Shown here piece by piece: positions 1 through 64,000 of a stretch of DNA of 64,000 nt. The translations under genes were made by a program, and so were the position numbers. This DNA comes from Oceanicaulis alexandrii DSM 11625. Lineage in GTDB: Bacteria; Pseudomonadota; Alphaproteobacteria; Caulobacterales; Maricaulaceae. The stretch's first letter is position 1. Every line of letters starts with the position of its first letter. The notes beneath the pieces are model-generated. The model worked only from the letters and a program-made list of their open reading frames with translations. It was not told the origin of the DNA and made no database searches. The stretch is taken from the NCBI RefSeq assembly GCF_000420265.1, contig NZ_ATUP01000001.1, positions 434,001 through 498,000 of the forward strand. Reading direction: 5' to 3'.

Positions 1-1545
1 CTCACGTCCCAGCCGCAAGCGGGCGCCGGCTTTCTGGTCCCAGAACTCGCCCAGACGCAGATCGCCAATTCTCAAGGGCGTTTCCTCGCCTTCATAGAAC
101 AGGCTCGGCTCATAAAAATACCGCCCCGCCTCTCCGAAGGGCTGCTGGAGCACCGCTTCCAGACCGTTCGTGGTGCCCAGCTCCACAGACAGACTGAAAT
201 CCCCGCCGCGATGAGAAAACGGCCGACGCGAATACCGCGCCAGCACCGAGAAGGTGGAATCCCCTGCAAAGGTGTTGGACAGACGCACGCCGCCCTGAAG
301 CTGGCTGCGCCCGATATCGCGCTCATCCACCATCAGCACCAGACCGCTCTCATCGTGGGCCAGATCCGCTTCACCCAGCGCGCCAAACGCCGTCAGCGCG
401 TTCAGCCGTCGCGGCAACAGATCCTCATCCCCTTGCAGCGCGCGCTCCAGATTGGCGCGAGCGCTGAGCACCCCGTCATCAATTGTGGTGTTGTTGATCA
501 CCCGGATGTCGGCCTCCGCATACTGGGACACATGCGGACGCGGCATCGCCTGTCGCCTCGACGGCGCGGCGATCTGCGCAATCTCGCGCAGCGCGTCCAG
601 ATGGTCCTGTGCTGCGCGTGCGCCATTGGAGACGCCATGGGCGGCCTGATCAAACGCCGTGGTCGACAAGCCCTCCAGAGACGGGGTGATCAGGACATCA
701 CGCTCTTTCAACCGGGCCACGTCCGCTTGTCGGTTGCGCCAGACCGTCACCCGGATCAATTGCTGCAGGGTCTCGGACATGGACGGCGCCTCGCCGGGCG
801 TAGGCGGTTCGACGCTGGTGTCGATGGCGATAATGATGTCCGCGCCCATCTGGCGCGCCTGACGCACCGGTAATTGCGCGGCCATGCCGCCATCCACATA
901 CAAGACGCCGTCAATCTCGCGGGGGCGAAACGCGCCCGGCACCGCCATGCTGGCCAGCATGGATTGCACCAGATCGCCGGATGACAAGGCGACCGCATCG
1001 CCGGAGGAGAAATCCGTGACAACCGCACGATAGGGCGTGCTGAGCGCGTCAAAGTCCGCGTCCAGAGGCACATGAAAGGTCAGGCTGCGAAAATGCTGGC
1101 GCAGGCCGCGCATGGAGCGCATGCCGCCTGGCAACCTCGCCCCGTTTTCTCCCAAGCCGACCAAGGCGCCGGTCAGATATTCGGATGCGCGCTCGGACTG
1201 CAAATAGGACTGGTCTTCGCGCGGGGGGCGGCCGCTGAACACCTCCGGCCAGTCAGTATAGACAAAGATGTCTTCCAGCTCTTCGGCGGAATAGCCGGCG
1301 GCGTACAAACCGCCCACCACCGCGCCCATGGACGTACCGACAACGCAATGGACGGGAACCCCCATCTCCTCGATGACTTTCAACGCCCCGATTTGAGTGC
1401 TGGCGAGCGCCCCGCCCCCGCTCAACACAAGCGCTACATCGGGGCCGTCCGCATCTGAGTGATCACAAGCTCGGGCGGCAGGCATTGCGGTGAACGCGAG
1501 CGTCAGCGCGGTGATCGCCGCGCTCAAAACTGCGGTGGTGTTCAT
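1..1545 (-). CDS. Patatin-like phospholipase, outer-membrane type (partial, C-terminus off window)
   Basis: The frame is open from an ATG at 1545 to the window edge (515 codons, no stop), so the protein is C-terminally truncated here. A hydrophobic N-terminus ending near AxA looks like a Sec signal. Patatin hallmarks follow: glycine-rich GGGAL oxyanion loop near residue 36, nucleophile elbow GTSMG near residue 65, and a DGG motif carrying the catalytic Asp near residue 215. Downstream of about residue 300 the sequence (RVINNTT, then alternating polar/aromatic strands) resembles a POTRA plus Omp85-like barrel, as in the PlpD class of patatins. This suggests the lipase domain is tethered to or exported through its own barrel. 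The barrel assignment is inference because the end is missing. An RssA-like patatin without a barrel would be shorter. Confidence 0.85.
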   Translation of the reverse strand, partial: MNTTAVLSAAITALTLAFTAMPAARACDHSDADGPDVALVLSGGGALASTQIGALKVIEEMGVPVHCVVGTSMGAVVGGLYAAGYSAEELEDIFVYTDWPEVFSGRPPREDQSYLQSERASEYLTGALVGLGENGARLPGGMRSMRGLRQHFRSLTFHVPLDADFDALSTPYRAVVTDFSSGDAVALSSGDLVQSMLASMAVPGAFRPREIDGVLYVDGGMAAQLPVRQARQMGADIIIAIDTSVEPPTPGEAPSMSETLQQLIRVTVWRNRQADVARLKERDVLITPSLEGLSTTAFDQAAHGVSNGARAAQDHLDALREIAQIAAPSRRQAMPRPHVSQYAEADIRVINNTTIDDGVLSARANLERALQGDEDLLPRRLNALTAFGALGEADLAHDESGLVLMVDERDIGRSQLQGGVRLSNTFAGDSTFSVLARYSRRPFSHRGGDFSLSVELGTTNGLEAVLQQPFGEAGRYFYEPSLFYEGEETPLRIGDLRLGEFWDQKAGARLRLGRE

Positions 1546-1639
1546 ACTGTGCGTCCCCGATCCAGCCTGCGTCCCGACAGGCAGAGGGGTTCTTATGCAT
1601 GATTTCGGCGAAAACACGGCCTGCCGAAAAAGCCGCACA

Positions 1640-3472
1640 TCACGCCAGCTCGCCGGCTTCTGCCTGACGGCGCCACATGGCGGCGTAACGGCCGTCCGCC
1701 TCTAGCAGAGCGGCGTGATCGCCCTGTTCGGTCACATGCCCGTCTTCCAGAACAATGATCTGGTCAGCCTTGGCGATGGTGGACAGACGGTGCGCCACCG
1801 CAATCGTCGTGCGCCCGCGCGCCGCCTCGGCCAAAGCGGCCTGAACCTCGCTCTCGGTTTCTGAATCCAGCGCCGAAGTAGCCTCGTCCAGAATAAGGAT
1901 GGGCGGGTTTCGCAAGATCGCGCGGGCGACGCCGACGCGCTGTTTTTCTCCGCCCGAGAGCTTCAGCCCGCGCTCGCCCACCCGCGTCTCCAGCCCTTTG
2001 GGCAAAGACAGGACGAAGTCTTTCAGACGCGCGCGCTCAACCGCATCCCACAGCGCGTCTTCATCCGCCTGCGGGTCGCCATACAGAATGTTCTCGCGCA
2101 GGGTGTCGTTAAACAGGACCACGTCCTGCGGCACCAATCCCAGCGCATTGCGCAGGCTGGACTGGCTGAGACCGGCGATATCCTGACCATCAATCAGAAC
2201 CCGGCCTTCATCCGGGTCATAGAAGCGGAACAGAAGACGCAAGAGCGTGGACTTGCCCGCACCCGATGGCCCGGCGAGCCCGATAAAGCTGCCCGGCGCA
2301 ATCTCAAAGCTGACATCAGATACAGACCGGTCGCGTCCGTCATGAGCAAAGCTGACATGGTCAAAGCGCACGCCGCCGCCCTTCAGCGCCAGTTTCGCCG
2401 CGCCCGGCTTGTCCGCCACTTCGGGCTTGAGCCGCAGGGTCTGGAACAGGCGTTCAAGATCCACGCTCGCCTGTTTGATCTCGCGATACGCCCAGCCCAG
2501 AATGTTCAGCGGCTGATAGACGTTCATCAGCATCAGGGTCAAAGCCGCCACATCGCCGGGTTCCAGCTCGCCATTGAGCGCCATCCAGCCGCCGGTCAGC
2601 GCCACGGCGAGCAAGCCGCCATTCATGATCGCGGCCTGCGCCGCATTCAGGCCGGCGAGGCTTTGCTGGGATTTTGACGCGGCATCGGCATAGCGTTTCT
2701 TGGCGTCGTCATAGCGGTCCGCCTCGCGCTGTTCAGCGGCGAAGGCCTTCACGGTTTCAAAGTTTGTGAGCGTGTCCACGGCGCGGGCGTTCACCTCGGT
2801 GTCCGCCTCGTTCATCTGGCGGCGCAGCTTGACCCGCCATTCCGTCATCAGCCCGGTGGTCACCGCATAGGCGATCACGGCGATGACGATGATCACCGAG
2901 AAGATCCAGCCATACAGCACCGCCGCCACAATGGCGGCGAGCAGCAGTTCGGCCAGCGCGGGCAGGATGTTGAAGACCAGAAAGCGCAACAGGAAATCCA
3001 CGGCGTTGGCGCCGCGATCAATGATGCGGTTCATGGCGCCGGTGCGCTTGGTCTGGTGAAAGCTCAAGGACAGCGTCTGCACATGCGCAAACCCCTGCAC
3101 CGCAGTCAGGCGCTGCGCGTCCTGGCTGACTGGCGCAAAGATCGCGTCGCGTAATTGCGGGGTTCCGCTGGCCGCGAAGCGCAACAGGCCATAGGCGACG
3201 AACATCACGGCCGCCGCGCCGAACAATCCCGTCGCCAGCGCGCCGTCCGCGGCGCCGCGGGTCAACACGTTCACGCCTTCACCGAACGCAATGGGAGACG
3301 CGACCGCGAATCCCTTGGCGATCAGCGTGATCAGAAAGGCGAATGCCATGCGCGGGCGCCAGCGCCGCATGTCGTCGGACGCCAGAATGGTGAGAAGTCG
3401 GGAAATCGCCTCGCCCAGACGGCCTTCGGGTACGGGGCCTTCTGTGGGATTGGCAGGGTCATGATGATGCAT
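1640..3472 (-). CDS. ABC exporter, fused permease-ATPase, Atm1/HMT1 (heavy-metal/glutathione) type
   Basis: A 610-residue half-transporter. Residues about 40-345 form a six-helix ABC membrane domain and residues about 365-605 the ATPase. Walker A GPSGAGKST is at about 401-409, signature LSGGE at about 505-509, Walker B ILILDE at about 525-530, and the H-loop AHRLS follows. Family members (Atm1, NaAtm1, HMT1) export glutathione-linked sulfur or metal conjugates and work as homodimers in the inner membrane. The N-terminus is histidine-rich (MHHHD), which could bind metal. The start at 3472 gives the usual length. The gene stands alone between the patatin and LysM genes. The substrate cannot be read from sequence. 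Confidence 0.9.
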   Translation of the reverse strand: MHHHDPANPTEGPVPEGRLGEAISRLLTILASDDMRRWRPRMAFAFLITLIAKGFAVASPIAFGEGVNVLTRGAADGALATGLFGAAAVMFVAYGLLRFAASGTPQLRDAIFAPVSQDAQRLTAVQGFAHVQTLSLSFHQTKRTGAMNRIIDRGANAVDFLLRFLVFNILPALAELLLAAIVAAVLYGWIFSVIIVIAVIAYAVTTGLMTEWRVKLRRQMNEADTEVNARAVDTLTNFETVKAFAAEQREADRYDDAKKRYADAASKSQQSLAGLNAAQAAIMNGGLLAVALTGGWMALNGELEPGDVAALTLMLMNVYQPLNILGWAYREIKQASVDLERLFQTLRLKPEVADKPGAAKLALKGGGVRFDHVSFAHDGRDRSVSDVSFEIAPGSFIGLAGPSGAGKSTLLRLLFRFYDPDEGRVLIDGQDIAGLSQSSLRNALGLVPQDVVLFNDTLRENILYGDPQADEDALWDAVERARLKDFVLSLPKGLETRVGERGLKLSGGEKQRVGVARAILRNPPILILDEATSALDSETESEVQAALAEAARGRTTIAVAHRLSTIAKADQIIVLEDGHVTEQGDHAALLEADGRYAAMWRRQAEAGELA

Positions 3473-3526
3473 GACGCCCTATTTAGGGCGAAGCCCGTCC
3501 CGGCGCCATGCCGGAGCGGCGCCGAA

Positions 3527-4534
3527 TTATTCGGGTCCGTTCCCGCTGCCGGCCTCTGTCTCGTCTTCAGGCGCCGAGAACACCTGGCCTGGATAGATCA
3601 GATTGGGATCACGGATCTGGTCGCGATTGGCTTCATAGATGACCGTGTATTGCAGCCCCTCGCCGTAAAGCCGTCTTGCGATCCGCCACAGCGAGTTGCC
3701 CGGCTGAACGATCACCCGGCCCGCTTGCTGGGCGGCGCGCGCCGCTTCAGGCGCAGCGCGTTCAAACGGCAGCACGATCACGGCTGTGACCCGACCGTCT
3801 TCATCCAGCTGATCCACCTGCAGATCATAGACGCCTGGCTCGAAAGCGGTTCCGGCGCGGATCACCCAGCGACCAGCGTCATCAGTGGTGACACGGCCCA
3901 CTTCCTCGCCATCAGCCAGCACCCGTACATCCGTGCCCGGCACTGCACGGCCAGAGAAAATCACGGCGCCGCTGTCATCATAATCCACGGTCGAGAGCGA
4001 AAGCGGCCCCACGGACACGCCGTCAAACGGCCCCTGCAAGACGCGGCTGGCTTCACCGGGGCGGCCCAGAACCACCAGCGGGGTTTCGTCCCGGCCTTCA
4101 GGCACAGACACGACCACCACCTGGTCAGAGCGAATTTCCTGACCCGCCGGCGTTTCCATCACAAGCGAGAGCTCAACAGAGCCTGCGGGCAGAGGACGAT
4201 CGACGATCATCACCCATTCACCGGCGCTGTCGATTTCAACGCGGGAGATTTCTTCCTCACCCACCATCAGCACGACGCTGGCGCCGGGGGCGCCGCGCCC
4301 CGCGACCACGGCGGTGCCGCGTGGATCCACGCGCACGATGTCAAAGGTCGGCGGAATGAGCGCAGCCGATTCCTGACTGGATTGCGCCAGCGCTTCTTCC
4401 TGTTCGGAGACAGTCGGCGTTTCTGGCGCACTGATGGCGCCGGGACCGGGACGCATCACGATGAAGACCGCCGCCGCCGCAACCGCAACGATCAGCAGAG
4501 CTGTAGCAATCAGAAAGGACCGCGTTGCGGCCAT
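3527..4534 (-). CDS. Membrane-anchored LysM domain protein
   Basis: 335 residues. One N-terminal transmembrane segment (about 7-28) is followed by an acidic linker, then two Ig-like beta modules whose cores share a G-x-P-G-x-V-x-V pattern (about 75-125 and 190-245), and a C-terminal LysM domain (about 275-325; NSLWRIARRLYG and DPNLIYPGQVF). LysM binds N-acetylglucosamine-containing glycans, so a periplasmic peptidoglycan-associated role is expected. This architecture is common in alphaproteobacteria, often annotated only as LysM peptidoglycan-binding protein. No enzymatic domain is visible. The gene runs opposite to the LOG gene at 4674, leaving a shared promoter region of about 140 bp. Confidence 0.85.
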   Translation of the reverse strand: MAATRSFLIATALLIVAVAAAAVFIVMRPGPGAISAPETPTVSEQEEALAQSSQESAALIPPTFDIVRVDPRGTAVVAGRGAPGASVVLMVGEEEISRVEIDSAGEWVMIVDRPLPAGSVELSLVMETPAGQEIRSDQVVVVSVPEGRDETPLVVLGRPGEASRVLQGPFDGVSVGPLSLSTVDYDDSGAVIFSGRAVPGTDVRVLADGEEVGRVTTDDAGRWVIRAGTAFEPGVYDLQVDQLDEDGRVTAVIVLPFERAAPEAARAAQQAGRVIVQPGNSLWRIARRLYGEGLQYTVIYEANRDQIRDPNLIYPGQVFSAPEDETEAGSGNGPE

Positions 4535-4673
4535 GTGCCTACTCCTCGCGTTCTGACGTCAGAGACTGTTATGCAAGCCTCGCGCCGGATGCGCCATGTT
4601 GGTAATGCTGGACGTCTCGTCTGAACGTTTCAATCCGCGTTTACAGACAATATGGATTCTATGTGAGGCGAAA

Positions 4674-5246
4674 ATGCGGAGCATCTGCGTATTTTGCGGG
4701 TCGAGCGACGGTGCGGATCCGCACTTTGCAGACCTGGCTGAAGCGACCGGACGCGCAGTTGCGCGCGCGGGACTGCGTCTGGTTTATGGCGGCGCCGAAG
4801 CCGGTCTGATGGGCCGTCTGGCGCGGGCCGCAATGGCGGAAGGCGGCGAGGTCCTGGGCGTCATCCCTGAATTTCTGATCCCGACGGAAGGCTTGCAAGA
4901 GGGCGTGGAGCCTCGCATCACGGCCACCCTCGCCGCGCGCAAGGCCATCATGGTCGAAGAGGCGGACGCCTTCCTGGTGCTGCCCGGCGGCGCGGGCACG
5001 CTCGAAGAAATCTTCGACATGATCATGCTGCGTCAACTAGGTCGACACGACAAACCCGCCGCCTTTCTGGACGCGGAATTCTGGGGGCCTTTGGAAACCT
5101 TGCTCCTGCGCGTGGTCGACGCCGGCTTCGCTCAAGATGATGTGATCAAGACGATCAGCTTTCACCCCACGCCCGAGGCTGCGATTGAGCGTCTGCGCGA
5201 TTTGTGTGCGCGTGAAGACGCGAAGACCGCACCTCAAACGCTCTGA
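4674..5246 (+). CDS. LOG-family (TIGR00730) nucleotide 5'-monophosphate phosphoribohydrolase
   Basis: 190 residues from ATG 4674; a longer upstream reading exists but family members begin with the M-R-S-I-C-V-F-C-G-S-S segment seen here, and a GAGGCG ribosome-binding site precedes it. The diagnostic PGGAGTLEE motif lies at about residues 104-112, and the Rossmann GG..GLMG loop at about 39-47. LOG proteins cleave the N-glycosidic bond of nucleoside monophosphates, classically cytokinin riboside phosphates. In bacteria the physiological substrate is often unknown. The stop lies one base from the end of the convergent csgH-like gene. Confidence 0.9.
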   Translation: MRSICVFCGSSDGADPHFADLAEATGRAVARAGLRLVYGGAEAGLMGRLARAAMAEGGEVLGVIPEFLIPTEGLQEGVEPRITATLAARKAIMVEEADAFLVLPGGAGTLEEIFDMIMLRQLGRHDKPAAFLDAEFWGPLETLLLRVVDAGFAQDDVIKTISFHPTPEAAIERLRDLCAREDAKTAPQTL

Positions 5247-5247
5247 C

Positions 5248-5688
5248 TCACGCGCCCTCCCAGTCGGTCGCGCACAGGATTCGCCCTTCATCGTTTGTCA
5301 CGGTCAGGGCGCCGAAGTGCGGACCGGAGCCGCCGCTCATGACAGTCTGGCCCGGCTGAAGATCATCGAGAGAGACGCGTCCTGCCGGGGATGCGTCAAG
5401 CTCGATACGGGCCAGAGTTTCAGACCCGCCCTGCCCGGCGGCCAGAGCGCCAGATTGCTCCATTGAGAGGCCGGGACCGCCCAAGCGCAAACGCCAGTGA
5501 CCGCTCAGCCCTGACGCGGCCTCGGCGACAAGTGTGCGTCCGTCCGGGGACTGCAGCTCGGTCAGGGCGCACAGCGCCGCCGGCTGAGTAACCAGATCGG
5601 CGTCTGAATGTTGCGATTGCGCCTGCGCACAGGCGGCCGCAAGACCGGTGCAGGCGGCCAGACCTGACAGGAAAGCTCGTATACGCAT
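5248..5688 (-). CDS. csgH: CsgH-like curli assembly/chaperone protein
   Basis: 146 residues with a signal peptide (cleavage near AQAQS, about residue 25) and a small beta-rich domain. The segment HWRLRLGG...MEQSG, an acidic RIELD strand and the DLQPGQTV turn look like the CsgH beta-sandwich of alphaproteobacteria, a periplasmic protein that keeps curli subunits from aggregating. The gene sits directly downstream of a curlin-repeat gene on the same strand, which supports the call. A strong AAGGAG site precedes the ATG at 5688. Two cysteines (about 40 and 140) could form a disulfide. The family assignment is from pattern and context, not a computed match. Confidence 0.65.
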   Translation of the reverse strand: MRIRAFLSGLAACTGLAAACAQAQSQHSDADLVTQPAALCALTELQSPDGRTLVAEAASGLSGHWRLRLGGPGLSMEQSGALAAGQGGSETLARIELDASPAGRVSLDDLQPGQTVMSGGSGPHFGALTVTNDEGRILCATDWEGA

Positions 5689-5765
5689 GACTGTAATCTC
5701 CTTGTGTCTGGGATAAGCGGTCGGCGACTGACGCCGACCGCCCTGTGAGCCCGGTGCATGCCGAC

Positions 5766-6275
5766 CTAGAAGCCGCCCTGGATGACAAGGGTCACATTGC
5801 CCGAACCGGTTTGATGGATGTCGGTGAACTGGCCGCGGCCGATCTGGATCACGCCGAGCGCATTGTTGGAGCCCTCCTGATGGGTGATCGCCTGATGGTC
5901 TGACCCGATCTGGGCGACGCCCACCACATTGCCGATGCCCGATTGCGAACTGAACGCCTCGTTGAACCGGCCTTCCTGCCCCATCACGATGCGATTGCGG
6001 CGTCCTTGCTGGTTGAGGCCCGCCTCATTGCCTGCGCCATATTGGGACACTTGCGCGCCATTGCGCGCGCCCTCTTGCAGGGTCGAGATGAACTGGCGCA
6101 CGCCGCGCTGCTCCAGATTCACCCGGTTGCGATAGCCGTTCACACGGGCCGCCAGCTCATTGGCATGGCCGGACTGGGTGATCTCGATGGAGTTGCGCGA
6201 TTGCGCTTCAGCGCTCGGCACGAAGGTGAGGCAGGCCAGGCTGAGACCGGCGGCCAGAAGGGTGCGAGTAATCAT
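5766..6275 (-). CDS. Curli-type amyloid subunit (curlin repeats)
   Basis: 169 residues from ATG 6275; an upstream in-frame start at 6329 is less likely because GGAG lies 7 bases before 6275 and the signal peptide (MITRTLLAAG..., cleavage near AEAQS) begins there. The mature part is six complete 22-residue curlin repeats plus a 12-residue remnant. Each repeat contains Asn at position 3, Gln at 9, Gly at 11, and usually Gln or Asn near 20, the spacing of CsgA/CsgB repeats. Such proteins are secreted through CsgG and polymerise as extracellular amyloid in biofilm. CsgG, CsgE and CsgF are not in this window. The C-terminal half-repeat could act as a strand-capping or nucleating end. Confidence 0.85.
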   Translation of the reverse strand: MITRTLLAAGLSLACLTFVPSAEAQSRNSIEITQSGHANELAARVNGYRNRVNLEQRGVRQFISTLQEGARNGAQVSQYGAGNEAGLNQQGRRNRIVMGQEGRFNEAFSSQSGIGNVVGVAQIGSDHQAITHQEGSNNALGVIQIGRGQFTDIHQTGSGNVTLVIQGGF

Positions 6276-6365
6276 GTGCAGTCTCCAGTGTGCATCCACG
6301 GACATCATCGTCCGCGTCGACAACAACACTGGCGCATCTCGTATGAACCGATGCGGAAAAGCGTA

Positions 6366-6390
6366 TTCAGCTTCAATTGATTAAGCTGAA
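6366..6390. promoter_or_regulatory. 8-bp perfect inverted repeat upstream of the curlin gene
   Basis: TTCAGCTT (6366-6373) and AAGCTGAA (6383-6390) form a perfect inverted repeat with a 9-bp AT-rich centre, about 90 bp upstream of the curlin ATG. The size and position fit an operator for a dimeric regulator or an upstream activator site. No T-tract follows, so a terminator is less likely. The binding protein is unknown. Confidence 0.4.
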
Positions 6391-6440
6391 CACACTTTTC
6401 ATCACCAAGGCGGTTTCATGGCGCGGTCTGAAAGTTTGAC

Positions 6441-6525
6441 GCCGAGCCTGCAAGGTTCGCAAGGCCAAAGGCCGTCCGCAGCGTCAGCGAGGACCGACTG
6501 AGCGAAGGAGAACAAAAAAGGTGCG
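6441..6525 (+). repeat. Diverged single copy of a dispersed ~83-bp intergenic repeat
   Basis: This segment shares its layout with the three-copy array at 33715-33963: GAGCC...GGTTCGCAAGG, a short palindromic loop (GGCCAAAGGCC), CCGCAGCG..AGCGAGGA, CGACTGAGCG, and the ending GAAGGAGAACA followed by an A-run and GGTGCG. Two unlinked locations in one window show it is a dispersed family. It lies immediately downstream of the XRE gene. Confidence 0.75.
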
Positions 6526-6528
6526 CCC

Positions 6529-6732
6529 TCAATCCGGTTCGCCATGAGGGTCGAAGACCTCTTCAATCCGGGCGTCGAAGGCTTCGGCGATCTTGAAGGC
6601 TAGCGACAGGGACGGGTCGTGCTTGGACGTCTCCACCGCATTGATCGCCTGGCGCGACACGCCGACCCGGTCCCCCAGCTCGGCTTGCGACCAACGCCGT
6701 TCCGCGCGCAGCACTCGGATCCGGTTCTTCAC
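6529..6732 (-). CDS. Small XRE-family helix-turn-helix regulator
   Basis: 67 residues, nearly all one Cro/CI-type HTH. R-A-E-R-R-W-S-Q-A-E-L-G gives helix 1-2, VGVSRQAINAVE gives the recognition helix, and the end is IEEVFD. This is the short YozG-like class typically encoded next to a small membrane protein. Its start overlaps the stop of the upstream membrane protein gene by 4 bp, so the two are translationally coupled. The pair plus the hydrolase at 7124 form an apparent three-gene operon, and the regulator may repress it through the repeats near 8041-8102. Confidence 0.85.
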   Translation of the reverse strand: MKNRIRVLRAERRWSQAELGDRVGVSRQAINAVETSKHDPSLSLAFKIAEAFDARIEEVFDPHGEPD

Positions 6733-7121
6733 TGGTAGCGCCTCTTCACAAAGATCTGGGCGAAGCCGCTGACCCCGATAAAGGCGGGCAGATACCAGAC
6801 TTCGAGAATGCCCGGCCAGTCCGTCACGCCACGCAACATGCCGTAGGTGAAGCTGGCCACCGCTACCAGAATCGCGCCGATCAGAGCGGATTCCAACACG
6901 ATGCGGGCCTGCACTTCGTCCATGGCGCGCACGAAGGCCATGATGGTTCCGATGCAGGCGATCACCGGCAGGACAGGCAACAGGCTGAGGATGATGCGAA
7001 CCGGCTGAGCCAGGTCGAACTGATTATCCGTCCAGACGGCGCCGAACAGCAGAACCGTATAGAGGGTGAAAATCACCAGCATCCGTCGCATATAGGTCTT
7101 GGCGGCTGGGGTCACGGCCAT
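6729..7121 (-). CDS. Four-helix membrane protein partnered with an XRE regulator
   Basis: 130 residues with four predicted transmembrane helices (about 15-32, 43-63, 76-95, 104-122) and short polar ends. The N-terminal pattern (TPAAKTYMRRMLVIF) is typical of small unassigned membrane proteins co-encoded with YozG-like HTH proteins. The function is unknown. Coupling to the downstream regulator (ATGA overlap) suggests a shared task such as regulating or sensing a membrane condition. Confidence 0.75.
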   Translation of the reverse strand: MAVTPAAKTYMRRMLVIFTLYTVLLFGAVWTDNQFDLAQPVRIILSLLPVLPVIACIGTIMAFVRAMDEVQARIVLESALIGAILVAVASFTYGMLRGVTDWPGILEVWYLPAFIGVSGFAQIFVKRRYQ

Positions 7122-7123
7122 GA

Positions 7124-8035
7124 TTACTCTCCTTCAACCACACGGGCGATTTCGTCTGCGAAGCGCTCTGGCTGGTCCAGCATGATAAAGTGACGCGAGT
7201 CGGCGACGCCGCGCGCCTCAAGATCGACCCGACCTTCATACTGGCTGACGAACATCTGGCGAATGACGCTCGGCGCCATCTCAGGAAATTCGGCGTAGAG
7301 CAAGGTCACCGGCGCCTGGACCACCTCAAGACGCGGAGCAAAGTCCGTCTCCATGATCTCCGCCGTTGCGGCGGCGACAGCCCGCTGATCGGCTTGCTCG
7401 ATCCAGGCCATGACCTGGGACTGGCCTTGCTCGGTCATCGACTGAACCCGCAGCCCCTGAGCCATCATGCCCAGATAGGCGTCGCGCGGCATGGCGCTCA
7501 TCTGCTGGCGGATTGCGGCGGCCTGGGGCGCCATCATCTCCGGCGTCACGCCCGGCTGCATGAGGCCCGCAAAAAAGGGCGCTGAATCCACAACGATCAC
7601 GTCAGAGATCCGGTCCGGCGCCTGCCCGGCGACCAGAAGCGCCACTTGCGCGCCCATGGAATGGCCGACCAGCACCACGTCTTCCAAAGACTGCGCCACG
7701 AGATACTCAGCAATCGCCTGACTGGCCGGCCCCACGAAAGGCTCGAGCTCCGCAGGCGGTTCGACCCCGCCAAAACCGGCCAGAGTCACAAGGTGATTGT
7801 CCCAGTCAGACCGGGCGAAGGGCTCGAAGACTTCAGACGGAGACGCCAGCCCGGGGACGTAGACAACCGTCTGACCGTTCGCGTCCCCGGCCTGCGAGAC
7901 GATGATACGATCCGAACGCCAGGGCTCGGCGCCCTCAGCGCGAAAAACTCCAAAGGCCTGAAGCGACAGGAAGATTGAGAAAACGCCCAGAACGAAGGCG
8001 GCGAAGCGGTAGGCAGTGACAGGTTTCATGTTCAC
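7124..8035 (-). CDS. Alpha/beta hydrolase, exported or membrane-anchored
   Basis: 303 residues. An N-terminal hydrophobic segment (about 8-28) could be a signal peptide or anchor. The alpha/beta hydrolase core has the nucleophile elbow GHSMG near residue 123, a hydrophobic strand then acid segment (VVDSAPF), and the catalytic His in DSRHFIMLDQPERF near residue 282. The oxyanion strand VYVPGLASP matches esterase/haloperoxidase-type members. Substrate is unknown. It is the first gene of an operon with the membrane protein and XRE regulator (2-bp gap). Confidence 0.85.
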   Translation of the reverse strand: MNMKPVTAYRFAAFVLGVFSIFLSLQAFGVFRAEGAEPWRSDRIIVSQAGDANGQTVVYVPGLASPSEVFEPFARSDWDNHLVTLAGFGGVEPPAELEPFVGPASQAIAEYLVAQSLEDVVLVGHSMGAQVALLVAGQAPDRISDVIVVDSAPFFAGLMQPGVTPEMMAPQAAAIRQQMSAMPRDAYLGMMAQGLRVQSMTEQGQSQVMAWIEQADQRAVAAATAEIMETDFAPRLEVVQAPVTLLYAEFPEMAPSVIRQMFVSQYEGRVDLEARGVADSRHFIMLDQPERFADEIARVVEGE

Positions 8036-8040
8036 ACCAT

Positions 8041-8102
8041 CAGGTTAAATTGACTTTGAGTCATGCTTACCTGACACACTCTCCACATGTCAATATAACC
8101 TG
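8041..8102. promoter_or_regulatory. Cluster of CAGGT/ACCTG repeats in the hydrolase-XRE operon promoter
   Basis: CAGGTTAAATTGAC (8041-8054) is the near-perfect inverted partner of GTCAATATAACCTG (8089-8102; 13 of 14 positions). Between and beyond them are further ACCTGACA-like units (8069-8077 and the CCTACCTGTC near 8114). On the minus strand TTGACA is present as a plausible -35. The repeated half-sites just upstream of the operon fit autoregulation by its XRE protein. This is inference. Confidence 0.5.
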
Positions 8103-8168
8103 ACACTTTTTCATGCCTACCTGTCTAAATGTCGTGTTCACACGCACACATCGCTCACCTTCAGGCGT

Positions 8169-8202
8169 AAAAAAGCCCTCCCGGGGCTCGCCGGAAGGGC
8201 TT
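8169..8202 (-). terminator. Rho-independent terminator of queF
   Basis: On the minus strand, AAGCCCTTCCGG and CCGGGAGGGCTT form a 12-bp stem with one G-T pair and a 6-nt loop, followed by a run of six T. It lies 25 bp past the queF stop. Confidence 0.85.
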
Positions 8203-8226
8203 AAAGTTCAATATGTTAATGTTTCT

Positions 8227-8691
8227 TCAGCCGCGACCGCGATAAGACGGCACGCCCTGATCGGGAATCCACAAGCCTTTCGGCGCCTCGCCCCATTGCC
8301 CGAACACGTCGATGGGGATGCCGCCGCGCGGATACCAATAGCCGCCAATGCGTAGCCATTTGGGCTGGATCTCATCGACCAGGCGCTGACCGATCATCAT
8401 GGTGCACGCTTCGTGGAAGGCGCCATGATTGCGGAAGCTCTGCAGATAGAGCTTGAGCGATTTGCTCTCGACGATCCATTGCGCGGGCGCATAGTCGATC
8501 ACCAGATGGGCGAAGTCAGGCTGGCCGGTCACCGGGCAGATCGAGGTGAATTCCGGACAGGCGAACCGGATCATGTAGTCGGCGTCTTGCGACGGGTTCT
8601 CCACCCGCTCAAGACGCGCGTCTTCGGGACGGTCCGCCGCTCTCGCGTCGGCGCCCAGCATGTCCAGCTTGGAATAGCGTTCATCGGTCAT
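8227..8691 (-). CDS. queF: NADPH-dependent 7-cyano-7-deazaguanine (preQ0) reductase
   Basis: 154 residues from ATG 8691; the longer reading adds 12 unlikely residues. Short unimodular QueF. The active-site Cys52 is in [13 protein letters not shown], with Asp59 in the same motif, and the substrate-binding Glu75 is in the QueF signature [10 protein letters not shown]. The enzyme reduces the nitrile of preQ0 to the amine of preQ1 in queuosine biosynthesis, in the cytosol. Single-gene transcript ending at the strong terminator at 8169-8202. Neighbours are unrelated. Confidence 0.95.
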
Positions 8692-8736
8692 GGGCGCGCA
8701 TTTAGCGCTGTTATGCGGACACGGCAATGGGGCGCG

Positions 8737-9198
8737 CTATTGCACGCTCATCGCGCGACGCGAAAAGACGGTGCGCATGGCGATGTTGGAAACCAGCCGC
8801 GCCACGCCCGGCAAGCCCGACAGGCGCTCGCGGTGCACGCGCTCATAATCACTGGCGTCACGCACTTGCAGCTGCAGGAAATAATCCTCCGCCCCCGTGG
8901 TCAGGTAGCAATCGCTGACATGCTCGATCCCGGCCACGGCGGTTTCAAAGGCTTCCATGGTTTCGCGCTTCTGGTTTTCGAGCGTCACCAGCACGATCAC
9001 GGTCAGCCCCCGTCCCACCCGGTCGGCATTGAGCAAAGCTGTATAGCCCGCGATCACGCCTTCCGCCTCCAGCGCCTTCACGCGGCGGTGACAGGCCGAG
9101 GGTGAGAGCCTGACCCGGTCCGCAAGATCGGCGTTGGTCAGCCGCCCATCGTGCTGAAGCGCGCCCAGAATGGCGGCGTCGATCTCATCCAGTTTCAT
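8737..9198 (-). CDS. Lrp/AsnC-family regulator, probable ald regulator
   Basis: 153 residues from ATG 9198, preceded by GGGAGCAGGG. The N-terminal winged HTH (DEIDAAILGALQHDGR...SPSACHRRVKAL) and C-terminal RAM ligand-binding domain (VIVLVTLENQ; SDCYLTTGAEDYFLQL) are complete. It is divergent from ald across a 211-bp AT-rich spacer. Lrp-type proteins (AldR) commonly activate ald in response to alanine, so that role is likely here. Confidence 0.9.
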   Translation of the reverse strand: MKLDEIDAAILGALQHDGRLTNADLADRVRLSPSACHRRVKALEAEGVIAGYTALLNADRVGRGLTVIVLVTLENQKRETMEAFETAVAGIEHVSDCYLTTGAEDYFLQLQVRDASDYERVHRERLSGLPGVARLVSNIAMRTVFSRRAMSVQ

Positions 9199-9409
9199 AC
9201 CCTGCTCCCAAACCGTCGAAACTTCTCGCGCTGGCGCGCGCCGCACCCACAATGTCGCAGCGCATCATGGCGCAATTTCACACTTAAACGCAAAATAATT
9301 CGAACATCATAAATTTACTTGCAGGATGCTGCACACAATCCCTATTTTCCGCGCAAAATCACACCGTCCAGATCTCGCTTCGAGAGCTGGCCAGCCGGGA
9401 GGCAGAATT

Positions 9410-10528
9410 ATGCGCATTGGCGTTCCGACCGAGATCAAGAACCATGAATACCGGGTGGGCCTGACGCCGAACGGCGCCCGCGAACTGGTCGCGCACGGCC
9501 ATGAGGTGTTCGTGCAGGACGGCGCCGGCAATGGCGCAGGCTTCTCCAACGAAGAATATGTCGAGGCGGGCGCGGAAATCCTGGCCGACGCTCCGGCGGT
9601 GTTTGAAGCCGGCGAGCTGATCGTGAAGGTGAAAGAGCCCCAGCCTTCTGAAACCGCGATGCTGACCGCGCGCCACACCCTGTTCACCTATCTGCACCTG
9701 GCGCCCGATCCCGTTCAGACCGAAGGCCTGCGCAAATCGGGCTGCATCGCCATCGCCTATGAAACCGTGACCGACATCAATGGTCGTTTGCCGCTTCTGC
9801 GCCCGATGTCGGAAGTGGCGGGCCGGATGAGCGTGCATGTGGGCGCGAACGCCCTGCACAAGGCCGCCGGCGGCCGCGGCGTGCTGATGGGCGGCGTGCC
9901 GGGCGTGACCCCGGCGAAAGTCGTGATCCTGGGCGCCGGCGTGTCCGGCAGCCATGCCGCCGAGATGGCGCTGGGCCTGCGTGCGGATGTGACCGTGCTC
10001 GACCGCTCCTTGCCGAAGCTGGCGGAAACCGACCAGTTCTTCCGCGGTCAGGTGAAGACGCGTTATTCCACCCAAGGCGCCATCGCCGAGGAGATCGCCG
10101 AAGCCGATCTGGTGATCGGCGCGGTTCTGGTGCCGGGCGCCGCTGCGCCCAAGCTTGTCACCCGCGACATGCTCTCCACCATGAAAGAGGGCGCGGTTCT
10201 CGTGGACATCGCCATCGACCAGGGCGGCTGCTTTGAAACCTCCAAAGCCACCACGCACCAGGACCCGACCTATATCGTGGACGGCATCGTGCACTATTGC
10301 GTGGCGAACATGCCGGGCGCTGTGGCGCGCACCTCCACCCTGGCGCTGACCAACGCCACCCTGCCCTTCACCCTGGCGCTGGCCGATAAGGGTACGAAGC
10401 AGGCGCTCAATGACGACATCCATCTGGCGCGCGGCCTGAACGTGGCGGAAGGCGAAGTCACCTACAAGGACGCCGCCGAGGATCTGGGCGTGCCGTTCAA
10501 CAAACCCGATTGGTTGACCGTGCTGTAA
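9410..10528 (+). CDS. ald: Alanine dehydrogenase
   Basis: 372 residues, the usual size. The start at 9410 has a GGGAGG site 8 bases upstream and gives the classic MRIGVPTEIKNHEYRVGLTP N-terminus. Catalytic Lys (VKVKEP, about 74) and His (TYLHLAP, about 95) are present, and the NAD-binding Rossmann motif GAGVSG is at about 173-178. The enzyme interconverts L-alanine and pyruvate plus ammonia using NAD. It is monocistronic, ending at a strong terminator, with its probable Lrp regulator divergent. Confidence 0.97.
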   Translation: MRIGVPTEIKNHEYRVGLTPNGARELVAHGHEVFVQDGAGNGAGFSNEEYVEAGAEILADAPAVFEAGELIVKVKEPQPSETAMLTARHTLFTYLHLAPDPVQTEGLRKSGCIAIAYETVTDINGRLPLLRPMSEVAGRMSVHVGANALHKAAGGRGVLMGGVPGVTPAKVVILGAGVSGSHAAEMALGLRADVTVLDRSLPKLAETDQFFRGQVKTRYSTQGAIAEEIAEADLVIGAVLVPGAAAPKLVTRDMLSTMKEGAVLVDIAIDQGGCFETSKATTHQDPTYIVDGIVHYCVANMPGAVARTSTLALTNATLPFTLALADKGTKQALNDDIHLARGLNVAEGEVTYKDAAEDLGVPFNKPDWLTVL

Positions 10529-10550
10529 CTCCTCTTACAGCGTGACACTC

Positions 10551-10585
10551 AAAACCCCGGCTCAATCTGAGCCGGGGTTTTCTTT
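10551..10585 (+). terminator. Rho-independent terminator of ald
   Basis: AAAACCCCGGCTCA (10551-10564) pairs perfectly with TGAGCCGGGGTTTT (10568-10581) around a 3-nt loop, then TCTTTG. The symmetric A/T ends mean it could also serve the convergent amidohydrolase gene. Confidence 0.9.
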
Positions 10586-10604
10586 GATCAGGCCGGGCGC
10601 GTTC

Positions 10605-12140
10605 TTATTGCGCGGCAGTCTGTGTCCAGGCTGGATCGAGCGGCGTGTTTCGCGCGGCGTCATTGGCCGCCTCGACCGCATCCAGCATGGCGTCCAGCTC
10701 CTCGCGCATCAGGACTTCGCCATGCATCACCACCGCCTCGACGGCCCGCGTATTGCGGATGTCCTCAAGCGGATTGGCGTTCAGCAGCACCAGATTGGCG
10801 CGAAAGCCCGGCAGGACGCGTCCGGTATTCCAGTCCATGAAGCGCGCCGGCGTCACCGTCGCTGATTCCAGCGCCTGTGCGGGCGTCATGCCCGCATACA
10901 CCAGCGCTTCCAGCTCCTGATGCATGGAATACCCCGGCGCCATGACCGGCACATTGGCGTCAGTCCCCGCCACCATCGGTACGCCCGCCGCCAGCACCGC
11001 CTCAAACATCAGCTGTTGCGCCTCGGCATAGGTGGTCCAATAGGTCTGATAGCGGTCGCGCCAGCCTTCGCTGCGATATTGCTGCGGCACGGAGTAGATG
11101 TTCACATCCGGCAGCCAGCCCATGGCTCGGCCTTCCGCGACGCCGGGATTGACCAGCCCCACCGGCGCCGTCGCGAGCGCATCTTCAGTGTCGGTCTTTT
11201 GCTGGGCGAAGCTCGAGACCAGCGCCAACGTCGACGCCAGAACGATCTCATTGTCGATCATGGACTGGGCGATCTCTTCGCGACGCTCCATCACATAGTC
11301 GAGATACTCACCCGCATTGCTGACGCCATAGCCGCCGAAATCCCGGTCGAGGCCTTTGATCAGCTCCTCCACATGGGCGACTTCGCTCTGATTGGACGCC
11401 CACAGATCATCGAGCCGCGCCGCCACCGGCACATGGCCCACCAGCGGAATGCCCACCGCTTCACTGGCGGCGCTGACCGCCTGATAACCGCTCAGGCTGA
11501 GATAGCTGCTGGCCTTGACCGCGTCATAGCCCTCCGCCGCCAGATCGCGCACTATCTGGTCCGCCGCCTCGTCCGTGCGGGCCACATTGCGCTTGGAGGT
11601 CCAGGACTGCCACAGCCCTTCAGCGAAATCATAGGTCGCGATCTGAGCGGCGACCACATAGAGGTCCGGGCCGAGCAGCTCGCCGGCGGAAATCTGATCG
11701 CGCCAGTCCAGATGATGGGGCTGGCCGTGCATTTCACGAATCTGGGTGACGCCATGGGCGAGATAAAGCGCCAGATCGTTCTGGCTGTTCCACAAATGCA
11801 CGTGAGAATCCGTCAGGCCCGGCATCAGATAGCGTCCCTCGCCATCCATGACTGGCGCGCCGGCCCGCTGCGCCATGTTGGGCCCCATAGCGGCGATCAA
11901 TCCGGCCTCGACGACCACGTCCATCGGCTCTGAGAACCGCTCCGAGCCCGGCTCCAGCACGCGCACATTGGCGAGCACATAGCGTTCAGGCGTCTCATCT
12001 GACGGCTCAAGCGCGATCACCGGCGTGCGCCCGCCAAACATCTCCACGATCGACCGGTCAATGACCACATAGGTCCCGATCGCGCCCAGCACGTTCAAGA
12101 GCACGAAGACGCCCAGAATCCGAAGGCCCCATTTCAACAT
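10605..12140 (-). CDS. Membrane-anchored amidohydrolase (imidazolonepropionase-like)
   Basis: 511 residues from ATG 12140, which has AAGGAG 7 bases upstream. One N-terminal membrane segment (about 5-26) precedes a metal-dependent amidohydrolase. The beta-sandwich start is VLANVRVLEPGSERF, the metal-binding HxH is in DSHVHLWN (about 118-120), later histidines lie in LVGHVP and HVEEL, and the metal Asp is in AGTDANVP (about 420). Such anchored enzymes are often periplasmic peptidases or organophosphate-type hydrolases of unknown substrate. The divergent TetR gene and its two operators point to ligand-induced expression. Confidence 0.85.
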   Translation of the reverse strand: MLKWGLRILGVFVLLNVLGAIGTYVVIDRSIVEMFGGRTPVIALEPSDETPERYVLANVRVLEPGSERFSEPMDVVVEAGLIAAMGPNMAQRAGAPVMDGEGRYLMPGLTDSHVHLWNSQNDLALYLAHGVTQIREMHGQPHHLDWRDQISAGELLGPDLYVVAAQIATYDFAEGLWQSWTSKRNVARTDEAADQIVRDLAAEGYDAVKASSYLSLSGYQAVSAASEAVGIPLVGHVPVAARLDDLWASNQSEVAHVEELIKGLDRDFGGYGVSNAGEYLDYVMERREEIAQSMIDNEIVLASTLALVSSFAQQKTDTEDALATAPVGLVNPGVAEGRAMGWLPDVNIYSVPQQYRSEGWRDRYQTYWTTYAEAQQLMFEAVLAAGVPMVAGTDANVPVMAPGYSMHQELEALVYAGMTPAQALESATVTPARFMDWNTGRVLPGFRANLVLLNANPLEDIRNTRAVEAVVMHGEVLMREELDAMLDAVEAANDAARNTPLDPAWTQTAAQ

Positions 12141-12173
12141 CTCATTCTCCTTGAGGCGCCTGACCACGCCCTG

Positions 12174-12227
12174 TATCTTTACATTGTCAAGATACGCTAG
12201 CCGGGCTATCTTGCCAGTGTCAAGTTT
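12174..12227. promoter_or_regulatory. Two tandem 21-bp palindromic operators between amidohydrolase and tetR
   Basis: Site 1 (12174-12194): TATCTTTACA, centre T, TGTCAAGATA; the halves agree as inverted repeats at 9 of 10 positions. Site 2 (12207-12227): TATCTTGCCA, centre G, TGTCAAGTTT; 7 of 10. The centres are 33 bp apart, about three helical turns. Position between two divergent genes makes these the likely TetR binding sites controlling both. Confidence 0.75.
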
Positions 12228-12249
12228 GAAATCGGCTACGGGTGATGAA

Positions 12250-12870
12250 ATGGCGATGACCGCAAAGCAGCCTTACCACAAAGGCGATTTGCCAGCCTTG
12301 CTGCTGCAAGCCGCGGAACAGGAACTGGCGGAGAACGGGCTGGAGCGCTTTTCGCTGCGCGCCGCCGCGAAGCGCGCCAATGTCAGCCACGCCGCCCCCG
12401 CGCATCATTTCAAGGACATGACGGGACTTCTCAGCGCGCTGGCCGCCGACGGCTATCGCAGACTGGTGAAGGCTCAGACCAAGCGTCAGGCACACGTCGG
12501 TTCCGGCCCGGTGGATCAGTTCGTGGCGTCAGGGCTTGGCTATGTGGACTTCGCCGAAGCTCACCCCGCCCTGTTCCAGTTGATGTTCGCGTCGGAAAAA
12601 CCAGACCGCAGCCATCCCGATTTTGCGGCCGCCTCGCTAGACGCGTATGGGAAACTCGAACGGGAAGTCGCCGCGCTCTATCCCGGCGATGTGGCCGCCG
12701 ACCGGCGCACGATCCTGCTGATGACGTCCTGGTCGGTGGTGCATGGACTGGCCGAGCTGATCATCTCGGGCCGCGTCGAAGGCCCGCTCCAGCTCTCATC
12801 GCGCACGCCCGATGAACGCGACGCCATGATCCGCGCAATCTTACTGCGTGTGCATGAGGTGAAAAGCTAA
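12250..12870 (+). CDS. TetR/AcrR-family transcriptional regulator
   Basis: 206 residues from ATG 12250 (an ATG two codons later is equally possible). The N-terminal HTH FSLRAAAKRANVSHAAPAHHF is typical, and the C-terminal half matches TetR_C_33-like ligand domains (VDFAEAHPALFQLMF; SWSVVHGLAELI). It is divergent from the amidohydrolase with two palindromic operators in the spacer, so it probably represses itself and that gene until a ligand, perhaps the substrate or product of the hydrolase, binds. Confidence 0.88.
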   Translation: MAMTAKQPYHKGDLPALLLQAAEQELAENGLERFSLRAAAKRANVSHAAPAHHFKDMTGLLSALAADGYRRLVKAQTKRQAHVGSGPVDQFVASGLGYVDFAEAHPALFQLMFASEKPDRSHPDFAAASLDAYGKLEREVAALYPGDVAADRRTILLMTSWSVVHGLAELIISGRVEGPLQLSSRTPDERDAMIRAILLRVHEVKS

Positions 12871-12882
12871 GGTGGAGCCCAC

Positions 12883-13485
12883 TCAGACCGGGAAGATGAA
12901 ATTGTTCACCGGCCCGTCCACGGTCTGCGTCTGGGCATAGTCCTTGAGCAGGAAATAAATGCGTCGGTCGAATTTGCTGTCCGACACGCTGACTTCGTGG
13001 ATTTCCTGATTGTCGTTGAAGACCTGCATGATCTCATCAAGATCGACGCCCGGCTCCACATCCGCAAATATCTTGAACTGCGTGCCCAGGCGCTTGTGCA
13101 CCGGCACCTTGAAGGACAGATATGCGCCATCGTCCTTGCCGCGCACTTCAGCGGGATAGATCTTCAGCTGCAAGCGCCCCACCATGCGCTCGCGGTCACT
13201 GGCCATGGTGGAGATGTACTGATCGGTGCCGAAGCGGATGATCAGCACATTGAATCGAATGCCCGGCGGGAACGCCTCCACCGGCCCCAGATAGATGACG
13301 TGATGGGTCAGGGAGCGCGACAGCAGGAACACCGCCCGTTCGATCAGCGCTCCCGACCCCGCCCAGACCACCCGGATCACGGCGGTCAGCACCGTCGCCA
13401 AAGCGCCCAGTATGAGCGACTCCAGCAACAGGCTGTCGGGCAGGTTGTTGATGATCCTGCCAAGAAGTGCGCCGATCTCCCCCAT
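12883..13485 (-). CDS. Unassigned membrane-anchored protein
   Basis: 200 residues; not recognised. One or two N-terminal hydrophobic segments (about 18-45, possibly a second at 50-70) are followed by a beta-rich cytosolic-looking domain of about 120 residues (KIYPAEVRGKDDGAYLSFKV; HEVSVSDSKFDRRIYFLLKD). It is convergent with the tetR gene (12 bp between stops) and 17 bp downstream of the flavin oxidoreductase gene on the same strand, so co-transcription is likely. Confidence 0.55.
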   Translation of the reverse strand: MGEIGALLGRIINNLPDSLLLESLILGALATVLTAVIRVVWAGSGALIERAVFLLSRSLTHHVIYLGPVEAFPPGIRFNVLIIRFGTDQYISTMASDRERMVGRLQLKIYPAEVRGKDDGAYLSFKVPVHKRLGTQFKIFADVEPGVDLDEIMQVFNDNQEIHEVSVSDSKFDRRIYFLLKDYAQTQTVDGPVNNFIFPV

Positions 13486-13502
13486 CGCCCCGACTTTCCG
13501 GT

Positions 13503-14468
13503 CTAACCGCCGCAGATGCGCTGTTTGGCGGCTTCGTACTGGGCTTGCAGTTCGGACACATAGCCGCCCGCGCTTTGCACTTTCTTGACCGAGCCCACGC
13601 CCTGGCCGGAGCCCCAGATGTCTTTCCAGGCCTTGGCGTCGGTATTGCCGCCAGACCCGAAATTCATCGCGGACGGATCGCTCTCGGGCAGATTGGCGGG
13701 GTCGAGCCCGGCGTCCTCGATAGACTTGCGCAGATAATTGCCGTGCACGCCGGTGAAGAGGTTGGAATAAATGATGTCTTCCGCCGTGCTGTCCACGATG
13801 GACTGCTTGTAGGCTTCGCTGGCGCGCGCCTCTTCAGTGGCGATGAAGGCCGAGCCGATATAGGCGTAATCCGCGCCCATGGCCTGCGCGCCCAGAACGC
13901 CGGCGCCGGTGGAGATGGAGCCCGACAGCGCGACCGGACCGTCAAAGAATTCGCGGATCTCGCTGACCAGACCGAACGGCGACAGGGTGCCGGCATGGCC
14001 GCCCGCGCCTGCGCACACCGGGATCAGGCCGTCTGCGCCTTTTTCCAGCGCCTTGTGGGCGAATTTGATGTTGATGATGTCGTGCATCGTCTCGCCGCCC
14101 CAGCTGTGAACAGCCTGGTTCAGCTCTTCACGCGCGCCCAGCGAGGTGATCACCAGCGGCACCTTGTATTTCTCGCAGCTCGCCAGATCAGCCTCGAGCC
14201 GGTCATTGGAGCGGTGCACGATCTGGTTCACCGCGAACGGCGCCGCGGGGGCGTCCGGGTTGGCCTTGTTATAGCTGTCGAGTTCGGAGCTGATCTCATC
14301 AAGCCATTCATCAAGCTGGCTTTGCGGACGCGCGTTTAGCGCCGGAAACGAGCCGACAATGCCCGCCTTGCACTGGGCGATGACCATCTTGGGATTGGAG
14401 ATGATGAACAACGGCGAACCGATCACCGGCAGACGCAGCTTGCCTTTCAGGCATTTGAGTTCAGACAC
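13503..14468 (-). CDS. NAD(P)H-dependent flavin oxidoreductase / nitronate monooxygenase family
   Basis: 321 residues from a GTG at 14468 with GGAGG 9 bases upstream; the longer frame to 14537 adds residues outside the family. TIM-barrel FMN enzyme: LPVIGSPLF start, N-Q-I near residue 83, GAGGHAG phosphate-binding motif (about 166), VALSGSISTG and GADYAYIGSAF FMN-phosphate segment (about 195-230). Members oxidise alkyl nitronates or reduce quinones; this longer class lacks a proven substrate. Probably co-transcribed with the unassigned gene at 12883. Confidence 0.85.
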   Translation of the reverse strand: MSELKCLKGKLRLPVIGSPLFIISNPKMVIAQCKAGIVGSFPALNARPQSQLDEWLDEISSELDSYNKANPDAPAAPFAVNQIVHRSNDRLEADLASCEKYKVPLVITSLGAREELNQAVHSWGGETMHDIINIKFAHKALEKGADGLIPVCAGAGGHAGTLSPFGLVSEIREFFDGPVALSGSISTGAGVLGAQAMGADYAYIGSAFIATEEARASEAYKQSIVDSTAEDIIYSNLFTGVHGNYLRKSIEDAGLDPANLPESDPSAMNFGSGGNTDAKAWKDIWGSGQGVGSVKKVQSAGGYVSELQAQYEAAKQRICGG

Positions 14469-14546
14469 GCGAGAGACCCTCCCCGGAGGAATTTTGTGAA
14501 CAGTGTTTGAGCCAAGGCTAGCGCGGTTTTCGCACAAGAAAAGCGC

Positions 14547-15092
14547 TCAGAGCGGTTTAAGAAAATACACGGTGTCGATCCCCGCGCCACGATCATCCTT
14601 AAGGCGTAATCTTTCTTCAAAGCCCAGCTTGGCGATCAGGGGCAAATGGGCGCCGTTGGTGCTCCAGGTGCGGGTCGCCACACACGGCGCCTCTGACCAG
14701 CTGCGCGCCAGATCAAACAGGCCCTCATACAGCGTCCGCGCCAGCCCGCGCCCTTGCGCCGATTTCGCCACGATCAGGGTCGAAAGATACGCGCTGGCGG
14801 TCATGTCCAGCGCGTCGAGCCGCTTGTCGCGCGCCACGCTCATCATACCGAGCACCCGGCCCGCCGCATCGCTGGCGGTGATCAGGGCGTGCGGCTGGAT
14901 CGATGCCCAGTAGGCCGTCGGCGCGGCGTCCAGCACCGCGCCCTCGCCCACTGACAAGCCCTGCTCGGGCGTACGGGCGCGCAATGGCGGCCAGAAGGCG
15001 TCATCGGCTTCACAGATCAGGGCGTACACCTGATCACGCACCATGTCTTGCGCCTGCGCCAGAGTGTCATACACGGTCAGCGTCACACTCAT
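14547..15092 (-). CDS. GNAT-family N-acetyltransferase
   Basis: 181 residues. GNAT fold with the acetyl-CoA pyrophosphate loop in AKSAQGRGLARTLYEGL (about 110-126) after the strand STLIV, and a final LGFEERLRLKDD segment. The N-terminal 80 residues are unusual for the family and could bind the substrate. Its start overlaps the stop of sseA by 4 bp (ATGA), so the two genes are translationally coupled. Confidence 0.85.
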   Translation of the reverse strand: MSVTLTVYDTLAQAQDMVRDQVYALICEADDAFWPPLRARTPEQGLSVGEGAVLDAAPTAYWASIQPHALITASDAAGRVLGMMSVARDKRLDALDMTASAYLSTLIVAKSAQGRGLARTLYEGLFDLARSWSEAPCVATRTWSTNGAHLPLIAKLGFEERLRLKDDRGAGIDTVYFLKPL

Positions 15093-15922
15093 GCCGGGCC
15101 GGTCTCCACGGGCAGATCACGCGCGCCCCACTCCGCCCAGCTGCCGTCATAAAGGCGCACATCGCGGAAGCCGGCGCTCAGGAAGGCCGCGCTCAGGATC
15201 GCCGCCGTCACGCCCGATCCGCATGTGGTGATGATCCGGGTTTCGCGGCTGACCCGCGGCAGGGCCGCCTCCAGCGCATCTTCGGATTTCAGCTTGCCGT
15301 CAGCGGTCAGAAGCTTGGGGAAAGGCAGATTGATGGAGCCCGGGATATGGCCTTGTTTAAGCCCTTTGCGCGGTTCCGGCTCTGATCCCTCAAACCGGCC
15401 TTGCGAACGGGCGTCCACCACCAGCGCGGCGCCGGATCGCGAGGCGAAGGAGACATCCTCCCAATTGGCCGTATCGTCCCAGATCATCCGCGGCGCGCGC
15501 TCGATGGCGGGGGGCCTGCGGATAATCTCGCCAGTTTCAATCGAGCCGCCGCTTTTGCGCCAGGCGTTCAGGCCGCCATCGAGAATGCGCACATCGCAGC
15601 CAAAGCGGCGGAAGGTCCACCAGACGCGCGCCGCGCCGACCAGCGAGGTCTGGTCATAGATGATGAATTTCTCGCCCCCGCTCAAGCCCTGCCAGCTAAG
15701 CCAGCGGGCGAAGGCCGCCGCCCCCGGCGCCATGTGCGGCAAGGGCGAACTGACATCGCAGACGCCGTCGAGATCAAAAAACACCGCGCGCGGCAGGCGG
15801 CGCTCTTCAAAGACCTCTTCACCGGTCATGCCCGCCCCGGGCAGGAACCAGCTGGCGTCCACAAACACCGGATCTGCTTCCGCCAGCGCCTGTATCGCGC
15901 TGATTGTCACCGCTTCCCGCAT
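15089..15922 (-). CDS. sseA: 3-mercaptopyruvate / thiosulfate sulfurtransferase
   Basis: 277 residues from ATG 15922 (a TTG directly upstream is possible; GGAG is 10 bases before the ATG). Two rhodanese domains, the first inactive and the second with the catalytic loop CGSGVTA (Cys at about 234). CGSG[VT]TA is the mercaptopyruvate sulfurtransferase version of the loop. The linker HIPGSINLPF is typical. It moves sulfur from 3-mercaptopyruvate to acceptors in the cytosol. Upstream partner of the GNAT gene. Confidence 0.9.
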   Translation of the reverse strand: MREAVTISAIQALAEADPVFVDASWFLPGAGMTGEEVFEERRLPRAVFFDLDGVCDVSSPLPHMAPGAAAFARWLSWQGLSGGEKFIIYDQTSLVGAARVWWTFRRFGCDVRILDGGLNAWRKSGGSIETGEIIRRPPAIERAPRMIWDDTANWEDVSFASRSGAALVVDARSQGRFEGSEPEPRKGLKQGHIPGSINLPFPKLLTADGKLKSEDALEAALPRVSRETRIITTCGSGVTAAILSAAFLSAGFRDVRLYDGSWAEWGARDLPVETGPA

Positions 15923-16040
15923 CAAGGCGATTCTCCAGAACTAATCGTATTCACCGTACCAGCTTGGCTTGTCCGGGGAAGCGGGCTGCGCCAGTCTCGA
16001 ACAAACGACGCGAAAAATCGCGCGCTCACGGGAGGAAACC

Positions 16041-17210
16041 ATGACCCTAGCCACACCCCTGGCCGGGCTGACGGTGCTTGACCTGACAACGGTCGTCGCC
16101 GGCCCTATCGCCAGCCTGACGCTGGCCCAGCAAGGCGCCCATGTGATCAAGGTCGAGCCGCCAGGCGGCGACCTGGTCCGCCGTCTGGGCTTTATCGCTA
16201 AGGATGGCTCCAGCTCGACGTTTCAGACGCTGAACCGCGGCAAATCCCTGATCAGCCTCGACCTGACCGACGAAGACGCGCAGGCGGCGCTGCAAACCCT
16301 GATCCGGCAGGCCGATGTGGTGATGCACAATTACCGCCCGGCTGCAGCGCAAAAGCTCAAGCTCGACGCTCCCACCCTGCGGCGCACGCACCCCGATCTG
16401 ATCGTGGCGGAAGTCACGGGCTTCGGCCCCTGGGACCCCTTGAGCGATGTGCGCGCCTATGACCCGGTCATCCAGGCGGAAAGCGGGCTGGCCGCCCGCC
16501 CCGACAAGCCAGAACCTGAGCTTTACCCGCAATATATCTGCGACAAGGTGGCGGGGCTCTATCTGTGCCAGGCGATCACCAGCGCCCTTGTGGGGCGGGA
16601 ACGCGACGGCCAGGGCCGCCATGTGGCGGTGTCCATGCTGGAAGCCGCCCTCGCCTTCTCCTGGATGGATGTGCACATGCCGCTGACGCTGAAGGACCCG
16701 CTTCAGCCTGGCCCCAACATCGCCAAGGTTTACCGCCCCTGGAAGGCGGCCGATGGCTGGTTCGTCGTCGTGATGCTCTCAGAAAAAGAGTTCGGCGGCT
16801 GGTGCGATGCCGTCGGGGCGCCGCAATTGCTCGACGATCCACGCTGCGCCGATATGGCGAGCCGCTTTGCAAACTGGGACTTCATCCGCGAGACCTGCGC
16901 GCCGCTGGCCGAAGACCAGCCCGTGGACGCCTTGCTGGAGCGTTTGCGCGCGGCGGGCGTACCCGCCGGCAAGGTGAACACCTCAGACGATATCCTGACC
17001 CATCCCCAGCTCGACGCCAGCGGCTTCATCTATGAAGGCGACGCGGACGGTCCGGGGCCGGTGCGCCTGCCCGGCGCCGCGGCGCGCTTTGACGGCGAGC
17101 GTCCCGGCCAGGGCACGACCTGTTCAGGCCAGCTAGGAGCGGACACACGCATGATCCTTGAAAAAGCAGGCGTCGACGGCGCCTTGATCACCCGACTTTG
17201 CGGAGACTGA
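16041..17210 (+). CDS. CaiB/BaiF (class III) CoA-transferase
   Basis: 389 residues from ATG 16041 with GGGAGGAAACC upstream. N-terminal PLAGLTVLDLTTVVAGP and KVEPPGGD are hallmarks of the family. The probable catalytic Asp is at about 141 in RAYDPVIQAESG. Enzymes of this class move CoA between acyl groups through an enzyme-bound anhydride. One base separates it from a crotonase gene, so the pair probably activates and then hydrates or isomerises one carboxylic acid. The exact acid is unknown. Confidence 0.92.
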   Translation: MTLATPLAGLTVLDLTTVVAGPIASLTLAQQGAHVIKVEPPGGDLVRRLGFIAKDGSSSTFQTLNRGKSLISLDLTDEDAQAALQTLIRQADVVMHNYRPAAAQKLKLDAPTLRRTHPDLIVAEVTGFGPWDPLSDVRAYDPVIQAESGLAARPDKPEPELYPQYICDKVAGLYLCQAITSALVGRERDGQGRHVAVSMLEAALAFSWMDVHMPLTLKDPLQPGPNIAKVYRPWKAADGWFVVVMLSEKEFGGWCDAVGAPQLLDDPRCADMASRFANWDFIRETCAPLAEDQPVDALLERLRAAGVPAGKVNTSDDILTHPQLDASGFIYEGDADGPGPVRLPGAAARFDGERPGQGTTCSGQLGADTRMILEKAGVDGALITRLCGD

Positions 17211-17211
17211 G

Positions 17212-18084
17212 ATGAGCGAATTTTCCACCCTGCTTTACGAGGTCGAGGGTCGGGTCTGCACGATCACCCTGAACCGGCCTGATCGTTTGAACGCCATCAA
17301 TGACGCCATGCCGGGCGATATCGCGGGCGCGGTGAAGAAAGCGGAACGCGACCCGGCCGTCCACGTGATCGTGGTGCAGGGCGCGGGCAAGGGCTTTTGC
17401 GGCGGCTATGACCTGAAGGACTATGCCGAGCGCGAGGGCGAGCTGCCGGGCAGTCAGGACATGCCCTGGGACCCGATGATCGACTATGCCTTCATGCATC
17501 AGAACACGCTCGACTTCATGAGCCTGTGGCGCTGTCACAAGCCCACCATCGCCCGCGTGCACGGCGCCGCGGCGGCGGGCGGGTCCGACATCGCCTTGTG
17601 CTGTGATTTCGTGATCATGGCCGAAGACGCCCGCATCGGCTATCCGCCCGCCCGCGTCTGGGGCGTGCCCACGCCGTCCATGTGGGTGTATCGCCTGGGG
17701 CCCCAGCAGGCCAAGCGCATGATGATGACCGGCGAGCTGATTGACGGGAAGGAAGCAGAGCGCATCGGGCTGGCGCTGGAATGCGTGCCGGAAGCCGATC
17801 TTGATGCAGCGGTGGAGCGTCTGGCCGGCCGACTTCAGGGCGTACCCAAGAACCAGCTGATGATGACCAAAATGGTGGTCAATCAGGCCTATGAGACCAT
17901 GGGGCTGTCCAACACCCAGATGCTGGCGACCGTGTTTGACGGCGTCTCGCGCCATTCGCCTGAAGGCATGTGGTTCCGTCAACGCGCCCAGGAGGTCGGC
18001 TTCAAACAGGCTGTGGCCGAGCGCGACAGCGGCGATCCCATCGCAGCGGACGTGGAGAAGACTCCCTATGACCGGATGGAGTGA
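17212..18084 (+). CDS. Enoyl-CoA hydratase/isomerase (crotonase) family protein
   Basis: 290 residues. Crotonase core with oxyanion-hole segments GAGKGFCGGYDL (about 58-69) and HGAAAAGGSDIAL (about 117-129), plus YPPARVWGVPTPS. The usual hydratase Glu pair is not clearly conserved, and the long insertion after GYDLKDYAERE makes a plain hydratase uncertain. Coupled to the CoA-transferase upstream (1-bp gap), implying one pathway. Confidence 0.9.
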   Translation: MSEFSTLLYEVEGRVCTITLNRPDRLNAINDAMPGDIAGAVKKAERDPAVHVIVVQGAGKGFCGGYDLKDYAEREGELPGSQDMPWDPMIDYAFMHQNTLDFMSLWRCHKPTIARVHGAAAAGGSDIALCCDFVIMAEDARIGYPPARVWGVPTPSMWVYRLGPQQAKRMMMTGELIDGKEAERIGLALECVPEADLDAAVERLAGRLQGVPKNQLMMTKMVVNQAYETMGLSNTQMLATVFDGVSRHSPEGMWFRQRAQEVGFKQAVAERDSGDPIAADVEKTPYDRME

Positions 18085-18171
18085 CACAGCTGTGCGCCAT
18101 CACGGCGTTGCAAGACGGGGTGGGGACGGCTAAGCCGAAGGCTTGACTGTTCCTACCGCCAAGAGAGCCTC

Positions 18172-19461
18172 ATGAGCGTTCGCCTCGCCGATCCCAAAGC
18201 CACGCCCTTCCTCGCCGATATGGAAGCCCGCGGCCTTCTCAACCAGAAGACGCCCGAGCTGACTGACGCTTATATCGCCGAGCACAAACCGGCAATGTAT
18301 GTGGGCTTTGACCCGAGCGCGCCGAGCCTGCATGCGGGCAATCTGATGCCGCTTCTGGGCATGGACCGCTATCGCCAGCGCGGCGGACAGGTCGTGGTGC
18401 TGCTGGGCGGCGCCACGGGGCTGATCGGCGATCCGTCGGGCAAGGACGCCGAGCGCAACCTTCAGACCGAAGACATCGTGCAGGCCAATATCGAAGGCCA
18501 GCGCAAACAGTTTGAACGCCTGTTCGCGCTGACTGACGGGCCGGAGCCGATTTACGTCAACAACGCCGACTGGTGGCGGAAGATGGACGTGATCAGCTTT
18601 CTGCGTGATGTGGGCAAGCATTTCTCGGTCAACGCCATGCTGACCAAGGATTCGGTGCGCAACCGCATCGAAAACCGCGATCAGGGCATCTCCTTCACCG
18701 AGTTTTCCTACCAGCTCCTGCAGGGCTATGACTTCGTGCACCTGCACCGCGCCCATAACGTCCAGATCCAGATGGGCGGCTCGGACCAATGGGGCAATAT
18801 CGTGGGCGGCGTGGATCTGGTGCGGCGCATCGAGGGCCAGCACGCCCATGCCGTCACCTATCCGCTGCTGACCAATTCGGAAGGCAAGAAATACGGCAAG
18901 TCGGAAAAAGGCGCGGTCTGGATCGATCCGGAGCTGACGAGCCCTTACGAGTTCTACCAGTTCTGGCTGAACAGCGCCGACGCGGACGCCCCGAAATTCC
19001 TCAGCTGGCTGACCGACATTGATCTCAGCCAGCTTGCAGAGCTGAGTGAGGCCGAGCCACATCTGCGCCTGCCTCAGAAAGCCCTCGCCGAGCTTCTGAC
19101 AGCGCGCGTGCATGGTCAGAAGGCCGCCGATCTGGCGATTGAAGCCTCCACCGTGATCTTCAAGGGCAAGTCCGACAATCTCAGCGCCGAGCTGATCGAC
19201 ATGATCGCCCGCGCCGTGCCGACGCTGGACGCCAGCGGCGGCGACGCGCTGCCGCTCATTGACGCGCTCGTCGCTGAAGACCTGGGCGCCGCCGCGTCCA
19301 AGAGCGAAGCGCGGCGCCTTCTCAAGCAGAACTCAGTGTCGCTGAACGGCGTAAAAGTTCAGGACGAAAACTCAGATCTGCGCGAGCATCGCACCGGCGC
19401 TGGCGCCGTGGTGATGAGCGTGGGCAAGGCCAAACGCTTCCTCATTCGTTTTTCCGGATAA
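18172..19461 (+). CDS. tyrS: Tyrosyl-tRNA synthetase
   Basis: 429 residues. Class I HIGH-equivalent HAGN at about 54-57, the KMSKS-equivalent KYGKS at about 239-243, tyrosine-pocket segments GGATGLIGDPSGKD and QGYDF..LH, and a C-terminal S4 RNA-binding domain (SKSEARRLLKQNSVSLNG). Charges tRNA-Tyr. The murD2 gene starts 3 bases later, so the two are co-transcribed. Confidence 0.97.
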   Translation: MSVRLADPKATPFLADMEARGLLNQKTPELTDAYIAEHKPAMYVGFDPSAPSLHAGNLMPLLGMDRYRQRGGQVVVLLGGATGLIGDPSGKDAERNLQTEDIVQANIEGQRKQFERLFALTDGPEPIYVNNADWWRKMDVISFLRDVGKHFSVNAMLTKDSVRNRIENRDQGISFTEFSYQLLQGYDFVHLHRAHNVQIQMGGSDQWGNIVGGVDLVRRIEGQHAHAVTYPLLTNSEGKKYGKSEKGAVWIDPELTSPYEFYQFWLNSADADAPKFLSWLTDIDLSQLAELSEAEPHLRLPQKALAELLTARVHGQKAADLAIEASTVIFKGKSDNLSAELIDMIARAVPTLDASGGDALPLIDALVAEDLGAAASKSEARRLLKQNSVSLNGVKVQDENSDLREHRTGAGAVVMSVGKAKRFLIRFSG

Positions 19462-19464
19462 TCC

Positions 19465-20784
19465 ATGACCGCGCTGTCTGAGTTCGACGCCATTTTCATC
19501 TGGGGCTTCGGCAAGGAAGGGCGCGCCGCGCTCGACCATGTGCGCGAACGCGCGCCTGACGCCGCGCTGTATGTGATTGACTCACATGAGCCCGAAGACT
19601 TGCCCGAAGGCGTCGAGTACGTCGGTCAGGATGATCTGGCCCGCGCCATCACCCTGGCGGGGCAATCGCTGATCGTGAAATCACCGGGGGTGTCGCTGTA
19701 TGATGCGCGCCTGGCAGAGGCGATGGACCTGGGCGCCGAGCTGACCAGCCAGACCAATCTGTGGTTCGCGTCCAAGCCTGAGCATCAGACCGTGATCGGG
19801 GTGACGGGCACCAAGGGCAAATCCACGACCGCGAGCCTGCTGCATCATATGCTCAAGAGCCTCGGCGTGAACGTGGTGCTCGCGGGCAATATCGGCGAGC
19901 CGGTGATCAACACGCCAGACGACGCCGAGATCGTGGTGGTCGAGCTGTCGAGCTATCAGATCGCCGACCTGGTTCATGCGCCGGACTGGTTTGTGTTCTT
20001 GAACCTTCTCAATGATCACGCGCCCTGGCATCGCGGGGTGGAGCAATACCGCCGCGACAAGGCCCGGCTCGCCATGCTGGACCCCAATGCGCGCGGCGTC
20101 ATGAGCGCCAAGGATGCGCGCCTGACCTCGCTGTTCGTGCATCGTCCGAACACCCTCTGGTATGACCAGTCCGAAGGCTTTCACGCCCCCGGCGGCGTGA
20201 TCCATCACGGAGCGGAGGCTTGGGGCCGCATCCCCGCGCTTCCCGGCGCCCATAACGCGGCGAACGCCTGCGCTGCGCTGGCGGTGATCGAGGGCTTGGG
20301 GCTCGACGCCTATGACGCGTTCGGCAGCCTTGCGAGCTTCAAGGGCCTGCCCCACCGGCTTGAAACCGTACACACCCTCAATGGCGTCGACTTCATCGAC
20401 GACACGCTGTGTACGACGCCCCAGTCCTGTCTGCTGGCTCTGGAGGCGTTCCCGGACCGCCCGGTCAGCCTCATTCTGGGGGGCGAAGATCGCGAACAGG
20501 ATTATGCGCCGCTGGCCGAGGGGCTCAAAAACGAGACCCGGATCAAGGCCATCATCACCATCCCTGAGAACGGGCCAAGCATCGTCGACGCCCTGAAATC
20601 CGGTCCGCACGCAAATATAACAGCTTACGAGCCAGACTTTGAGTTGGCGGTGAAGCGCGCCTACGAGGCCTTGCCCGAAGGCGGGATCGTGATGATGAGC
20701 CCTGCGGCGCCCAGAGGCGCAGCCTTTACCTATTTCGGCGCTCGCGGCGACGCCTTCGCGCAAGCCGCGAAGAAGCTAGGATAA
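19465..20784 (+). CDS. murD2: UDP-N-acetylmuramoyl-L-alanine--L-glutamate ligase, MurD2 type
   Basis: 439 residues, a Mur-ligase: P-loop GTKGKST at about 114-120 (MurD usually has GTNGKST), GNIGEP, VELSSYQ, LNDHAPWH and a C-terminal domain with DDTLCTTPQS and GGEDREQDY. The DDT-x-x-TTP motif and compact N-domain fit MurD2 rather than classical MurD. It is tail-to-tail with a murL gene; in Xanthomonas MurD2 adds L-Glu to UDP-MurNAc-L-Ala and MurL epimerises it. Classical MurD is the alternative; the neighbour decides. Confidence 0.82.
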   Translation: MTALSEFDAIFIWGFGKEGRAALDHVRERAPDAALYVIDSHEPEDLPEGVEYVGQDDLARAITLAGQSLIVKSPGVSLYDARLAEAMDLGAELTSQTNLWFASKPEHQTVIGVTGTKGKSTTASLLHHMLKSLGVNVVLAGNIGEPVINTPDDAEIVVVELSSYQIADLVHAPDWFVFLNLLNDHAPWHRGVEQYRRDKARLAMLDPNARGVMSAKDARLTSLFVHRPNTLWYDQSEGFHAPGGVIHHGAEAWGRIPALPGAHNAANACAALAVIEGLGLDAYDAFGSLASFKGLPHRLETVHTLNGVDFIDDTLCTTPQSCLLALEAFPDRPVSLILGGEDREQDYAPLAEGLKNETRIKAIITIPENGPSIVDALKSGPHANITAYEPDFELAVKRAYEALPEGGIVMMSPAAPRGAAFTYFGARGDAFAQAAKKLG

Positions 20785-20845
20785 AACCCGCTCACTGATT
20801 CAATTCAAGGTTTCGGCTTCCGCGACGCCAGCTTCATGCAGAAGA

Positions 20846-22189
20846 TCAGCTTGCGTGCATAAGTTCGGCGACCGGCGCCGGCATGCGATGCTCGGAGCGG
20901 GCGTCCAGCGCCTCTGCCCAGGCCTGCTGCAGGTCTTCACGCGCCCAGTGACTGAAGAGTTCAGGCTCAATCGCTTGTATTAACGGCGCTTTCGCCCAGT
21001 CCGCATCGGTCAGAAGATGGGCCAAAGCCGCCGCCACCTCGCGTCGCTCCCCGACGCACTCCCACGGCTTGGCGTCGGTCAAACCGGCGATCTCACGCAG
21101 GAAGTCGAGGTTCTCGGGGTTGTGCAAAGGCTTGGACTGGAACACCCGCTCATGGCGTTCAACCGACAGGAACGGCGCGAGCAAGACGGCCGTGTAAACG
21201 CATTTCGCGCACGCCCCGCACCAGCGCTTGCCCTTGGGCAGGGCGTTCGGACCGGCAAACACAAAGTTGCGATTACAGCTGGCGAAAATGTCCAGCGCCG
21301 CCTCTCCCGCCGTCGCCAGATAATGCGCCGTCCACAATTCGCTGACCGGCCGCAGGATCGAGAAATAGGTCACCGGCGCATTGATCGCGGTGAAGGCGGC
21401 CCGCAGCGCGTCTTCAAATTCAAGCGATTTGGAGAATTGGTGATTCACCGGGTGGCCGTTGCTTTCCATGGTCGGTTCGCTGGCGGCGCGTTCATTGGCG
21501 AACACCACCCAATCAAGCCCTTTGGCCGCCGCATAGAGCGCCATCAGGCATGAATTAACGCCGGTGATGGGGATATGCCCGTTCAGCGCCCGGCCCGAAC
21601 GGCCCAGCTCGATCAGGCGCGGATCGATCCGGCGCCGGATCAGCGTGACCGGCGCCTCACTCATCGCCACAAGGCGTTCACCTACGCTTTCAGACAGAAT
21701 GAGCGACACCCGCTCGACGTCTGCACCGGACGCCTTGATCAGGCTGGCGGCCACATGGCTGTCCTTGCCGCCACCAAACGCCACCGCGGCGCGCACATCT
21801 TCGGTCTTGATCACAGGGGTTCGAAGCTGCGCCATGCGCGGCTCGGCCTTGATCGTAAAATCAGGCGGATAGGGCAGATCATTGCGCACATAGAACTCGC
21901 CCAACCCCGGCCAATAGGCCAGCTCGACCAAGCGCCGCTCAGCGTCGCTCAGCGCGAAATCGGGCTCGATCAACTTGGCCGGCGCCGCCTTGTAATAGCT
22001 GGTCCCGATCAAAATGGCGGCCATCCGCACAAGCCCGGCAAGGACTGAGCGATCCAGCCGGTCAAACCGGGCCTCGTCGGGGAAAATCACCGTTTCAGTA
22101 AAGGCGCCAAGGCCGGGAACGTCATATTCGAAGGCGAACCCGTTCTGCCCGTCCAGGCGTCGCGGAAAACAAAGGCGGAAAGAAGACAT
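20846..22189 (-). CDS. murL: UDP-MurNAc-L-Ala-L-Glu epimerase
   Basis: 447 residues. An N-type ATP-pyrophosphatase loop AFGGGKDSHVA (about 137-147) shows it activates a substrate with ATP, and a C-A-C-A-K-C-like cluster (WCGACAKC, about 323-331) is typical of the family. MurL converts the terminal L-Glu of UDP-MurNAc-L-Ala-L-Glu to D-Glu in an ATP-dependent reaction. Partner murD2 is convergent, 61 bp away. The start at 22189 begins MSSFRLCF. The assignment rests on the ATP loop, Cys cluster, length and the MurD2 neighbour. Confidence 0.8.
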   Translation of the reverse strand: MSSFRLCFPRRLDGQNGFAFEYDVPGLGAFTETVIFPDEARFDRLDRSVLAGLVRMAAILIGTSYYKAAPAKLIEPDFALSDAERRLVELAYWPGLGEFYVRNDLPYPPDFTIKAEPRMAQLRTPVIKTEDVRAAVAFGGGKDSHVAASLIKASGADVERVSLILSESVGERLVAMSEAPVTLIRRRIDPRLIELGRSGRALNGHIPITGVNSCLMALYAAAKGLDWVVFANERAASEPTMESNGHPVNHQFSKSLEFEDALRAAFTAINAPVTYFSILRPVSELWTAHYLATAGEAALDIFASCNRNFVFAGPNALPKGKRWCGACAKCVYTAVLLAPFLSVERHERVFQSKPLHNPENLDFLREIAGLTDAKPWECVGERREVAAALAHLLTDADWAKAPLIQAIEPELFSHWAREDLQQAWAEALDARSEHRMPAPVAELMHAS

Positions 22190-22239
22190 CAGGGCTCACG
22201 ACAGTCAAAGCTGGGCCGACCCTAGCGGGCCTTGCGCGC

Positions 22240-23013
22240 TTACACCACCGCGTCGCGCTGCGCGGTGATGATCATATGGCCCGGCTTGTGAAAGATCGCC
22301 AGTTCCGGCTTGGCGTCCAGCACAACAGCCTGCGGCGTCACCCCGCACGCCCAGAACACCGGCACATCCCCGTCTTCCAGCACAGGAGGGTCGCCAAAAT
22401 CAGGCGTCATGATGTCGGCGATGCCGATCTCGGCGGGATCGCCCACATGCACCGGGCCGCCATGGCTGCCCGGAAAACGCCCGGTCAACTCGCTTACCCG
22501 CTCCACCAGCTCTGGCGGATATCCGCGCATGGAGACGACCATTCCGCCCGAAAACGGCCCCACCGGCGTACAAGCGAGACTGGTGCGGTACATCGGCACG
22601 TTCGTGCCCGCTGCGATATGGCGCACCGGCAAGCCTTCGGCCAGCAAGGCGTGCTCGAAAGTGAATGAACACCCCAGCAGAAGCGCCACCAGGTCTTCCC
22701 GCCAGAGCTCCGTCAGATCCGTGCGTTCTTCGGCGTATTCTCCGTCTCGGAAGACCTCATAACGCGGCGCGTCCGTACGCACGTCCACATCCAGCTTGGG
22801 GATCAACGGCTCGCCCGGCTCGCTCATGCCCAGAAGCGGGCAGGGTTTGGGATTGAGCTGGGTGAAGAGCAGAAAGTCATAGGCCTGCTTCACCGGCAGG
22901 ATCACCAGATTGGCCTGAGCATAGCCGGCGCAAAGCCCGGTCGTGGGCTGGTCAAATTCGCCCGAACGCACGGCGTCCAGATGGGCTTGGCGGAGCTGGG
23001 AGGGGTCGGTCAT
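22240..23013 (-). CDS. DUF1445 family protein (putative hydro-lyase / D-glutamate cyclase family)
   Basis: 257 residues covering one domain: R-x-G-x(3)-Q-P-T-T-G-L-C-A-G-Y-A-Q-A-N near the start, FLLFTQLNPKPCPLL, LLGCSFTFE, NVPMYRT, SMRGYPP and a final HKPGHM. These are the conserved blocks of DUF1445 (YcsI). The family is named after mammalian D-glutamate cyclase and in Bacillus lies near 5-oxoprolinase genes. Here it is 50 bp upstream of murL on the same strand, so both may be transcribed together. The chemistry in bacteria is not settled. Confidence 0.85.
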   Translation of the reverse strand: MTDPSQLRQAHLDAVRSGEFDQPTTGLCAGYAQANLVILPVKQAYDFLLFTQLNPKPCPLLGMSEPGEPLIPKLDVDVRTDAPRYEVFRDGEYAEERTDLTELWREDLVALLLGCSFTFEHALLAEGLPVRHIAAGTNVPMYRTSLACTPVGPFSGGMVVSMRGYPPELVERVSELTGRFPGSHGGPVHVGDPAEIGIADIMTPDFGDPPVLEDGDVPVFWACGVTPQAVVLDAKPELAIFHKPGHMIITAQRDAVV

Positions 23014-23072
23014 GGCGAAGTCCTTGATCTAGCGACAGTTCACGTCAGATCATCGCGTCACGCAAGACATGA

Positions 23073-24560
23073 TTAACGCGATAATGCATCGCGCACCGCG
23101 TCAACCCGCGATCGGCCGACAGGCGCCTCGGCGCCCCCTAAGAGACTGAGCCCATACCGGCTTCCCGGACGGGTCAACAACGCGTCGACCTTGCTCATAT
23201 TGACCGCATAAGACCGATGAACCCGCAACAGGGCCTCACCCGCCTCGTCCAGCACCGCCGCCAGGCCACGCTGATCCAGCAGCCAGCCGCCCGAGCAGCG
23301 ATGCACCTCAGTGTAATTGCCCGCCGCCTTCAGATAGAGCACGTCATCGAGCGCCACACGGTGCATCTTGCCCGTCGACTGCACAGTCAGGGCGGTCTGG
23401 TTTGTAGTCTCCAGGGACTCAGCCGCAGGCGATAGCAGGTCCGGCGCCCGCATCATCCAGATCCCGAAGGCGATGGCGGTGATCGCGTAAACGCCCAGAT
23501 CGATGAAACGTCCAGGCGCGGCCAGATTAACGACCATGAGCGCCAGGAAGACCCCCGTCATGGCCAAGGCGCTCCGGTCTTTGCGCACGCCCGCGATCAG
23601 GGTCCAGACCAGACCCCCGATCAGCACACACATGGTGAGCAGGATGATCTTGCCGTCATAGCCGTCATACAAAAGCACGCCGAGCAGAGCGCAAACTGTG
23701 GTGATGCCGATGGCGGCCCGGCTCCACACCCGGCCCAACGCCCAGCGCTGAACTAGAAAACCCAGAATTCCCGCCGATGCGCCCGCCATTCCCAACAAAA
23801 TCACCACCTGTCGCGGCTGATGCCAGTCATAGGGGTAATTCACATAAGCGCGCGACATCTCAGCCAGCGCTGCGATCACGAGCGCGGCCAATCCGCCTGC
23901 CAGCCAGAACACCGTTCTATCATCACGGTCGAGCCCCAGCCGGAACAGGCTGATCGCCAGCACGGCCAGCACGCCCGCCAGCCCCAAGGTCGGCGCGTAA
24001 TCACGCAAGGACCGTCTGGCGTCGGGCCGAAACGGCGTCACAGCCAAAGTTTGCACGATCACGGCGGGCGCATACCCGGCGCGCGTGCTGGAGAGGACCA
24101 GCCTGACTTCATTGTCGCTTGGACGGATCAGATCCCGCGGCAAGGCGATCAGGCTATCGATCGGCCCGGCGCGCTCGGGCGCCGCCTCACTCAAGGGGCG
24201 GCCCTTGGCGCCGATCAGCTGACCATTGAAATAGGCTTCAGCGGAAAACGGGCCGGACAGGGCCAGCGCCATCGGCGTATCTGACGCCAGTGCGGCGTCC
24301 GGCACACGCCAGCGCACTTGCAAGACGCCGGCGCCAGGGTCGGCCTGCCAGAACGCTTGCTCGCGCCAGAGCGCCGGGTCATCGGCTTCAGGGGAGACGA
24401 TCAGAGTCTCAACACGATCCGCCCGCCAGATCGGCGCATTCGAAGTCGGCCAGGGCGCCAGCAGAACCAGCGCGCAGAGCATAGCCGCCAGCCCCGCTTC
24501 CCAAGGACGCAAGAGCTGTCCGGCCCGCGCCAGAGCGGCTTTGAGCTGTTCACCCTGCAT
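23073..24560 (-). CDS. Membrane-bound LytTR transcriptional regulator
   Basis: 495 residues from ATG 24560 (AAGGA about 12 bases upstream; a GTG 11 codons earlier is possible). An N-terminal helix is followed by a periplasmic jelly-roll-like domain (about 45-190; ALALSGPFSAEAYFNG), seven membrane helices (about 205-390), and a C-terminal LytTR DNA-binding domain (about 405-495) with DVLYLKAAGNYTEVH and LLRVHRSYAVNMSKVD. This one-component layout lets an outside ligand control DNA binding. It is divergent from a serine hydrolase gene 109 bp away, its likely target. Confidence 0.87.
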   Translation of the reverse strand: MQGEQLKAALARAGQLLRPWEAGLAAMLCALVLLAPWPTSNAPIWRADRVETLIVSPEADDPALWREQAFWQADPGAGVLQVRWRVPDAALASDTPMALALSGPFSAEAYFNGQLIGAKGRPLSEAAPERAGPIDSLIALPRDLIRPSDNEVRLVLSSTRAGYAPAVIVQTLAVTPFRPDARRSLRDYAPTLGLAGVLAVLAISLFRLGLDRDDRTVFWLAGGLAALVIAALAEMSRAYVNYPYDWHQPRQVVILLGMAGASAGILGFLVQRWALGRVWSRAAIGITTVCALLGVLLYDGYDGKIILLTMCVLIGGLVWTLIAGVRKDRSALAMTGVFLALMVVNLAAPGRFIDLGVYAITAIAFGIWMMRAPDLLSPAAESLETTNQTALTVQSTGKMHRVALDDVLYLKAAGNYTEVHRCSGGWLLDQRGLAAVLDEAGEALLRVHRSYAVNMSKVDALLTRPGSRYGLSLLGGAEAPVGRSRVDAVRDALSR

Positions 24561-24668
24561 ATGAGCCGTTCGTCCTTTTGAGCTTTTCTGCACTCGAAAC
24601 CGCCAGCACAGGAAGGGTGTTGGCGGTCAACGCCTCTCCCCACGCAAACGACAACAAGGACGTTTCCA

Positions 24669-25715
24669 ATGCAAACCTTTATTGCCGCCCTCGGCGCCGC
24701 CGCGCTGGTTTCAACCTCCGCCCTGGCGCAAAGCCAAAACGAAACCGCGCAGGCCATCTTTGATCAATTCGCGCAAGCGTATCCCGCGCTCAACGTGACT
24801 GTCATGGTCGAGGGCGAGATCGCCTTTGAAGCCGAAGGCGGCATGATGCGCAGCGCGCAGGACGGCGTTACGACCGATTACAATGTCTACTCGACGGCCA
24901 AGCTTCTGACCGGGCTCGCTTTCGCCCGACTGGAGGCGCATCAGGGTCTGGACCTGGACCAGTCGGTGCGCGCCATCGACCCCTCCCTGCCCGCCACCTA
25001 TCAGGACGTGACATTGCGCCAGCTGCTCAGCCACACGGCCGGCGTGCGCGGCTATACGGGCGATGACGACTGGATCGCCTTCAGTGATCGCCGCTGCGCT
25101 CTGCCGTCAGACGCGCTGGGACATTTCATCAATGATCCGCTGATCCATGAGCCCGGATCCCAGCATGAATACACCACCTATGGCTTTGTGCTGCTGAGCC
25201 ATCTTCTGGTGGAACTGACCGGAGCTGACAGCTTTGACGCCGCCATGAGCGCCGTACTGGGCGAGACTTATACCGCTCAAGCTGACTCAGACAGCGCCGA
25301 CAAGGCGACGCCGTATTTTGACGCCGGCGAAGGTCTGGCGCCCATGCCGCTCTCGGCGGAGTGCAAGTTCGGCGGCGGCGGCCTGATCGCCTCCAGCCGG
25401 GACATGGCGCAGATGGGCGCGGCCCTGGCGGACGGCTCCTTGTTGAACGCTGAAGAGATCCATGCCGCCTTCATGCCCATCCAGACGAGTGCAGGCGAAA
25501 CCGTCAGCTATGTCTATGGCATGGAAGCCGGATTTGAACCCAGCATCGGCCTGCACTACGCCGCGCATTCTGGCGGCAGCCCGGGCGGCCGGAGCTTCCT
25601 GATGGTGTATGTGGAGCCGCAAGTGGTGGTCGCCACTTCGGCGAATGCGGACGGCGCAAACCATTATCCCTTGGCGCTGGCGCTGGCGGATCTGTATGCG
25701 GGGTATAGCCAGTAG
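24669..25715 (+). CDS. Secreted serine hydrolase, class C beta-lactamase family
   Basis: 348 residues with a signal peptide (cleavage near ALAQS, about 18). SxxK nucleophile STAK at about 77-80, second motif YTTYGF (Tyr at about 169), and a C-terminal HSGGSPGG in place of K[ST]G. Family members are esterases, D,D-peptidases or beta-lactamases, and the His-Ser-Gly third motif is common in esterase-type members. Divergent from the LytTR regulator. A long hairpin follows the stop. Confidence 0.87.
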   Translation: MQTFIAALGAAALVSTSALAQSQNETAQAIFDQFAQAYPALNVTVMVEGEIAFEAEGGMMRSAQDGVTTDYNVYSTAKLLTGLAFARLEAHQGLDLDQSVRAIDPSLPATYQDVTLRQLLSHTAGVRGYTGDDDWIAFSDRRCALPSDALGHFINDPLIHEPGSQHEYTTYGFVLLSHLLVELTGADSFDAAMSAVLGETYTAQADSDSADKATPYFDAGEGLAPMPLSAECKFGGGGLIASSRDMAQMGAALADGSLLNAEEIHAAFMPIQTSAGETVSYVYGMEAGFEPSIGLHYAAHSGGSPGGRSFLMVYVEPQVVVATSANADGANHYPLALALADLYAGYSQ

Positions 25716-25722
25716 ACAGGTC

Positions 25723-25754
25723 ATCGGGCGCCCGGACTGCTCCGGGCGCCCGAT
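25723..25754 (+). terminator. 14-bp perfect hairpin after the serine hydrolase
   Basis: ATCGGGCGCCCGGA (25723-25736), loop CTGC, TCCGGGCGCCCGAT (25741-25754). It begins 8 bp past the stop codon. No T-run follows, so it is either a T-poor terminator or a transcript-protecting palindrome. From here to 25908 (about 155 bp) no gene or clear signal is visible. Confidence 0.6.
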
Positions 25755-25908
25755 CCAGACGGGGACCGAAGACGTCGCTGCAGGCCGACCATAACCGGTC
25801 CGCCGTCCCTGCGATCCTCAATCAGACCCGAGTCTCACGGCGCTGATCAGGGATCAGCACCAGATCAAGAACGCGCCACAAATGGTTTGGTTCTCACTTT
25901 TCCCGATT

Positions 25909-26520
25909 TCAGGTGTCAGGCGGCGCGTCCGCATGCCGCCACATATACCGCGCCAGAAAAGACCGGTAGGGCGCGAACCGCGCCGCGGTGCGCACGGTCT
26001 TGCGGCGTTTGCTGGTCAGCTTTTCCAGCGTCTTGCGGGCGGTCACATCGCCATCGGGCCAGATGTCCGGTTCGCCGAAATAAAAGATGTTGGCCATGTC
26101 CGCCGTCCAGCGCCCCACGCCCCAGATTTCCACCAGACGATCAGAGCGCGCCTGAGGACTCATGGCCTGCAAGGGCTCTGTGTCCAGCCACCCCTCCCGC
26201 CGGGCGTCCGCGATGGCGATCAGGGTCTTCACCTTCGCCCCCGACAAGCCACAGCCGCGTAAATCCGCGTGCCGGTTAGGATGAAACGCATCGAGCAATT
26301 GGTCAGGATGTTCGCTGAGACTCTGAACCCGAGACCAGATCGACGCCGCCGCCTTCACGCTCAATTGCTGGCCCGCCACAGAACGACAGAGCGAAACCGG
26401 GAACGGGGTTTGCGGCGGGGTCCAGGGCTCAAGCGCGCCTTGACGCTCAATCGCCTGAAAAAGCTCGGGGCTCAGCGCTTCCGCCGCTGACAGGGAATGG
26501 TCATGGATGTCGTACGTCAT
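25909..26520 (-). CDS. DNA-3-methyladenine glycosylase II (AlkA-type, HhH-GPD)
   Basis: 203 residues from ATG 26520; the frame stays open far upstream into the TonB-receptor promoter and coding region, but AlkA-like proteins start near here. HhH-GPD fold: CRSVAGQQLSVKAAASIW, LRGCGLSGAKVKTL, the hairpin-helix-hairpin IWGVGRWTADM, and the catalytic Asp in WPDGDVT (about 155). It removes alkylated bases from DNA. It is divergent from the iron receptor operon, with the Fur site between. Confidence 0.88.
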   Translation of the reverse strand: MTYDIHDHSLSAAEALSPELFQAIERQGALEPWTPPQTPFPVSLCRSVAGQQLSVKAAASIWSRVQSLSEHPDQLLDAFHPNRHADLRGCGLSGAKVKTLIAIADARREGWLDTEPLQAMSPQARSDRLVEIWGVGRWTADMANIFYFGEPDIWPDGDVTARKTLEKLTSKRRKTVRTAARFAPYRSFLARYMWRHADAPPDT

Positions 26521-26597
26521 GGCGCCATCCAGCCCCGGCTCCGCTCTCCCGTCAAATAACTTATTCCTGCAATTCATTCTCATCTGCTGTTGATAGT

Positions 26598-26616
26598 GAA
26601 AATGATTCGCATTAGT
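26598..26616. promoter_or_regulatory. Fur box
   Basis: The 19-mer reading GAAAATGATT then CGCATTAGT matches the consensus GATAATGATAATCATTATC at 13 of 19 positions. It lies about 32 bp upstream of the TonB-receptor start, so iron should repress the operon. A weaker AT-rich CATTCTCAT segment lies just upstream (26575-26584). Confidence 0.8.
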
Positions 26617-26647
26617 GAAAAAGCAGATTTGAGAATGGGGATCCCCG

Positions 26648-28711
26648 ATGACTTTGCGTACTACTCTGCTTGGCGCATGCGCCTGCCTCGCCCTCACCCC
26701 GGCTGCGCTCGCCCAGTCCGAGGCCGACCAGCGCGAAACCGACGACGTGATCGTCGTCACTGGTTCGCTCGGCGCGTTCGGCGCGATGAAATCCAGCGCC
26801 CCGATCCTTGAGACCGCCCGCTCTGTGTCTGTGGTCACCGCTGAGGACTTTCTGGCGCGGGGCGCGCTGACGCTTGATGACTCGCTGAACTACACAGCCG
26901 GGGTCGTCGGCGACACATTCGGCTTCTCCACGCGCGGCGACTTCTTCCAGGTCCGCGGTCTGGACGTGCCCGAGTATCGCGACAACCTGCAGGCCCTGTT
27001 TGGCAACTACAACAACACCCGCCCGCACCTCTACACGGTGGATCAGGTCGAAGTGCTCAAGGGCCCGGCCTCGGTTCTCTATGGCCAAGGCTCTCCGGGC
27101 GGGATTGTGAACCTCGCCTCAAAGGTCGCGGGTCCGGATCTCGGTCAGGAAGTCGTGCTGAGCTATGGCACCCATGATCGCTTGGAAATCGCTGGTGATT
27201 TCAGCGCCACGCTGATCGAGGACACGCTCTATGCCCGTTTTGTCGGCGTGGCGCGCGATTCCGACACCCAGGTCGATTACGTGAATGATGACGCCATCTC
27301 GCTGGCGCCGTCCCTGACCTGGACCCCAGGCGAGAACACCGAGATCAATCTGCTGGTCAATTATGACGAGCGTGACGGCGATACGGCGCACCAGTTCCTG
27401 CCCCTGACCGGGACTTTATACCCGGGGCCAAACGGTGAGCACATGTCCAGTTCCGTCTATCATGGCGAGCCGGGCTTTAACCGTTATGACACGGAATCCA
27501 CCTCCATCACCGTAATCGCCAGCCACCAGCTGAACGAGATTTTCACGCTGGAAGGCACGGCGCGCTGGCGTGATTCCTCATCCGAGTATTCCCAGAGCTG
27601 GCTGGCCTTCGCCGGCGCGGGCGTGCCGCGTCTCAACGCAGACGGCAATGGCGTGCGCTCCTGGTATGACAATCCGGCCTCGTCCGAACAGCTCGCGTTT
27701 GATGCGCGCGTCCGTGCTGATTTCATGACCGGCGCCTTGGAGCACGAAGTGCTTGCAGGCGTGAACTATCAGGATGTGGAGCTGACCTCCTCGCGCGCCT
27801 TCTTGCGTCAGGGCGTCCTGAACGCTTTCAACCCGGTGTACGGCAATGGCGTCCCGTCCATGGCGGAGCTTGACGCGGTGCGCGGCACGACCGAGAGCGA
27901 AAGCGAATACTGGGGCTTTTACGCCCATGACCAGATCAGCTGGAACAACTGGATCGCCAATTTCGGCGTGCGTGTGGACGACGTCTCCAACAGCAATAAC
28001 GGCGTGTCTCAGGATGTCGACGCCACCACGATTGCTGCAGGACTGCTATATGCCTTCGACAACGGTCTGTCGCCCTATGTCAGCTATGCTGAATCCTTCG
28101 AGCCTCAGCTGGGTGTGGACAATGTCACCGGCGCTGCGCTGAAGCCGGAAGAGGGCGAACAGTTCGAGCTGGGCGTGAAGTACCAGCCGGCCGGTTCGCG
28201 CAGCTATGTGACCCTGGCCTATTTCGACATCACCCAGTCCAACCTGCCCAATCCGCAAGGCCTGCCCAATGCGCCCTCCCAGCAAGAGGGCGAAGCGAGC
28301 ATCACCGGGTTTGAGATTGAAGGCGTCACTGTCGTCGAGCTGCCTGTTGGTGATCTCAAGCTCAATGCTTCAGCGTCCTGGCTGGACGCGGAAGACCCTA
28401 ACGGCCAGCCCTTCTCTTCCATTCCTGAAGAACAGGCGTCGATCTGGGGCGAGTTCTCGCCCACAGCAATGCAAGACCTGCGACTGGGCGTAGGCGTCCG
28501 TTATCTGGGTGACAATGAAAGCGGCTCGATCACAACCGACGGCTACACGGTCGCCGACATGATGGTGGGCTATGACTTTGAAAACTGGAGCGCGATGTTG
28601 AACGTGCGCAACCTGTTTGATGAAGAGTATTACGCCACCTGTCTGGCGCGGGGCGATTGCTTCCCCGGCGAGGAACGCACCGTCAATCTTCGCGTCGCTC
28701 GACGCTTCTAG
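26648..28711 (+). CDS. TonB-dependent siderophore receptor
   Basis: 687 residues. Signal peptide (cleavage near ALAQS, about 24), a TonB-box-like DDVIVVTG, a plug domain with DVPEYRDNLQ, VEVLKGPASVLYGQGSPGGIVN and a 22-strand barrel ending VARRF, with a terminal aromatic as usual for outer-membrane barrels. Imports a ferric siderophore; which one is unknown. First gene of an operon with an inner-membrane protein and a PepSY protein, all downstream of a Fur box. Confidence 0.95.
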   Translation: MTLRTTLLGACACLALTPAALAQSEADQRETDDVIVVTGSLGAFGAMKSSAPILETARSVSVVTAEDFLARGALTLDDSLNYTAGVVGDTFGFSTRGDFFQVRGLDVPEYRDNLQALFGNYNNTRPHLYTVDQVEVLKGPASVLYGQGSPGGIVNLASKVAGPDLGQEVVLSYGTHDRLEIAGDFSATLIEDTLYARFVGVARDSDTQVDYVNDDAISLAPSLTWTPGENTEINLLVNYDERDGDTAHQFLPLTGTLYPGPNGEHMSSSVYHGEPGFNRYDTESTSITVIASHQLNEIFTLEGTARWRDSSSEYSQSWLAFAGAGVPRLNADGNGVRSWYDNPASSEQLAFDARVRADFMTGALEHEVLAGVNYQDVELTSSRAFLRQGVLNAFNPVYGNGVPSMAELDAVRGTTESESEYWGFYAHDQISWNNWIANFGVRVDDVSNSNNGVSQDVDATTIAAGLLYAFDNGLSPYVSYAESFEPQLGVDNVTGAALKPEEGEQFELGVKYQPAGSRSYVTLAYFDITQSNLPNPQGLPNAPSQQEGEASITGFEIEGVTVVELPVGDLKLNASASWLDAEDPNGQPFSSIPEEQASIWGEFSPTAMQDLRLGVGVRYLGDNESGSITTDGYTVADMMVGYDFENWSAMLNVRNLFDEEYYATCLARGDCFPGEERTVNLRVARRF

Positions 28712-28728
28712 GATCAGGTGCTGAGATC

Positions 28729-29319
28729 GTGGCGACCTCTTCGATTGCAGCACTGATCGCCGGACTGGCGCTGGGTCTTCTCGGCCTGGCGCTGGTTCGG
28801 CTGTCCTGGATCCGGCGTCAGGGTTCACACAGCCGCCTGATGATGGCGGGATGGGCCCTGATGATCGTATCCGCCTGGCCGTTCGTGTTCGCCCTGGGGC
28901 CAGACCTGGGCGTCACCGCGGCTTTCATCGCGCCCATGCTGGGCGCGATGAGCATTATGTCACAAGGGATGAGCCGGCCTGTCTCCGCTCCCGCTCTCAA
29001 AGCTGTCCCGGTTTCAACCGGCGACCGCTCCCGCTGGATGGCGAGCTTGCGCACCCTGTCCGTCGCCGCGCTGGCGGGACCTGTCTCGCTGGGCGTGACT
29101 CTGATCGCCAGCATCGCTCTGTTCCGTCTGACCCAGACTTTGAACTGGGCCACGCCCGACAGCCTGTTCGCCACCTTGGTGTTCGCGCCCCTGGGCTGGG
29201 CGGGATTGGCTGTGATCTGCGCGCTGGAAGCCCCCCTGCGCTGGCGCACCGCCGCCCTGGTCGGCCTCGCTCTCGTCTGCGCGCTCATCGCGCTTTTTCT
29301 TTCGCCCCCGGTTTCGTGA
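28729..29319 (+). CDS. Inner-membrane protein in siderophore-uptake operon
   Basis: 196 residues from GTG 28729 (AGGTG 8-10 bases upstream), 17 bp after the receptor stop. Five to six hydrophobic helices with a polar linker near 85-105. Not recognised. It sits where other proteobacterial siderophore operons carry small unassigned membrane proteins (DUF3325/DUF3649 types), and its position suggests a role in ferric-siderophore handling. The PepSY gene begins 11 bp later. Confidence 0.65.
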   Translation: MATSSIAALIAGLALGLLGLALVRLSWIRRQGSHSRLMMAGWALMIVSAWPFVFALGPDLGVTAAFIAPMLGAMSIMSQGMSRPVSAPALKAVPVSTGDRSRWMASLRTLSVAALAGPVSLGVTLIASIALFRLTQTLNWATPDSLFATLVFAPLGWAGLAVICALEAPLRWRTAALVGLALVCALIALFLSPPVS

Positions 29320-29330
29320 GATCCTGACTT

Positions 29331-30863
29331 ATGGCCGCTTCCTCTCGCCCCTCTGTCTGGCCCGACCTCTCCGCCAAGCTCGTCGCCCGCATGCTCTCCG
29401 CCCATGCCGGGATCGGCGTGGTGCTGGGCGCTTTGCTCTATATCGTCTCCCTGAGCGGGGTTCTGGTGGTGTTTCACGCCGAGTTCGCCCGCTGGGAGCA
29501 GCCTCACATCACCGAAGTCAGCGCCGCATCGCCAGAGCTGGCCGCCCGTTCGGCGCAAACCCTGCTCGATCATGCGAGCGCGGCCGGCGAGACGCCGGAC
29601 CGCATCTCGGTCTTCCTGCCCACCCCGGATTCCCCGCGGCTCGCTGGCGGGTATGGCGACACCTACTGGTTCATTGATGAGAGCGCGGCTTTGGGCGAGA
29701 CGATCGACCACGGCTTTTCCGAATTTCTGATCGACCTGCATTACTATCTGCATCTGCCCTCCACGCTGGGCCTGATCGTGGTGGGGCTTTTGGGCGTGAT
29801 GATGCTGGCGCTGGTCGTGTCAGGATTCCTGGCCCATCCGCGTGTGTTCAAGGATGCGTTTCGCAGTCACAAGCCCGGCAATGGCCAGCTGAGCCTGGCG
29901 GACCGCCACAACCGGCTGTCGGTCTGGGGCGCGCCGTTTCACATCATGATCCCGCTGACCGGCGCCGCTTTGGGGCTCGCCACCCTCGTGGCGCTGACCC
30001 TGGCGCAGACCCAGCCGGGCATGACCGTCAACGCGATGTTCGATACCGTTTTCGGCCCCGGCGCAGAGGAGACCGCAGAAGCCGGTCCCCTGCCCGACAT
30101 CGCCCAGGCGCTGCGCGTGGTGGAGAGCGACTTCACCGACGCTGGCCTGACGCCCTGGATCGTGCAGATCGAAAACCCCGGACAGGACGGGCAGACCCTG
30201 CAAATCCTGACCGCCGCCAATCAGCGGCTGATCTTCGGCGAATACCTGCAATTCTCCCCGGACGGCGCGTTCATCGGCAAGACCGGACTGGATGACGGCG
30301 CATTTGGTCAACAGGCCACGGCGTCCGTCTACAACCTGCATTTCGGAAACTGGGGCGGCGTGCCCGTCAAGCTGATCTATGTGGCGCTGGGCCTCGCTCT
30401 GTGCGTGGTCTGCGTCAGCGGCGTGCAGCTCTGGCTTTACAAGCGCGCCCGCAAAAAAGGCCCGCAGCCGCGTCTGGAACGCAGCTGGATCGCTTTGGTC
30501 TGGGGACCGCCGGCCCTGATCGGTCTCGTGCTGGCGCTCGACCGGGTGCTGGGCCTCGCAGACGCGGCGATGCCTGCGGTCTTCTGGATCGGCTTGCTGA
30601 TCATCACGGGGCTCAGCATGTTCACGCCGTCAACCGCGACGCTGTCTCGCGGTCTAAAACTGTCGGGCTCGGCGCTGATTCTCATTGGCGCGGGTGCGCA
30701 TTTCCTGGCCTATGGCGTGTCCGGCTATCAAAGCCCGGCAGCCTGGGGCGTATTCGCAGGCTTGATGATCAGCGCCCTGGCGCTAGGCGTGAACGCCTTG
30801 ACGGCCTCAACGCCTCTTCGCGCGCCAAAGCCCGCACCCGCTGACCCGCAGGTTCAAGCCTAA
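29331..30863 (+). CDS. PepSY-associated membrane protein (ferric-siderophore reductase type)
   Basis: 510 residues with about eight membrane helices. The first (about 22-45) is followed by a periplasmic PepSY-like region (about 50-140), then HYYLHLPS and a second pair of helices, another periplasmic domain (about 245-345), NLHFGNWGG, and four more helices. Histidines at helix ends (H-x(n)-H; LHYYLHL, NLHFGNWGG) can ligate haem, consistent with PiuB/FoxB-like proteins that reduce ferric siderophores. Its stop overlaps the stop of the convergent gene at 30860. Confidence 0.85.
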   Translation: MAASSRPSVWPDLSAKLVARMLSAHAGIGVVLGALLYIVSLSGVLVVFHAEFARWEQPHITEVSAASPELAARSAQTLLDHASAAGETPDRISVFLPTPDSPRLAGGYGDTYWFIDESAALGETIDHGFSEFLIDLHYYLHLPSTLGLIVVGLLGVMMLALVVSGFLAHPRVFKDAFRSHKPGNGQLSLADRHNRLSVWGAPFHIMIPLTGAALGLATLVALTLAQTQPGMTVNAMFDTVFGPGAEETAEAGPLPDIAQALRVVESDFTDAGLTPWIVQIENPGQDGQTLQILTAANQRLIFGEYLQFSPDGAFIGKTGLDDGAFGQQATASVYNLHFGNWGGVPVKLIYVALGLALCVVCVSGVQLWLYKRARKKGPQPRLERSWIALVWGPPALIGLVLALDRVLGLADAAMPAVFWIGLLIITGLSMFTPSTATLSRGLKLSGSALILIGAGAHFLAYGVSGYQSPAAWGVFAGLMISALALGVNALTASTPLRAPKPAPADPQVQA

Positions 30864-31288
30864 ACCAAGACGACATTGCGCCCTTTACCGGGGATGGGGT
30901 CCATCACAGATGGCGGACAGTTCAGCCAGGCGGTCATCTGCCCCCAGCGCTGAAAGCCGCGCGCCGCGAATTCACGATCCCTGAGAAGTTTGACCATCAG
31001 CGCCGCTTTCTTGCAGTTACGCGGACCGGTGATGTAGGCGATCTGGGTTGTGAGCGGGATGTGCAAGCTGACGCTCAAGGCCAGCTCGCTGTACTCAAAC
31101 GGATGCTGGCGGATCGTCGCGGCGCGATAATCCACGATCAGGCCCTGAACAGGTATCTCCCGGAAGCGCTCGCCCAAGCGGCGTATGCCGGGCACGGACT
31201 GGTCAATCGTCATGTTGGCGCCAACCGCCAGATACCAGATCCTCGGACGCTCACAGATCAATTCACTGGCGTAAATCAAACGGCTCAT
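30860..31288 (-). CDS. Unassigned protein, possibly STAS/SpoIIAA-like
   Basis: 142 residues from ATG 31288. Alternating strands and helices (PRIWYLAVGANMTIDQ; VQGLIVDYRAATI; IAYITGPRNCKKAALM) fit the SpoIIAA-like fold found in many short alphaproteobacterial proteins, but I cannot confirm it. No catalytic motif is visible. Convergent with the PepSY gene (4-bp overlap of ends). Confidence 0.55.
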   Translation of the reverse strand: MSRLIYASELICERPRIWYLAVGANMTIDQSVPGIRRLGERFREIPVQGLIVDYRAATIRQHPFEYSELALSVSLHIPLTTQIAYITGPRNCKKAALMVKLLRDREFAARGFQRWGQMTAWLNCPPSVMDPIPGKGRNVVLV

Positions 31289-31365
31289 GCCAAGAATTCT
31301 GCGGCGCATATTTTAATAACTTATGATCGTGTCGCGCGTCTGAATCCACGGGCGCCGGGCCGCCA

Positions 31366-32244
31366 TCAGCCCCGACAGCGGTCTGTTTCCCCTCGCTCGA
31401 TCAAGGCTCTGGAACGCATCAGAGCCTCTGTGACAAGCCCCATCACCGCCTTGATCCGCGGCGCATCGCGAAGATCGGGATGTGTGAGCACCCACAAATC
31501 TTCCCAAGGCTCCACTTTTGAGCCCGGAATGCGGATCAATCGCTCATCTGACTCTGCGATATAACAAGCCCCCCGGATCATGCCCTGCCCGCGCGCGGCC
31601 GCCTCGTGCAGCATATCGATATCATCAATCACATAGCCGACCGGCGCTTCTGGGCATGGGGAGCGCTCGATCCATTGCGCCGGCGTGCGCCGCACCAGCC
31701 AGCGCCGGTCAGGCAGGGCCACCTGGTCGAAATAATCCCGGGCGCAGTAATGGGCCAGCGCATAGGGAAACAACCGTCGCCCCACCAGATGCTCATCCGG
31801 CGCAGATGCGCCGCGAATGACGATGTCCGCATCAGACCGGTCCAGATCCGCATAGGCGTACGAGCATTTCAATGTCAGCGAAATATCAGGATTGGCTTGT
31901 GCAAACGCGGTCAGCTCTTCAAGCAAGACCACCCGTGCGATGGCGTCTGGCAAGGACACCGTCACCGGCCCCGCCATGTCTGGCGACACTGCGCGAAGGC
32001 GTCGCTCGCCCTCCAGACAGGCCGCCTCCATCCGGATCGCCGCTTCCAGCACAGGCGCCCCCACTGCTGTCACCTGATAGCGACCGGATATCCGTTCAAA
32101 GACCGCTCCGCCCATGCGCCGGGTCAGGTCCGCCAGACGCCGCGACACAGTGGCATGGTTCACGCCCAACGCCGCGCCGGCCTGTCTTATCGCCCCGGTA
32201 CGCGCCAGAGCCAGCACCAGCCTGAAATCATCCCAGTTCGTCAT
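31366..32244 (-). CDS. LysR-family transcriptional regulator
   Basis: 292 residues. Canonical N-terminal wHTH (WDDFRLVLALARTGAIRQAGAALGVNHATVSRRLADL) and a LysR substrate-binding domain. It belongs to the class that starts with an unusual W-D-D-F and lacks a long linker. It is divergent from the secreted protein gene at 32352 (107-bp spacer), its probable target. Confidence 0.92.
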   Translation of the reverse strand: MTNWDDFRLVLALARTGAIRQAGAALGVNHATVSRRLADLTRRMGGAVFERISGRYQVTAVGAPVLEAAIRMEAACLEGERRLRAVSPDMAGPVTVSLPDAIARVVLLEELTAFAQANPDISLTLKCSYAYADLDRSDADIVIRGASAPDEHLVGRRLFPYALAHYCARDYFDQVALPDRRWLVRRTPAQWIERSPCPEAPVGYVIDDIDMLHEAAARGQGMIRGACYIAESDERLIRIPGSKVEPWEDLWVLTHPDLRDAPRIKAVMGLVTEALMRSRALIERGETDRCRG

Positions 32245-32351
32245 CTTCGCCCCTTCTGGTGCATTAACGCACCAGAAAGGGCGAGAGACAATCCACAGAA
32301 GACCGGCCTGTCAGTGATAGATGGTGCGAAAATCAACCATTGAGAGCTCCC

Positions 32352-33701
32352 ATGCGTTTCTTACTCCACTTGACCTCCAGCGCTCTGCTTGGCCTAGCGA
32401 CACCCCCGGCCCTGGCCGAAACCGGACTGCTGATCCTCAGCCCACAGCCCATCACCCTACCCCTTGAGACCCCGGCGGCCCTGGATGCCCTTGGGTGCTC
32501 GGTCTGGCGTCATGGCCGGGTGGGCGCATCCCGCGGTGAGCTGTCGCTTGGCGACGCCACCCATTTTGCTCTCACGAGTTGTGAGACCGATCAGACCACG
32601 ACCGCCGAAGGGCGCGCTGCGCTGCGCTTCAGTCTCGGCCTGCCCGAGAGCGCCGTTCTTATTGAAGGCGCATATCGGAACAAGGAGGTGCACCCCGCCT
32701 CCATGACCGAAACAGCAGAGCGGTATTACGTCCTGAAAATCAGCCGCTTCAACAATACCGATGTGGGTGCGCGTCAGGCCGAACATGCCGCCTTCATGGC
32801 GACCGCAGCCGAGCGCCCCCATGCCTTCTCCATTGCGGCGACGATCGATGTGGACTGGGCGACGGGCATGCCCACGCCGGACACGGTGGAGGTGTTTTAC
32901 TATCGCGACTATGCCGAAAGCCGCGCCTTCGTCACAGGGAATGACGACATCATCACAGCGTCCGATGCGTTTAACGCCGCCCATTTCGACGCATATGTGT
33001 ATTTCGCCGGTCTGACGCCCGACGCGCGCGCGCCACAAACCCGGCTGGAGGCCGGCTCGGTGCTCAGCTACACGCTCGCCGCGCCTTCAGAAACAGGCGT
33101 GCAGGCGCGCAACGGCTTCGCCCAGTTTGACGCCATGGCCGCCGCACAGCGGGCTTCCTGGCCGCGCTTTGATGTGCGCAGCACCATTTTGGGGGATTTT
33201 GAACCGGAGAGCGTGCAGATGCATGTCTGGCCCTCTCAACAAGCGGCCGACGCGTATGAGACCTATGAACGCCGCCCCCTGCTGGAGAGCTTTGCATCTC
33301 AAGGCTGGACGGGGCGTCGGATTTACAGCGCCGTTCTGGAAGATGACCTCGATCTGACGCTCGACCCCGACAAGTTTTACACGCTGGCGCTGGCCTGGTT
33401 TGACCCGGAAAATCCAACCGATTATGCGCGCTATCTCGATATGGTCGCCGGGGACCTCGCCGCCGTCGGCGGGCGGTTTGTGTACAAGATGTACAATCCC
33501 GACGCCCATCTGACCGGTGAGACGCTGGACGCGCCCGACCAGATCACCCTGGCCGAATGGGACAGCATTGAAAGCCTGCGCGCCTTGCGCAGCCTGCCCC
33601 AATATCAAGCCGCCGCCCCGTATCTCGACAGCGGAACGCGATATTTCGAGTTCTACAGCCTCACCCTCACCTCGCCCTCACAAGGCGTCACCGCGCCCTA
33701 G
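32352..33701 (+). CDS. Secreted protein with C-terminal DUF1330-like/dimeric barrel domain
   Basis: 449 residues from ATG 32352. A signal peptide (cleavage near ALAET) is followed by three segments that each look like ferredoxin-like alpha-beta domains. The last (about 345-440; FYTLALAWFDPENPTDYARYLDMVAG, then LAEWDSIESLRALRSLPQYQ) resembles DUF1330/antibiotic-monooxygenase-like dimeric barrels. No catalytic residues can be named. Divergent from the LysR regulator. The array of repeats starts 14 bp past the stop. Confidence 0.6.
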   Translation: MRFLLHLTSSALLGLATPPALAETGLLILSPQPITLPLETPAALDALGCSVWRHGRVGASRGELSLGDATHFALTSCETDQTTTAEGRAALRFSLGLPESAVLIEGAYRNKEVHPASMTETAERYYVLKISRFNNTDVGARQAEHAAFMATAAERPHAFSIAATIDVDWATGMPTPDTVEVFYYRDYAESRAFVTGNDDIITASDAFNAAHFDAYVYFAGLTPDARAPQTRLEAGSVLSYTLAAPSETGVQARNGFAQFDAMAAAQRASWPRFDVRSTILGDFEPESVQMHVWPSQQAADAYETYERRPLLESFASQGWTGRRIYSAVLEDDLDLTLDPDKFYTLALAWFDPENPTDYARYLDMVAGDLAAVGGRFVYKMYNPDAHLTGETLDAPDQITLAEWDSIESLRALRSLPQYQAAAPYLDSGTRYFEFYSLTLTSPSQGVTAP

Positions 33702-33714
33702 CGCCTCCCCACAC

Positions 33715-33963
33715 CCGAGCCGCAGGCTCGCAAGGGCGAACGCCCGCCCGCAGCGAAGCGAGGATCGACTGAGCGGAGCGAAGGAGAACAAGAAAACCGG
33801 ACCGCAGGTCCGCAAGGGCGAACGCCCGCCCGAAGCGAGGCGAGGAGTGAAAGCCCGAACGGGCTTGAGCATCAGTCAAACCGAGCCGCAGGCTCGCAAG
33901 CGCGAAAGCGCGCCCGCAGCGAAGCGAGGATCGACCGAACGGAGTGAAGGAGAACAGAAAAAA
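33715..33963 (+). repeat. Three tandem copies of an ~83-bp dispersed repeat
   Basis: Copies at 33715-33796, 33797-33880 and 33881-33963. Each starts CCGRRCCGCAGG, has short palindromes (GAGCCGCAGGCTC; GGGCGAACGCCC), then CCGCAGCGAAGCGAGGA or close, and ends in GAAGGAGAACA plus an A-run (copy 2 has a different second half). A diverged fourth copy is at 6441-6525. The third copy ends exactly where the host tRNA-Leu 3' end begins. The six frames give spurious ORFs here. Confidence 0.9.
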
Positions 33964-34021
33964 TGGTGCGGGCGGCCGGACTTGAACCGGCACGGGCGTT
34001 GCCGCCCAACGGATTTTAAGT
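33964..34021 (-). pseudogene. 3' half of host tRNA-Leu(UAA), split by element insertion
   Basis: Minus strand: from the anticodon-loop AAAATCCG through the variable arm (GGGCGGCAACGCCC), T-arm GGTTCAAGTCC, acceptor strand CGCCCGC and ACCA. 54 tRNA nucleotides (33964-34017) plus the rest of the core. The matching 5' half (acceptor GCGGGCG) is at 57118-57152. Joined at the core they make an intact 89-nt intronless tRNA-Leu with anticodon UAA. The DNA upstream on the element side (AATAAAT) supplies no 5' half, so this gene is dead. Confidence 0.92.
34012..34021. other. attL core
   Basis: GATTTTAAGT, equal to the core at 57112-57121. It covers the tRNA anticodon loop (minus-strand ACTTAAAATC, containing the anticodon TAA). 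Confidence 0.92.
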
Positions 34022-34301
34022 ATTTATTAACTTATTGCAAGCCTCTAAAACAAAACGCTTTTTAAGAGGTTTCTGTGTGTATGTGTAAGAAACTGTGTCG
34101 GTTAAAATGTCATTTGACGATCAATCAGATCGATAGCGCATAACAGAATTTCACCAAAGCTCGTGCTATTATTGAGCCACGAGATTCGAGCCAGCGCAAA
34201 GGGTCAGTTTTTATGTTAACTTTCAATAAGATAAACTGTTGCCTCGCCAAGCTCTGTACGCTTAGATAGAACTACATAGCTATGCAACACTTGATAATTG
34301 A
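34022..34301. other. AT-rich left end of the element
   Basis: About 280 bp without a gene. It holds the arm-type repeat GTATGTGTAAGA (34079-34090), which recurs at 57015-57026 in the same orientation, and otherwise AT-rich DNA typical of an att arm and of the promoter of the ABC-3C operon. Confidence 0.6.
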
Positions 34302-35228
34302 ATGATCCGGCAATACCGATATGAAGACCTAAGCGACGATGAGTTCGAAGAGCTTGCGAACCGTCTTTGCACACAGCTCCTTGGCATCGGAACTATTTCA
34401 TTTGCGCCCGGCAAGGATGGCGGGCGAGATGGAAAATTCACAGGCACGGCAACGCATTACCCGAGTGCGGTCGCGCCTCATAGTGGGAAATTCATTATTC
34501 AATCCAAATGGACTTCTAATCCTGCAGCTTCCTGCGCCGATAACGATTTTGCACGGCTTATGGACAAGGAATTCCCCAAGGTACAGGCGCTCTTTGAGAA
34601 TGGTGAGATTGACCACTACATCGTTTTCACAAATAGGAGAAAGCCCGCAAAATCCACTCTGGTTCTTGCGGAAAAATTCGCCGAAATCGGCCTTACGTCT
34701 GTGGATTTTTTCGGCACAGAGGAGATCGACCGTTGGCTAGAAATGAACCCGGCGATCTGGACGAGCCTCGGTTTTGCCGACAGTAGCCAGCCTTTTCGGG
34801 TTGACCCTACAGACTTGAGCGATGTTGTTGTGGCCTTTAAGGAGGCCGTTGACGACGCTGAACACACGTTCAGCAGCGCAACAAACTTCACTCATGTCAA
34901 ATTCAAGGAAAAGAACAAAATCAACATTCTAACCGATGAGTACGCCGACTATATTAGAAGCGAGTCGATGCCATACTTTTCGGACATCAAGGCCTTTCTG
35001 AGCGATCCACGGAACTCAGAATTTCGAGACCTTTACCACGATGCGGCTGACGACCTGAAACAGAAGATCATGGTGACTAGGAGCCAATTCACGACCTTCG
35101 ATAAGGTCCTAACTTACATCCATGACGCGATCACGAACAACAATCCGAAGCTACGAACAAGAAAGCGGTTCGTCCGCGTCTTCCTTCATTACATGTACCA
35201 CGACTGCGATATCGGCCAGCATGCTTAG
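34302..35228 (+). CDS. ABC-3C system effector with Mrr/PD-(D/E)XK-like nuclease domain
   Basis: 308 residues. The N-terminal 150 residues look like a restriction-endonuclease fold: GKDGGRDGKFTG (about 37-48) provides the acidic pair and FIIQSKW (about 64-70) the Q-x-K catalytic element; TNRRKP and GTEEIDRWL follow. The rest is helical. The following genes, a small middle component and a DUF2326 ATPase, complete an ABC-three-component set. In that class the first protein is the nuclease effector triggered by the ATPase. Low GC versus host. Confidence 0.8.
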   Translation: MIRQYRYEDLSDDEFEELANRLCTQLLGIGTISFAPGKDGGRDGKFTGTATHYPSAVAPHSGKFIIQSKWTSNPAASCADNDFARLMDKEFPKVQALFENGEIDHYIVFTNRRKPAKSTLVLAEKFAEIGLTSVDFFGTEEIDRWLEMNPAIWTSLGFADSSQPFRVDPTDLSDVVVAFKEAVDDAEHTFSSATNFTHVKFKEKNKINILTDEYADYIRSESMPYFSDIKAFLSDPRNSEFRDLYHDAADDLKQKIMVTRSQFTTFDKVLTYIHDAITNNNPKLRTRKRFVRVFLHYMYHDCDIGQHA

Positions 35229-35481
35229 TCCCGCCAAACACCTTGATTTAGACCGCTCGGCACTGCGTGTTTCGAGCGTAATCCTGTCTGAATTGAAACG
35301 TCGCCGGGTTGTATCATTCGATGCTGTTAGGAAGCTCGTGGCAAACCGTATCAAGGATGATAGCGATTTCGTGCTGATGCCAGCGCTCAACTTCTTATAC
35401 CTCATTGGTCGGGTAGATTATCACCCGAAGACAGACTCATTTGAATACATATCCAACGGAGGCAATGCGGATGCAGATTAG
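35221..35481 (+). CDS. ABC-3C middle component
   Basis: 86 residues from ATG 35221, overlapping the effector gene by 8 bp. Small winged-helix-like protein (LDLDRSALRVSSVILSELKR; FVLMPALNFLYLIGRVDYHPKTDSFEYI). Such short middle components occur between effector and ATPase in ABC-3C operons and are thought to bridge them. Assigned mainly from size, fold pattern and position. Confidence 0.72.
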   Translation: MLSPAKHLDLDRSALRVSSVILSELKRRRVVSFDAVRKLVANRIKDDSDFVLMPALNFLYLIGRVDYHPKTDSFEYISNGGNADAD

Positions 35482-37276
35482 TCGCCTCTATTCGAATAAA
35501 CCGAACGTATTTACGCCAATTGATTTCCACTGCGCGGAAAATTCAGGAACGCTTAATGTCGTGTTCGCAGAAGTAAAAAATCCAAAAGATGATAAAAAAG
35601 ATTCTCACAACCTAGGCAAGACAACGTTAATTCATCTTATTGAATTCTGCCTATTGAAATATATCACCGGAACACAACACTTTCTGGAAAAGCGTAGTGA
35701 TCGATTTAAATCGTTTGTCTTCTACCTTGAACTCGCGCTCCATGATGGTGGGTTCGTAACGGTATCGAGGTCCGTCGCAAACAATACGAATGTGTCTCTT
35801 AAAAAACATGATCAGTGCGGTCAGGACTTCACTTCGCTTCACGAGGATGAATGGGACCATCATGAAATTCCTCTAGCGACAGCCGTCACGTTGCTAGACT
35901 CATATTTAGATCTGCGTCTTGTGGAACCTTGGGGCTACCGCAAAGGTGTATCTTACTTCCTGCGCACACAGAATGATTATCGCGACGTTTTTCAGATCCA
36001 GAAATTCGTGCAGGGCAAAGATCGAGAATGGAAGCCATATCTGGCTAGCATCTTCGAACTAGACCATGAGGCTGCTGGAAAAAAGTATGAGATAGATCAG
36101 CTCATAGAGGAGGCCTCGGGGCGCCGCAAACGCAAAGAAGCCGAAATCCTGCCAGAATACAATGATCGAGATTCTCTAGCTTCTGAGATTGAGATCAAGC
36201 GCGATGAGCTATCGGATGTCGAAACGCAACTTGACGATTTCGACTTTTCCCACGAAGAGCGCCGGATTAATCGGGACTTGGTAGATCAGGTTGAGCGAGA
36301 GCTCGCCGACATCGCCCGCAAGCTGTATACGGTCGAAGTTGATATAGAGCAGATCGACCACTCGCTTTCGAATGGTGTGAAGTTTGACCTCGGAAAGATT
36401 AAGGGTATTTTCTCGGAGAGCGAAGTCCACTTTCCCGACGCTCTATCTCGAAGCTACGAGGATCTCGTCGAGTTCAACAAGAAACTCACAAACGACCGAA
36501 ATACTTCGTTGCGCTCAAGGAAGCGCGACCTGTTGTCCCTCAGGGATGAATTAGAAAATCGACAGGATGAGCTGAGCGCGCAGCGCAGCGAATATCATGC
36601 GATAATCAAAACCGCCGACTCTTTTAAAAAATACAAAGAACTACAAAAGCAGTTGGCGAAACAACGCGCCAATATCGCAATTCTGGAAGGTCAGCTTTCA
36701 CGGCTGGACGAATTGCAAGAAATTGATTTGGAAATTCGCGAGCTCCGCAAGCAACGCGACGAACTTGTCCATCGTATGGAGATGAGCCTTCGGTCTGAGA
36801 ATTCACGCAAGAATGAGGTCATCAGATTATTCAATAGGTATGTTCGCCGAGTATTGAATATCAATGGCAAGTTTGTGATCCGACAGAACAAAGAAGGTAA
36901 TTTTGAGTTTAATATCCAAACGTTAGACCGGTTGGGGCAGGACACAAGCCAAGCCGACGGGAAGACATATGGTCAGCTCATCTGCGCTTTGTTTGATATG
37001 GCCGTACTAAAGGTTCTGGAAGATCTACCGTTCTTTCATTTTGTTTATCACGATGGTCTCCTAGAGGGGCTGGATAATAGGAAAAAAATCGCCGTTCTCG
37101 AACTCGCGCGCGAACTAATTCAGTCTGGAAAAATTCAGTACATTTTGAGCGTTATCGATTCCGATCTGCCTCGGGATGAGAATGAGCACAAAATCACTTT
37201 CTCTGATGACGAAGTCATTCTAAGCCTCAATGACAGCGGCAACGCCGGTCTGCTTTTCAAAATGCCACCGTTCTAG
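35471..37276 (+). CDS. ABC-3C ATPase, DUF2326, SMC/Rad50-like
   Basis: 601 residues from ATG 35471 (GGAGG 8 bases upstream), overlapping the middle-component gene by 11 bp. The P-loop is SHNLGKTTL (about 45-53). A long coiled coil (about 205-445) separates the head halves, and the C-terminal half has GQDTSQADGKTYGQL as a signature-like segment and FFHFVYHDGLLEGLD as Walker B. SMC-like ATPases of this class sense invading DNA or structure and license the effector. Third gene of the set. Confidence 0.85.
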   Translation: MQISRLYSNKPNVFTPIDFHCAENSGTLNVVFAEVKNPKDDKKDSHNLGKTTLIHLIEFCLLKYITGTQHFLEKRSDRFKSFVFYLELALHDGGFVTVSRSVANNTNVSLKKHDQCGQDFTSLHEDEWDHHEIPLATAVTLLDSYLDLRLVEPWGYRKGVSYFLRTQNDYRDVFQIQKFVQGKDREWKPYLASIFELDHEAAGKKYEIDQLIEEASGRRKRKEAEILPEYNDRDSLASEIEIKRDELSDVETQLDDFDFSHEERRINRDLVDQVERELADIARKLYTVEVDIEQIDHSLSNGVKFDLGKIKGIFSESEVHFPDALSRSYEDLVEFNKKLTNDRNTSLRSRKRDLLSLRDELENRQDELSAQRSEYHAIIKTADSFKKYKELQKQLAKQRANIAILEGQLSRLDELQEIDLEIRELRKQRDELVHRMEMSLRSENSRKNEVIRLFNRYVRRVLNINGKFVIRQNKEGNFEFNIQTLDRLGQDTSQADGKTYGQLICALFDMAVLKVLEDLPFFHFVYHDGLLEGLDNRKKIAVLELARELIQSGKIQYILSVIDSDLPRDENEHKITFSDDEVILSLNDSGNAGLLFKMPPF

Positions 37277-37450
37277 GCAACCATTCCCATGGAGAGAAAA
37301 GCCGCTACTCCCCCGGAGCCGACACAGCCTCACTGAAGCATCGGTCCGTAGCGCGAGGGGCCTCCCCTTGATCGCATAGCGATGTCGCCAGAGGCGGCAG
37401 GATTGCCGAAGTAAGGCCGAAATTACCCTCCGTATCAGGTCTCCGGCCCA
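37277..37450. other. Spacer between ABC-3C and relaxase genes
   Basis: About 170 bp between the convergent ABC-3C and relaxase genes. A GGGGCCTCCCC palindrome lies at about 37359-37369. No other signal is visible. Confidence 0.5.
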
Positions 37451-39004
37451 CTAACGCTCCCGATCAAACCCATCATCTCGCGGGCGATCTCGCCCTGGCT
37501 TGGGCTCATTGAGTTGTACTCGCGCTTCTGACCAACCGCGCTGCAACGCAGACCGGCTATCGTCGGCAGGCCGTTCACGCCCGCCCTCGGGCGGTGATGG
37601 CTGCCTGTCGGGCGCTTTGTTGTCTTGCAGATAGCGTGTGAGTGAATTGCGAGCCTTCTCGCGCTCCGCCTCCCGTCCCTGTAGTGCGGCTTGATAGGGC
37701 TCATTTTCAGATGCGTGACGCAACTCGATAGCCTTAAGGGCATCCGCACGCTCACGCCGAACATCCAGCAGCTCGGCCGCATACCGCTTATTGACGAGCT
37801 CGGTTTGAAGCTGTGCCTCCGCTCGCAGCTTGGCGTCATTGGCCTGTCGCTCTGCGGTGTGCCGATCACCGATAGCCTTGAGCTCAGCTTCTTGTATGCG
37901 GCGCGTTTTGCCAGTCAGGTCGATGTAGCGCATGAGCCGCGCCGACCAGCGCTTTTGTTCTGCTCGAGCTGCGTTCATCTCTAGCTGATGGCGCTGGGCC
38001 AGTTCGGCGGTTCGCCTGCGCTCAGCGACCCGCAGACTTTCCTGCACGAAGTCTGCCTCGGAGCTGTGGCGCGATTTCACATCCTCCCGGCGGGCGCGGA
38101 ACTTGGCCGCAGCTTCGTCGCGCTCATAGCTCTGGCGCCGGAACTGGTTTTGATAGTGGGCGGCAAGCGCCAGATCCTTTTTGCGCTGGTCCTTTTCGAG
38201 AAGGGCAGTGAGACGGGTCTTGTCAACCTTGGAGCGAGCTGCGCGCTCCAGATTGAGATCAATGATTTCAGCATTGCGCTCTCGGCGCGTGCGGCCCCGG
38301 TCAATATCTTCGTAGGGCGTATCCTCACGATACTGCGTGCGCCGCCACGACCGCTCTTTCACGGGCTTGGAGTGGGGGCGGTATTTGTTTGTTTCGACAT
38401 ACTGACCAGCAGGTCCGAGATGGATCTGCGGGGTGCGGTCGATGCCCTGATCTTCCAAAGAGCGCCGGTCGATGCGTTCTTCGTGCCCAGCCCGCTCAAG
38501 GGCTTCATTGGCGATCTCCTCCCAGAGCTCGCGCACATAGGCACAGGGCGCATCGCCGGGGCGGCCGGCGGCTTTCCAGTCCCGCGCCGAGTCCGAAAGC
38601 CGGACAACGCGCTTGCCAGTTTCGCGGTCGCGATCACGCACGAGCATGTGGAAGTGAGGGTTATGCTCATCTTCCCCGCACTGGTGGATAGCGGCGTACC
38701 ACGGCACGCGACCTTCGCTGAGACGCTTGCCAAAGGCCTGCACCAGAGCCGCCCTCTCCTCATGCGATAATTCCACGGGCAGCGCGCCGCGCAATTTGTC
38801 CGCAACGCGGGCGTTTGCGCGATCAGCGCGCTCACCACGATCCACGAAGTTCCGCGCATCTGTCGGATCGTACGGAATGCCACCACCGGCAAATAGCTCG
38901 GGCTCGGCGCTCTCTCGCGCAATATATTTGATGTAAGCCCCAGCGGTTCCGGAGCGGTGCGTAGTTTTCCCGATGCTGGAGATATTGAGTGAATAGATGG
39001 CCAT
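37451..39004 (-). CDS. MobA/MobL (MobQ) family relaxase
   Basis: 517 residues. N-terminal relaxase domain (about 1-190) with the start MAIYSLNISSIGK, His107, and the three-His metal motif DEHNPHFHM (His114, 117, 119). Downstream, a long charged coiled coil (about 250-450; RARREDVKSRH...) and a proline-rich, acidic tail. MobQ relaxases nick oriT and pilot the strand. The start has GGAGAG 6 bases upstream. A recognisable oriT lies 190-340 bp upstream, divergent side. Confidence 0.92.
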   Translation of the reverse strand: MAIYSLNISSIGKTTHRSGTAGAYIKYIARESAEPELFAGGGIPYDPTDARNFVDRGERADRANARVADKLRGALPVELSHEERAALVQAFGKRLSEGRVPWYAAIHQCGEDEHNPHFHMLVRDRDRETGKRVVRLSDSARDWKAAGRPGDAPCAYVRELWEEIANEALERAGHEERIDRRSLEDQGIDRTPQIHLGPAGQYVETNKYRPHSKPVKERSWRRTQYREDTPYEDIDRGRTRRERNAEIIDLNLERAARSKVDKTRLTALLEKDQRKKDLALAAHYQNQFRRQSYERDEAAAKFRARREDVKSRHSSEADFVQESLRVAERRRTAELAQRHQLEMNAARAEQKRWSARLMRYIDLTGKTRRIQEAELKAIGDRHTAERQANDAKLRAEAQLQTELVNKRYAAELLDVRRERADALKAIELRHASENEPYQAALQGREAEREKARNSLTRYLQDNKAPDRQPSPPEGGRERPADDSRSALQRGWSEARVQLNEPKPGRDRPRDDGFDRER

Positions 39005-39203
39005 TCAGCTCTCCAGCAATTTTAGGGCTGAAGAGGTTAAGAGAAAAAGAACATATAGTGAACAAATAAATGCGAGCGCATACCAATGTGTGATGTCAGA
39101 CATATGGAGAATTGAAGCGGTCACCATCGCGTCTCCCGTGTCAGTCGAACACTTACGCGTGCTGGCCTGCTACAGAGACTCAGGACAAGGGTAACAGCAC
39201 GCA

Positions 39204-39356
39204 CGCCGCATAAAGCGGCGTTCGCTTGCAGGGCCGAGTTCGTTTCAAAGAAACGGCTGAGGCCTGCGAGCACCGGCCATGAGCCGGTTCACGGCGATCC
39301 GTACACGGATCGCCTAGCGCACGGGTTTGCTTGCAAACCCAAAAGTGCGCCCTCCA
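39204..39356. other. Probable oriT with RSF1010/Ti-like nic site and tandem hairpins
   Basis: Perfect hairpins follow each other: CGCCGC/GCGGCG (39204-39220), CGTTTC/GAAACG (39241-39255), ACCGGC/GCCGGT (39272-39288), GGCGATCCGT/ACGGATCGCC (39293-39314), GGGTTTGC/GCAAACCC (39323-39340). Right after the last is AAGTGCGCCCT (39343-39353), identical to the nic region core of RSF1010-type oriT, where an inverted repeat also precedes the nick. The divergent relaxase gene is of the matching MobQ class. Confidence 0.85.
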
Positions 39357-39467
39357 CATTTTAAGAGTAGGTTAACGCTACGGCATGGACCGTTTTAACG
39401 CCAGATGACCCGCTTGAATTTTAAACGCGACGGACCGTTTTGAGTGCGGTGTGTTGCAGGTATAGCG

Positions 39468-40553
39468 CTAAGCGCCATAGAGGCGTCCAGAACGCATGTC
39501 GGCTATAAGGCCGGACTGTTCATCGCCAAGATGTACTGCAGGCGAGGATCCGATGCTCGGTATGAGCTCTTTGAGCTCGTCCGTGCTTCGACTTGCAATG
39601 AACGCCGTATGGCTGGCTGAAGCAAATTCCGCATTCGTGAAGCTGGGCGCGCCAGTTTCCCGGCCGATCAAAACTCGGTCGGATGAAACCGGAAGAGCCA
39701 CCGATACCATCTGTTTGTAGTCTGTGCCCATATAAGCGCTGACGCGCCCGCTAGCTTCACGGGCAACGGCCACGCAATCGGGAAGGATTGCACCTGCATC
39801 GTCATCAGGCGGCTCTAGCGCCCAATCCAGCTCTGCTAGTCGCTCGACGTGTTTTGGTGGGGCAGGTTGGGTGGATAAGATCTTACCTATCCGGTCACGC
39901 ATAGTAGGTTTGATCTTGGATGGGATATCCTCGAATGCCTTCGCAAACTCACGCCCCTCATCGTTGATTTGAGCATTCATGCCTCCGCTCGCCATTTTGA
40001 GCGCCATTTGCTGGGCTAGCGCTCTCACCATGTCTTGAACAGGTTGGGGCATATCCCGCAGCTCAGTCGTGGCGATCATTTTCTCAACCTGCTCGCGTGC
40101 CGCGTCCATGATGAGTTCGGTCGCTTTATCGGTGCCAATTCCCAGCATGGTTGTTAGCTGCCCGCTTCCCACCATTTCGCCCATAGCATCGAACATTTCA
40201 GTGGCTGCACCGCCAAACGAGTCTCGGACAAATGCTGTTCGAACCGAGAGATGGGTCACGAGCGTTCCAGCACGCTCGCCATCGACGAAGGAGCCGATTT
40301 CCGCTTCGCGGAGCTCCGTCAGCCATGGATGGATGATAGCTTCGAACTGAGTGACTTTCTGATCGACGGTTTCATCCTCCGGATGCTGGGGCAAATCGGA
40401 GTAGAAGTAATTCGATGCGCCGTAGCCGGCAGTTCCTGTTTTGAAGTTCTTGCCGTCAGCACGATAGACCCAGACCGGGGCCTTAGCGCCCTCACCGTCG
40501 GTAAAGCCGCGTTGAAGATGCTGAGAAATGTAGTGTTGAAGTTTGCACGCCAT
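39468..40553 (-). CDS. DUF4238 domain protein
   Basis: 361 residues. The start K-L-Q-H-Y-I-S-Q-H-L-Q-R-G-F followed by VWVYR is the DUF4238 signature. The rest is mostly helical, with HLSVRTAFVRDSF and a late IGRETGAP. The function is unknown; the family is frequent on mobile elements. It stands alone on the minus strand between oriT and a hairpin at 40610. Confidence 0.8.
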   Translation of the reverse strand: MACKLQHYISQHLQRGFTDGEGAKAPVWVYRADGKNFKTGTAGYGASNYFYSDLPQHPEDETVDQKVTQFEAIIHPWLTELREAEIGSFVDGERAGTLVTHLSVRTAFVRDSFGGAATEMFDAMGEMVGSGQLTTMLGIGTDKATELIMDAAREQVEKMIATTELRDMPQPVQDMVRALAQQMALKMASGGMNAQINDEGREFAKAFEDIPSKIKPTMRDRIGKILSTQPAPPKHVERLAELDWALEPPDDDAGAILPDCVAVAREASGRVSAYMGTDYKQMVSVALPVSSDRVLIGRETGAPSFTNAEFASASHTAFIASRSTDELKELIPSIGSSPAVHLGDEQSGLIADMRSGRLYGA

Positions 40554-40609
40554 GGATGAATCTTAGATCAGCGTGCGATTGAAAGTGCAATTTCTGAAAA
40601 CGAAAATTT

Positions 40610-40635
40610 GCGGTTTGCGCTTGCGCGCAAACCGC
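40610..40635. terminator. 11-bp perfect hairpin
   Basis: GCGGTTTGCGC (40610-40620), TTGC, GCGCAAACCGC (40625-40635), then TTTG on the plus strand. It lies between the DUF4238 start and the end of the degraded gene at 40736; it could terminate that transcript (minus strand: followed by AAATTTTCG). Confidence 0.45.
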
Positions 40636-40735
40636 TTTGTCGAGCTTTAATAAAGAAAGCTACGCTTGGTTTTTTGTATAGCTCGCCAATGTCTTATGGC
40701 AGCTTCTATGTCGAGCCAGCAGATCACCATCTGTG

Positions 40736-40928
40736 TCACTTGGTGAAACGTCGTGAACGGGTCGCTGAGTCCAAGAAGTGGGATCGATATCCCGTTTCAG
40801 TGATCGACAAGGCCTCTTTATCGAAAGCTTTGATTTCAATCGTAAGCGTATCTGGGCTTGTAGCAGAGCCGGATAGTCCGGCCCTGCCACTCAATCTCGG
40901 CATTTTCGCCGATTGCATCGACAGCCAT
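40736..40928 (-). pseudogene. Frameshifted paralog of the small protein at 51722
   Basis: The ATG at 40928 overlaps the upstream stop. The first frame reads about 30 codons (AEIEWQGRTIRLCYKP...) then stops, and a second frame continues DTLTIEIKAFDKEA and TETGYRSHF to 40736. The two pieces line up with FTWRGIEIEARYNP and IETLSPEKE...TGTGYRSHF in the intact protein at 51722-52027. At least one frameshift and a lost C-terminal third mark it as a remnant. Confidence 0.65.
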
Positions 40929-41188
40929 TACGCCACCTCTTCAAGAGGCAGTCCTGACTGCTCGGAGATCTCGGCTTCGACGGGCTTCAGCAAGATCAAG
41001 CCGGACCGCAGGTCGTCTGGGACGAGGTTGAGCCGCAGGATGAGCCCTTTGCTTTCGTCATCTCGGGGCCAAGCGGCTCCGATTTCGACAGGGAAGCCAA
41101 TTTCTTGGCGACCGTTTCGCTCAGTGCCGGTATATGGCGCAAAGCACAGGCGATAGGCGGGATAGTTCTTTTTGGTTTCGGTAGTCAT
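40928..41188 (-). CDS. Small unassigned element protein
   Basis: 86 residues; not recognised. Start MTTETKKNYPAYRLCFAP has AAAGGAAA upstream. Compact, beta-rich first half (YRLCFAPYTGTERNGRQEIGFPVEIGAAW) and a leucine-rich end. It looks like one of the short single-domain proteins that precede antirestriction-like genes on plasmids; its stop overlaps the start of the degraded gene at 40736-40928. Confidence 0.6.
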   Translation of the reverse strand: MTTETKKNYPAYRLCFAPYTGTERNGRQEIGFPVEIGAAWPRDDESKGLILRLNLVPDDLRSGLILLKPVEAEISEQSGLPLEEVA

Positions 41189-41483
41189 GGTCGTTTCCTT
41201 TCCAGTTGTTGGTGGACCGCTTCACGCGATCCGATGGAAAGGCGGCCGGCGAGCCACAGCGGAGCCGCGCATGCCCCACACGGGCATGGAGCGGGCCGGG
41301 CATTGCGCGCCCGAAGGGTCTGCGCCGCTGTGGTTCGCCAGACTTAGACAGATGGATGTGTTGAAGCGGGCATTCCGACTTGGAAAGGGTAGCGAATACC
41401 GAATAACAGAGTGGCGCACCGATAGAAGCCAGCCTTAGCTAGCCCCGACCGAGCACCGAACCGGCTCACCCAGCGTGCCCGAC
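41189..41483. repeat. Gene-free stretch with a 15-bp inverted repeat
   Basis: GGCGAGCCACAGCGG (41248-41262) and CCGCTGTGGTTCGCC (41325-41339) pair at 14 of 15 positions around a 62-bp centre that itself has the nested palindrome GCATGCCCCACACGGGCATG (about 41269-41288). It may be a leader hairpin, a second transfer or replication site, or a regulatory structure for the gene at 40928. No convincing ORF. Confidence 0.5.
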
Positions 41484-41756
41484 TCAAGCCGTCGACTTTG
41501 TCCAAACATCGAAAGCGAGGTGCACCACGCTTTGCAAACTCGTGTCGAGATCACACTGCATCAGAACCTGATTTTTTGCGCTCAGGGAAATCAACTTGTC
41601 TGCAGTTAGGGGGCTGTTTTGAGTGAGCCAGTCAAATCTGGCCCATGTATAGGCATGTTGCCGAAACCGAACGCGTTCACCCTCTTCGAGCACGATCAAT
41701 CGATCAAATAACTCGAACTGATCGCCAAATTGCAGGTCCTGAAACGGTTGCTTCAT
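41484..41756 (-). CDS. Small unassigned protein
   Basis: 90 residues from ATG 41756 (longer TTG start at 41792 possible; neither has a clear ribosome-binding site). The N-terminus (MKQPFQDLQFGDQFELFDRLIVLEE) then a run of charged residues and VRFRQHAYTWARFDW look like a small beta-sheet protein. Nothing indicates function. Confidence 0.45.
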   Translation of the reverse strand: MKQPFQDLQFGDQFELFDRLIVLEEGERVRFRQHAYTWARFDWLTQNSPLTADKLISLSAKNQVLMQCDLDTSLQSVVHLAFDVWTKSTA

Positions 41757-41795
41757 CGGGAAAGGATACCACAACCCTTGTAAGCAATTCAATTT

Positions 41796-42134
41796 TTAGG
41801 ACTTATCTCGATCCGCCCCTTTGTCGCGGCCACCTTTTTCGGGTTCACCGCCGGCATCTTTTTGAATGTCCCATTCTTCCTTCAAGCGCTGCAGCTCGCG
41901 CCGCTGCTGCTCAGCAAATCCTTCCTCGATTTCCTCGCGCACTTCCCGATGAACATCCTGCTCAAGCTGGCCGCCCGGAGTATAGTCCAAGGTCAAATGC
42001 GGATTGGTTCTATCAAGCTCTTGCCGATAGTCGCGCTCATGAACTTCTTTTGGAACGGGCTCATCGGCCACCCGATTAAACTCGGGCGTGATGGGCCCCA
42101 CGCCATCAAGACCGTCATTTCCATCGTCACACAT
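41796..42134 (-). CDS. Small acidic, coiled-coil protein
   Basis: 112 residues from ATG 42134, preceded by AGAGGTG. Strongly charged and helical (EVHERDYRQEL, then VREEIEEGFAEQQRRELQRLKEEW), ending in a Lys/Asp tail. Not recognised. Short charged proteins near coupling-protein genes often assist the relaxosome, but nothing specific supports that here. Codon use and GC match the element's GC-rich part. Confidence 0.5.
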   Translation of the reverse strand: MCDDGNDGLDGVGPITPEFNRVADEPVPKEVHERDYRQELDRTNPHLTLDYTPGGQLEQDVHREVREEIEEGFAEQQRRELQRLKEEWDIQKDAGGEPEKGGRDKGADRDKS

Positions 42135-42330
42135 GGCCGCACCTCTGAAAGCCGCTTTGGCCCTCATTTTGCGCAGATCCCTCTACTGCACAAGGTGACG
42201 CACTAGGCATCTTCGACGGCGTCGTGTATACGCTGGTGCAGACGCCGCGGCACATGCATTTTGTATATGCTTGAAAGAATCGGCCGAGCGGTGTGCGGAA
42301 GAACATCATGTGAGGCGCAATAGCGACACG

Positions 42331-43008
42331 ATGGCCGTCAAAGAACTGCGTTCCAATGTCTTCGTTTGTGACAGCGTGCTGATTCAGCACTATCTGACCC
42401 TGATGAAGGACGCTCGCTGTCCGAATGCGCAATTCCGACAACTAACGACTGAGATCACGCGCCTCCTGATTTATGAGGCGTTGGACACAATTACGATTCC
42501 AGCCCACTTCGTTTCCGCCACGGATACTCGCGGCACAGATTATGAAGGCCTTTTTCTCGACACGTCAGATTTTGTCCTTATCGGCGTAGTCAGGTCAGGC
42601 ATGCCCATGGCTGCGGCTGCACACTCAATACTTCCCGACGCCGAGCTCGGCACTGTTGGCTACAATGCCACACACGTGGAAAATCCAATTTTCTTCGAGG
42701 CCTCCCCCAAGCTGATTGGGAAATTCGCATTCATCTTCGATCCAGCGCTTGCAACAGGCCAGACCGCGTTGAATGTCGCCCGACTGCTAAAGGGCAGCTA
42801 CGACGGGAACTACAACCAAATGGCAGTCATCACCCTTAGCGCCCAAGAAGAAGCACTGGAGCTACTGGCACAAGAAGCTCCCGACCTTCCCATAATCACA
42901 GCCACAACTCGAAAAGAAACCTACGAAGGCGGCAAACCCAGCGCTGGACTAGGCGACTTTCAATCCCGGCTATACGGAAATAGATATCGCGAAGGGTACA
43001 TTTTATGA
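42331..43008 (+). CDS. Uracil phosphoribosyltransferase-like protein
   Basis: 225 residues from ATG 42331 (a TTG 20 codons earlier is possible). UPRTase pattern throughout: VRSGMPMAAAA in place of the LRAGLGM region, PRPP loop FDPALATGQT (about 150-159; canonical DPMLATGGS), and a C-terminal uracil-binding end GLGDFQSRLYGNR. Canonical enzymes make UMP from uracil and PRPP. The gene overlaps the next by 4 bp and lies on a mobile element, so the role may be other than salvage. Residues needed for catalysis look retained. Confidence 0.75.
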   Translation: MAVKELRSNVFVCDSVLIQHYLTLMKDARCPNAQFRQLTTEITRLLIYEALDTITIPAHFVSATDTRGTDYEGLFLDTSDFVLIGVVRSGMPMAAAAHSILPDAELGTVGYNATHVENPIFFEASPKLIGKFAFIFDPALATGQTALNVARLLKGSYDGNYNQMAVITLSAQEEALELLAQEAPDLPIITATTRKETYEGGKPSAGLGDFQSRLYGNRYREGYIL

Positions 43009-43634
43009 GCAAGGACAATACAATAAAGCAGGCCAAAATTCGCGGAGTTAGAAGCCTTAGCGAAGAAGACATGAACCGCGATCAATATGGCCAAGCCGTT
43101 TTATATTATTTTGATAAGAACAAATGCTCAGAAATAAGTAGACTAAGTACACGAGGTTATGTTAATCGTGCAATTCCAGATAATATTATATTTGGAAGAG
43201 TTAATTACAGAGAAAACTATTTTTCAATGAATGCAAGCGGATTAAGAGTAACAGATATATTTGATGTTTCGTGTGAATTTTCAAATGAAGACCGAGAGCT
43301 ATTCGGCTTTAGAAAGAAACCCGAACTGCTAGAGCGCATCGACCGTGCCGCAGAGGCCTGCGGAATGTCTCGAGCCGTCTTTATGAGGGTTGCGGTGCAC
43401 GACGCTGTCGCGAACGACGATATCGTCCCAGCCTCTAGCGGCAAGAAATCTCAAAGGAGCCAGTCCGTAGCCCTCTTGAAGAGCGACCTCGAGCGATTGG
43501 AACAGGCAGCAAAACAGGCCGGCACCATGAAAACCAAGTGCTTCTTCCACGCCATGGAAAGGGCCATCGAGAAAGTCGAAGCCGAGCTCTCCGGAATACA
43601 TCACCGCCCCAGCCTAGCTCACGGAGTTAAGTGA
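43005..43634 (+). CDS. Unassigned protein with ribbon-helix-helix-like part, coupled to the UPRTase-like gene
   Basis: 209 residues. The first 95 are unrecognised and encoded by AT-rich DNA (about 30% GC at 43080-43260). The second half is GC-rich and has two similar ribbon-helix-helix-like segments, KPELLERIDRAAEACGMSRAVFMRVAV and LKSDLERLEQAAKQAGTMKTKCFFHAM. ATGA overlap with the UPRTase-like gene indicates coupled translation. The composition step at about 43290 suggests a fused or recombined gene. Confidence 0.6.
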   Translation: MSKDNTIKQAKIRGVRSLSEEDMNRDQYGQAVLYYFDKNKCSEISRLSTRGYVNRAIPDNIIFGRVNYRENYFSMNASGLRVTDIFDVSCEFSNEDRELFGFRKKPELLERIDRAAEACGMSRAVFMRVAVHDAVANDDIVPASSGKKSQRSQSVALLKSDLERLEQAAKQAGTMKTKCFFHAMERAIEKVEAELSGIHHRPSLAHGVK

Positions 43635-43824
43635 ACCTTTTGCGAAGAGACAAAAAGCATCTTTGCAAATGTAAGTTTATGCTCCATGTTAACCTTATAC
43701 AGGTTGACGGATTTTGCGCGCCTGTTCGACGAAGGGAATGGGTCGCATTGGCGCTTGGAAGATAAGCCAAACTGTTGGCAGATAGCGTTCAAGGCCCAAC
43801 CCACAACGTGGGGAGTGCTGGGCA

Positions 43825-44283
43825 TTGGATACCACCATCACCGTCGCACAGGCTTTTTCGTGGGGCCTGACAATCGCTGGCCCGCTCGCGGTGTTTGTAG
43901 GCACCGGGTTTGCCCTGAGCATTACCGCAAACGAGCACATTAATATTGTTCCGAAAATTTCCGCTTGGCTGCTGGCCCCGGTATTCGGGCTGCTGCTCGG
44001 AAGCGTGCTCGCGTCCGCCATTGCGCCAAACTGGGGGCTCTTTGGTGTCGCATGGTTTTTTGGAATTGGCTGGACACTGACATTCATGTTCGCCGCCATC
44101 TGCGGTCACGATGACACGCTGTACCTCCTCGGGCGTTTTTGGAACGAGACCCTCTTTCCCTACCTCAAGCGACAGTTTCGGCGTCGTCACAATTCACAAT
44201 GCTGGCGAAACGATCATGGCCGAAACAACGTCCGCTACTCGCTGTTTGACGATGACAACGATCTGGACGGAGGTGCGGCATGA
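43825..44283 (+). CDS. Small membrane protein, first gene of the coupling-protein operon
   Basis: 152 residues from a TTG at 43825 with GGGGAG about 9 bases upstream (the only plausible start). Three membrane helices (about 10-32, 44-66, 72-96) and a basic then acidic cytosolic tail (PYLKRQFRRRH; FDDDNDLDGG). Unassigned. Overlaps the next gene by 4 bp. A helix-loop membrane partner for the ATPase that follows is plausible, since coupling proteins normally carry their own N-terminal helices and this one lacks them. Confidence 0.65.
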   Translation: MDTTITVAQAFSWGLTIAGPLAVFVGTGFALSITANEHINIVPKISAWLLAPVFGLLLGSVLASAIAPNWGLFGVAWFFGIGWTLTFMFAAICGHDDTLYLLGRFWNETLFPYLKRQFRRRHNSQCWRNDHGRNNVRYSLFDDDNDLDGGAA

Positions 44284-45944
44284 TTTTGCGCAACTTCAGT
44301 CGTCGGCTCGGGCACCAGATGGGTGCAAACCGGACAGCCACGCGAGTCCACCGAGACTCGAAGAAGGCCAATCGGGCACTGAAACGAGTCGAAACATCAG
44401 GCGTTCACGATCACGGACGACTGGCGTGTGAGGATGACCTTTTCAAGGCAGGCTTACTGACCCGGACGAGAGACGCGGTGCCTGTTCTTGCGTTTCAAAA
44501 CCAGCCGATCTGGGACAGTACCGACTGGCCAATTCACATCACTGCTCCGCCGGGAAGCATGAAGGGCATGGCGCTGCTGTTTCCCATGATGGCAAGCTGG
44601 CCACACTCCCTGTTTGCGATTGATGTCGGGTGTGAGGCCATTCGCGCGCTGACTCCCATGCTTCTCAAGCGGGGCACACGTGTCATCTCGATCGCGCCGA
44701 GCGGCAAGCATGGTTTCCCCGCTATGGGTTGGGATCTCCTGAGACCATTTGTCGAAGCTGTGCAGGAAAACCGAGAGGATCGCGCCCTCGGGCTGGCACG
44801 ACGCATCGCAAATATCATTCTTCCGCATTTGCCGGGAGATCGGAATGAGTGGATCCGACTGGGTGGCGTCGAGCTCATCATCATGTGCTTGTTTCATCTC
44901 GCCGACAATGACCCTGAAGAATGCACGCTGTCCAACCTTTGGATTCTCCTGACCACCGCACCGAAGAAGGTGCTGGAAATGGCAGGCGACAACGCACGGC
45001 GCCCGATTGTGCTGCGTCGCGCCCTGAAGTTCGTGAACGAGTACAATGTCGAAGCCCACAAGCAGTTGTTCTGGAAATTCGAAACTGCTGCAGATGCGCT
45101 CAACCTGCTAGAGCCGGAAAGCGTTTTCGCCTCCATTACCTCGCGCGATGACTTCCGTCCGTCTGAGGCGAAATCCGGAAAGCAACCCGTCGCGATCTTC
45201 CTTGCCCTGACCGGCGCGGAAATGGAGGCGGCTGGCCCGATCATCTCCATCATGATCAGCTTGCTATTGGAAGAGCTTGCAGAAGCGGAAGGGGATCGCC
45301 CCGTTCTGTGCGTTCTGGATGAACTCGCGCAATTGCCGCGAACCGAGACCGTGATGAAGACGGTTCGGGTCTACCGGAAACGCCGGATGAAGTGTGTGAC
45401 CGTGGCCCAGTCCCGGAAAACGCTGGATCAGAAATGGGGCGAAGGAGCCGCTAGCGAGCTTGAGGCGAATGCCGGCATCAACGTTTGGATGGACCCAGAG
45501 CATCAAGTCGCCGGGGAATTGGAGCGTAAGTCCGGCACCAAAACGGCGCTCGGCCATGGCGTGCAAACCGGAGAGCGCGCCTCGAACGCATTACCTGAAC
45601 ACCAAGTCAGTAACTTGCCGTTCGCGGTGGTGTCGAACATGCCAGCCGACCAAGCCATCCTCGAAGTGAGGGGCCTGCCGGGGCTTATCGTGGCCGACAG
45701 GACGCCGTGGTGGAACATCAGCCCCCTCAATGTCGAAATTTCAGACGCGTATCGGGATGATCACTTTCAGTTCGACCCGGGCCTCCTGATGGATCAGAGC
45801 GAGGCTCTGGCGATGTTTGGCTTGAGCCCTGAGTTCACCCGACAGGACGTTTATGACCGCGCTGCGCTGCTTCAGGGCCGCTTTTCGGCCGACCTTATCG
45901 CGCGCGCTACCGACCTTCTTATCCAATCAACGCAGCAGCGCTAG
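44280..45944 (+). CDS. Coupling-protein-like (VirD4/TraG) ATPase with altered P-loop
   Basis: 554 residues. VirD4/TraG pattern: ITAPPGSMKGM (about 86-97) at the Walker A position (usual GSGKG with the second Gly here Met), Walker B VLCVLDELAQLPR (about 342-354), and a C-terminal TraG segment TVAQSRKTLDQKWG...NAGINVWM. No N-terminal membrane helices; the neighbour at 43825 may supply them. Coupling proteins bring the relaxosome to a secretion channel. The Lys of the P-loop is kept, so ATP binding remains possible. Confidence 0.85.
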   Translation: MILRNFSRRLGHQMGANRTATRVHRDSKKANRALKRVETSGVHDHGRLACEDDLFKAGLLTRTRDAVPVLAFQNQPIWDSTDWPIHITAPPGSMKGMALLFPMMASWPHSLFAIDVGCEAIRALTPMLLKRGTRVISIAPSGKHGFPAMGWDLLRPFVEAVQENREDRALGLARRIANIILPHLPGDRNEWIRLGGVELIIMCLFHLADNDPEECTLSNLWILLTTAPKKVLEMAGDNARRPIVLRRALKFVNEYNVEAHKQLFWKFETAADALNLLEPESVFASITSRDDFRPSEAKSGKQPVAIFLALTGAEMEAAGPIISIMISLLLEELAEAEGDRPVLCVLDELAQLPRTETVMKTVRVYRKRRMKCVTVAQSRKTLDQKWGEGAASELEANAGINVWMDPEHQVAGELERKSGTKTALGHGVQTGERASNALPEHQVSNLPFAVVSNMPADQAILEVRGLPGLIVADRTPWWNISPLNVEISDAYRDDHFQFDPGLLMDQSEALAMFGLSPEFTRQDVYDRAALLQGRFSADLIARATDLLIQSTQQR

Positions 45945-45973
45945 GAGCGTATCGCACAACGACGGAGAGCAAG

Positions 45974-47335
45974 ATGACTGACAAGGCAATTAGCGGAACC
46001 ACATGGCAAGAAGACCCGATCTCCAAAGGAGAGAAAGCCCAATACAAGCTTCTCAAATGGACGGCACCCATCATTGTCGGACTGGCAGTCATTTCAGGTG
46101 TCTTTTCAGGCGTCGGCGTCATCTACATGCAAGAGCAGCTTACCCCATTCATAATCTTGATGGGCATTGGGCTTGGTGGGGTTGTGGCCCTCATCGTGTC
46201 GACCGCGGCGACGTCGTTCCTGAGCATGGCCGAGTTCGCGCTGACGGGGCTTGGCAAGATCGTTCTCGGGATAGCGATTTTAATAACTCTCGCGATAACT
46301 CTTGCGATCAGCACCACCACGAACATGGTGTTCCTGCTCGACACGCCATCGAGAACGATGGAGCGAGAGCAGATAAGCCAAGGCGGTATGCTTTTGTTGG
46401 AGCAATCTGCCGCCATCGGCAGCCAGCTCGACTCCATCCACCGAACGCTTGAGCAAAATCAAGACTACTTCCTCGACTTACAGCTTCGAGAGGTAGCTGG
46501 CACCAATAGTCGGGGTGGAGACGAGGGACCGATTTCAAATCACTATGGGATAGCAGCGGCGCTTTTCACCCCGGGGCTCGAGTCGGTGCAGCAGGCTCGG
46601 CGCCAATTTGACGAGTTGGACGCCGAGGCGGAAGAACTCGTGGACCGTCTCATCGAAACCACTCGCGATGAGACGACGAACCAAGCAGCCTATGCCGCAG
46701 TGGTTCAAGACTTGCGGGGTACCATCCGTCGGATGGCCGCTCTTGAGCCTGACGCTATTGCTCGGAGTTCAGCAATGCGCATTAGAACGAATGTTCAGAC
46801 TCCTGTAGACCTGCCAGCTTATGGTGGTCCGCTTGTCGCTGCCACGCAAGAACGCCTGCCCGCAATTGCCAGAGAACTCGACAGCTTGGCAGACAGTTTC
46901 GAAGGTATCGAGTTACCCGAGCTAGCAGTAAGAAGCCCGGTAGACCGAGTGTTTTCCGCTGCGCCTCACTACAAGCAACTAGTCGCAATGGCCATTGGTC
47001 TCGACATGCTGCCTTTCCTGATTTTCCTGTTCCGGTTGCCGGCGATGCTCGCCATTCAGGACGAAATCCGCAGGAAGAAAGAACAGGAAATGGCTCTGGC
47101 CAATGCCGGCGCTCCGGATGGGTCAATCACCATCAGAGAAGTTGAACGGGCGTTTCTCTCAGTCTTCGCTAGCGCGCGAACCATTGAGACGCTCATGGAA
47201 AACCACGACCCAATGGACAAGCGGCTTTACGACCTCCTTGGGCCTCAGCTTTCGAAGTTCATTTCTGCGTCAAACGAAGCCCAGCGGACCGCCCGTAGCG
47301 ACGACGACAACAACAGCGAACGGGAGGCAGGGTGA
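45974..47335 (+). CDS. Unassigned membrane protein of the coupling-protein operon
   Basis: 453 residues. Four membrane helices (about 30-50, 56-78, 95-118, 330-350) enclose a long helical periplasmic-looking domain (about 125-325; repeated acidic/leucine heptads, EQSAAIGSQLDSIHRTLEQNQDYF). A cytosolic helical tail follows. Not recognised. Starts 29 bp after the ATPase and shares TGA/ATG bases with the protease gene, so one operon. Confidence 0.65.
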   Translation: MTDKAISGTTWQEDPISKGEKAQYKLLKWTAPIIVGLAVISGVFSGVGVIYMQEQLTPFIILMGIGLGGVVALIVSTAATSFLSMAEFALTGLGKIVLGIAILITLAITLAISTTTNMVFLLDTPSRTMEREQISQGGMLLLEQSAAIGSQLDSIHRTLEQNQDYFLDLQLREVAGTNSRGGDEGPISNHYGIAAALFTPGLESVQQARRQFDELDAEAEELVDRLIETTRDETTNQAAYAAVVQDLRGTIRRMAALEPDAIARSSAMRIRTNVQTPVDLPAYGGPLVAATQERLPAIARELDSLADSFEGIELPELAVRSPVDRVFSAAPHYKQLVAMAIGLDMLPFLIFLFRLPAMLAIQDEIRRKKEQEMALANAGAPDGSITIREVERAFLSVFASARTIETLMENHDPMDKRLYDLLGPQLSKFISASNEAQRTARSDDDNNSEREAG

Positions 47336-48417
47336 TGTCAGGATACTACAACCGCAATGACGATGACCATCGGAAACGTCCGTCACGCCGAAGGCTGGCC
47401 ATCCTTGCCATTCCCGGCCTCGTGCTGGAAGGGATATTCCGATCCATCAGATGGCTATTTACCAGCGCAGATGGCCGAAAATCGTTGGTCACCGGCTTTC
47501 GATGGAGCCCGTTTGCTTTCGCTTTGCTTTTCGCTTGGCAGGTGTTCTCCATGCTCAACTTGCAGGCTCGTGAGGCTGAAGAGCAGGCCGCAGAACAACC
47601 ACCTGCTCAGCCACCTACTGTCGAAAGTGACCAGCCGATCCTCTATGAACAAGGCTTGCAAAGTCTTGGGGGGGGCGATGACCGGGTTCCGCTCTCGGCG
47701 CTGGCCAGCGTGTACAATCTGGATGATGGCACGCTGGAACATCGGCTTGCAGCACTGGGGAGCGTTCACACCACTTCCGGTCGATGCACGGGGTCAGTTC
47801 TTGGCCGCTCGGACTTCGTCATCACCGCTGCCCACTGCCTAGAGGGTGTATCAGCGGAGGAGGTTCACTTCTTCAGTGTGGCTTGCAATGCCTCATATAC
47901 GGTGGACCGGATATACGTGTCGCCACGCTATAGCTTAAGCAGGATCGCTTTCGACTATGCGTTTATCGATTTGGCTGAACCCGTCTGCGATATGGTCGAG
48001 CCATTCCAAGCGATCACGCTCACAGATGACGCGGTCCGCCAGCTTCAGCAACAACAGTATCCATTGCTATCGTTGAGCGTCTTCTCGTTCGATGAGACAG
48101 CTCGACACGAGGAGTTTCCGCAGGCTCGGCGCCAATCACTTCTTCGCTGGCAAAGGCTGACTGGCTTCGGGGTGTTCTGCCGCTTTGCTGTACGGAATGA
48201 CCTCACGGGGACCGATCAAGAGGCCGTGCTGTACCGCACGGAAGGCTGCGACACATTTCCGGGAAATTCGGGCGGCCCTCTTCTCGTCAGCCTCGACGGC
48301 GGACGTAATTACCGCGTGATCGCAACTCTGTTCGGCTGCGGCAGCGTCGATTGCTTTCCGCGGATCAAAGGGCCTTTTGCAGCGGACCTAGAGAGGTATT
48401 ACGAAAGTTGGGCTTAG
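47335..48417 (+). CDS. Membrane-anchored trypsin-like serine protease
   Basis: 360 residues from ATG 47335 with GGAGG 7 bases upstream (a GTG one codon before is possible). A cytosolic basic start, one membrane helix (about 60-78), a linker rich in Glu, Gln and Pro, then a chymotrypsin-fold domain. The triad is His167 (ITAAHC), Asp207 (FDYAFIDL) and Ser312 (GNSGGP). Cysteines (CTG, AAHC, AC, VCD, GC) suggest a periplasmic disulfide-stabilised domain. Last gene of the operon; the substrate may be its membrane partner. Confidence 0.85.
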   Translation: MSGYYNRNDDDHRKRPSRRRLAILAIPGLVLEGIFRSIRWLFTSADGRKSLVTGFRWSPFAFALLFAWQVFSMLNLQAREAEEQAAEQPPAQPPTVESDQPILYEQGLQSLGGGDDRVPLSALASVYNLDDGTLEHRLAALGSVHTTSGRCTGSVLGRSDFVITAAHCLEGVSAEEVHFFSVACNASYTVDRIYVSPRYSLSRIAFDYAFIDLAEPVCDMVEPFQAITLTDDAVRQLQQQQYPLLSLSVFSFDETARHEEFPQARRQSLLRWQRLTGFGVFCRFAVRNDLTGTDQEAVLYRTEGCDTFPGNSGGPLLVSLDGGRNYRVIATLFGCGSVDCFPRIKGPFAADLERYYESWA

Positions 48418-48522
48418 GGCTCTATAAGTCGAACTATTTAATCCTAACATTTCTCGAAAATACTCACAGAAATTAGGCGACTAATGTCCGCATTATTTTG
48501 AAGTGATAATAGCGCCGATGCA

Positions 48523-49245
48523 ATGCTCATCTCCATGGAGCGAGTTTCAATCACGAAGGACATTGTAGAAGAGCTTAAACGCCTACAGATGGAGAGTGGC
48601 GTTGGTCCCGGTGCCTTGCTGCGCGGTCAGAAGGACGTCCCAAAGGGCTTAAACTCAGGTACGATTTTCGGTTGGAAACGACAAACCGTCAAAACGGCCA
48701 GACGGGATCAACTGGAATGGGTTCTAAAGCGCTGGCGCGAAGTAACGCCCGTTGTATCTGTGACGCCAGAGCTGATCAAAGAGATCGAGGCTCAACTGAG
48801 GCGAACGGGCATCACACCACGCGCACTCATTGCCCGCATTGATCCGCCACTGGACAAGTTGCGCCCGGAGTTGGTTACGCGCTGGGTCAAGGGGACGACA
48901 AAAACGGCACGCCAGGATCATCTGGATGCTGTGCTGGATGCGCTTCGGGTCGCCCCTGATGCACGCCCGCGAGAGAAACGCGCCTATATCGGACGAGACA
49001 AGTTTCAACGGCGGTTGGAATTTGATGACGCCTTGCGCATCGCTTTGGAGGTCGAACGAGAGCGGACAGGCATTCAGGCGTCTGAGATGCTCAAATACTT
49101 TTACCGAGGCAAAGTCCCAAAGGGGCTGAATGCGGGGATGATATCAGCCTGGATCAACAATGATCCTCAAACCGTTCCAGCAGAGCTCTATGAGTGGACG
49201 GTTGCTGCATGGAGAGCGCTTCCAGATGCCGATAAAGATAGATAA
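48523..49245 (+). CDS. Protein with three tandem HTH-like repeats
   Basis: 240 residues. Three ~65-residue units at about 7-75, 81-142 and 166-236 share the order helix - (A/S)x(I/L)L - PKGLN(S/A)G or equivalent - x(I/V)xxW - (T)V - W. Units 1 and 3 both contain PKGLN[SA]G followed by I-x-x-W; unit 2 has R-P-E-L-V-T-R-W. The pattern of short helices and a W-ended recognition helix suggests a DNA-binding repeat protein. Unassigned. Monocistronic, 105 bp after the protease. Confidence 0.55.
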   Translation: MLISMERVSITKDIVEELKRLQMESGVGPGALLRGQKDVPKGLNSGTIFGWKRQTVKTARRDQLEWVLKRWREVTPVVSVTPELIKEIEAQLRRTGITPRALIARIDPPLDKLRPELVTRWVKGTTKTARQDHLDAVLDALRVAPDARPREKRAYIGRDKFQRRLEFDDALRIALEVERERTGIQASEMLKYFYRGKVPKGLNAGMISAWINNDPQTVPAELYEWTVAAWRALPDADKDR

Positions 49246-49357
49246 ATTTTTATTAAAGTTTTATCTAAAATTAAGCAGTAACAAAGACTTAGTGTTGTAT
49301 CATATACCCAGAATTAGGCGCAAGACCTAAACAAATAAAAACAGGGTGTGTGAGGAA

Positions 49358-50395
49358 ATGGAACGAGGGCAACTCTCGGAAATGCAGCGCAATATCGCTT
49401 GGGAAGGCAAGAGCCAGTCCGAGCGAGAAGCCACGACTGCATTCAATCTCAATCTTGGTGGGGAAGACAACGCCCGTACAGCGGGCATTCGTGTTACCGC
49501 CGCCGGACAGGCGCGTGAGGCCGAATATCAAGAGCGCAAACGAAACGAAGACCGCTTCCGCGATGCTATCCAACGCATACAGCTGAGCGAACGGGCGCAG
49601 GCGGTCTATGATGCGTTAGGCGACTATGGTGACAGGCTGCGTGACGAACAGCGCCGCATCGAGCGCCGCATGGCTGAGCTGCGTGAGCGTGGCGAGGCGC
49701 GCGATACGATCAGCGAGTTGATCGCTACCGGTGCGCTGGATCGAGACAACGCTGAACATCTAGCTCTAATTGATCGCGCAGGTCTCGACCCCGATCATAA
49801 CGACGATGAACTTCGTAATACGATTGACCGCGATGCGGCACAGGCTGGTGAGGAATACGACGCCCTCGCAGCCCGCCACGCGGAGATTGAGCGTCAGTTG
49901 CCATTGGTGGAGGCCGCGCGTGAGCGTATTGAAAATGGCGAAGATCCCGATGCCGTTCTAAGCGACTTGGCTAACGAAGGCATCCATATTGAAGTTGACC
50001 CGACCGACGAACTACAGGTTCGACGCGAAATCGTCTCTCGAGGGCAAGATTTGGATGCGGAGCGTCAGGATCGGCAGCCCGCGATGGAAGCGGCGGATAG
50101 CGCTGTAACCGAAGATCAACCTTCGCTTGACGATGAGGTTGAGACCTTCATGCGAGCATTGGCGAACAATCAGCAAATGATGCTGGAAGGTTCCGCGCTG
50201 CATGATGCGATGCGTGGCCAGATCGACGGATTGTCCGACGAGGCGCGTGAACAGCTGGAAGCGACTGAAGAAACGGCGTTCCTGTTCGAACAGAATGAAG
50301 TTCAACCCGCTGTACCGGCGCAGGACCCAACAGCGCCGATTGAAGATCATCGGCCTGATCAAAGTCCCGGAATAACTCCAGGATCAAATCTCTAA
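49358..50395 (+). CDS. Large charged helical protein
   Basis: 345 residues from ATG 49358 (a GTG at 49346 is also open). Nearly all helix, acidic, with few hydrophobics and long Arg/Glu/Gln coiled-coil stretches (about 60-190). Not recognised. Looks like an element-specific structural or transfer-accessory protein; its C-terminal end is disordered and proline-rich. Confidence 0.5.
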   Translation: MERGQLSEMQRNIAWEGKSQSEREATTAFNLNLGGEDNARTAGIRVTAAGQAREAEYQERKRNEDRFRDAIQRIQLSERAQAVYDALGDYGDRLRDEQRRIERRMAELRERGEARDTISELIATGALDRDNAEHLALIDRAGLDPDHNDDELRNTIDRDAAQAGEEYDALAARHAEIERQLPLVEAARERIENGEDPDAVLSDLANEGIHIEVDPTDELQVRREIVSRGQDLDAERQDRQPAMEAADSAVTEDQPSLDDEVETFMRALANNQQMMLEGSALHDAMRGQIDGLSDEAREQLEATEETAFLFEQNEVQPAVPAQDPTAPIEDHRPDQSPGITPGSNL

Positions 50396-50856
50396 TTGTT
50401 GAGTGAAGCTTCCGTGAAGCTGGCCGTCTGAATGGTCGATGGATGGCCCATTTCGCGCATAATCAACGAGCCGACCTGACCGCGCATCATTTGAGACTGT
50501 GTAAAGGATTGGGCATTGCCAGCAATCGCGCCATTTCTCAAAACCACGATTTGATCGTCGGCAGGAAATCCAGCGACTGCGACCACGTTGTAGCCCCTAA
50601 CGTGACGCAAAGAATCCGCTTCGGCTTCAGCCTGAAACGCGGATACATTTTCATTAAAGTAGATCACTGCGTCGCAATTATGCGAAAGCTCCAGCGCGTC
50701 TGGTGGAGATAGTGTGTCTTCCGTGGCCTGACAAAGGTTAGCGGTAGCGTCAGCAGAATCTGAAGGCCCTTCGTTGGCAAGCGAAGGCGAAGTTGCGAGC
50801 CCTAAAGCCGCTACTGCTCCGCTAAATCCTGCTGTTAGTCTTCCAAATGCACTCAT
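50392..50856 (-). CDS. Small secreted protein, unassigned
   Basis: 154 residues from ATG 50856. An apparent signal peptide (cleavage near SLANE, about 29) and a small domain with two cysteines (LCQATED; SHNCDAV), VAVAGFPADDQIVVLRNG and a hydrophobic beta core. Its stop overlaps the stop of the gene at 49358 by 4 bp. Function unknown. Confidence 0.55.
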   Translation of the reverse strand: MSAFGRLTAGFSGAVAALGLATSPSLANEGPSDSADATANLCQATEDTLSPPDALELSHNCDAVIYFNENVSAFQAEAEADSLRHVRGYNVVAVAGFPADDQIVVLRNGAIAGNAQSFTQSQMMRGQVGSLIMREMGHPSTIQTASFTEASLNN

Positions 50857-51128
50857 GTCAAAAGCAAAAACGTAATTTAATTTGTGCAAACCATAGCATT
50901 GATTGCGCAAATACGCAAGAAAATTGCAATCTAGATTCAATGTTCGCAATTCTAGAGCTTGCAAAAACGATCATTTATGAAATAGTGATCACATATGCTT
51001 GCTTCAATATTGAAAATCACGCGTTCTCAGCGCATTGTGCTAATGCACTCAGCCGAGGGAGGCGGAAATGGCCGGATTTCAAAACCCATCGTTTTTGAAC
51101 GGGTCGCGTTGCCCTCGGGAAACACATT

Positions 51129-51713
51129 ATGAGCATCGGAATTGTCCCCTCGCCTACGGGCCGTGTGATCGGCTATGCGCGGGTTTCGACCAAGGCGCAG
51201 AAGCTGGACCTTCAGCATGACGCGCTGCGCCGTGCGGGGTGCGAGCGGGTTTTTGATGATCACGGTGTGTCTGGCGCAAAGGCGCGCCGCCCTGGCCTTG
51301 ATCAAGCGCTATACTGCCTGCGGGCGGGTGATGTTCTGGTGATCTATAAGCTCGACCGCTTGGGCCGCTCGGTGGAGCATCTGGCGGCTTTGCTGCGGGA
51401 GTTTCACGCGCGCGGCATACATCTGTGCTCGCTAAGCGAGGGCATCAACACCCAGACCATTGGCGGCAAGCTGGTCTTTCATGTGTTCAGCGCCGTGGCG
51501 GAGTTCCAGCGGGACTTGATCCGCGAGAACACCTTGGCCGGACTGCAAGCGGCGGCGCAGCGCGGCAAGCGCCCAGGGCGGCCCAAACGGCTGAGCGCAC
51601 AGCAGGTGCGCGAAGCCCGCCGCGCGATCCACCTTAAGGGCGAGAGCTATGCGATTGCCGCAGCGCGCTATGGCGTCGCGCCCTCCACCGTGTGGCGGGC
51701 GGTGACCGGATAG
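51129..51713 (+). CDS. Serine recombinase (resolvase)
   Basis: 194 residues. Resolvase catalytic domain: nucleophile Ser20 in YARVSTKAQ, LDRLGRSVEHL, then EFQRDLIRENTLAGL, and a C-terminal Hin-type HTH (SAQQVREARRAIHLKGESYAIAAARYGVAPSTVWRAV). The TnpR/Tn3 group. On this element it may resolve multimers or be a transposon remnant. The 270 bp upstream are AT-rich (50857-51128), where a res site could lie, but I see no clear one. Confidence 0.92.
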   Translation: MSIGIVPSPTGRVIGYARVSTKAQKLDLQHDALRRAGCERVFDDHGVSGAKARRPGLDQALYCLRAGDVLVIYKLDRLGRSVEHLAALLREFHARGIHLCSLSEGINTQTIGGKLVFHVFSAVAEFQRDLIRENTLAGLQAAAQRGKRPGRPKRLSAQQVREARRAIHLKGESYAIAAARYGVAPSTVWRAVTG

Positions 51714-51721
51714 GTGTGGGG

Positions 51722-52027
51722 CTAGAACAATTCGAGTTGCTGACGCTCTTGCACGAATGTCTTCCATGCGGGTTTAGCGGCCTCGGCGTCCAGCCAATCG
51801 ATGACATGCTGGATCAGCGTATCTCCGCGATTTTCTGCGTCGTGCAACTCGATCACACCGCGCGGATGGAAGTGCGAGCGATAACCTGTGCCGGTGATCG
51901 GCAGCGGCTCTTTCTCCGGTGAGAGCGTCTCGATTTCCAGATGGGCGATCACGTCATAATGATGGGGGTTATAGCGAGCCTCGATCTCGATGCCACGCCA
52001 TGTAAAGCGATAGATCTCATAGGCCAT
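51722..52027 (-). CDS. Small element protein, intact paralog of the 40736 remnant
   Basis: 101 residues. Start ATG 52027, one base past the ardA stop. Motifs FTWRGIEIEARYNP, HLEIETLSPEKEPLPITGTGYRSHF, then a helical end. It is shared with the broken copy at 40736-40928, so this is a gene family on the element. Function unknown; it always follows a small antirestriction-like gene. Confidence 0.65.
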   Translation of the reverse strand: MAYEIYRFTWRGIEIEARYNPHHYDVIAHLEIETLSPEKEPLPITGTGYRSHFHPRGVIELHDAENRGDTLIQHVIDWLDAEAAKPAWKTFVQERQQLELF

Positions 52028-52028
52028 C

Positions 52029-52550
52029 TTAGTGACTCCAGAAGATGTGGAGTTCATTGAAGGCGGTTTCGACGGCGAACACATCGCATAGCGCCATATC
52101 GCGGCCCATTCGCTCGTAATCGATATAGAAATCCAGACATTTCGGGACGGTCGTGCTTTGCTCGGTGAGCTCTTGGGCGAACTCCGCCAGCGACGCGTAC
52201 TCACCCGCGTAATGGTCCTCAATGGCCGTGCGAGCCTCGTCCAGATCGCCGCCATAGTGTTCGATCAGCTTGCCGCCCAGCGCGCCATGTTCGGCGATAA
52301 ACGCCGCCAAGTCCGCTACGCTGTCGATGCCGTGGCACTCACTGATTGGAGCGCCCTCGAAGCCCTCATGGTCATGAATGGCCCATTCTTCGGCCTTGGG
52401 AATTGGTGAGGCGGCCAGCATGTCCGAGATCTCGGCGCGGATGTCGTCAGCGTCCTGTGCGGCGTCGATCCAGCGCCCGTGCAAACGCCCATTATTGTAC
52501 GCGGCCAGACATGCCACATAGATACGGATTTCGGTGTTTTGCTCTCCCAT
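52029..52550 (-). CDS. ardA: Antirestriction protein ArdA
   Basis: 173 residues from ATG 52550, with GGAGG 8 bases before it. ArdA start EIRIYVACLAAYNNGRLHGRWIDA, acidic helical middle and IDYERMGRDMALCDVFAVE near the end are diagnostic. ArdA mimics DNA and blocks type I restriction in the recipient after transfer, in the cytosol. The gene-free leader upstream probably carries its promoter. Confidence 0.92.
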   Translation of the reverse strand: MGEQNTEIRIYVACLAAYNNGRLHGRWIDAAQDADDIRAEISDMLAASPIPKAEEWAIHDHEGFEGAPISECHGIDSVADLAAFIAEHGALGGKLIEHYGGDLDEARTAIEDHYAGEYASLAEFAQELTEQSTTVPKCLDFYIDYERMGRDMALCDVFAVETAFNELHIFWSH

Positions 52551-52904
52551 TTTGAAGTCCTCCTTTGGATAAGGGTTGCGCATACAACCCTGCTTCCGGT
52601 CGAGGATGGGTGTGCAAACGGAGGGAGAAATCGGCAGGGACTTGGTGCGGGCGCACAAGCCACAGTTTTGATCTGGGGCGCGGAGCCTCGGCCCTGCCTA
52701 TTTTTGCCGAAGTGCGCTGAGGGCGAAGCCCTAAGCCCTTGCATCAGGGATCGTCACCCGCATGGGCCAAGACCCGGCGCCGGTTCTGCCGGCGGCTGGC
52801 TTGGTGGCCAGAGGCCATAGAGCCCGCCCGGATGCCAAGCCTTTCATCACTGACCCATTTCAGATACAACTAGCTGAATAACATTATGTATTGAGATCAA
52901 CCAC
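52551..52904. other. GC-rich leader of ardA with stem-loops
   Basis: About 350 bp without a gene. GGGCGAAGCCC (about 52721-52731) and an imperfect long stem around GCGCCGG...GCCGGCGGCTGG (about 52780-52800) occur. Leading-region antirestriction genes on plasmids are often read from single-stranded stem-loop promoters; whether this is one is unknown. Confidence 0.4.
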
Positions 52905-54107
52905 ATGCCAGAAGCGATAGATGACGATCCCTTTTTCTCGCTAACCGATGACAGCACTTGGAATGCTTGCATTGGAGTCCAAGCTTACGATGAAAACTAT
53001 GTCGACGGCTTTACGGATGCGGCCTTGCTGCTTGCCGAGACGGTGATCAAAGAAGGGATGTTCGGAAGTCGTGACACCATCGTTTTTCCGATCCTGTACA
53101 ATGCTCGCCACGGGATCGAGCTCACCCTCAAATACCTGATCAAGCGCCTTAGTGATGCCGATGTAATAAGGGGTGCCCCCAGAGTGGATCACGACATTCT
53201 GGCCCACTGGCAGTTCCTGATGGGACAACCGCTCGGGGATGAAACATTGAGGCAGCTCCTTGCCTCGCTCGAACCGTTTATACTGAGCCTGTCGAATATC
53301 GACGATGATGGTCAGTCTTTCCGCTACTCCGAGACGAGAGACGGACAAATGAGCATGGGGGAGCGCTCTCTGGCCAGCGTTGAGGTGATCAGGGACAGCC
53401 TTCGCGAACTCCGTAACATCCTTGAAGGGTTGAAATATCGTCTTTGGGATATCGAGGAAGAACGCAAGACCGGAACATTCACAGCCGAGTGCTCCCGGCT
53501 TGATCTCAAGGTCATCGCCGAGGCCATGCCGGATCGCGCAAACTGGAATTCTGATAAATACACCGAGGCTCGCGCCGCGATGATGAACCGTTTCGATCTC
53601 AGCGGACGGAAGTTCTCGGATGCCCTGACTAAGCTTCAAGAGTCCCGTGAACTCAATCAGCTGATCGGCGAGCCCCGTCAACTTTTCCACCTCACCGATG
53701 AGCATGCCGAACTTGTCATCAAGCAGTGGTGCCGCCTCCACCCAAATCGAGAGTCAAAAGGCGACATAGTCGGTATCGACTATCTGCAGCGCTCACACGA
53801 AGAGATGGTGGCCAGACGCGAAGAAGAAAGGGAGGTCTATGCAAACCTCCTTGAAGCACTCTCGAACGACGAAATCGCAGATATTGACACACTGTTCTAC
53901 ATGGGGCGCGATGTTCGCTATGGCGAGCACTACGAGGCAATGCTAGAGGCAAATAAGCGTGAACACGACATCACCAACGATCGCATGGTCAGCCTGAGCC
54001 ACGTTCTGTCCAAGACGAGTTTTGCCCATGAGTTAGCAAAAGGGCTTGATCGTGTGGGCAGATCAGATCTCGCTGAGCACCTTCGGAAATTTGCGGAGCC
54101 GTCCTAA
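52905..54107 (+). CDS. Unassigned protein with HEPN-like helical segment
   Basis: 400 residues. LYNARHGIELTLKYLIKRL (about 64-82) resembles the long helix of HEPN proteins; the rest is helical with WDIEEERKTG and a late YGEHYEAML. No confident family. Single-gene transcript; its end overlaps (4 bp) the end of the nuclease gene at 54104. HEPN and nuclease proteins are frequent in defence cargo, but a role is not shown here. Confidence 0.55.
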   Translation: MPEAIDDDPFFSLTDDSTWNACIGVQAYDENYVDGFTDAALLLAETVIKEGMFGSRDTIVFPILYNARHGIELTLKYLIKRLSDADVIRGAPRVDHDILAHWQFLMGQPLGDETLRQLLASLEPFILSLSNIDDDGQSFRYSETRDGQMSMGERSLASVEVIRDSLRELRNILEGLKYRLWDIEEERKTGTFTAECSRLDLKVIAEAMPDRANWNSDKYTEARAAMMNRFDLSGRKFSDALTKLQESRELNQLIGEPRQLFHLTDEHAELVIKQWCRLHPNRESKGDIVGIDYLQRSHEEMVARREEEREVYANLLEALSNDEIADIDTLFYMGRDVRYGEHYEAMLEANKREHDITNDRMVSLSHVLSKTSFAHELAKGLDRVGRSDLAEHLRKFAEPS

Positions 54108-55333
54108 GCTTGATCTTCAGCAGGATCATAGAACAAGTAATCCCAGTCAAAATTGTCGGCCTCTAGGTCAACTAGACTCTCGACAAAGCTCCAACCGATC
54201 TGGCCATCGTTGTACTCAACCGTTTGGCCTGCTGCATAAGAGTTCTTGAGCACTTCTAAGTGTCTCGCAGCAAATGCGCCCCAAGCTTCGAATCCAATCA
54301 GCTTTTGATTTCGTTTAGAAATTTCTTCGCGCAAAACGCTCCAACCATGGAGCCCCTCGATGTGAGGGTTACAGAACGGTTCGAGAAGGGACCTAGCTAC
54401 CCGTGTCTGCGCGAAGCATGCTGCAGAGTTACCATCAGGGCCGAACTCGGAATTAATGCGGAATAGCGCTTCTTGAAAGCGGGTGGCCTTCTTTACACTA
54501 CCCAGCTCGAACAAAAGCGAGTCGAGCTGCTGGAATGGTGCAAAATTGACCAGCGTCAACATGTAGGGCGCGAGGGACAGCTCCCACCCATCTTTCCAAA
54601 GAAAAGCGAAGCCAGTCAGCCCATGACTTTCACCTTCTGCGGCCAGCATCCGAAGGGATGATTTCATTTGATTTTCGAGCGGGACAAACCGTTCGCGGTC
54701 ATCAGAGCCTGCCTGCAAGTCATGATCGTAGAGGCAGATATGATGGCCACCCAAGTAGTGTGCTGAGATTTTTGGAGTCGATCCATTCGGCACCAAAGTA
54801 TTGACGTTTAACGTGCGTAGCCGGATACCATCGCACGTTTCTACCGGCTCCAAACACAGCATTTTCCGCTTTCGCCACAGGATCTCTTGCATAACGTAGC
54901 GTCGAATTAGGGTCGGCCAATCCGGGGAAATAACTACACCCATGATGTCCGCATCTGCCATGAAGGGCAGTTGCGACTTTATTTCGCCGCTGTAAGCACC
55001 GATTTCAGTCCCAGCCTCACGCGTTGCCTGAGAGAAGTTTTTTAGTTCAACAACTAAAATGCCCTCGGATTCTGCTTCGTACAGAACAAAATCAGGCTTC
55101 AGGATCTCGCCCTTGGTGTCAGAAATGTTCTTATTGGCCGACAGGACACTGGTACAGTAAGAGTATTCCAGAACATAATTAAACGACTCGCCGATGGCGC
55201 GTTCGTCTTCCGTTTTCCAATTCGCATCTTCAATATCTTGCTGGCGGTCGATCAGATCGCCTAGCCCTACACCGTTGTCGAACTGCCCTTGCAGCCAGTC
55301 TTGCATTTTGCTTTCATTTTCAAAAATGGGCAT
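54104..55333 (-). CDS. PD-(D/E)XK nuclease-family protein
   Basis: 409 residues from the second of two adjacent ATG codons (55333, with GGAGG 6 bases before). The frame continues upstream into the tRNA, which cannot be coding. Catalytic pattern KPDFVLYE...ILVVELKN (about 80-100): the Asp then E-x-K of a PD-(D/E)XK core. The rest is helical and unassigned. Cargo nuclease next to the tRNA and integrase. Confidence 0.72.
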   Translation of the reverse strand: MPIFENESKMQDWLQGQFDNGVGLGDLIDRQQDIEDANWKTEDERAIGESFNYVLEYSYCTSVLSANKNISDTKGEILKPDFVLYEAESEGILVVELKNFSQATREAGTEIGAYSGEIKSQLPFMADADIMGVVISPDWPTLIRRYVMQEILWRKRKMLCLEPVETCDGIRLRTLNVNTLVPNGSTPKISAHYLGGHHICLYDHDLQAGSDDRERFVPLENQMKSSLRMLAAEGESHGLTGFAFLWKDGWELSLAPYMLTLVNFAPFQQLDSLLFELGSVKKATRFQEALFRINSEFGPDGNSAACFAQTRVARSLLEPFCNPHIEGLHGWSVLREEISKRNQKLIGFEAWGAFAARHLEVLKNSYAAGQTVEYNDGQIGWSFVESLVDLEADNFDWDYLFYDPAEDQA

Positions 55334-55381
55334 CATAAACCTCCGTACAATATACGTATTTACACTGATGCTCGAAATTAG

Positions 55382-55708
55382 TGGTGCGGACGGGGGGACT
55401 CGAACCCCCACGGGCGCAATGCCCAACGGATTTTCTTACCTGCCACGCCTTTCGACGCCACCCGGAAATCGGGTGTTTGGGGTCTGGACTATCCCTTCAT
55501 CATACCCCGGCAAGCCGGAGCTTAGACGCCGCCCGTCTAGTCTCTACACCTTCCGCCGGCACAAAGGTGCCGATGGCTTGGCTCGGGATTAGCATGGAGC
55601 GCGAGCCCTTTAGCCTTCCCCGAATTTGAGCGGTTCTACGTCCGGAGTTTCCTCCGGCGCACTCAAATTGCTTAAGTCCGGTGCGTCTACCAATTCCGCC
55701 ACGTCCGC
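55382..55708 (-). tRNA. tRNA-Leu(UAA) with group I intron, element-borne replacement
   Basis: 327 nt. The 5' exon is 55674-55708 (acceptor GCGGACG, ends ...GGACTT) and the 3' exon 55382-55434 (AAAATCCG... to CCA). Spliced, they give an 88-nt tRNA-Leu with loop CTTAAAA and anticodon TAA. It differs from the host gene in the acceptor stem (A for G at position 5, with the matching change), variable arm and T-arm, so it is not a host duplicate. The intron lies exactly between U34 and A35. Confidence 0.93.
55435..55673 (-). ncRNA. Group I intron (tRNA-Leu(UAA) family) of 239 nt
   Basis: Starts AAGCAATTTGAG; the internal guide UUUGAGU pairs with the exon end ACUU including the conserved U-G pair at the splice site. 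CCGGAG-GAAA-CUCCGG forms P2 with a GNRA loop. Conserved core strings: TTCGGGGAAGGCTAAA (P element), AATCCCGAGCCAAGCC (Q), GGAAGGTGTAGAGACTA (R), GGATAGTCCAGACC (S), and the last base is G, the terminal ωG. No ORF inside, so no homing endonuclease. Matches the cyanobacterial/plastid tRNA-Leu intron in position and core. Confidence 0.92.
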
Positions 55709-55778
55709 ACGGAGAGATCAAACCGAATGCCACACTGGTATAGCGGGAACACGAGTTGTTTTTAAAGAGGAAATTGCT

Positions 55779-56966
55779 CTAGTCAGTATCTTTTACACGT
55801 TTTCTTTTTGGCTTTCGGACATTTACCGCTGCAGTATCGATGCTGTCGGCAATGTGGGCCGCATAGTATTTTTGAATCATCTCAACGCTGGTGCGGCAGT
55901 TTTTGGCGATCTGGTAGATGTCCGCACCTTCTGACAGTCGCATACAGATATAAGTATGGCGCAACGAATAGGCGGTCCTGCGCTGTCCCTCGCGATCAAA
56001 TTTGAGGCCTTCTTCCTCAAGGATACGGTTTAGCAGCTCCGCATGACTTTTCGGGAAAAGCAGATCATCTGGCTCCGGGTTATTGCGTTCAACCAGCCGC
56101 TCGAAGGGGCGCACGGCCCCCGGCATGCTTTTGCAATACCCCACGCCGCGCTTGCCGCGTACGGAGATCAGCAAGATCGTTTCATCGGTCGCCTCATCTT
56201 CGACGACCTCCACATCCCGGTATTCAAGCCGTTTGATTTCGTCAGGCCGCAGGCCCGTGTTTGCCATTAGAAGCACGTAGTCATGCAACTGCTCGCATGA
56301 CCAGCGGTGATGCGCCCGCCTTGTCGCCTTCGCTCGGCGGCGCGTAGCCTCATACAGCTGCCTGTATTCGTCAGGCGAGAACCACGCCCTGCGCGTGATT
56401 TTAGAACTCGCCCGATAAGGCGTCGAAAGATCCGGCAGGCGATCAAGCCAGCCATGACGCACGGCCGTCTTCAAAGTCTGCCGAAGTGCGACGATTTCCT
56501 GATGGATTGTATTGCGATTGGGGCGTTGGTTAGGATCGGGCTTATGAAATGGCTTCAGTACGTGGTTGGTCTGGCGATAAATCCGGTATTCCTGCACCAA
56601 GCCCGGCGTGATTTCCGATAGACCTTTTTCGCCAAAAAAGGGGATGAGGTAGTTATCTAACTTCTTCATCATTCCTTGGACGTAGCGCTCTGAGCGCTGA
56701 CCCTCGGTGATCACCTCATACTCGCGCCGGAATTGCTCGGCGGCCTGTTTAAAGGTCTTCTCGTTTTTCAGATTTCCATCTCGTGCCCGCCCGCGGAGAT
56801 CAAGATACCAATCTTCGGCGAACTCCTTGGCCAGCTGAAGGCTCTCTTCCTTCGTGCTCATCCGGCGGTTTTTCCCCTTCAGATAAGCCGAGCACTGCCA
56901 ATAGCGGCTATTAGGCCGCTTATAGACGTGGAGCTTTCCGCCAAAGAGGGTGTGATGTTCTGCCAT
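55779..56966 (-). CDS. int: Tyrosine recombinase (integrase)
   Basis: 395 residues from ATG 56966. N-terminal arm-binding and SAM-like core-binding domains, then the catalytic domain with Arg240 (TGLRPDE), SLRHT (Arg336, His337) and the Tyr nucleophile near 367 (QKYYAAH). It lies at the right end beside attR, between the replacement tRNA and the core, and should catalyse insertion and excision at GATTTTAAGT. The long helical insertion around 135-165 is not unusual. Confidence 0.92.
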   Translation of the reverse strand: MAEHHTLFGGKLHVYKRPNSRYWQCSAYLKGKNRRMSTKEESLQLAKEFAEDWYLDLRGRARDGNLKNEKTFKQAAEQFRREYEVITEGQRSERYVQGMMKKLDNYLIPFFGEKGLSEITPGLVQEYRIYRQTNHVLKPFHKPDPNQRPNRNTIHQEIVALRQTLKTAVRHGWLDRLPDLSTPYRASSKITRRAWFSPDEYRQLYEATRRRAKATRRAHHRWSCEQLHDYVLLMANTGLRPDEIKRLEYRDVEVVEDEATDETILLISVRGKRGVGYCKSMPGAVRPFERLVERNNPEPDDLLFPKSHAELLNRILEEEGLKFDREGQRRTAYSLRHTYICMRLSEGADIYQIAKNCRTSVEMIQKYYAAHIADSIDTAAVNVRKPKRKRVKDTD

Positions 56967-57002
56967 GAGAACAATAATAGAACACTTTTCCGCAAAGCGC
57001 AA

Positions 57003-57111
57003 GAAGTGTGTAAGGTATGTGTAAGATATTTTCGGGCGCCTGATGCGCCCGAAAATGATTTAACTAATTGATATATAATGATTTATTATTTAGTCGGAGA
57101 TGGGCTTTAAA
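57003..57111. other. Integrase promoter and right arm, with arm-type repeat
   Basis: AT-rich spacer between int and attR. GTATGTGTAAGA (57015-57026) matches 34079-34090 exactly and is preceded by GTGTGTAAG, giving two TGTGTAAG units. It overlaps the region where the int promoter should lie, so integrase binding could also control its own gene. Confidence 0.65.
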
Positions 57112-57121
57112 GATTTTAAGT
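57112..57121. other. attR core
   Basis: GATTTTAAGT, equal to 34012-34021. Its plus-strand right part AAGT continues into the 5' half of the split host tRNA-Leu. Confidence 0.92.
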
Positions 57122-57152
57122 CCGGTGCGTCTACCAATTCCGCCACGCCCGC
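57112..57152 (-). pseudogene. 5' half of host tRNA-Leu(UAA)
   Basis: Minus strand GCGGGCGTGGCGG..., D-arm TTGGTAGACGC, anticodon stem CCGGA and loop CTTAAAA, ending in the core and then element DNA (TTTAAAGCCC) instead of the 3' half. 35 tRNA nucleotides (57118-57152) plus core bases. Pairs with the 3' half at 33964. Not functional alone. Confidence 0.92.
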
Positions 57153-57194
57153 ATGCGCGCCTTAATCAGACACTGTGTCTTCTGAATACGAAAC

Positions 57195-57220
57195 GGGCCG
57201 GACTTTTCCAAGTCCGGCCC
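57195..57220 (-). terminator. Terminator after clpP
   Basis: GGGCCGGACTT (57195-57205), 4-nt loop, AAGTCCGGCCC (57210-57220); a perfect 11-bp stem, followed on the minus strand by GTTTCG. It lies about 29 bp past the clpP stop. Confidence 0.75.
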
Positions 57221-57248
57221 GCTGTCATTGCGCAGAAGGATGAAATCC

Positions 57249-57869
57249 CTAGCGTTTGATCTCGTCCTGGCTGGTGATGATCTTGCCGCACAGGCCGTAA
57301 TCCACCGCTTCCTTGGCCGACAGCCAGAAATCACGATCGGTGTCTTTCTCGATCTGGGCGAGCGACTGTCCCGTGGCGTCGGCGAAGATCTGGTTCAAAC
57401 GCTCGCGCATGGAGCGCATCTCGCGGACCTGGATCTCGATATCGGACGCCATGCCGCCGGCGCCGCCGGACGGTTGGTGCAGCAAGAAGCGGGTGTTGGG
57501 CAGCGCATACCGGTCTTCTTTGGCGGCGCCGACAAAGATCAGCGCGCCGGCGCTGGCGACCCAGCCCGAGCCGAGCACGATCACGCGCGGTTTGATGAAT
57601 TTCATCGTGTCGTGGATCATGTCGCCTGATTCCACATGGCCGCCCGGCGAGGAGATGACCATCAGGATCGGGTCGTCAGACTTGGCCGCCAGCGCGAAGA
57701 GCTGGGCGCAAACCTCACGCGCGGTCTTGTCGGAGATTCCCCCGGTGATCAGGATGGTGCGGCTTTCAAAAAGCGCCTTGCCCACATAATCAGGGGTTTT
57801 CGGCGCGTCCTTGTCTTCGCCGTCTTCGTCGTCATTGCGGATGATCGGGTCGGTATAGCCGTAAGACAT
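57249..57869 (-). CDS. clpP: ATP-dependent Clp protease proteolytic subunit
   Basis: 206 residues. Catalytic Ser106 (GWVASAGAL), His131 (FLLHQPSGG) and Asp near 176 (EKDTDRDFW). Barrel-forming serine peptidase that works with ClpX/ClpA in the cytosol. The N-terminus has an acidic stretch (DDEDGEDKD, about 13-21) longer than in the E. coli enzyme, a feature of one of the ClpP paralog types in alphaproteobacteria. No clpX adjacent, so this may be a second ClpP. Confidence 0.93.
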
Positions 57870-57895
57870 CGGCGGCGGTCCTCAAAAAGGCTTGA

Positions 57896-57915
57896 GGCCC
57901 TGAACACTCAGGGCC
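57896..57915 (-). terminator. Terminator after the CinA/MoaB-like gene
   Basis: GGCCCTGA (57896-57903), ACAC, TCAGGGCC (57908-57915). On the minus strand TCAAGCCTTTTT follows. Together with CCTCAA...TTGAGG just beyond, it fits transcription ending before clpP. Confidence 0.65.
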
Positions 57916-57998
57916 GGTAAGGCGGGTTCAGGCCAAAACGTAAGATGGCCTGCGCGGGACGGCAAGCATGGCCTCCAGCACGTTAAGGCGCGGTTGCT

Positions 57999-58760
57999 TT
58001 AAGAGGCGCGTTTCCAAAGCGCCTGCAGCGCGCTTTCAACGGTCTTGAGCACGGCCTCATCCGTGCCGCGCGCGACCAGCGCCACCCCGCGGGTGATAGA
58101 GCCGTCCTCGGCTTCCTTGAACCAGGGGTAAGAGCCCAGCGACACAGACGGATAGTCCGCCTGCATCTGGCCCAAAGCTTCAGCGAGATCGCCTTCGCGA
58201 GCGTTTTCCAGCCTGACGGTCACCGAATGGGTCACCTTGCCGCGCGTCAGGCGCGGGGCGATGTCTTCGAGCATGCCGCGGGCGATTTTCGGCACGCCGG
58301 CCAGCACAAAGACATTCTCGATCTGAAAGCCCGGCGCGCCTGTGACAGGGTTCTCCACCAGAACCGCGCCCTCGGGGATGCGCGCCATGCGAAGGCGCGC
58401 GGGCGTGATCTCGGTTTTCGTCTTGGCGTACCAGTGCTCGAGGATCTCGCGCGCATCGTCGCGCACATCAATCGAGCGACCAAACGCAGCGGCGACAGCG
58501 TCTGCAGTGATGTCGTCATGGGTCGGGCCGATGCCGCCCGTGGTGAAGACATAGGTGCAGCGTGCAGACAGAGCCTTCACCGCCTCCACGATGGCGTCCT
58601 GATCATCGGACACGATCCGCACTTCTTTCAAGCCGATGCCGAGCGGCGCCAGAAACTCGGCGATCTGCTGCACATTGATGTCGCGGGTGCGGCCTGACAG
58701 GATTTCATCGCCGATCACCACAATACCGGCGCTGACGGCGTCCGGGTTCGCTTCAGTCAT
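57999..58760 (-). CDS. CinA N-terminal/MoaB-like molybdopterin-binding domain protein
   Basis: 253 residues. MoCF-binding fold: AGIVVIGDEILSGRTRDIN near the start and FTTGGIGPTHDDITADAVA (about 72-90). The domain stands alone, without the CinA C-terminal nicotinamide-deamidase part. Such proteins may be NMN/ADP-ribose pyrophosphatase-like or molybdopterin-related. Divergent from sfsA by 71 bp. Confidence 0.88.
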   Translation of the reverse strand: MTEANPDAVSAGIVVIGDEILSGRTRDINVQQIAEFLAPLGIGLKEVRIVSDDQDAIVEAVKALSARCTYVFTTGGIGPTHDDITADAVAAAFGRSIDVRDDAREILEHWYAKTKTEITPARLRMARIPEGAVLVENPVTGAPGFQIENVFVLAGVPKIARGMLEDIAPRLTRGKVTHSVTVRLENAREGDLAEALGQMQADYPSVSLGSYPWFKEAEDGSITRGVALVARGTDEAVLKTVESALQALWKRAS

Positions 58761-58831
58761 GACCGCCCCTCTCTTGCGTCGCTGATGGGGGAGACTATGG
58801 TCCCGCCCTTCCCGCTCTCCAAGGTCTTGTG

Positions 58832-59533
58832 ATGCGATTTCCCGCCCCGCTCCATCCCGGCGTCCTGCTCAAACGCTATAAGCGCTTCCTGGCCGATGTG
58901 GAGCTTGTGACCGGCGAGACCGTGACCGCGCACTGCCCCAATCCCGGATCGATGCTGGGCCTGAAGGATCCGGGCAGCCGATGCTGGCTCAGCCATACCG
59001 ATGATCCCAAGCGCAAACTCAAATACACGCTGGAAGTGCTGGAGGCGGACAATACGCTGGTCGGCATCAACACCAATCGCCCCAACCGGCTGGCCGAAGA
59101 CGCGATCCGCACGGGCGCCATTCCCGCGCTGTCCGGCTATGACGCTGTGCGGCGCGAAGTGAAATACGGCGCCAATTCACGCATCGACCTGCTGCTGGAA
59201 AGTGCAGACCGACCGACCTGTTATGTGGAAGTAAAGAACTGCCATCTGCGGCGCACGCCCGGCCTGACTGAATTTCCAGACAGCGTCACCAGCCGCGGCG
59301 CCAAGCATCTGGGCGAGTTGAGCGAGATGGTGCGTCAGGGCCATCGCGCCGTGCAGCTCTTTGTCGTCCAGCGCAATGATTGTGATGTGTTGGCGCCGGC
59401 GGGAGATCTCGATCCGGTCTATGCGCAAGCCTTGCGTGACGCCTCGGCTGCGGGCGTGGAAGTCATCGCCTGGGCGTGCGAGATCACGCTGGAGGCTATC
59501 GAAATCGTGCGTGAAATCGAGGTGAAGCTGTGA
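58832..59533 (+). CDS. sfsA: DNA/RNA nuclease SfsA family
   Basis: 233 residues from ATG 58832 (GTG one codon earlier possible; AAGG 7 bases upstream). Family pattern: FLADVELVTGETVTAHCPNPGSM, SRIDLLLE and YVEVKNC (PD-(D/E)XK-like D..E-x-K) and FPDSVTSRGAKHL. Sugar-fermentation-stimulation protein family; binds and cuts nucleic acid in vitro. Overlaps the thioesterase gene by 4 bp. Confidence 0.95.
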   Translation: MRFPAPLHPGVLLKRYKRFLADVELVTGETVTAHCPNPGSMLGLKDPGSRCWLSHTDDPKRKLKYTLEVLEADNTLVGINTNRPNRLAEDAIRTGAIPALSGYDAVRREVKYGANSRIDLLLESADRPTCYVEVKNCHLRRTPGLTEFPDSVTSRGAKHLGELSEMVRQGHRAVQLFVVQRNDCDVLAPAGDLDPVYAQALRDASAAGVEVIAWACEITLEAIEIVREIEVKL

Positions 59534-60039
59534 GCGAGCAGAGCGTGTTGAACCCAGCAGACGCAGGCTGGGACCTGCCCCGCCCCTTCATCCTGCCGGT
59601 CACGGTCCGGGCGGAGGATATCGACGCCTTCGATCACGCCAACAACTCGGTCTATCTGCGCTGGGCCGATCAGAACGCCTGGGCGCACTGGGCGTCGGAC
59701 GGGTTTCAGCCCGAAGACTGCCGGGCTGAGGATCGCGGCATGGCGATCATGCGCACCGAAGCCGATTATCTGGGCCATTGCCGGCTGGGCGACGACATCG
59801 CCTGCGCGGTCTGGATCGCCCGATCTGACGGCAAATTACGGGCGGAACGCTGGTATCAGTATCGCCGCGTATCAGACGGAGAGACGGTGTTTCGCGCTGT
59901 GACGCGGCTGGTCTGCTTTCAGCTTTCAACCGGTCGCCCGGCCCGTATGAGCCCGTCTTTCGCGCGCCATTACGCCAAACCGGCCGCGGATCTCAGCGCC
60001 GCCGCAGATGCGCTGGACGCCCGGCTGAAACGCAGCTGA
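59530..60039 (+). CDS. Acyl-CoA thioesterase, hotdog fold (4HBT)
   Basis: 169 residues. 4HBT pattern with the catalytic-region DAFDHANNSVYLRWADQ (about 32-48) and TEADYLGHCRLGDDI (about 77-91). Hydrolyses a short or aromatic acyl-CoA; the substrate is unknown. Translationally coupled to sfsA. Final 25 residues are an Ala-rich helix. Confidence 0.88.
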   Translation: MSEQSVLNPADAGWDLPRPFILPVTVRAEDIDAFDHANNSVYLRWADQNAWAHWASDGFQPEDCRAEDRGMAIMRTEADYLGHCRLGDDIACAVWIARSDGKLRAERWYQYRRVSDGETVFRAVTRLVCFQLSTGRPARMSPSFARHYAKPAADLSAAADALDARLKRS

Positions 60040-60132
60040 GGCGGCTCCCGGCTGCGCATTACAGACCGGAAAGTTTTTCAAGCCGTCACACGCGCCTATA
60101 GTCCGCCCCAATGTGATTAAGGGGAGACTATC

Positions 60133-61737
60133 ATGCGATTGACACTCGCTGCTGCGGCCAGCGCCCTGGTGCTGACCGCCTGCGCCAGCGTTCCGGCGCC
60201 CGAAACCGCCCAACCTGAAACGATGGCGCCCGCTGTCAATGCGTCTTCGATTGAAGCGCATATCCGGTTTCTGGCCGATGACCTTCTGGAAGGCCGCGAG
60301 GCCGGAGAGCGCGGCTATGACATCGCCGCCGCCTATATGGAAAGCCAGTTTCGCCTGATCGGTCTGGAGCCAGGCGGCATGGAGGGCTATCGCGCCGAAG
60401 TGCCGCTGCAGGTGATGTCCGCCAATCAGGACGAAGCCAGCTTCATTCTCGATGGCGAAGCGCTTGCCCCCGGCCAAGACTTCTTCGTCTCCCCGCACGC
60501 AGTGCTGGACGACGCCGCCATTGAAGCGGAAGCGGTGTTTGTCGGCTTTGGTCTCGACACGCCGCAATTGGGCTATGACGATTACGAAGGTCTGGATGTG
60601 ACCGGCAAGATCGTCGTGGTTCTGGCCGGCACGCCCGGCGAGCTGGCCTCTGACGTCAGCGCACACCTGAACTCGTCGCGCACCAAGGCGCGCTTCGCCG
60701 CCGACAATGGCGCCATCGGCATGGTCCAGATCGCGCCTGAGGGCCTCACCCGACGGACCTTTGCCCGCATGGCGCCCTATGCCGCCGGAGAAAGCATGAC
60801 CACGGAAGCGGCGTCCGCCGCGTCAGAGCTGCAGGTCCGCGCAACGATTTCCGACGCCGTCGCCGCGCGCTTGTTCGAGCTGGCCGGCCAGGACTTCGCC
60901 GCCATGCTTGAAAGCGCCGGCAATGGCGAAGCGCCGGTCGGTTTCGCAATGAACCAGACGCTCAGCCTGTCCGCTGTGACCGAACGCGAAATGGTCTATT
61001 CCGACAATGTGGTGGGCGTGCTGCCGGGCTCGGACCCGATGCTGGCGGATGAGCCGGTGATCGTGACCGCGCACCTGGACCATATCGGCATCTGCCGTCT
61101 GGAAGAGGATGTGGACCGCATCTGTAACGGCGCGCTCGACAACGCTTCGGGCTCGGCGATCATGATCGAGACCGCCCGCGCTCTGGCCGAAGGCGAGCGT
61201 CAGCGCCGCCCGGTGGTCTTCATCGGCCTGACGGCTGAGGAAAAAGGCCTTCTGGGCTCAGCCCATATCGCCGCCAACATCACCCCGGCCATGGACGGCA
61301 TGGTGGCCAACATCAATCTGGACATGCCGGTGATCCGGTATGAGTTCAACGACCTGATCGGCTTTGGCGCGGAGCATTCCAGCCTGGGTCCGGTCGCGGA
61401 CGCCGCCGCTCGCACCGTGGGCGCCAGCATTTCCGAAGATCCCCTGCCCCAGCAGGCGCTCTTTGTCCGTTCGGATCACTATAACTTCGTCCGCCAGGGC
61501 GTGCCGTCGCTGTTCCTGATGACGGGCTTCTCAAGCCCCAATCCGGATGATGACGAAGGTCAGGGCTTCCTGAACTTCCTGGGCGGTGATTATCACGCGC
61601 CCGGCGATGAGACCGATAACGGCGTGATGTTTGATCAGGGCGCCAAATTCGCCAACATCAATCTCGCCATCATCGAGGCGATCGCCAACAGCGATGAGAC
61701 CCCGCACTGGAACGAAGACAGCTTCTTCGCCCAGTAA
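60133..61737 (+). CDS. M28-family zinc aminopeptidase, lipoprotein
   Basis: 534 residues. Lipoprotein signal (LTAC, Cys at about 17). PA-domain-like insertion (about 135-270), then the co-catalytic zinc residues: HLDHIG (about 313), DNASGSA (Asp near 336), TAEEKGLLGS (Glu near 364), and a late HYNFVRQGVPS. M28 enzymes remove N-terminal residues or other groups. Located in the periplasm or outer membrane. Monocistronic, with a hairpin at 61765. Confidence 0.92.
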   Translation: MRLTLAAAASALVLTACASVPAPETAQPETMAPAVNASSIEAHIRFLADDLLEGREAGERGYDIAAAYMESQFRLIGLEPGGMEGYRAEVPLQVMSANQDEASFILDGEALAPGQDFFVSPHAVLDDAAIEAEAVFVGFGLDTPQLGYDDYEGLDVTGKIVVVLAGTPGELASDVSAHLNSSRTKARFAADNGAIGMVQIAPEGLTRRTFARMAPYAAGESMTTEAASAASELQVRATISDAVAARLFELAGQDFAAMLESAGNGEAPVGFAMNQTLSLSAVTEREMVYSDNVVGVLPGSDPMLADEPVIVTAHLDHIGICRLEEDVDRICNGALDNASGSAIMIETARALAEGERQRRPVVFIGLTAEEKGLLGSAHIAANITPAMDGMVANINLDMPVIRYEFNDLIGFGAEHSSLGPVADAAARTVGASISEDPLPQQALFVRSDHYNFVRQGVPSLFLMTGFSSPNPDDDEGQGFLNFLGGDYHAPGDETDNGVMFDQGAKFANINLAIIEAIANSDETPHWNEDSFFAQ

Positions 61738-61764
61738 GGCGATCACGAACTGCGACTGAATGCG

Positions 61765-61803
61765 CGCCCGGACCCAAGGACATGTTCCATCACGGTCCGG
61801 GCG
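61765..61803 (+). terminator. Possible terminator after the M28 peptidase
   Basis: CGCCCGGACC (61765-61774) and GGTCCGGGCG (61794-61803), a perfect 10-bp stem with a 19-nt loop. Followed by TGGTTATATAGG, a weak T-tract, so confidence is moderate. Confidence 0.5.
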
Positions 61804-61839
61804 TGGTTATATAGGGGTCAGGTAAAGACAGGATAAGAC

Positions 61840-62664
61840 GTGACTGACACCGGCTTGGACCTCGACGTCGCACCAACACGCGATGGGCACATCAAACGCC
61901 ACACGCCCGAGGACTTTGAGGGCATGCGCAAGGCGGGCCAGTTATCGGCCCGGGCGCTGGACATGCTGGTGGAGTATGTAAAACCCGGCGTCACCACGCA
62001 GCAACTCGATGATCTGGTGCGCGAGTTCTATCTCGACCATGGCGCGGCCCCCGCGACGATCTTTTATCGCGGTTACACCAAATCGAGCTGCACCTCGATC
62101 AATCATGTGGTCTGTCACGGCATCCCCAATAACAAACCGCTGCGCGACGGCGATATCGTCAATATCGACGTCACCTGCATGCTCGACGGCTGGCATGGCG
62201 ACACCTCGCGCATGTTTGGCGTCGGCGAGGTCAAGCGCAAGGCGGCCCGTCTTGTGGAAGTGACCTATGAAGCGATGATGCGCGGCATCGAGCAGGTGAA
62301 ACCCGGCAATCATTTCGGTGATATCGGCGCCGCCATTCAGGAATACGCCGAAGCCCAGCGCTATTCCGTCGTGCGCGATTTCTGCGGCCATGGCCTAGGT
62401 CGACTGTTTCATGACGCGCCGAATGTTCTGCATTTTGGCGAATACGGCACAGGCCCGGTGATCGAAGAAGGCATGTTCTTCACCATCGAACCCATGCTCA
62501 ATATCGGCAAGCCGGGCGTCAAAATCCTCAATGACGGCTGGACGGCGGTGACCCGCGACAAATCCCTGTCCGCCCAGTTCGAGCATTCCATCGGCGTGAC
62601 CAAGGACGGGGCCGAGCTGTTCACCAAATCCCCCGCCGGGCTCGATCAGCCGCCCTGCGGCTAG
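61840..62664 (+). CDS. map: Type I methionine aminopeptidase
   Basis: 274 residues from a GTG at 61840. Five metal ligands are visible: NIDVT (Asp), HGDTSRM (Asp), GHGLGR (His), FFTIEPM (Glu) and QFEHSIGV (Glu). Removes the initiator Met in the cytosol. N-terminus is a bit longer than in E. coli. GGATAAG upstream of the GTG serves as the ribosome-binding site. Confidence 0.95.
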   Translation: MTDTGLDLDVAPTRDGHIKRHTPEDFEGMRKAGQLSARALDMLVEYVKPGVTTQQLDDLVREFYLDHGAAPATIFYRGYTKSSCTSINHVVCHGIPNNKPLRDGDIVNIDVTCMLDGWHGDTSRMFGVGEVKRKAARLVEVTYEAMMRGIEQVKPGNHFGDIGAAIQEYAEAQRYSVVRDFCGHGLGRLFHDAPNVLHFGEYGTGPVIEEGMFFTIEPMLNIGKPGVKILNDGWTAVTRDKSLSAQFEHSIGVTKDGAELFTKSPAGLDQPPCG

Positions 62665-63201
62665 ACGCCCTGCTGCGACGCGGGTTTATCCGGTCAGTGA
62701 CGATAGAGATTGTTTACCCGGGCGAGCGTCAGCGAAGACCCGGGACCTCTGTCCGCGACAAGCGCCCTATCCTGATGGAGGCCCCGGCTCTGCGCTACGC
62801 TTGGCCGGGGTTTCAGTTTGGGGACAGCCGCAAACTTATCCGCCCCCTCTCATAGCTGAGCCATACTCTCATCCGTTCCTTCCAGGGCGGGCGGCCGGCG
62901 CGTTCAGGCTGGGAGGGGCGAGATGTCCCAAGGACAGAGCGTTTAACGCACGCTCTGTGCGAAAAGGCGGATCATCACCGAGCGGTCCAGGACAGCGGCG
63001 TCTGATGAGGCGGCGACTGCACCGGCGGCGCGACAGCGCAGAAGTCTCCGCGCGGTGATCCCGACAAAACATCTCCAGCGCGGGAGCCGGGTATGGCTTC
63101 CAAGACTTATCGTTCACCTCTAACGGCCCGCTCCCGCGCGACCCGTCATTTAGCTCTTCCCCTGCGTCCAAGCGCGGGGCTGAAGGTGTTTCGCCTTTCT
63201 C
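62665..63201. other. Repeat-bearing gene-free spacer, left part
   Basis: More than 500 bp without a credible gene; the open frames here have shadow-like composition. CCCGGG elements (about 62717-62742) enclose GCGAGCGTCAGCGAAGA, a common alphaproteobacterial intergenic motif. CCCCGGC/GCCGGGG (62782-62810) with TTTCAGTTT could terminate map. Nothing further seen to 63201. Confidence 0.5.
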
Positions 63202-63284
63202 CTCTTTCCCGGCGAAGGCCGGGATCCAGAGCCGGATGCGTGGCACTTGATGATCTCTGGATCCCGGCCTTCGCCGGGAAAGAG
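63202..63284. repeat. 30-bp perfect inverted repeat with 23-bp centre
   Basis: CTCTTTCCCGGC...GATCCAGAG (63202-63231) pairs without mismatch with CTCTGGATCCC...GGGAAAGAG (63255-63284). The arm's core GGATCCCGGCC..TCGCCGGG is a widespread alphaproteobacterial palindrome; two copies face each other here. It makes a long hairpin in RNA or DNA. Confidence 0.85.
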
Positions 63285-63331
63285 ATACTGGGTATCGACT
63301 TGAGGGTTCAGGGGAGATGCTTCACGCAAAC

Positions 63332-63359
63332 AAAAAACCCCGGCGCGAGGCCGGGGTTT
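63332..63359 (-). terminator. Terminator of gltX
   Basis: AAACCCCGG (63335-63343) and CCGGGGTTT (63351-63359) with a 7-nt loop; on the minus strand a T-run of six follows. 24 bp past the gltX stop. Confidence 0.88.
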
Positions 63360-63383
63360 AAAATCGTCAGATCCTGACGAGGC

Positions 63384-64000
63384 TTAGACCGTGACGCCTT
63401 TCAAGCGCGCCTTGGCTTTCTCGGCGCCGATAAGGGGCAGGATCTCGGCCATTTCCGGGCCGCGCTCCTGACCGGTCAGAGCCATGCGCAGCGGCTTGAA
63501 CAGCGCTTTACCCTTACGCCCCGTCGCCTCTTTCAGCGCTCCGGTCCACACGCCCCAGCTTTCGCCGGTCAACTCGCCCTCAGGCAGCATGTCGCCGGCC
63601 TGGGAGACAAAGTCCGCGTCCTCATCGGCGATGGCGGGCGTGACCGGGCCTTCGATCAGGCGCACCCATTCGATAACGTCTTTCACAAAGGTCAGGTTCG
63701 GGCGCACGGTCAGCCAGACCGCCTCGCCGCCATCCGCGTCCAGCGCCGCTAGCTTGGGCTGCGCCTCGGCATAGCTCATGGCGTGCACCAGCTTGGCGTT
63801 CAAACGCTTGAGCTCTTCAGGGTCAAAACGCGCCGGGGTGCGCGACAGCTTTCCGAACTCGAACTCGTCAGCGAGCTGCTGCAGATCATCGCGCGCATCC
63901 ACGGCGTCAGACGTGCCGATCTTGGCCAGCAAGGAACACACCGCCATTGGCTCATAGCCGTCAATCTCGCGCAGGTCTTCAATGGACAATGAGCCCAGAC
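63384..64000 (-). CDS. gltX: Glutamyl-tRNA synthetase, C-terminal part (N-terminus off window)
   Basis: About 205 residues to the window edge with no start; upstream in-frame residues L-G-S continue the pattern LGSLSIEDLREIDGY. LSRTPARFDPEELKRLNAKLVH and FVKDVIEWVRLIEGP are the anticodon-binding C-terminal part of GltX. Ends KGVTV. Charges tRNA-Glu (in many alphaproteobacteria one of two copies). Followed by a strong terminator. Confidence 0.88.
   Translation of the reverse strand, partial: LGSLSIEDLREIDGYEPMAVCSLLAKIGTSDAVDARDDLQQLADEFEFGKLSRTPARFDPEELKRLNAKLVHAMSYAEAQPKLAALDADGGEAVWLTVRPNLTFVKDVIEWVRLIEGPVTPAIADEDADFVSQAGDMLPEGELTGESWGVWTGALKEATGRKGKALFKPLRMALTGQERGPEMAEILPLIGAEKAKARLKGVTV

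Follow-up and report, generated by a model that had tools for sequence, protein, structure and literature searches.

The window, by which we mean the whole 64,000-nucleotide stretch of Oceanicaulis alexandrii DNA that was analyzed (contig C1 434001-498000 of a 3.02-Mb genome), contains an element of 23.2 kb (33964-57152) that interrupts the host tRNA-Leu(UAA) gene at the anticodon loop. The 3' half of this gene is located at attL (33964..34021, minus strand; core at 34012-34021) and the 5' half at attR (57112..57152, minus strand; core at 57112-57121). Joining of the flanks at the core generated a complete intronless tRNA-Leu(UAA) that was recognized by ARAGORN, in agreement with the original prediction that the host gene is split between these two sites. 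No tRNA was called by ARAGORN at attL or attR, indicating that neither junction alone rebuilds a full tRNA, as had also been claimed, and ruling out restoration of the target at either junction. A search of both strands of the window revealed exactly two copies of the 10-bp core GATTTTAAGT, at 34012 and 57112, indicating that the core is missing from the replacement gene described below, as anticipated. The G+C content of the element is 0.54 (versus 0.63). In genomes of the same genus (e.g., G014, G010, G005, and G002), the tRNA-Leu(UAA) gene is intact, has no intron, and adjoins the same right flank, on the clpP side; the left flank was not found next to these intact genes, except for short repeat-like pieces. 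The attL half is 95 to 97% identical to the intact gene in several same-genus genomes and about 88 to 90% identical in others.

The element contains a complete replacement tRNA-Leu(UAA) gene (55382..55708, minus strand; ARAGORN and RF00028), which bears an intron, encodes CCA, and lies beside the integrase gene. Its sequence differs from that of the host gene, as the original prediction had it, with identities to the host halves of 97% in the 5' part and about 80% in the 3' part (the window is row L088 in our comparisons). The group I intron predicted to lie between U34 and A35 was also recovered. It consists of 239 nt (55435..55673, minus strand) and matched the full-length RF00028 model with a score of 43.2 bits (E value of 4e-9), although the gathering score of 50 bits was not reached; relatives scored up to 61.6 bits, with 7 of 36 genomes above the gathering score. 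The ends of the intron were set by group I rules, with U before the intron and G at the intron end, and the anticodon of the spliced replacement is predicted to be UAA under these boundary rules. In the ARAGORN call, the intron lies two bases farther along and is 237 nt long, and the gene is named Phe(AAA); annotators should also be aware that ARAGORN run without the intron option finds zero tRNAs in the window. The observation of a split host gene and of an intron-bearing replacement is confirmed.

An alignment of 29 introns, parsed out of the 36 clusters tried, afforded a consensus fold of 57 pairs, 21 of which displayed one or more compensatory double changes. All 29 introns retained the U-G pair at the 5' splice site. 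The model match and the 21 covarying pairs reveal the conserved core and fold of a group I catalytic intron, and the window intron has the U before the intron, the G at its end, and the U-G pair characteristic of group I boundaries. The intron is probably active as a self-splicing ribozyme, and the replacement tRNA is presumably expressed in the host. Judging from its length, the intron is too small to hold a homing endonuclease gene.

RF00005 detected 40 tRNAs in the window genome, all of which were named by ARAGORN. Nine class-II tRNA genes were present, encoding Tyr, Ser (four genes), and Leu with anticodons UAG, CAA, CAG, and GAG. The original prediction required that the genome contain no other intronless tRNA-Leu(UAA). 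A second intact gene was looked for with RF00005, ARAGORN naming, and a Leu(UAA) sequence pattern; none was found, and the existence of a hidden second copy was rejected on these three grounds. Since there is no other tRNA-Leu(UAA) among the 40 genome tRNAs, the replacement appears to be the sole reader of UUA codons. These codons are sparse, accounting for 8 of 10246 codons in the long, uncurated open reading frames (ORFs) of the left flank and for 19 of 5220 in the element.

The integrase (55779..57002, minus strand) is a tyrosine integrase of 407 residues counted from a TTG codon, with an ATG located 12 codons in. It matched PF13102 (27.1 bits for a cutoff of 22.3), PF00589 (26.3 bits, just below the cutoff of 27.1), and the phrog_1 integrase (E value of 8.6e-34), indicating the presence of a phage integrase domain; the best NCBIfam match scored 18.9 bits for a cutoff of 220. 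Residues R252, K284, R348, and Y380, which may be catalytic, are invariant across 12 aligned relatives, and the position presumably corresponding to the usual His/Trp catalytic site appears as Cys. A phage origin was rejected since the integrase had no match in the phage collection at an E value of 1e-5. Four relatives of the integrase were detected in the viral contigs, and four plasmid records contained a relative at E values up to 1e-60. The element also encodes a MobA/MobL relaxase for mobilization (37451..39004, minus strand; PF03389, E value of 4.1e-24), a type IV coupling protein, likewise for mobilization (44280..45944, plus strand; PF02534, E value of 8.1e-17; PF12696 and PF10412), and a serine resolvase (51129..51713, plus strand; PF00239, E value of 1.6e-45). 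An ABC-3C-like pair composed of a CTD12 protein and a DUF2326 protein (34302..37276, plus strand; PF20279, E value of 2.5e-38; PF10088, E value of 9e-26) also matched the PADLOC candidate PDC-M68B (E value of 4e-52) and is possibly a defense cargo. Neither other type IV secretion families nor transposase families were found among the 17 longer ORFs of the element that were scanned. The element is an integrative mobilizable element with an integrase, a relaxase, and a coupling protein but, as judged from these 17 ORFs, without a full conjugation apparatus.

A search for other elements carrying an intron-bearing tRNA-Leu(UAA) beside an integrase, as suggested by the original prediction, revealed that this module recurs, related integrases in several phyla being located next to complete replacement tRNA-Leu genes. 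Among the 398 genomes of the order, 41 contained relatives of the integrase (E values up to 1e-20) and 36 contained RF00028 introns (E values up to 0.001). Thirteen of the 36 introns were located within 5 kb of such an integrase and nine within 150 bp; on the basis of the latter count, a chance association was rejected. ARAGORN identified an intron-containing Leu(UAA) gene at 28 of 29 other intron loci, and the remaining one, L123, which was named otherwise, aligned over its whole length with the replacement gene of the window. According to a sequence pattern, an intact intronless tRNA-Leu(UAA) was absent from 34 of the 36 intron genomes, the two exceptions being G022, with a chimera at attR, and G260, with a second copy. 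The intronless Leu(UAA) pattern was matched in all 8 control genomes; in one of these, G007, which belongs to the same genus, the match is the replacement inside a 1-kb remnant, an intronless Leu(UAA) gene with an intact core from beside which the integrase is gone.

The usual layout consists of the 5' half followed by the integrase and the complete replacement tRNA, which is mostly found 70 to 260 bp past the matched part of the integrase. Longer spacings were observed in L166 (486 bp) and in L112, L110, and L113 (1.2 to 3.7 kb). In an element of Maricaulis alexandrii, a member of the same family as the host, the parts stand in the same order, namely, 3' half, intron-bearing tRNA, integrase (67% identity), and 5' half. 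At least 543 relatives of the integrase exist, of which the best 80 were retained in the named-genome scan; their record titles include Alphaproteobacteria, Acidobacteriota, Planctomycetota, Gammaproteobacteria, and others. At the Planctomycetota loci L168, L192, and L211, an attP-like core was detected but no host half. In several Acidobacteriota relatives, no replacement was present within 620 to 900 bp of the integrase. Where relatives are inserted at Phe, Met, Arg, Asn, and Gln genes, attR contains a complete tRNA, corresponding to the ordinary scheme.

If the replacement must escape the integrase, intronless replacements should break the core in some other way, a consequence that the original prediction did not draw. 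This expectation was tested with 128 loci forming 106 clusters at 95% protein identity, obtained with a target pattern that demanded GA at positions 30-31 and was therefore biased toward the canonical core, as other kinds of target would escape it. A replacement was parsed for 59 entries; the remaining clusters were classic, truncated, unparsed, or without a replacement nearby, and L201 and L261, which have a Leu(UAG)-like gene, were left out of the classes. For UAA targets, 32 of 34 replacements contained the intron (2 of the 32, lying at contig ends, being called from their 5' exon only) and 2 were intronless. For CAA targets, the intron was present in 1 of 20 replacements and 19 were intronless. 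The target was not parsed for three intron and two intronless entries.

The G30-A31 dinucleotide was kept in all 36 members of the intron class and in 12 of the 23 members of the intronless class (Fisher test, 4.8e-6), and it was lost in 11 of these 23 intronless replacements versus 3 of 196 natural tRNA-Leu 5' arms (Fisher test, 3.9e-10), the entries in both counts not being independent of kinship. The natural counts (98 of 100 for Leu(CAA) and 95 of 96 for Leu(UAA), i.e., 193 of 196 arms with G30-A31) were obtained with 142 alphaproteobacterial genomes and refer to matches to a 5'-arm pattern rather than to whole-gene calls, the split gene of the window genome being included. In the intronless replacements, G30-A31 was altered in three ways, to GT, CA, or GG. 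In 9 of the 11 entries changed at 30-31, the base opposite to the changed position forms a Watson-Crick pair, and in the other 2 it forms a G-U pair, indicating that the DNA word is altered and the RNA stem preserved. Seventeen of the 21 intronless replacements with a known target differed from their own target at positions 30-38, with changes at position 32 alone (six entries), 31 alone (six entries), 30 alone (two entries), or two positions (three entries). The intronless replacements of L101, L160, L175, and L217 were unchanged at 30-38 and differed only at position 28 or 29, which vary freely in natural tRNA-Leu genes. Among the 33 intron-bearing replacements for which a target is known, exon positions 30-34 differed in 2, namely, L172 (at position 32) and L207, a CAA element in which the intron is at another place, apparently after U33.

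A matched-genome control covered 50 of the 80 loci of the named-genome scan in 48 genomes. The G30-A31 dinucleotide was absent from 16 of 118 tRNA-Leu 5'-arm pattern matches, comprising 11 known replacements, 2 matches in further elements of the family, and 3 at other places. The two further elements, which were found by this pattern search and kept outside the statistics, are L269, an Acidobacteriota element of 15 kb whose replacement lies at its far end and has the change A31T, and L272, whose replacement has the change G30C. Together, intron and substitution appear to be alternative means of disrupting a single core, in support of self-immunity, and the intron would be one of at least two solutions to core breakage. 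The original claim that the intron immunizes the replacement gains support at the sequence level from the observation that intronless replacements mostly break the core in some other way.

Kinship was taken into account with an integrase tree of 103 of the 106 clusters, from which proteins of less than 300 residues or with more than one stop were dropped. Locus L109 was labeled as substituted in this tree though its target is not known, and it was kept outside the pair test; L091, L110, L112, L113, and L210 were labeled as intron by hand and are outside the 59 entries. The tree requires 20 changes of the intron label, at least 11 of them on well-supported branches, and 12 changes of the substituted label, at least 7 of them on such branches. 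Thus, the intron and substituted states switched often, and the window (L088, UAA target, intron) has as its sister row L089 (CAA target, substituted). The independent-pairs test on supported branches afforded averages of 4.7 pairs that agree with the prediction, 0.0 that contradict it, and 1.2 ties, with a median sign test P value of 0.0625 (range, 0.0625 to 0.375) for 4 to 5 informative pairs. With the stricter 30-31 trait, the pairs numbered 2.2, with 3.8 ties (P = 0.5). This tree-controlled test is underpowered, and its agreement with the prediction is only suggestive.

Some loci appear to record the decay of such elements. The attR of L170 (Maricaulis alexandrii), L177, and L189 contains the 5' half and, after it, a 3' half with an acceptor stem that, by eye, does not fit, and ARAGORN called no tRNA at these 5'/3' pairs, as if the elements had once restored their target and then stopped. 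In G341, a 3.7-kb stretch holds a 5' half, an intron-bearing tRNA, and a 3' half, and no integrase of the family was found in the 19.9 kb read around this remnant; G052 and G285 resemble G341 on one side. Of the 36 intron genes found in the order, 23 lack such an integrase within 5 kb. Three of these 23 genes adjoin a split 5' half, and some of the contigs end early. The 23 genes may be leftovers that the host cannot lose, belong to another type of element, or have another origin.

The best explanation for these observations is probably that the replacement tRNA is shielded from the integrase by the intron or by substitution. Integration would leave two dead tRNA halves because attP lacks a working 3' half, and the complete tRNA-Leu(UAA) carried beside the integrase would make the loss of the host gene survivable. 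Located between U34 and A35, the group I intron would divide the crossover sequence of the replacement copy, and splicing would restore the tRNA; the replacement would therefore be functional and yet offer no target to the element or to sister elements. Intronless relatives would mostly reach the same end by changes at position 30, 31, or 32. The split, the replacement, the failure to find another gene, the intron fold, and the pattern across relatives are evident from the sequence, and we infer that the anticodon loop is the crossover region and that the altered copies escape recombination. Points that speak against this explanation are the four intronless replacements unchanged at 30-38, the 23 intron genes distant from an integrase of the family, the intact core in the G007 remnant, and the Acidobacteriota relatives in which a replacement was not seen close to the integrase.

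Alternatively, the intron may be a historical accident, the captured donor gene having already contained an ancient intron between U34 and A35 that was not selected for immunity. We regard this as rather unlikely, even though it fits the ancestral character of the tRNA-Leu(UAA) intron, at one fixed position, in cyanobacteria and plastids, as described in the available part of PMC4033280. The presence of the intron in 32 of 34 UAA replacements versus 1 of 20 CAA replacements is the pattern expected from donor history, and the lack of a nearby integrase for many of the intron genes in the order (23 of 36) is also consistent with such an accident. However, it leaves unexplained the changes at 30-31 (11 of 23 intronless replacements, 3 of 196 natural arms, and 0 of 36 intron-bearing replacements), which took the three forms GT, CA, and GG, as well as L207, a CAA replacement with its own intron elsewhere. 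It is very improbable that the changed cores reflect the foreign origin and drift of replacement tRNAs acquired from distant taxa. The identity of only about 80% between the window replacement and the 3' part of the host gene is in keeping with a foreign origin, but G30-A31 is near-invariant in natural tRNA-Leu 5' arms (193 of 196), intron-bearing replacements on the same elements keep it in 36 of 36 cases, and, in element-carrying genomes, 11 of the 16 odd matches are known replacements and 2 belong to further elements. Least credible is another role of the intron, such as slowing or tuning the tRNA supply or coupling tRNA maturation to the state of the element, since CAA elements of the same layout manage without an intron and no sign of a regulatory role was found, even if group I splicing is in principle a possible control point.

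Shielding of the replacement from the integrase, if extended to the relatives, leads us to favor, with some reserve, the existence of a widespread family of tRNA-replacing elements in Alphaproteobacteria, Acidobacteriota, and Planctomycetota (in the latter case based on an attP-like core only, without a host half). These elements would destroy a tRNA-Leu gene and supply a copy recoded against their own integrase by an intron or by changes at 30-32. If this is true, the elements are a vehicle spreading group I introns among bacterial tRNA genes without homing endonucleases. The host would depend on the copy of the element, and degraded elements would persist as the only tRNA-Leu(UAA). The choice between intron and substitution would also offer a natural experiment on what integrases read in a tRNA gene.

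In standard islands, attP restores the target tRNA gene, as reported in the accessible part of PMC4383910. The window element resembles Islander-type islands by its tyrosine integrase, its attB in the anticodon loop, the split target, and the direct core repeats. By definition, an Islander-type island restores the split tRNA. Unlike these islands, as far as they are described in that part, the window element has no tRNA at either junction and restores nothing, the target being replaced by a separate whole gene. The notion of an island that restores its target would thus be joined by that of an island that replaces its target with a copy that it cannot cut. In IStrons, the harm that a mobile element would do to its target is averted by a group I ribozyme, according to the portion of PMC4227781 available to us, and the ribozyme of the window would play a comparable role. 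However, it is a 239-nt intron that sits in a spare tRNA gene rather than around the element, and, unlike the intron of IStrons, it is not fused to an insertion sequence transposase, none having been found among the 17 ORFs scanned. Like the window element, tycheposons have a tyrosine recombinase and are bordered by a tRNA gene, but an intron is not mentioned for them in the accessible part of PMC10872708.

The proposal that a tRNA intron blocks integration, to the benefit of the element that carries it, has counterparts in archaea. In the parts of these sources that are available, Randau and Söll put forward the disruption of archaeal tRNA genes as a protection against integration (PMC4390854), and Sugahara et al. 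suggested in 2012 that a mobile element could benefit from adding an intron, which would exclude further invaders (PMC3293823). In the latter case, as presented there, an archaeal tRNA intron enters a reconstituted gene via attP, whereas the window element involves a bacterial group I ribozyme, a separate replacement gene, many cases, and substitution as an alternative. According to the original prediction, the strategy was not known to have been described. This stands for an integrative element replacing a split tRNA with an intron-bearing copy, of which no description was found in the open-access literature (most subscription papers lie outside it), but not for the general idea, considering the related archaeal proposals in what is accessible of PMC4390854 and PMC3293823. 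The elements would turn the archaeal hypothesis of tRNA introns as a guard against integration into a tractable bacterial system.

Group I introns are also found in the T-loop of transfer-messenger RNA, a frequent integration target gene, as stated in the accessible part of PMC11915505, and those of tRNA-Leu(UAA) are known from cyanobacteria and plastids, as stated in that of PMC4033280. The window intron is similar to the cyanobacterial type with respect to the gene and to its position in the anticodon loop and differs from it by its location on an integrative element, beside an integrase, in Alphaproteobacteria, Acidobacteriota, and others. The cyanobacterial insertion site is presumably the same, between U34 and A35. 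The elements may thus provide a concrete and testable answer to the question of how endonuclease-free group I introns of tRNA-Leu(UAA) move between bacteria.

At positions 3745 to 4872 of locus L085, in a genome of the same genus (G007), an insert of ~1 kb splits the same host tRNA-Leu(UAA) gene as that interrupted in the window. This insert carries a different tRNA-Leu(UAA) gene, which is intronless, lies on the opposite strand and retains an intact core. A search of the G007 genome for relatives of the window integrase identified none. At three further loci, L242 (9762 to 13470), L235 (9726 to 10236) and L081 (11386 to 11907), an intron-bearing tRNA-Leu gene is located 150 to 190 bp inward of a split tRNA-Leu gene, and no member of the window integrase family was found within the stretch read. 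These loci may represent either a second type of element or remnants.

In an element from Acidobacteriota (L269, 754 to 840 and 15884), the replacement tRNA gene is located at the opposite end from the integrase gene. Five relatives (L213, L218, L222, L227 and L228) contained no replacement tRNA gene within 620 to 900 bp of the integrase gene. A Met-targeting relative (L267) harbors a complete tRNA-Met gene at attR and a second tRNA-Met gene downstream of the integrase gene (1284 to 1360 and 2926 to 3002, in the integrase orientation).

The left end of the window element contains a two-gene ABC-3C-like set (34302 to 37276), possibly phage defense cargo.

Matches to the window's intron-bearing tRNA-Leu gene were detected in 1,282 PLSDB plasmid records with 60 to 80% identity, 1,259 of them covering at least 80% of the gene length. 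In the two plasmids examined (L147, 4001 to 4299; L148, 4001 to 4298), the neighbors of the match are aac(3)-II genes, which confer resistance, and a gene for an AAA ATPase. The 490-kb Agrobacterium phage Atu_ph07 displayed a weak match to the intron-bearing tRNA-Leu gene (68% over approximately half of the query) at 113074 to 113246, where no feature is annotated.

Finally, a replacement tRNA-Leu(CAA) gene (L207, 11394 to 11716) also contains a group I intron, apparently inserted between U33 and C34, a site that differs from the U34/A35 position.
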